18,363 bases of DNA from Alphaproteobacteria bacterium (lineage in GTDB: Bacteria > Pseudomonadota > Alphaproteobacteria > Acetobacterales > Acetobacteraceae), in the NCBI GenBank assembly GCA_013298245.1, contig JAAFHD010000023.1:1-18363 (forward strand), given 5' to 3'. Shown here one piece after another: positions 1-18,363 of the stretch. The notes beneath the pieces were generated by a model that saw only the letters and a program-made list of their open reading frames with translations, searched no databases and was not told the DNA's origin. Within the stretch, counting starts at the first letter, position 1. Every line of letters starts with the position of its first letter. A program made the position numbers and the translations under genes.

Positions 1-32
1 CCGCCGTGCGCGCGCGCGGCGGCGTGCCATGA
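1..32 (+). CDS. possible C-terminal end of an upstream gene (partial)
   Basis: The first 32 bases can be read as nine codons ending in a TGA at 30-32 (frame beginning at base 3). That stop overlaps the ATG of the next gene in an ATGA arrangement, the coupling seen at several other junctions in this window. Only the last few residues (Ala/Val/Arg/Gly-rich) would be inside the window, so no function can be assigned. The alternating GC tract here could equally be noncoding, so this rests only on the stop/start overlap. Confidence 0.3.
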   Translation, partial: AVRARGGVP

Positions 33-850
33 TTGCGCTGTCCAACCTGGCCTATCCGGCCGCGTCCGAAGCACTGCTCTTGCCACGCCTCGCAGCCCTA
101 GGCCTGCGCGGCGTGGAGGTCGCACCCACGCGCATCGCACCCTGGCCCGAACTCACGCCCGCGCGCATCGCGGCGCACCGCGACAGCCTGGCTGGCATGG
201 GCCTTTCGGTGCCCGCGCTGCAGGCCATCCTGTTCGGCGCCGAGGGCGTGGCACTGCTGGGCGATGCGCCCAGCTTCGCGCGGCTGCAGGACCAGCTGCG
301 CCGGGTGGCCGCGGTCGCCGCCGGCTATGGCGCGCGCGTCGCGGTGTTCGGCGCGCCGCGCCAGCGCGCACGTGGCGCCATGGCGGCCGATGACGCCTTC
401 GCGCTGGGCGCTGCGCGGCTGCGCGCCTGCGCCGAAATCTGCATCGCGGAGGCCAATCTGGCGTTGGCACTCGAACCCGTGCCCGCCCACTACGGCGGCG
501 ATTTCCTCTGCACGGCGGAGGAAGCAACCGCGATGGTGCGCGCGGTCGACCACCCCGGCCTGCGGCTGCACCTCGATACCGGCTGCGTCATGCTGGGCGG
601 CGGCGAGATCGGCGCGGCCATCGCGGCGGGCGCCGATCTGCTGGCGCATTTCCACCTGGCCGAGCCTGATCTCGGTGACTTCGCAGCCCCCGCCGCGCGG
701 CACGATATCGCCGCCGCCGCACTCGCCACCACCGGCTACGCGCATTGGTGTTCCATCGAAATGCGCGAACAATCCGCGCCCGAGGCCGCCTGCGAAACCG
801 CCATTCGCTTCGCCGTCCAGCACTACCTCGGTCAGCCCGCGCGCCATTGA
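29..850 (+). CDS. sugar phosphate isomerase/epimerase family protein (xylose isomerase-like TIM barrel)
   Basis: This 273-residue protein belongs to the xylose isomerase-like / AP-endonuclease-2 TIM-barrel superfamily, whose members isomerise or epimerise sugars, inosose-type polyols or hydroxy-acids using a divalent metal. The expected four metal ligands are visible at barrel strand ends: Glu149 (LALEPVP), Asp183 (HLDTG), His209 (HFHLAEP) and Glu244 (CSIEMRE). No signal peptide is seen, so it should be cytoplasmic, and its length is normal for single-domain members. The ATG overlaps a possible upstream stop (ATGA), supporting this start, although no strong Shine-Dalgarno precedes it. It lies 89 nt upstream of a sulfatase on the same strand, which suggests a shared catabolic role, but the substrate cannot be named from sequence. 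Family placement is firm; specific activity is unknown. Confidence 0.85.
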   Translation: MIALSNLAYPAASEALLLPRLAALGLRGVEVAPTRIAPWPELTPARIAAHRDSLAGMGLSVPALQAILFGAEGVALLGDAPSFARLQDQLRRVAAVAAGYGARVAVFGAPRQRARGAMAADDAFALGAARLRACAEICIAEANLALALEPVPAHYGGDFLCTAEEATAMVRAVDHPGLRLHLDTGCVMLGGGEIGAAIAAGADLLAHFHLAEPDLGDFAAPAARHDIAAAALATTGYAHWCSIEMREQSAPEAACETAIRFAVQHYLGQPARH

Positions 851-877
851 CGCGGCAAGACATGCGTTCATCATGCC

Positions 878-896
878 CCGAGCCATTATGGCTCGG
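878..896. promoter_or_regulatory. 19-bp perfect palindrome upstream of the sulfatase (candidate operator)
   Basis: The arms CCGAGCCAT and ATGGCTCGG are exact reverse complements around a single central T. They lie between the isomerase stop (850) and the sulfatase start (940). A weak -10-like TATACC sits just downstream at 905-910, so a dimeric regulator bound here would overlap the -35 region. As RNA it could also fold into a 7-bp stem with a 5-nt loop, but no T-tract follows, which argues against a simple terminator. The binding protein is unknown. Confidence 0.45.
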
Positions 897-939
897 CGCG
901 CCGTTATACCGCTGACGACCCTGACCCGAGGAAACGCCG

Positions 940-2490
940 ATGCGCCAACCCAACATCCTGGTCGTGATGGCCGACCAGCTGACCGCCGGCGCCCTGCCGC
1001 CATACGGCAACAAGGTGGCGAAAACGCCCCACATCAACGCGCTCGCCGCACGCGGCGCCGTGTTCCAGAACCACTATTGCAACTTCCCGATCTGCGCGCC
1101 CTCTCGCGCGTCGATGCTGACCGGCCAGATGGCCACGCGGCTTGGTGCCTTCGACAATGGTGCGGATTTTTCGTCCTCCACGCCCACGGTGATGCACCAC
1201 CTGCGGCTGGCCGGTTACCGCACCATCCTGGCGGGCAAGATGCACTTCGTCGGCCCCGACCAGCTGCATGGTTTCGAAGAACGCATCACCACCGACATCT
1301 ACCCCTCCGACTTCACCTGGACGCCTGATTGGCTGCTCCCCGGCCCGCCGCAATCCGGCGCGCGGATGAGCCTGTTGGGCGTGGTGGAATCCGGCCTCTG
1401 CGCCCGCAGCCTGCAGCTCGACTATGACGAGGAAGTCGCCCACGCCAGCGAACGCAAGCTGTTCGACCTCGCACGCGACCAGGACAAGCGGCCCTTCTTC
1501 ATGACCGTGTCCTTCACCCACCCGCACAACCCCTTCGTCACCACGCGCGACTACTGGGACCGCTACGACGCGGCCGCGATCGACATGCCCGCCGTCGGCC
1601 CGATCCCCTTCGCCGAACAGGATGGCCGCAGCAAACGCCACTATCTGCTGACGCGCTGCGACGAGCATGACATCACCCCCGAACGCCTGCGCACCGCGCG
1701 CCACGCCTATTACGCGATGACCAGCTACATCGATGACAAGCTGGGGCGCCTGGTCGCCACGCTGGAAGCCGCGGGCATGGCGGACAACACCATCGTCATC
1801 TTCACCGCCGACCACGGCGAAATGCTGGGTGAGCGCGGCATGTGGTTCAAGATGTGCCTGTTCGAAGGCTCGGTGCGCGTGCCGCTGATCATCGCCGGCC
1901 CCGGCTGGCCTGCGGGTGTGGCGCGGGGCGAAAACACTTCGCTGCTGGACCTCGCACCCACCATCCTCGCGCAAGCCGGCGGTGGCGATGCCAGCGCCTT
2001 CCAAGGCCACGACCTGGCACCGCTCGCCGCCGGCGCCGCGCCCGATTGGCCGCAGGATGTCCACGCCGAATACACCGCCGAAGGCTGCGACGAACCCTGG
2101 CTCATGCTGCGCCGTGGCACCCGGAAAATGATCTGGAGCGTCACCCACGGCCCGCAGCTCTTCGACCTGGCGGCTGACCCGCACGAGGCGCATGACCTCG
2201 CCCGCCTGCCCGCACATGCCGCCGAAGTGGCGACCATGATCGCCGCCATCCAGGCCCATTGGGACGTGCCCGCCATCCACGCCGCCGTGCTGGAAAGTCA
2301 GAAGCGCCGCCACATGCTGCGCGCCGCGCTGGGCCACGGCCAGCGCCCGCCCTGGGACTGGCAGCCGCCCAATGACGCAGCGAAGCAATATGTCCGCAGC
2401 GGCGACAGCCCGACGCTGACAAAAATCCGCTCGCGCCTGCCCTTCATGCCGCCCGTGCCGGCCGATCACCCCAGGGAGGAAACGAAGTGA
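940..2490 (+). CDS. choline-sulfatase-like sulfatase (Cys-type, cytoplasmic)
   Basis: This 516-residue type I sulfatase hydrolyses sulfate esters using a formylglycine made from cysteine. The maturation motif C-A-P-S-R is at 52-56. Other metal and sulfate residues are present: Asp12 (MADQ), Lys100 and His102 (AGKMHFVG), Asp291-His292 (TADHGE) and Lys304. The block at about 98-128 (GKMHFVGPDQLHGFEER followed by TTDIYP) is characteristic of choline-sulfatases (BetC), as is the C-terminal tail after the catalytic domain. There is no signal peptide, consistent with cytoplasmic BetC-type enzymes. A GAGGAAA ribosome site at 928-934 fixes the start. The gene ends in a 4-nt overlap with the Bug receptor that follows. 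The aromatic segment after the WTPD motif in the BetC proteins I recall (like DWWYHN) is missing, and no betABI genes are nearby, so the substrate may not be choline-O-sulfate. Family certain; substrate uncertain. Confidence 0.9.
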   Translation: MRQPNILVVMADQLTAGALPPYGNKVAKTPHINALAARGAVFQNHYCNFPICAPSRASMLTGQMATRLGAFDNGADFSSSTPTVMHHLRLAGYRTILAGKMHFVGPDQLHGFEERITTDIYPSDFTWTPDWLLPGPPQSGARMSLLGVVESGLCARSLQLDYDEEVAHASERKLFDLARDQDKRPFFMTVSFTHPHNPFVTTRDYWDRYDAAAIDMPAVGPIPFAEQDGRSKRHYLLTRCDEHDITPERLRTARHAYYAMTSYIDDKLGRLVATLEAAGMADNTIVIFTADHGEMLGERGMWFKMCLFEGSVRVPLIIAGPGWPAGVARGENTSLLDLAPTILAQAGGGDASAFQGHDLAPLAAGAAPDWPQDVHAEYTAEGCDEPWLMLRRGTRKMIWSVTHGPQLFDLAADPHEAHDLARLPAHAAEVATMIAAIQAHWDVPAIHAAVLESQKRRHMLRAALGHGQRPPWDWQPPNDAAKQYVRSGDSPTLTKIRSRLPFMPPVPADHPREETK

Positions 2491-3437
2491 CCCTCGCTCG
2501 TCGCACATTGCTGTTGGCAACGGCAGCCGCCACCACCGCACAAGCACAGACGCTGCAGAACCGCCCCGTGCGGCTGATCGTGCCCTTCCCGCCGGGCGGC
2601 GCGGTGGACGTGATCGCGCGGCTCATCACCCAACCGCTGGCGGAAGCTTTGGGCCAGTCGGTCGTGGTGGAAACACGCCCCGGCGCGGGTGCGACCATCG
2701 GCGCCGCCGCCGTCGCGACCGCGCCGCCAGATGGCCACACCATCCTGTTCACCTCCGCCGCCCTGGCCTCCGCACCCGCGGTGATGCCGCAGCTCAGCTA
2801 TGACGCGATGCGTGACCTCGCACCGCTGAGCCTGCTGGGCGATGTGCCGCTGGTGCTGACCGCCGCACCACAGGGCGCCATCTCGGACATGGCGGGGCTG
2901 CTCGCGGCGGCACGCGCGCGCCCTGGCCAGATCACCTACGCCACGCCCGGCAACGGCACGCCTATCCACCTCGCGATGGAACTGCTCCAGCGCGAGGCGC
3001 GCATCAGCCTGCTGCATGTGCCCTATCGTGGATCACCCGTGGCGGACCTGATCGCCGGCCGCGTGGACCTGCACCTCGACAGCTCCAACGCCGCCATCGC
3101 GCGCGGCCGGCAGGGCCAGGTGAAGATGCTCGGCGTCTCCTCGTCGCGCCGCCTGGCTGCCATGCCCGACCTGCCGGCGATCGCCGAAACCGTGCCCGGC
3201 TACGACGCGACAACCTGGTTCGCCTTCTTCGCCCCAGCGCGCGTGCCTGAACCACTGCTGGCCACACTCAGCCGCGCGTTGATCGACGTGACATCCCGCC
3301 CCGCGCTGCGCGCTTCGCTCTCCGAACAGGGCGTGGAGGTGCAGGCGACCGGCCCCGAGCCCCTCGCCCGCCTGCTGCGCACCGACACCGAACGCTGGGG
3401 CGCCATCGCGCGCGCCGTCAACGCCCGGCTGGATTGA
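2487..3437 (+). CDS. Bug/TctC-family tripartite tricarboxylate transporter substrate-binding protein
   Basis: This 316-residue periplasmic receptor belongs to the Bug (TctC) family, which binds carboxylates and other small organic acids for TctAB-type transporters or acts as an orphan sensor. An export signal occupies about residues 1-21 (MTLARRTLLLA..., cleavage near AQA/QT). It is followed by the family hallmark RLIVPFPPGGAVDVIAR and, later, by LLHVPYRGSPVADLIAGRVD, the typical ligand-loop region. The start is a GTG that overlaps the sulfatase stop by 4 nt (GTGA), with a strong AGGGAGGA ribosome site at 2473-2480. The tight coupling suggests that it binds the sulfatase's substrate or a product of its breakdown. 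No TctA/TctB membrane genes are in the window, so transport partners must be elsewhere. An arginine pair precedes the hydrophobic core, so Tat export cannot be excluded. Confidence 0.9.
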   Translation: MTLARRTLLLATAAATTAQAQTLQNRPVRLIVPFPPGGAVDVIARLITQPLAEALGQSVVVETRPGAGATIGAAAVATAPPDGHTILFTSAALASAPAVMPQLSYDAMRDLAPLSLLGDVPLVLTAAPQGAISDMAGLLAAARARPGQITYATPGNGTPIHLAMELLQREARISLLHVPYRGSPVADLIAGRVDLHLDSSNAAIARGRQGQVKMLGVSSSRRLAAMPDLPAIAETVPGYDATTWFAFFAPARVPEPLLATLSRALIDVTSRPALRASLSEQGVEVQATGPEPLARLLRTDTERWGAIARAVNARLD

Positions 3438-3457
3438 CCGCCACCGTTTGCGGCAGA

Positions 3458-3485
3458 TGCTGCGCGATGCCGCGATCGCGCAGCA
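3458..3485. terminator. 11-bp perfect stem-loop after the Bug receptor (possible terminator)
   Basis: The arms TGCTGCGCGAT (3458-3468) and ATCGCGCAGCA (3475-3485) are perfect reverse complements around a 6-nt loop. They begin 20 nt after the Bug stop and lie about 66 nt before the next start. The stability and position suit a transcription boundary. No run of T follows, so it is not a textbook intrinsic terminator; it could instead stabilise a 3' end or be an operator for the downstream gene. Confidence 0.45.
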
Positions 3486-3551
3486 CACACCCGATTGACG
3501 CCGGCGCCGAACGCGACAACATGAAGGGAACTTAACCCCGGGAGTTCCATC

Positions 3552-5132
3552 ATGCAGCGCCGCGCCCTTCTGGCATCGCCCTTCCTCGCCATCCCCGCCA
3601 CCGCATCCTTCGCGCAAGGCGCCCGGCCGCTGACGGTCGGCATGGCCGGCATCCCCACCGCGATGGACCCGCAATTCCACAGCACCAACAACAACAACGC
3701 CCTGCTGCTGCAAATCTTCGACCCGCTGACGGTGCTCAACAATGACGGCTCCATCGGCGCGCGCCTCGCCGAATCCTGGCGCGTGATCGACGACACCACC
3801 TGGGAATTCAAGCTGCGCCCGAATGTGCGCTTCCACGACGGCACGCCCTTCGAGCCCGAGGACATCGCCTTCACCTTCGACCGCGTCCCCAGCGTGCCGA
3901 ATTCCCCCGGTCCCTTCACGCCGATGGTGCGCAGCGTGCGCCGCGTGGAGATCATCGACCCCACCACCGTCCGCTTCCACCACAACGCGCCAACGCCGTT
4001 CTTCGACCGCGACATCGTGACCATCATGATGCTCTCGCGCCGCATCCACGCGAACCTGACCACGGCCGATTTCAACGCCGGCCGCGGCATGATCGGGACC
4101 GGCGCCTATCGCTTCGTGAACTACACCAACGGCGAGCGCTTCGAGGTGGAGCGCAACCCCAATTTCTGGGGCGCACCCGCGCCCTGGGAACGCGCGGTGT
4201 TCCGCTTCATCACCAACCCCGGTGCGCGCGGTGCCGCACTGCTGGCCGGCGATGTGGACGTGATCGACGCGGTCGCCTTCCAGGACCTGCCGCGCATGCA
4301 GGCCGACCCGCGCATCCAGGTTTTCGGCGTGGATTCGGTCGCCACCAGCTACATCATGCCTGACACGGTGCGCGAACCCGCACCGCACATGTTCGACCGC
4401 GCCGGCGCACCGCTGGCGCGCAACCCGCTGCGCGATGTGCGCGTGCGCCAGGCGCTCTCGCGCGCCATTCCGCGCCAGGCGATCGTGGACCGGCTGTTCC
4501 AGGGCCAGGGCCGCCCGGCCGAGCAATTCGCCGCCCCCTCATTGCCCGACCGCGTGCCCGACCTGCCGCCCATCCCCTATGACCTGGACGGCGCCCGTCG
4601 CCTGCTGCGCGAGGCCGGCTGGGGCGACGGTTTCCGCCTGAACATCCATGGCCCGAACGGCTGGATTCCCGGTGACGCTGAATTGCTGCAAGCCGTGGCC
4701 CAAGGCTGGACGCGCGTGGGTGTGGAAACCCGCGTCGAAGTGCTGCCACCAGCCAACTTCTTCGGCCGAGCGACGGCGCGCGAATTCTCGGTGTTCTTCA
4801 CCACTTTCACCACCAGCACGGCCGCCAACATGCTGCGCCAGGTGGTGATGACGCGCGATGCGGCCACTGGCGTCGGCCCCTTCAACCGCCAGCATTATTC
4901 CAACCCGGCCGTCGACACGCCGCTGCGCGAAGCGCTGACCACCATGGACGAGACGCGCCGCAACGCGCTGACCCGCGAGGCGATGCGCGCGGCGACCGAG
5001 GATCTGGGCGTGATCCCTGTGCACTATCTGCGCAACAACTGGGCGGGCTTGCGCAACCGCGTGCGCGTCGATCCCTCGCCGCTGTTCTATACGAACGCGC
5101 TGCTGACCACGCCGGCACCCGCCGGCGGCTGA
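3552..5132 (+). CDS. ABC transporter substrate-binding protein, family 5 (peptide/nickel type)
   Basis: This 526-residue periplasmic protein belongs to the SBP_bac_5 family (DppA, OppA, NikA relatives), which delivers peptides, glutathione, nickel-chelates or other small ligands to an ABC permease. A signal peptide spans about residues 1-21 (MQRRALLASPFLAIPATASF, cleavage near A-Q). The family signature lies at about 77-115, with WEFKLRPNVRFHDGTPF followed by EPEDIAFTFDRV, then GTGAYRF near 182 and DVRVRQALSRAI around 295. Length is typical. The start has a GGGAG ribosome site about 9 nt upstream (3539-3543). It stands alone, with no permease or ATPase genes following, so it is an orphan receptor in this view. 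A stem-loop separates it from the sulfatase cluster, so co-transcription with that cluster is uncertain. The ligand cannot be predicted from sequence. Confidence 0.9.
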   Translation: MQRRALLASPFLAIPATASFAQGARPLTVGMAGIPTAMDPQFHSTNNNNALLLQIFDPLTVLNNDGSIGARLAESWRVIDDTTWEFKLRPNVRFHDGTPFEPEDIAFTFDRVPSVPNSPGPFTPMVRSVRRVEIIDPTTVRFHHNAPTPFFDRDIVTIMMLSRRIHANLTTADFNAGRGMIGTGAYRFVNYTNGERFEVERNPNFWGAPAPWERAVFRFITNPGARGAALLAGDVDVIDAVAFQDLPRMQADPRIQVFGVDSVATSYIMPDTVREPAPHMFDRAGAPLARNPLRDVRVRQALSRAIPRQAIVDRLFQGQGRPAEQFAAPSLPDRVPDLPPIPYDLDGARRLLREAGWGDGFRLNIHGPNGWIPGDAELLQAVAQGWTRVGVETRVEVLPPANFFGRATAREFSVFFTTFTTSTAANMLRQVVMTRDAATGVGPFNRQHYSNPAVDTPLREALTTMDETRRNALTREAMRAATEDLGVIPVHYLRNNWAGLRNRVRVDPSPLFYTNALLTTPAPAGG

Positions 5133-5137
5133 ACGGC

Positions 5138-5151
5138 TTGATCCGCATCAA
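5138..5151 (+). promoter_or_regulatory. FNR/FixK/Anr-type binding box
   Basis: TTGAT-CCGC-ATCAA matches the FNR-family consensus TTGAT-N4-ATCAA exactly, and its dyad extends one more pair each way (CTTGAT/ATCAAG). Its centre is 63 nt upstream of the universal stress protein start. If it acts at -41.5, the transcription start falls near 5186 and the -10 hexamer near 5174-5179 (CATCCT, a weak match). Oxygen-responsive control of universal stress proteins by FNR-type activators is known, for example Anr in Pseudomonas. Confidence 0.7.
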
Positions 5152-5175
5152 GGCGTAGGCAGCGCGAAGCCCGCA

Positions 5176-5201
5176 TCCTCCCGGCCATACCACCGGGAGG
5201 A
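5176..5201 (+). promoter_or_regulatory. hairpin masking the ribosome-binding site of the universal stress protein gene
   Basis: TCCTCCCGG (5176-5184) and CCGGGAGGA (5193-5201) are perfectly complementary around an 8-nt loop. The 3' arm is the Shine-Dalgarno sequence of the next gene (GGGAGGAG, 5195-5202). A transcript containing both arms would hide the ribosome site. A transcript starting near 5186, as the upstream FNR box predicts, would lack the 5' arm and leave the site open. Confidence 0.5.
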
Positions 5202-5207
5202 GTGACC

Positions 5208-6053
5208 GTGCCCATCGCCGATATCCTTGTCCTGCTCGACGGCAGCCCCGCCGCCATGCCGCGCGCCGCCGCCGCCGCTGCCTTCGCGGCCCGCCACGGC
5301 GCGCATCTGGTGGGGCTGCGCTGCAGCAACCCGCTCTCGCGCGTGATGCTCTACGCCGACCCCACGGCCGGCTATTTCATCGCCGAGATGCTGGACAAGC
5401 TGCGGCGCGAAGCCGCCATCGCCGCCGCCGCCCAGGAGGCCGCGTTCCGCGCCATCACCGACGCCGCCGGCATCGCCGCCGAGTGGCGGCTGGTGGAAGG
5501 CGGCGCACTCGACCACATCGCGGTGCATGCGCGCTATGCCGACCTGGTGGTGCTGGGCCAGCCCGACCCTGCCGACAAGACACCCACCGTCGATGCGCTG
5601 ATCGTCGAGGCGCTGTTCAATGCCGGCCGCCCGCTGCTGGTGGTGCCGCATGGTGCGCAGCCCACGGTGATCGGCCGCCACGCGCTGATCGGCTGGAATG
5701 CCAGCCGAGAGGCCACGCGCGCCGTGCATGACGCGCTGCCCATCCTGGAGCGCGCGGAGGCCGTGACGGTCTATTCCGCCAACCCGAAGCTGGGCGTGAC
5801 CGGCTTGGGCGACCTGCCCGGCGCCGACATCGCGCGCCACCTGGCGCGCCATGGCGTGACGGTCGAGGTCCGCCAGAGCGCGAGCGACGACCTCACGGGC
5901 GGAGAGCTGCTACTGAACGAGGCGGCGAATATCGGCGCCGACCTGATCGTGATCGGCGGCTATGGCCATTCCCGCTGGCGCGAGATGGTGCTGGGCGGTG
6001 TGACGCGCACACTGATCCGGCAGATGACCGTGCCTGTGTTCATGTCGCACTGA
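5208..6053 (+). CDS. universal stress protein, tandem UspA domains
   Basis: This 281-residue protein has two UspA-type alpha/beta domains in tandem (about 1-145 and 150-281). Such cytoplasmic proteins support survival under stress, low oxygen or growth arrest, often by binding ATP or other ligands. The second domain ends with the nucleotide-loop motif IVIGGYGHSRWREMVLGGVT (about 247-266), matching G-x2-G-x9-G-(V/S/T). The corresponding loop in the first domain (LGQPDPADKTPTVD) is degenerate, so only the second half probably binds nucleotide. I chose the GTG at 5208 because the GGGAGGAG ribosome site then sits at a normal distance; the in-frame GTG at 5202 overlaps that site. Upstream lie a perfect FNR-type box and an RBS-masking hairpin, suggesting oxygen-responsive expression. 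It converges with the DUF305 gene, 2 nt away. Confidence 0.9.
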   Translation: MPIADILVLLDGSPAAMPRAAAAAAFAARHGAHLVGLRCSNPLSRVMLYADPTAGYFIAEMLDKLRREAAIAAAAQEAAFRAITDAAGIAAEWRLVEGGALDHIAVHARYADLVVLGQPDPADKTPTVDALIVEALFNAGRPLLVVPHGAQPTVIGRHALIGWNASREATRAVHDALPILERAEAVTVYSANPKLGVTGLGDLPGADIARHLARHGVTVEVRQSASDDLTGGELLLNEAANIGADLIVIGGYGHSRWREMVLGGVTRTLIRQMTVPVFMSH

Positions 6054-6055
6054 CC

Positions 6056-6397
6056 TCAGCGCGGCAGCCGCGCGAGCATCGCCCGCATCTCCGCGATCTC
6101 GCGCTCCTGCGCCACGATGATCTGTTCGGCCATGCGCCGCACCTCGGGGTCGCGGCCATGGCGCAGCACCACGCGCGCCATGTCGATGGCACCCTGGTGG
6201 TGCGGGATCATCCCCGCGATGAAGTCGCGATCCGCCTGGCCGGTGAAGCGGATATCCATGTCGCGATGCATGCGCTGGTTCGCCTCGCGGTATTCGCGCG
6301 TGCTGGCCGGCTCGCCGCGCGCGGGCGCACCGTGCCCTGCGTGCTGTGCTGCGGCCGGCAGGGCGGCCAGCATCAGAAGGAAAAGGCTGCGCTTCAT
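6056..6397 (-). CDS. exported DUF305 domain protein of the copper operon
   Basis: This 113-residue protein has a signal peptide ([17 protein letters not shown], cleavage about residue 17) followed by a His/Met-containing segment (HAGHG) and one DUF305 domain. Recognisable motifs are [14 protein letters not shown] at 40-53 and [12 protein letters not shown] at 63-74, then a helix rich in Met and charged residues. DUF305 proteins are small, mostly periplasmic helical-bundle proteins. Some, such as cyanobacterial CopM, bind copper, and others sit in metal-resistance operons. The ATG at 6397 overlaps the cueR stop by 4 nt. A longer reading frame from 6589 would cover cueR in another frame and start before the signal peptide, so I rejected it. 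As last gene of copA-cueR-DUF305, a role as periplasmic copper binder is a good inference but not proven. Confidence 0.88.
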
Positions 6398-6791
6398 CGT
6401 GGTGTCTCCGGCTTGGCTAGGTTGTCGAGAATGGGGCAGTCGGGCCGCGCATCGCCATGGCAGTTCGCGGCCAGATGCCGGATCGCGCCGATCATCTCCT
6501 GCAAGGCGGCGACCCGCGCTTCCAGCACGGCGGCGTGTTCCAGCGCCATGCGCTTCACATCGCCGCTGGCCCGCGCATGGTCGCCCCACAGCGCCAGCAA
6601 TTCGCCAATCTGCTTGACGCCGAAGCCCAGGTCGCGCGCGCGGCGGATGAAGCGCAGCCGGTCCAGATCGGCCGCGCCATAGACGCGATACCCCGCACCC
6701 GTTCGCGCGGCGCCCGGGATCAACCCCTGTTCCTCATACCAGCGGATCATCTTCGCGGAGACACCGGTGGCCCGCGCGGCCTGCCCGATAT

Positions 6792-6795
<4 letters not shown>
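6394..6795 (-). CDS. cueR: Cu(I)-responsive MerR-family regulator CueR/HmrR
   Basis: This 133-residue regulator starts with the MerR winged-helix domain ([20 protein letters not shown], then GYRVY near 35-39). A dimerisation helix follows, then a C-terminal metal loop, Cys112[10 protein letters not shown]120. The two cysteines spaced by seven residues and Ser77 in the dimer helix are the features that mark CueR-type sensors of Cu(I), Ag(I) and Au(I), as against divalent-metal MerR proteins. CueR activates promoters with an over-long spacer by untwisting DNA. The gene lies between copA (4-nt overlap at 6792-6795) and the DUF305 gene (4-nt overlap), so it is probably expressed from the copA promoter it activates, a positive feedback loop. 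Two matching operators lie between copA and the copZ-like gene. Confidence 0.93.
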
Positions 6796-8969
<2,174 letters not shown>

Positions 8970-8975
8970 GTGGTG

Positions 8976-8997
8976 CTTCCCATCCTGGCAAGGTCAA
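8976..8997 (-). promoter_or_regulatory. CueR-type operator/promoter facing copA
   Basis: On the minus strand, TTGACC (8997-8992) serves as -35 element and overlaps the dyad CTTGCCA-gga-TGGGAAG (8992-8976), in which six of seven arm pairs match. The dyad centre is base 14 counted from the first T of TTGACC, the position found in E. coli copA and rhizobial HmrR sites. A 19-bp spacer, typical of MerR-family promoters, puts the -10 at 8972-8967 (CACATG, weak) and the start at 8960. Confidence 0.78.
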
Positions 8998-9004
8998 TCC
9001 CGTC

Positions 9005-9026
9005 TTGACCTTTCCATGCTGGAAAG
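9005..9026 (+). promoter_or_regulatory. CueR-type operator/promoter facing the copZ-like gene
   Basis: TTGACC (9005-9010) overlaps a perfect dyad, CTTTCCA-tgc-TGGAAAG (9010-9026), again centred on base 14 from the first T. With a 19-bp spacer the -10 is GAATGT (9030-9035) and the start falls at 9042, the A of the copZ-like ATG. The sequence closely resembles the E. coli copA and rhizobial hmrR operators. Confidence 0.85.
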
Positions 9027-9041
9027 TGCGAATGTGCCGCC

Positions 9042-9239
9042 ATGACACACATCAACCTGACCCTCCCCGACATGGTCTGCGGCGGCTGCGCCAAGGCCGT
9101 GACCAAGGCGGTGCAGAAACTGGACCCGGCCGCCGTGGTCGATGCCGACCCCGACACGCACGCAGCCCGCATCACATCCACCGCGCGCGAGGCAGACCTG
9201 CGCGAAGCGCTGACCCGCGCGGGGTTCCCGCCGGCCTGA
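9042..9239 (+). CDS. copZ: CopZ-like copper chaperone (HMA domain)
   Basis: This 65-residue protein consists of a single heavy-metal-associated (ferredoxin-like) domain with the metal site M-V-Cys13-G-G-Cys16 near the N-terminus. Such CopZ/Atx1-type proteins carry Cu(I) in the cytoplasm and hand it to the N-terminal domain of CopA. Length is typical for the family. It diverges from copA across 72 nt that contain a CueR operator pointing at each gene, supporting a copper role rather than zinc or mercury. No Shine-Dalgarno sequence precedes the ATG (the upstream bases read aatgtgccgcc), and the operator geometry puts transcription initiation on the ATG itself. The start is nevertheless well fixed by the domain boundary. 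The aminotransferase gene follows 41 nt downstream and might receive readthrough. Confidence 0.9.
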   Translation: MTHINLTLPDMVCGGCAKAVTKAVQKLDPAAVVDADPDTHAARITSTAREADLREALTRAGFPPA

Positions 9240-9280
9240 ACGGGCGTTAGTTTCGCGGTGTCCAACCAAGGGAACCGCCC

Positions 9281-10483
9281 ATGCCCGCGCTCGCTGATCG
9301 CCTGAATGAATTCAAGGTCTCTGCCTCCGTCATCATGGGCGTGAAGGCGCGCGAGTTGGCAGCGCAGGGCATCAAGGTGATTTCGCTGAATGCCGGCGAG
9401 CCGGATTTCCCCACACCCGACCACGCGGTCGAGGCCGCGCACCAGGCCGCCCTGCGCGGTGACACGAAATACCCCGCACAGGACGGCAACCCGGCGCTGA
9501 AGCTGGCCGTGCAGCGCAAGTTCAAGCGCGACAACAATCTCGACTACGCGCTGGATGAAATCATCATCGGCAATGGTGGCAAGCAGGTCATCTTCAACGC
9601 GTTGATGGCCAGCGTGAATCCGGGCGAGGAGGTGGTGATCCCCGCCCCCTACTGGATCAGCTACGCGGAGATGGCGAAGGTGCCCGGCGGCGTGCCGGTG
9701 CTGGTCACCTGCCCGCAGAACAACGGCTTCAAGCTGCGCCCCGAAGACCTGGAAGCGGCGATCACGCCCAAGACGAAATGGGTGATGCTGAACTTCCCGA
9801 ACAACCCCACCGGTGCGGCATGTTCGCGCGCGGAAATGCAGGCGATTGCGGATGTGCTGCTGCGCCACCCGCATGTCTTCATCATGACCGACGATATGTA
9901 CGAACACCTGATCTATGACGGCTTTGAATTCTGCACGATCGCGGAGGTGGAACCGCGCCTGAAGGATCGCGTGCTGACGGTGAATGGCGTGTCCAAGACT
10001 TACGCCATGACCGGCTGGCGTGTGGGTTTCTGCGGCGGGCCGAAGGCGCTGATCAAGGGCATGAACAACATGCAGGGCCAGGTGACCTCGGGTGTGTCGG
10101 GCATTTCGCAGGCGGCCGCTGTCGCCGCGCTGGATGGCCCGCAGGAATTGGTGCGCGAACGCGCCGCCGAGTACCGCGCGCGGCGCGACCTGGTGGTGGA
10201 TATGCTGAACGCAGCACCCGGTGTGGCCTGCCACAAGCCGGAGGGTGCGTTCTACGTGTTCCCCTCCATCGCCGGCTGCATCGGCAAGACCAGCAAGGGC
10301 GGCCGCAAGATCGCCACTGACACCGATTTCGCGTTGGCGCTGCTGGAGGAAAACCACGTCGCCGTCGTGCAGGGCAGCGCCTATGGCATGAGCCCCTATA
10401 TCCGCATCAGCTACGCCGCCGACACCGCGACACTGACCGATGCCTGCACGCGCATCCAGGAGTTCTGCCGGGCGCTGACATGA
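9281..10483 (+). CDS. aspartate aminotransferase, class I PLP-dependent (AatB type)
   Basis: This 400-residue fold-type I aminotransferase probably interconverts aspartate/2-oxoglutarate and oxaloacetate/glutamate in the cytoplasm; some relatives also use prephenate or aromatic keto-acids. The start MPALADRLNEFKVSAS and LNAGEPDFPTPDH are typical of subgroup Ib. Visible PLP-site residues are Asn175 (NNPTG), Asp204 and Tyr207 (DDMYEH), the Schiff-base Lys239 (VNGVSKTYAMTGWR) and the carboxylate-binding Arg375 (PYIRISYA). The GGRKI-D-x-D-F stretch near 340-350 resembles alphaproteobacterial AatB proteins. Length is normal. AAGGGAA about 8 nt before the ATG is the ribosome site. It overlaps the following GNAT gene by 4 nt (ATGA). 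Precise substrate preference among aspartate, prephenate and tyrosine is not decidable here. Confidence 0.93.
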   Translation: MPALADRLNEFKVSASVIMGVKARELAAQGIKVISLNAGEPDFPTPDHAVEAAHQAALRGDTKYPAQDGNPALKLAVQRKFKRDNNLDYALDEIIIGNGGKQVIFNALMASVNPGEEVVIPAPYWISYAEMAKVPGGVPVLVTCPQNNGFKLRPEDLEAAITPKTKWVMLNFPNNPTGAACSRAEMQAIADVLLRHPHVFIMTDDMYEHLIYDGFEFCTIAEVEPRLKDRVLTVNGVSKTYAMTGWRVGFCGGPKALIKGMNNMQGQVTSGVSGISQAAAVAALDGPQELVRERAAEYRARRDLVVDMLNAAPGVACHKPEGAFYVFPSIAGCIGKTSKGGRKIATDTDFALALLEENHVAVVQGSAYGMSPYIRISYAADTATLTDACTRIQEFCRALT

Positions 10484-11454
10484 TCCGCCCGGGCAGGGAT
10501 GCGGACGCGGCGGCCTATATCCGCCTGATCGGCGATGCCTGGCGCGAGTTCCCGGGCATCGTCTTCGATGTGGATGCGGAGCTGCCGGAACTGCACGCGC
10601 TGGCGACCTGGTTCGCCGATGCCGGCGGCGCGATCTGGATCGCGGAACAGGATGGCGCGGCGATCGGCATGGTCGGCACCAAGCCATTGGGCGCGGATGC
10701 CGCCTTCGAAATTGGCCGCATGTATGTGGCGCAGGCGGCGCGCGGCACGGGCCTGGCGCACGCGCTGCTGACGACCGCGGAAAACCACGCGCGTGATGCC
10801 GGCGCCGAACGCCTGGTGCTCTGGACCGATACGCGCTTCGAAGCGGCGCATGCCTTCTACGAAAAGCGCGGCTATGTGCGGCAGGGCGCGATCCGCATCC
10901 TGGATGATCTCTCGCGCAGCCTGGAATTCCGCTACACCAAGCCGCTCAGCGGCATGGTGGTGGACATGCTGGACGCCGCCGCCGCGACCAGCGCCGAACG
11001 CCGGCTTTCCGACATCCTGCGCGCCTGCGTGGATGATGGCGCGGCGCTGGGCTTCCGCGCGCCGCTGCCCGCTGAACGCGCGCGCAGCTACTGGAAGCGC
11101 GTCAGCGCCAGCGTGGCCTCCGGCGCCACCTTGCTGCTGGCCGCCTGGGCCGAGGGCCAGCTTGCCGGCGCCGTGATGCTGGACATGGACATGGTCGAAA
11201 CCCAGCCGCATCGCGCTGTCCTGCGCATGCTGATGGTGCACCCCGAACTGCGCGGCCGCGGCATCGGCCGGGCCCTGGTGCAGCGCGCGGAACAGGCCGC
11301 CGAACGCCTGGGCCGCCCCGTCTTGACCGCGCAAGCCACCCGCGAAGACCTGTTCACCACACTCGGTTGGGAAACCGCCGGCCGCATCGCCGATGACACG
11401 CGCGATGCCGCGGGCACCGCCAGGGAGACGCTGATCATGCGGCGCACACTGTGA
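10480..11454 (+). CDS. tandem-domain GNAT N-acetyltransferase
   Basis: This 324-residue cytoplasmic protein contains two GNAT folds. The first (about 1-155) carries the acetyl-CoA loop ARGTGLAHALL at 87-97 and the C-terminal AHAFYEKRGYVRQG at 123-136. The second (about 160-324) carries HPELRGRGIGRAL at 254-266 and a shorter LFTTLGWETAGR near 291-302. Both pyrophosphate-binding loops look intact, so both halves may bind acetyl-CoA. The acceptor substrate cannot be predicted. The gene starts inside the aminotransferase stop (ATGA overlap at 10480-10483) and ends in a GTGA overlap with the DinB-family gene, implying translational coupling of three proteins. An amino-acid-like acceptor would fit the aminotransferase neighbour, but that is only context. 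The double-domain form could be a fusion of two genes. Confidence 0.88.
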   Translation: MIRPGRDADAAAYIRLIGDAWREFPGIVFDVDAELPELHALATWFADAGGAIWIAEQDGAAIGMVGTKPLGADAAFEIGRMYVAQAARGTGLAHALLTTAENHARDAGAERLVLWTDTRFEAAHAFYEKRGYVRQGAIRILDDLSRSLEFRYTKPLSGMVVDMLDAAAATSAERRLSDILRACVDDGAALGFRAPLPAERARSYWKRVSASVASGATLLLAAWAEGQLAGAVMLDMDMVETQPHRAVLRMLMVHPELRGRGIGRALVQRAEQAAERLGRPVLTAQATREDLFTTLGWETAGRIADDTRDAAGTARETLIMRRTL

Positions 11455-11972
11455 TCTCGCCCGAATGGGTGCGTGTGATGGCGGCGTACAATGCGGAGAT
11501 GAACCGCCGCATCTACGGTGCCGCCGATACGTTGGATGACGCGGCGCGGCGCACGGATCACGGCGCCTTTCACGGTAGTCTGCATGGCACGCTGTCGCAT
11601 CTGCTCTGGGGCGATGCGATCTGGATGTCGCGCTTCGACGGTTGGGAAAAGCCCGCTGTCGGCATCCCCGGCAGCCCGAACTGGGAGCCCGATTGGACGC
11701 GACTGAAGACGAGGCGCATCGAGCAGGATGCGCGCATCTGCGAATGGGCCGCGCGTGTGTCGGCCGATTGGCTGGCCGCGCCGCACACCTGGTTCAGTGG
11801 CGCAATGGGCCGCGAATTGACGATGCCAAGCTGGCTGCTGGTGACGCATATGTTCAACCACCAGACGCATCATCGCGGCCAGGCGCATGCGCTGTGCACC
11901 CGCGCCGGCGCTAAGGTCGCCGACACCGACCTGCCATTCATCCTACCAAAAGAAGCTATGCCTCATCCCTGA
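11451..11972 (+). CDS. DinB/YfiT-family metalloprotein
   Basis: This 173-residue protein is a DinB-like four-helix bundle, a family that includes thiol-dependent transferases (bacillithiol, mycothiol and glutathione type) and many members of unknown function. The metal triad is likely His50 (LSHLLWGD), His137 and His141 (FNHQTHHRGQ), with the family-typical HMFNHQTHHRGQ helix near the C-terminus. It starts with a GTG overlapping the GNAT stop by 4 nt, and no independent ribosome site is evident, which suggests coupled translation. Its 3' end overlaps the end of the convergent glucose-6-phosphate isomerase gene by 17 nt. No signal peptide. Its reaction is unknown; despite the name there is no evidence of DNA-damage control. 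Confidence 0.88.
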   Translation: MISPEWVRVMAAYNAEMNRRIYGAADTLDDAARRTDHGAFHGSLHGTLSHLLWGDAIWMSRFDGWEKPAVGIPGSPNWEPDWTRLKTRRIEQDARICEWAARVSADWLAAPHTWFSGAMGRELTMPSWLLVTHMFNHQTHHRGQAHALCTRAGAKVADTDLPFILPKEAMPHP

Positions 11973-13611
11973 GGCGCAGGATTTCCCGCAGCAAGCCATT
12001 GGTCGATGCGTCATGCTTCGTCGGCTCCGGTGTCGCCGCGCGCAATTCCGCCAGCAGCGGATCGGCCAATTGCTTGCCCAATTCAACGCCCCATTGATCA
12101 AACGGGTTGATCCCCCACAGCGCGCCCAGCACCGCGACCTTGTGCTCATACAGCGCGATCAACTGGCCGAAACTATGCGGCTCCAGCCGCGGCAACAGGA
12201 TGGTTGTGCTGGGCCTGTCACCCGGAAAAATCCGGTGCGGCAACAGCCGTTCAATGGTCGCTTCATCCGCGCCGGCCGCCTGCATTTCCGCGCGCACCTG
12301 CGCGGCATTCTTGCCGGCCAACAAACCCTCCGCCTGCGCCAGGCCATGCGCCAGCAGGATGCGATGATTCTCCGCCCAAGGATGGTCAGGCTGCGCCACC
12401 AGGATGAAATCCACCGGCACCGCCTCAGGCCCCTGATGCACCAACTGCATGAAGCTGTGCTGCGCCGAAGTGCCCGGTTCGCCAAACACCACCGGCCCCG
12501 TCGCATGCGGCACCGGCTTGCCATCCACCGTCACGCGCTTGCCAAGACTCTCCATCTCCAGCTGCTGCAAATGCGCGGGCAACCGGCGCAGCCGTTCATC
12601 ATAAGGCAGCACCGCACGGCGCGAGAGGCCAAGGCCATTCACATGCCACACCTCCGCCAGCGCCAGCAGCACGGGCAAATTCGCGTCCAGCGGCGTGCGC
12701 AGGAAATGGCTGTCCATAGCGCGCGCCCCGGCCAGCATGCGTTCGAACGCGTCCCAGCCCAGCGCCAGCGCCAGCGACAACCCGATCGACGACCACATCG
12801 AAAACCGCCCGCCGACATAATCGCCGAACGGAAACACCCGCTCCGACGGAATGCCAAACGCCGCGCAAGCCGGCAGGTTGGTCGACAGCGCCGCCATATG
12901 CGACGCCGCGCGATCATGCCCCAAGGTCTCCGCGAGCCACCCCTTCACCAGCCGCGCATTGGCCATGGTTTCCTGGGTGGTGAAGGTCTTGCTCGCGACC
13001 AGCACCAAGGTCTTGCGCGGATCGATCTGCGCCAGCAGCGCGCGCCAGCCATGGCCGTCCACATTGCCGAGGTGCAGCGCCGTCATCGGCGATGCCGGGT
13101 TGACCAGCGCGCGCACCGCCATCACGGGGCCAAGGTCGGAACCGCCAATGCCGATGTTCAGCACATGCGTGAAGCGCTCACCCGTCGCGCCGCGGATCGC
13201 GCCGCCATGCACCGCCTGCGTAAAGGCATGCATGCGCGAGAGCGTGCCATGCACATCCGCCGCCACCGCCGCACCACCCGTGGCACGCTGTGCGCCCTGC
13301 GGCGCGCGCAGCGCCATATGCAGCGCGCGCCGGCCTTCGGTGCTGTTCACCGCATCGCCGGCCGCCATGGAATCGCGCCAGGCCTCCACGCCCGTTGCGC
13401 GCGCCAGGCCCAGCAGGGCGGACATCGCGCGGTCATCGATCGCGGTCTTGCTCAGGTCCAGCAGCAGGTTGTCGGCGCGGAAGGAAAAGCGCTCGAAGCG
13501 CGCGGGGGCGGCCGCGAAAAGCGAGCGTATGCTGTCGGCCGCACTACCATCGGCGCGCGGCGCGCGGGCGGCGTCCAGCAGGGTCTTCCAGGCGTCTGTC
13601 GTGTTGGTCAT
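11956..13611 (-). CDS. pgi: glucose-6-phosphate isomerase
   Basis: This 551-residue cytoplasmic enzyme interconverts glucose-6-phosphate and fructose-6-phosphate in glycolysis, gluconeogenesis and the pentose phosphate route. Phosphate-binding blocks are visible: LNIGIGGSDLGP at 151-162 and VASKTFTTQETMANA at 205-219. The catalytic residues Glu354 (LEMESLGK), His385 (SAQHSFMQLVHQG) and Lys513 (GVELGKQLA) sit almost exactly at the E. coli Pgi positions, and FDQWGVELGKQLA closes the active site. Length matches the long bacterial form. The ATG at 13611 lies 11 nt after the stop of the M16 partner gene, with only a weak ribosome site, so it is probably co-transcribed with the two peptidases. Its last codons overlap the convergent DinB-family gene. 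Confidence 0.97.
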   Translation of the reverse strand: MTNTTDAWKTLLDAARAPRADGSAADSIRSLFAAAPARFERFSFRADNLLLDLSKTAIDDRAMSALLGLARATGVEAWRDSMAAGDAVNSTEGRRALHMALRAPQGAQRATGGAAVAADVHGTLSRMHAFTQAVHGGAIRGATGERFTHVLNIGIGGSDLGPVMAVRALVNPASPMTALHLGNVDGHGWRALLAQIDPRKTLVLVASKTFTTQETMANARLVKGWLAETLGHDRAASHMAALSTNLPACAAFGIPSERVFPFGDYVGGRFSMWSSIGLSLALALGWDAFERMLAGARAMDSHFLRTPLDANLPVLLALAEVWHVNGLGLSRRAVLPYDERLRRLPAHLQQLEMESLGKRVTVDGKPVPHATGPVVFGEPGTSAQHSFMQLVHQGPEAVPVDFILVAQPDHPWAENHRILLAHGLAQAEGLLAGKNAAQVRAEMQAAGADEATIERLLPHRIFPGDRPSTTILLPRLEPHSFGQLIALYEHKVAVLGALWGINPFDQWGVELGKQLADPLLAELRAATPEPTKHDASTNGLLREILRLRDEA

Positions 13612-13622
13612 CTGCGCGCCAT

Positions 13623-14885
13623 CTACAGGCCTTGCGGCTGGCCCGCCACTGCCACCCGCAAAGGTTGTTCTCCGAAGCGCCGCGCGGCCGCCGCGACATC
13701 GGCCAAGCGCAGCGCCGAAAGCCGCGCGGGGCGGCCTTCCAGCCAGGCGGGTGTGCGGCGGTTCTGCATCAGGCTCAGCATGCCGCCCGAGATGCGGCGC
13801 GTGTCGCTGAATTGCAGCGGCATGGAGCCGTTCAGGAAATCCACCGCTTCGGACAATTCCTCCGCCGTCGGCCCATCGGCCGCCATGCGCGCCCAGGCCT
13901 GTTGCAGCAGGTCGATCATCTGCGCGGCGGTCGCATTATCCGTGCTGGCCTGGCCCACGATGATGGCGCGGCCGAACAGCACATCCATGCCCGCGCCGAT
14001 GCCGTAGGTGAGCCCACGCTCCTCGCGGATTTCGCGCATCAGGCGCGACGAAAAACCACCGCCGCCAAGGATGCGCAAAGCGACCTGCGTGGCTTCCCAT
14101 GCTGTGTCGTCGGGCGATGGTCCGTCCTGGCCGAATTGCACAGCAGATTGCGGCGCGTCCTTGGGCGTCACGTTGCGCGTGAAGCGCGCCATGGCAGGAA
14201 GGGCAGGGCCGGCGGGCGCCGCACCGGCGGGCAGTTCGCCGAACAGCGCACGGATCGCGGCGCGCAGCCCGGCTTCATCAATCGCACCCGCCGCCGCGAC
14301 CAGCAAACCTTCGCGGCGCAGTTGCATGGCCAGCGCTTCGCGCAGCCCATCCGCTGGGATGGCGGCGAAGCTTTCGGGTGTTGCCGAACGACTGACCGGA
14401 TGGCCCGGAAATGCCTCGCGCCAGAATGCGCGGCTGACCAGGCCGCGCGGCGTTTCCAGCGCCTGGCGCGCGCCCACAACCGCGCGTGCGCGTAGGCGGT
14501 CCAAGGCACCCGCTTCCATGCGCGGTTCCATCATCGCCATACGCGCGAGGTTCAGTGCCTCGGGCCAAGCATCAGCCAGCGCGCGGATGCTGCCTGACGC
14601 GCTGTCGCGCCCGGCGCCGAATTGCAGCGCGATGCCTTGGTCACGCGCGGCATCCGCGAAGCCCACATTATCAAGTTGCCCGGCGCCTTCTGTCAGCATC
14701 GACAGCGCCAGCGACAAGCGCCCTTCCTGCCCGACGGGGTCATGCACGGCGCCACCCGTCCAGGCCCAGTTGAAGGCGATGACCGGCACTGACGGGTCTT
14801 CAACCAGCCAGGCGGTGATGCCCGATTCCTCGATGATGCGAATGGGCAGACGGAAGGCGGCGCGCGGCGGCAGATCGTGCATCAT
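13623..14885 (-). CDS. M16 family peptidase homologue, non-catalytic partner
   Basis: This 420-residue protein has the two-lobe M16 (pitrilysin/processing-peptidase) fold. The region around 45-80 where the zinc motif belongs reads TGGAVHDPVGQEGRLSLALS, with no HxxEH, so it should be catalytically inactive. The family signature REERGLTYGIGAGMDVLF and a C-terminal half ending in LRVAVAGQPQGL support the assignment. Active/inactive M16 pairs are common in proteobacteria and form a clam-like heterodimer, analogous to the alpha and beta subunits of the mitochondrial processing peptidase. The ATG overlaps the stop of the active M16 gene by 4 nt, consistent with equimolar production. Unlike its partner, it shows no signal peptide, as the M16 domain begins within the first 15 residues. 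Glucose-6-phosphate isomerase follows after 11 nt. Confidence 0.9.
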   Translation of the reverse strand: MMHDLPPRAAFRLPIRIIEESGITAWLVEDPSVPVIAFNWAWTGGAVHDPVGQEGRLSLALSMLTEGAGQLDNVGFADAARDQGIALQFGAGRDSASGSIRALADAWPEALNLARMAMMEPRMEAGALDRLRARAVVGARQALETPRGLVSRAFWREAFPGHPVSRSATPESFAAIPADGLREALAMQLRREGLLVAAAGAIDEAGLRAAIRALFGELPAGAAPAGPALPAMARFTRNVTPKDAPQSAVQFGQDGPSPDDTAWEATQVALRILGGGGFSSRLMREIREERGLTYGIGAGMDVLFGRAIIVGQASTDNATAAQMIDLLQQAWARMAADGPTAEELSEAVDFLNGSMPLQFSDTRRISGGMLSLMQNRRTPAWLEGRPARLSALRLADVAAAARRFGEQPLRVAVAGQPQGL

Positions 14886-16228
14886 GCCGGCAGCAACCAG
14901 CCGGTGGTGGCAAGCGCGCCGGGCAGCACCGCGCGCGCCGCTTCGTTCACCTGTGCTGCGGTCACCGCGCGCAATCGTTCAGGCCAGTGCTCCGCTTCTT
15001 CGATCGGCAGGCCCAGTGTCAGCACACCACCCAGGATGCGCGGCGCCGCACCGATACCATCCAACGACAGCAGCGCGCCCGCGGTCAGCTGGCGGCGCGA
15101 GCGCGTGACCTCCGCGTCCGTCACGCCATCATCGATGATGCGCTGCACCTCGCGCAGAATGGCGCTTTCCAAGGCTTCGCGCGTGGTCGGCGCGCGCAGC
15201 GTGGCGGAGATGCTGAAGATCGACGCACCCGCCGTCTCTCCGTCGTAGCCAGCGCCCGCGGTCACCGCGAGGCCAGCCTCCACCAGCGCGCGATGCAGCC
15301 GCGAGCCGGTGCCGCCGCCGAGGATATGGCCCAGCACCTCCAGCGGATTGGCGTGCTGCGCAGCACCCCATGTGGCGGAGGGCGCTGCGATGGCGCGCGT
15401 ATAGATCGCCTCGCGCGTCGCCGCATCGCGCCGTTCCACGCGCGCTTCACCAGGTGCCGCGGGGATGGCGTCACGCGCCCGCGCGATGAAGCTGCGCGCC
15501 GGCACACGCGCATAGGTCTCGTCCACCAATTCGCGCAGCCGTGCTTCCGTGCAGTCGCCCGCGACGACCAGCACCGCGTTCGACGGCGCATAGCGCTGCG
15601 CGAAGAATTCCAGCATGTCGGCGCGCGTGATGGCGCGGATCTCGTCCATCCAGCCGATGATCGGACGGCCGCGCCAATGCTGCGCGCCCCACATCGCGGC
15701 ATCGAAGGCCTCGCGGAAGCGGCTGCGCGGCTGGCTTTCCACCACCTGGCGGCGTTCCTCGATCACCACGCCGCGCTCGGCTTCGAATTCGGCGGCGTTG
15801 AACAGCGGGCCTGCCATGCGGTCCGCTTCCATGCGCATCATCAGCGCCAGGCGCGATGATTCCACATGCTGGAAATAGGCCGTGGTGTCGCGACTGGTGA
15901 AGGCGTTGTCCTGCCCGCCCTCGCGCGAGACGGCGCGCGAAAACGCGCCCGTCGGCACATTGGCGCTGCCCTTGAACATCATGTGTTCCATGAAGTGCGC
16001 GATGCCCGACAGCCCAGCCGGATCCTCGCCCGACCCCGCGCCGTAGAAGACGTAATGCGCGACGACCGGCGCGCGCCGGTTCTCCGCCAGCACCACGCGC
16101 AGGCCATTGGCCAGGCGCCAATGCTTCGCGCCAAACAGTGGGCGTTCAACGGCGGCCGCGCGGCTTGGCGGCGGCGCGGTGAGCAAGGGCGCGGCCAGTG
16201 CGGAGGCCAGGGTGGTGCGGCGTGTCAT
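14882..16228 (-). CDS. M16 family zinc metallopeptidase, exported catalytic subunit
   Basis: From the ATG at 16228 the protein is 448 residues. An N-terminal signal (MTRRTTLASALAAPLLTAPP, cleavage near SRA) carries a twin-arginine-like TRRTTLA. The catalytic lobe has His78-F-M-Glu81-His82 (inverted zinc motif HxxEH), with the third ligand in GVVIEE at 153-158. RYAPSNAVLVVAGD near 200 marks the end of that lobe, and GGGTGSRL with the rest forms the second lobe. M16 peptidases degrade or process peptides, and bacterial pairs resemble PqqL/YmxG-type enzymes. The reading frame remains open to 16750 but would then cover the divergent oxidoreductase, so it was cut at the signal peptide. An ATG three codons earlier (16237) is an alternative. 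The gene is first in a probable M16-M16-pgi transcript. Confidence 0.93.
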   Translation of the reverse strand: MTRRTTLASALAAPLLTAPPPSRAAAVERPLFGAKHWRLANGLRVVLAENRRAPVVAHYVFYGAGSGEDPAGLSGIAHFMEHMMFKGSANVPTGAFSRAVSREGGQDNAFTSRDTTAYFQHVESSRLALMMRMEADRMAGPLFNAAEFEAERGVVIEERRQVVESQPRSRFREAFDAAMWGAQHWRGRPIIGWMDEIRAITRADMLEFFAQRYAPSNAVLVVAGDCTEARLRELVDETYARVPARSFIARARDAIPAAPGEARVERRDAATREAIYTRAIAAPSATWGAAQHANPLEVLGHILGGGTGSRLHRALVEAGLAVTAGAGYDGETAGASIFSISATLRAPTTREALESAILREVQRIIDDGVTDAEVTRSRRQLTAGALLSLDGIGAAPRILGGVLTLGLPIEEAEHWPERLRAVTAAQVNEAARAVLPGALATTGWLLPA

Positions 16229-16328
16229 CTTGGGCATTCCGCACAAGATGGGGCTTCGCATCCCGGAAGGGAATGGCCGATGCGCGCGCGCCACGCCACA
16301 ATGCGCGAAACATCGAGAGGATACGCCC

Positions 16329-17300
16329 ATGCTGGCCGCTTTCTGGGAACGCAATGGTGCGGCGCGCGACGTGCTGCAACTGGCCGAGATGCCCGACCCC
16401 GTGCCCGCCGCCGGCGAGGTTCTGGTGCGCGTCGCTGCCAGCGGCGTGAACCCATCCGATGTGAAATCCCGCGCCCTGCGCGCGCCGGCCTTCCCGCGCA
16501 TCATCCCGCACAGCGATGGCGCGGGCGTCATCACGGCAGTCGGCGCGGGTGTGGATGCATCGCGCATCGGCAGCCGCGTCTGGATCTGGAACGGCCAATG
16601 GCAACGTGCGCATGGCACCGCCGCACAGCTGATCGCGCTGCCCGCCGAACAGGCCGTGCCGCTGCCCGATGGCACCAGCTTCGAGGCCGGCGCCTGCCTT
16701 GGCATCCCCGCACTGACCGCGCTGCATGGGTTGCTGACGGATGGCGGCATCGCTGGTCAGGCGGTGCTGGTGCATGGCGGCGCGGGGGCCGTGGGCCACT
16801 ACGCGATTCAGTTCGCGCGGCTGCTGGGTGCGCGGCGCATCATCACCACAGTGTCGTCCGCGGCGAAGGCGGATGTCGCGCGCGCGGCCGGCGCCGATGT
16901 GGTGCTGAACTACCGCGAAGACGACGTCGCCAAGCGCATCCGCGCCATCGAACCCGCGGGCGTGGAACGCATCCTGGAGGTGGACGCCGCCGGCAATGCG
17001 CCCACCAACGCCGCCGCCATCGCGCATGGCGGCATGATCGCTGCCTATGGGTCCAACAAGCCCGAGGTGCCGCTGGCCTTCATGCCGCATATCGCGCGCG
17101 GCATCGGCTGGCGTTTCTACATTGTCTATGCGCTGACGGCGGCGGAACGCGCGCGCGCGGTCGGCACTTTGCAGGCCTGGATGGCGTCAGGGCTGGTGCG
17201 CCACGCGGTGGCGGAAACCCTGCCGCTGGCGCGCATCGCCGATGCGCATGAGCTGGTGGAACAGGGCCGCGTCACCGGCAATGTCGTGCTGACGCTATAG
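16329..17300 (+). CDS. zinc-less medium-chain NADPH:quinone oxidoreductase (zeta-crystallin type)
   Basis: This 323-residue cytoplasmic enzyme of the quinone oxidoreductase branch of the medium-chain dehydrogenase/reductase superfamily probably reduces quinones or enone-type compounds with NADPH. The catalytic domain shows VAASGVNPSDVKSR (35-48) and PRIIPHSDGAGV (56-67). The Rossmann domain shows the dinucleotide loop VLVHGGAGAVGHYAIQFAR (146-164) and AAGADVVLNYRED. The cysteines and histidines that bind zinc in alcohol dehydrogenases are absent. The ATG at 16329 has a good GAGAGG ribosome site at 16315-16320; a longer frame from 16107 would run antisense into the M16 signal-peptide region and was rejected. 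It diverges from the M16 operon with 100 nt between starts and ends convergently on the lipoprotein gene, sharing a palindromic CTATAG in which each strand supplies a TAG. Confidence 0.93.
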   Translation: MLAAFWERNGAARDVLQLAEMPDPVPAAGEVLVRVAASGVNPSDVKSRALRAPAFPRIIPHSDGAGVITAVGAGVDASRIGSRVWIWNGQWQRAHGTAAQLIALPAEQAVPLPDGTSFEAGACLGIPALTALHGLLTDGGIAGQAVLVHGGAGAVGHYAIQFARLLGARRIITTVSSAAKADVARAAGADVVLNYREDDVAKRIRAIEPAGVERILEVDAAGNAPTNAAAIAHGGMIAAYGSNKPEVPLAFMPHIARGIGWRFYIVYALTAAERARAVGTLQAWMASGLVRHAVAETLPLARIADAHELVEQGRVTGNVVLTL

Positions 17301-17771
17301 CAGCCCGTCGCGCTGCAAATCCTCGCGCCGGATGCGCAGGCGCTGCGCCGGCACGGGCGATTGGCGCGACGCACCGGGCAGCGGCGGCACGACGAAGGGC
17401 GTGGTGATATCGGCCTCGCGCGGGGCGGCGCGGCCGGTGCGCACCTCCTGCACGACGCCGCCGCAATCCTGCCAGCAGGCGTTGAAACTGGCCTGGCAGG
17501 CCATGCGATCGGCCAGGCATATCGGGCGTTCCACACCCGCACCCACCGAACGGCCTGACGCGTTGAAGCCGCGCGCGATAACGCTGTCGGCGCCAAAACA
17601 CGCACTCGTGCTGGCGGCCGCATCGGCCAGGCATTGCCGCTGCTGGATTTCGCAGGTGACGGCGCATTGCCCATCCGCGCCACCCATCGCCATCGGCGGC
17701 GGCAGGTAGCGCGTCTCGACCGGCGGCGCGCAGGAGGCGAGGACAAGCAGGACGGGCAGGATGAAGCGCAT
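17295..17771 (-). CDS. small cysteine-rich lipoprotein, function unknown
   Basis: This 158-residue protein begins with a lipoprotein signal, MRFILPVLLVLASC, with lipobox LAS-Cys14. It is therefore probably lipid-anchored in the cell envelope. The mature part has eight further cysteines at 36, 40, 47, 58, 85, 92, 99 and 103. Three pairs (36/103, 40/99, 47/92) have position sums of exactly 139 and the fourth (58/85) is near at 143. This suggests two antiparallel helices stapled by disulfides. The C-terminus (about 110-158) is proline- and arginine-rich and probably extended. I do not recognise a family. The start was moved inward from 17882 because the extra residues overlap the upstream Bug gene and precede the signal. 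No clear ribosome site; a TACACT six bases before the ATG region resembles a -10 element, so an own, perhaps leaderless, promoter is possible. It lies 34 nt after the Bug gene. Confidence 0.75.
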   Translation of the reverse strand: MRFILPVLLVLASCAPPVETRYLPPPMAMGGADGQCAVTCEIQQRQCLADAAASTSACFGADSVIARGFNASGRSVGAGVERPICLADRMACQASFNACWQDCGGVVQEVRTGRAAPREADITTPFVVPPLPGASRQSPVPAQRLRIRREDLQRDGLL

Positions 17772-17805
17772 GCGCCAGTGTAGCGCAGAGTCGCGCGGCG
17801 CGGAA

Positions 17806-18363
17806 TCAACCCCCAGGGCGCAGCGACAATTCGCGAACGATGTCGATTTCGCGCTGGTTGTCCTCGATGATCGAATTCGCATAGGCCTCGCTGTCCAGAT
17901 AGCGCAGCGGCATGTCGAAGCGGCGCAGCACGGCCAAATGCGCGGGGTCGTGCACCGCGAGTTTCAGCGCGTCATGCAGGGTCTGCACCACGCGCGGCTC
18001 CATCCCGCGCGGCCCGCCAAAACCATAGGGGCTGTCGCTGAACACATCCCACCCGCTTTCCTGCAAGGTCGGCACATCGGGGAAGCGTTCCGCGCGCGTC
18101 GACGTATAGACGGCCAGCAAGCGCAGCCGGCCCTCTATCACCATATCCGCCCAGGCCGATGTCTCGGCGCTGAAATGGATATCGCCGGCCAGCAGCGCGG
18201 CGAGATTGGGCGCGGCACCGCGGAACGGCACCGAGGTCCATTCCACGCCGGCGGCGCGGGCCAGGCGGCGCATCGTGACATCGGTCGTGTTCGCACCAGG
18301 CGTGCCATAGAACAGCGCGCTCGGATTGCGCCGCGCATGTTCGACCAGGTCCTGGATCGTGCG
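17806..18363 (-). CDS. Bug/TctC-family tripartite tricarboxylate transporter substrate-binding protein (5' end outside window)
   Basis: The C-terminal 185 or so residues of a Bug receptor are present; the N-terminus and signal peptide lie beyond the window. Family marks are FYGTPGANTTDVTMRRLA (a ligand-loop region), VPFRGAAPNLAALLAGDIHF, LRLLAVYTSTRAERFPDVPT followed by LQESGWDV, and PYGFGGPRGMEP with the C-terminal helix VVQTLHDALKLAV. These proteins bind organic acids in the periplasm for TTT transporters or as sensors. The reading frame is open to the window edge, so the first internal Met (18273) is not the start. It is distinct in sequence from the first Bug receptor at 2487-3437. The cysteine-rich lipoprotein gene follows 34 nt downstream on the same strand. 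Confidence 0.93.
   Translation of the reverse strand, partial: RTIQDLVEHARRNPSALFYGTPGANTTDVTMRRLARAAGVEWTSVPFRGAAPNLAALLAGDIHFSAETSAWADMVIEGRLRLLAVYTSTRAERFPDVPTLQESGWDVFSDSPYGFGGPRGMEPRVVQTLHDALKLAVHDPAHLAVLRRFDMPLRYLDSEAYANSIIEDNQREIDIVRELSLRPGG

Follow-up and report, generated by a model that had tools for sequence, protein, structure and literature searches.

The window, meaning the whole stretch of DNA analyzed (18,363 nt of contig JAAFHD010000023.1, from an Acetobacteraceae genome), carries a copper locus in which copA, cueR, and a copM-like gene lie on the reverse strand and a gene for a copZ-like copper chaperone lies on the forward strand (Table 1). The source genome, G000, is a draft of 523 contigs, 82.81% complete. 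The cueR product has Cys112 and Cys120 as its sole cysteines and Ser77 at residue 77; PMC7911910 gives Cu(I) binding by Cys112 and Cys120 and a serine at position 77 as hallmarks of CueR. Its score with the E. coli-centered PRK10227 model was 111.8, below 244. The copM-like product was matched over 6056-6400 by NF049983 CopM (112.5 bits, cut-off 90) and by PF03713. The small HMA-domain chaperone carries the MxCxxC motif as MVCGGC and is named copZ-like because the curated CopZ equivalog models stayed below their cut-offs (NF047957, 27.6 against 85; NF033795, 19.8 against 91). Judged by CopA, the closest named relative is Rhodovarius sp. isolate SKYG64 (MAG) with 71% identity, and its copA promoter stretch is identical to that of genus member G153. 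Rhodovarius is placed in Roseomonadaceae, Acetobacterales, in the NCBI taxonomy.

Table 1. Genes and predicted promoter elements of the copper locus, with positions in the window
Feature	Position	Strand	Description
copM-like (DUF305) gene	6056..6397	-	4-nt overlap with cueR stop; start picked manually
cueR	6394..6795	-	4-nt overlap with copA stop; TIGR02044 159.0 bits, cut-off 147.4
copA, Cu(I)-exporting P-type ATPase	6792..8960	-	722 aa; PF00122, PF00702, PF00403; TIGR01511 556.5 bits, cut-off 397
Start codon of copA (Met4 in the longer frame)	8958..8960	-	Offset 31; predicted +1 at 8960
Predicted -10 of copA, CACATG	8967..8972	-	19 bp from TTGACC; Met1 ATG (8969-8967) inside
CueR operator of copA	8976..8997	-	-35 TTGACC 8997-8992 and dyad 8992-8976; perfect pattern match
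CueR operator of chaperone gene	9005..9026	+	-35 TTGACC 9005-9010 and dyad 9010-9026; perfect pattern match
Predicted -10 of chaperone gene, GAATGT	9030..9035	+	Placed by 19-bp spacer
copZ-like copper chaperone	9042..9239	+	65 aa; PF00403 42.3 bits; MVCGGC; ATG at predicted +1

Direct reading puts 72 nt between the first ATG of the copA frame (Met1, at 8969) and that of the chaperone gene (9042), a gap that holds two divergent CueR operators. The plus-side dyad, CTTTCCA-TGC-TGGAAAG, pairs at 7/7 positions and the minus-side dyad, CTTGCCA-GGA-TGGGAAG, at 6/7, with the centers at 9018 and 8984, base 14 in each case. Neither operator departs from TTGACCTTNCCNNNNTGGNAAG at any position, and no other perfect match occurs in the draft genome. 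The -10 positions were assigned from the 19-bp spacer because CueR promoters, like those of MerR, are described as having spacers of this length and requiring the activator (PMC7911910). With a spacer of 19, a hexamer of 6, and a gap of 6, the predicted +1 falls on 9042 for the chaperone gene and on 8960 for copA, each time on the A of an ATG. When counting begins at the base that follows TTGACC, the ATG has an offset of 31 nt on both sides, and offset 31 is +1 under the same three lengths. The coordinates, dyads, and spacings that a sequence-only reading had given for the two operators were all correct on direct reading, as was its placement of both predicted transcription starts on an ATG. 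Its description of the -10 hexamers as weak also held, since GAATGT and CACATG resemble TATAAT poorly. Among the copZ promoters of the genus, the second A and the last T of the predicted -10 are kept in 5/5.

No Shine-Dalgarno sequence precedes either ATG, as that reading had also claimed for the sequence outside the operators; the duplex energy with ACCUCCUU in the 20 nt upstream was 0.1 kcal/mol for the chaperone and -3.3 kcal/mol for copA Met4. A generic sigma-70 consensus scan of 8700-9300, made with 16- to 18-nt spacers and thus blind to 19-bp ones, returned no site. Both results speak against transcription from a different set of promoters, located within the opposite gene and farther upstream, which would give ordinary leaders and make the CueR geometry at the ATG incidental. 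Such promoters have a precedent in Gluconobacter, where a second upstream start is reported for 13 of 61 leaderless mRNAs (PMC5756330). Incidental geometry, however, would not be expected to give the one-nucleotide offset peak across 14 genera described below, and this explanation is highly improbable.

On the chaperone side, position 9035 is the last base of the -10, the ATG follows at 9042, and the in-frame ATG after it (9072) is already the first codon of the metal-binding MVCGGC; therefore, any chaperone-producing mRNA made from this promoter would have a leader of at most a few nucleotides. On the copA side, the ATGs of Met1 (8969) and Met6 (8954) are both in frame, and copA could begin at either, leaving the chaperone gene alone leaderless. 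The Met1 ATG, however, sits within the predicted -10 hexamer. An ATG at its offset (22) is missing from three of the five copA genes of the genus that have an intact divergent pair and recurs in G155 only, whereas an ATG at offset 31 or 32 is present in all five, and Met6 is without counterpart in the other four. A start at Met1 or Met6 is accordingly very unlikely, and the earlier proposal to move the copA start to Met4 is supported.

The genus sample comprised nine genomes, six of which carry CueR-type sites. Sixteen sites were accepted (three each in G000, G141, G152, and G155, two each in G153 and G154), and loose matches in or beside other genes, such as L122 and L132, were excluded by hand. 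The ATG lies at offset 31 in 13/16 accepted sites and at 32 in 2/16, namely copA and the copM-like gene of G141; the remaining site, in G152, is leadered (offset 51, SD energy -10.3). The copZ sites of G154 and G155 count as two in the resulting 15/16 and form one row in the called-site table considered below. The layout is found at copA, copZ, copC, and one copM-like gene, which is nearly all of the CueR targets found in the genus. All three accepted sites of the source genome are at offset 31, at copA, copZ, and copC; the third (L003, G000:C56:679-658) has one mismatch and is followed by a gene with a CopC domain and a signal-peptide-like start. Looser operator matches in this genome, with up to three mismatches, were dropped, as they numbered 19 vs 17 in the reversed-pattern control.

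Five genomes of the genus retain the divergent pair intact, with copZ at offset 31 in 5/5 and copA at 31 in 4/5 and at 32 in one. The 12 bases preceding the copZ ATG are different in all five. Whether the operator-to-ATG distance is fixed in relatives, a check put forward in the sequence-only reading, is thereby answered in the affirmative for this sample. The copZ operators L117, L119, L125, and L112 have dyads that are imperfect or one base shorter, and their offset is still 31. At L241 (G154:C327, around 2210), the copA operator and start are gone and the copZ operator runs into about codon 7 of copA; either the sequence between the inverted operators was truly deleted or the assembly collapsed there. 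The cueR relative of G151 (L255, G151:C524:897-1289) is interrupted by one in-frame TAG. G150 and G072 gave no CueR relative at E of 1e-25 or better; a different copA with 58% identity was seen in G072 and G150 (L245 and L246), its ATG without an obvious Shine-Dalgarno sequence.

Ordinary promoters of the genus were searched with the pattern TTGAC-N17-20-TANNNT. An ATG 5 to 8 nt further on was found 10 times vs 12 in the control, and an ATG 21 to 24 nt further on 11 times vs 4. Common leaderless starts at ordinary promoters were rejected on the missing excess at the leaderless spacing, and the genus shows no sign of a general leaderless habit in this weak test of sequence patterns.

In the family sample, TTGACCTTNCCNNNNTGGNAAG with at most one mismatch was found at 111 sites in 53/150 genomes, vs 7 for the reversed-pattern control (hand count), and a CueR operator with an ATG 24 to 45 nt after TTGACC was present in 75/397 family genomes. 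The offset survey recorded, for each site, the earliest ATG from offset 24 onward and used 93/100 rows, seven longer matches of the same operators being removed. Offset 31 was found at 41 sites, 32 at 9, 34 and 26 at 7 each, 41 at 6, 43 at 4, and every other offset at 3 or fewer. Beyond the genus, 34 sites are at offset 31, whereas offsets 24-30 and 33-41 average 2.0 sites each. The Poisson P for this peak is 8e-30 but treats related sites as independent, and the number of genera per offset (14 at 31, 7 at 32, at most 5 at any other) is the safer figure. Frames of at least 50 codons with coding-like GC3, mostly for CopA, open at 35 of the 41 offset-31 sites in 13 genera, and six open no real frame. 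Among the 35 coding frames, 33 are without a downstream in-frame start with a strong Shine-Dalgarno sequence, and one has an SD-like GGAGG just before the ATG. Sites with identical match strings were judged on one locus (G112 on G553; G754 C555 and G102 on G546).

The spread of offsets leaves some room for promoters as described whose +1 lies 1 to 5 nt before the ATG, giving very short leaders that still lack a Shine-Dalgarno sequence. Offsets 32 and 34, with 9/93 and 7/93 sites (6 and 5 with coding frames), fit such leaders, and with weak -10 hexamers the +1 could shift. The peak at offset 31 (41/93 sites) and the constancy of the offset while the sequence between operator and ATG varies weigh against them, and very short leaders are considered a credible but rather unlikely explanation of the layout compared with a +1 on the start codon itself.

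Wider samples showed the layout to be a minority arrangement. The operator-only sample of the family gave leaderless-type starts at 9/100 called sites, a later start with SD-like energy at 84, an unclear start at 6, and no start at 1. Among 87 called sites of the named set (80 loci), two were leaderless type, including the doubtful L187. The Pseudomonas-type copA ATGs at 31 (L187, L192, L193, and L195) were not trusted, the near-identical L185 having its ATG at 30 and out of the called frame. In the class sample outside the family, searched for an ATG within 21-51 nt only, the layout was found at L148 (31), L149 (32), and L145 (32). The called-site table (n = 218) holds sites that begin with TTGACC and have a called frame; the TTGATC sites L088 and L089 (ATG at 31, copC-like by eye) stand outside it. 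L073 and L289 (permease-like frame) and L065 (MerR type, several ATGs) are at 31 or 32 and were counted, and may be chance.

A strong SD energy (-7 kcal/mol or lower) was found at 0/28 leaderless-type starts vs 91/160 leadered starts, and the two distributions differed with a Mann-Whitney P of 4e-12; the contrast is partly circular, leadered starts being the best energy of the first three candidates and leaderless ones being picked by offset alone. Start codons at 31 or 32 in called frames were ATG in 28 cases and GTG in 1, in line with the preference of leaderless initiation for AUG stated in PMC5756330.

A CopA tree of 57 family rows (33 leaderless type, 20 leadered, and 4 at offset 34) requires at least 9 changes of layout, 8 of them forced by well-supported branches, and a wider tree of 84 rows (14 leaderless type and 70 others, including 7 unclear) requires at least 8 changes, 4 of them forced. 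The layout is clustered by clade yet has come and gone, the pattern that a short insertion or deletion adding or removing a leader with a Shine-Dalgarno sequence would give. Both layouts occur among close relatives: the copA genes of G036 and G121 (offset 31) and of G104 (offset 43, with a Shine-Dalgarno sequence) all start MPEAPL at that ATG.

Taken together, geometry and conservation point strongly to a divergent pair of CueR-activated promoters in which both start codons have their A at +1 and translation proceeds without a Shine-Dalgarno sequence. The switch of CueR and MerR regulators that allows an over-long spacer to be used is established, and for CueR it is driven by Cu(I). At this locus, CueR from the copA-cueR-copM gene cluster would bind each TTGACC dyad, and Cu(I) would convert it so that RNA polymerase can work with the over-long 19-bp spacer. 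The resulting mRNA would open with AUG, or within about 2 nt of it, and would be translated without a Shine-Dalgarno sequence; the exact +1, copper induction, and leaderless translation are all inferred, whereas the operators, the fixed ATG offset, the lack of a Shine-Dalgarno sequence, the recurrence, and the repeated switching are visible in the sequences. Promoter and start codon make up a single unit of constant spacing, about 40 bp long. This module recurs in all parts of the genus that carry CueR and, across the family, at a minority of CueR promoters, where copA promoters have switched repeatedly between the module and a leader with a Shine-Dalgarno sequence. Points against this reading are the poor -10 hexamers, the sites at offsets 32 (9) and 34 (7), where a fixed +1 would leave leaders of 1 and 3 nt, the 6/41 without a frame, the one coding frame preceded by GGAGG, the leadered G152 site, the 9/100 in the operator-only sample, and the missing general excess of leaderless spacing at ordinary promoters of the genus. 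As far as sequence can tell, translation of copper-defense genes in these bacteria probably does without the usual landing site for ribosomes.

The CueR-copA promoter of E. coli and its relatives described in PMC7911910 is alike in TTGACC, the inverted repeat, the 19-bp spacer as predicted here, and the Cys112/Cys120 pair of CueR. Unlike here, the named proteobacterial loci have the ATG at least 41 nt away, with SD-like energy at 79/87 called sites, 6 unclear, and 2 at 31 or 32. The csoR-cueA divergon of Bradyrhizobium liaoningense also has divergent copper promoters, and the csoR mRNA starts on the A of its ATG by 5' RACE; as presented in that report, the regulator is the repressor CsoR and not CueR, the leaderless gene is that of the regulator, and the cueA ATPase has a 42-nt leader (PMC5057107). 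The CvkR-cas12k pair of Anabaena is similar in that both divergent genes are likely leaderless, with 82 nt between the starts vs 81 here, and their start codons were corrected from mapped transcript starts; CvkR is described as a MerR-type repressor in a CRISPR transposon, and the account involves neither a metal nor a CueR operator (PMC9938897). In Gluconobacter oxydans, 62/1344 transcript starts were classed as leaderless, 57 of them with ATG, by the criterion of a 5' end at most 3 nt from the start codon (PMC5756330), and copJ and merP were leaderless in Cupriavidus metallidurans under copper (PMC7563307). In contrast to the present sites, the leaderless mRNAs of the latter two, as these reports present them, are linked to no CueR operator and to no fixed operator-to-ATG distance. 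A full-text search of open-license papers gave no match for leaderless combined with HmrR, and among the matches listed, none was recognized as describing leaderless targets of CueR or HmrR. Leaderless mRNAs and CueR promoters are each already known; what appears to be new is a predicted CueR promoter with the start codon at +1 that is recurrent and switchable.

Leaderless mRNAs have mostly been found singly in transcriptomes, and the cause of leaderlessness is usually obscure. Here, the operator marks the promoter precisely enough for the +1 to be predicted from sequence. The CueR promoter of the family could tentatively be seen, with doubt slightly outweighing confidence, as a cassette complete in itself, about 40 bp long from TTGACC to ATG, that sets transcription control, +1, and translation start and has been repeatedly gained and lost. 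If so, the cassette could put the gene behind it under copper control and leaderless translation, and in the genus copper stress would switch on a group of mRNAs that are translated leaderlessly, independently of SD-based initiation. Sister genes with and without a leader under the same regulator make any preference for leaderless translation in a stress regulon directly testable, and corrected copA starts are indicated for genomes annotated from the first ATG.

Some further features were observed among the family sites. In a smaller set of copA promoters (L274, L307, L309, and L310), the ATG lies at offset 34, which predicts a leader of 3 nt. At L256 and L257 (G774 and G540, one genus), the offset-31 ATG opens not CopA but a protein whose start, RRRFLASAAA, is Tat-like and which may be a periplasmic oxidase. 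The predicted -10 of family CueR sites (offsets 19-24) is mostly CAYNTN, unlike TATAAT; of 111 sites, 87 have the C, 100 have the A, and 76 have T as the fifth base.
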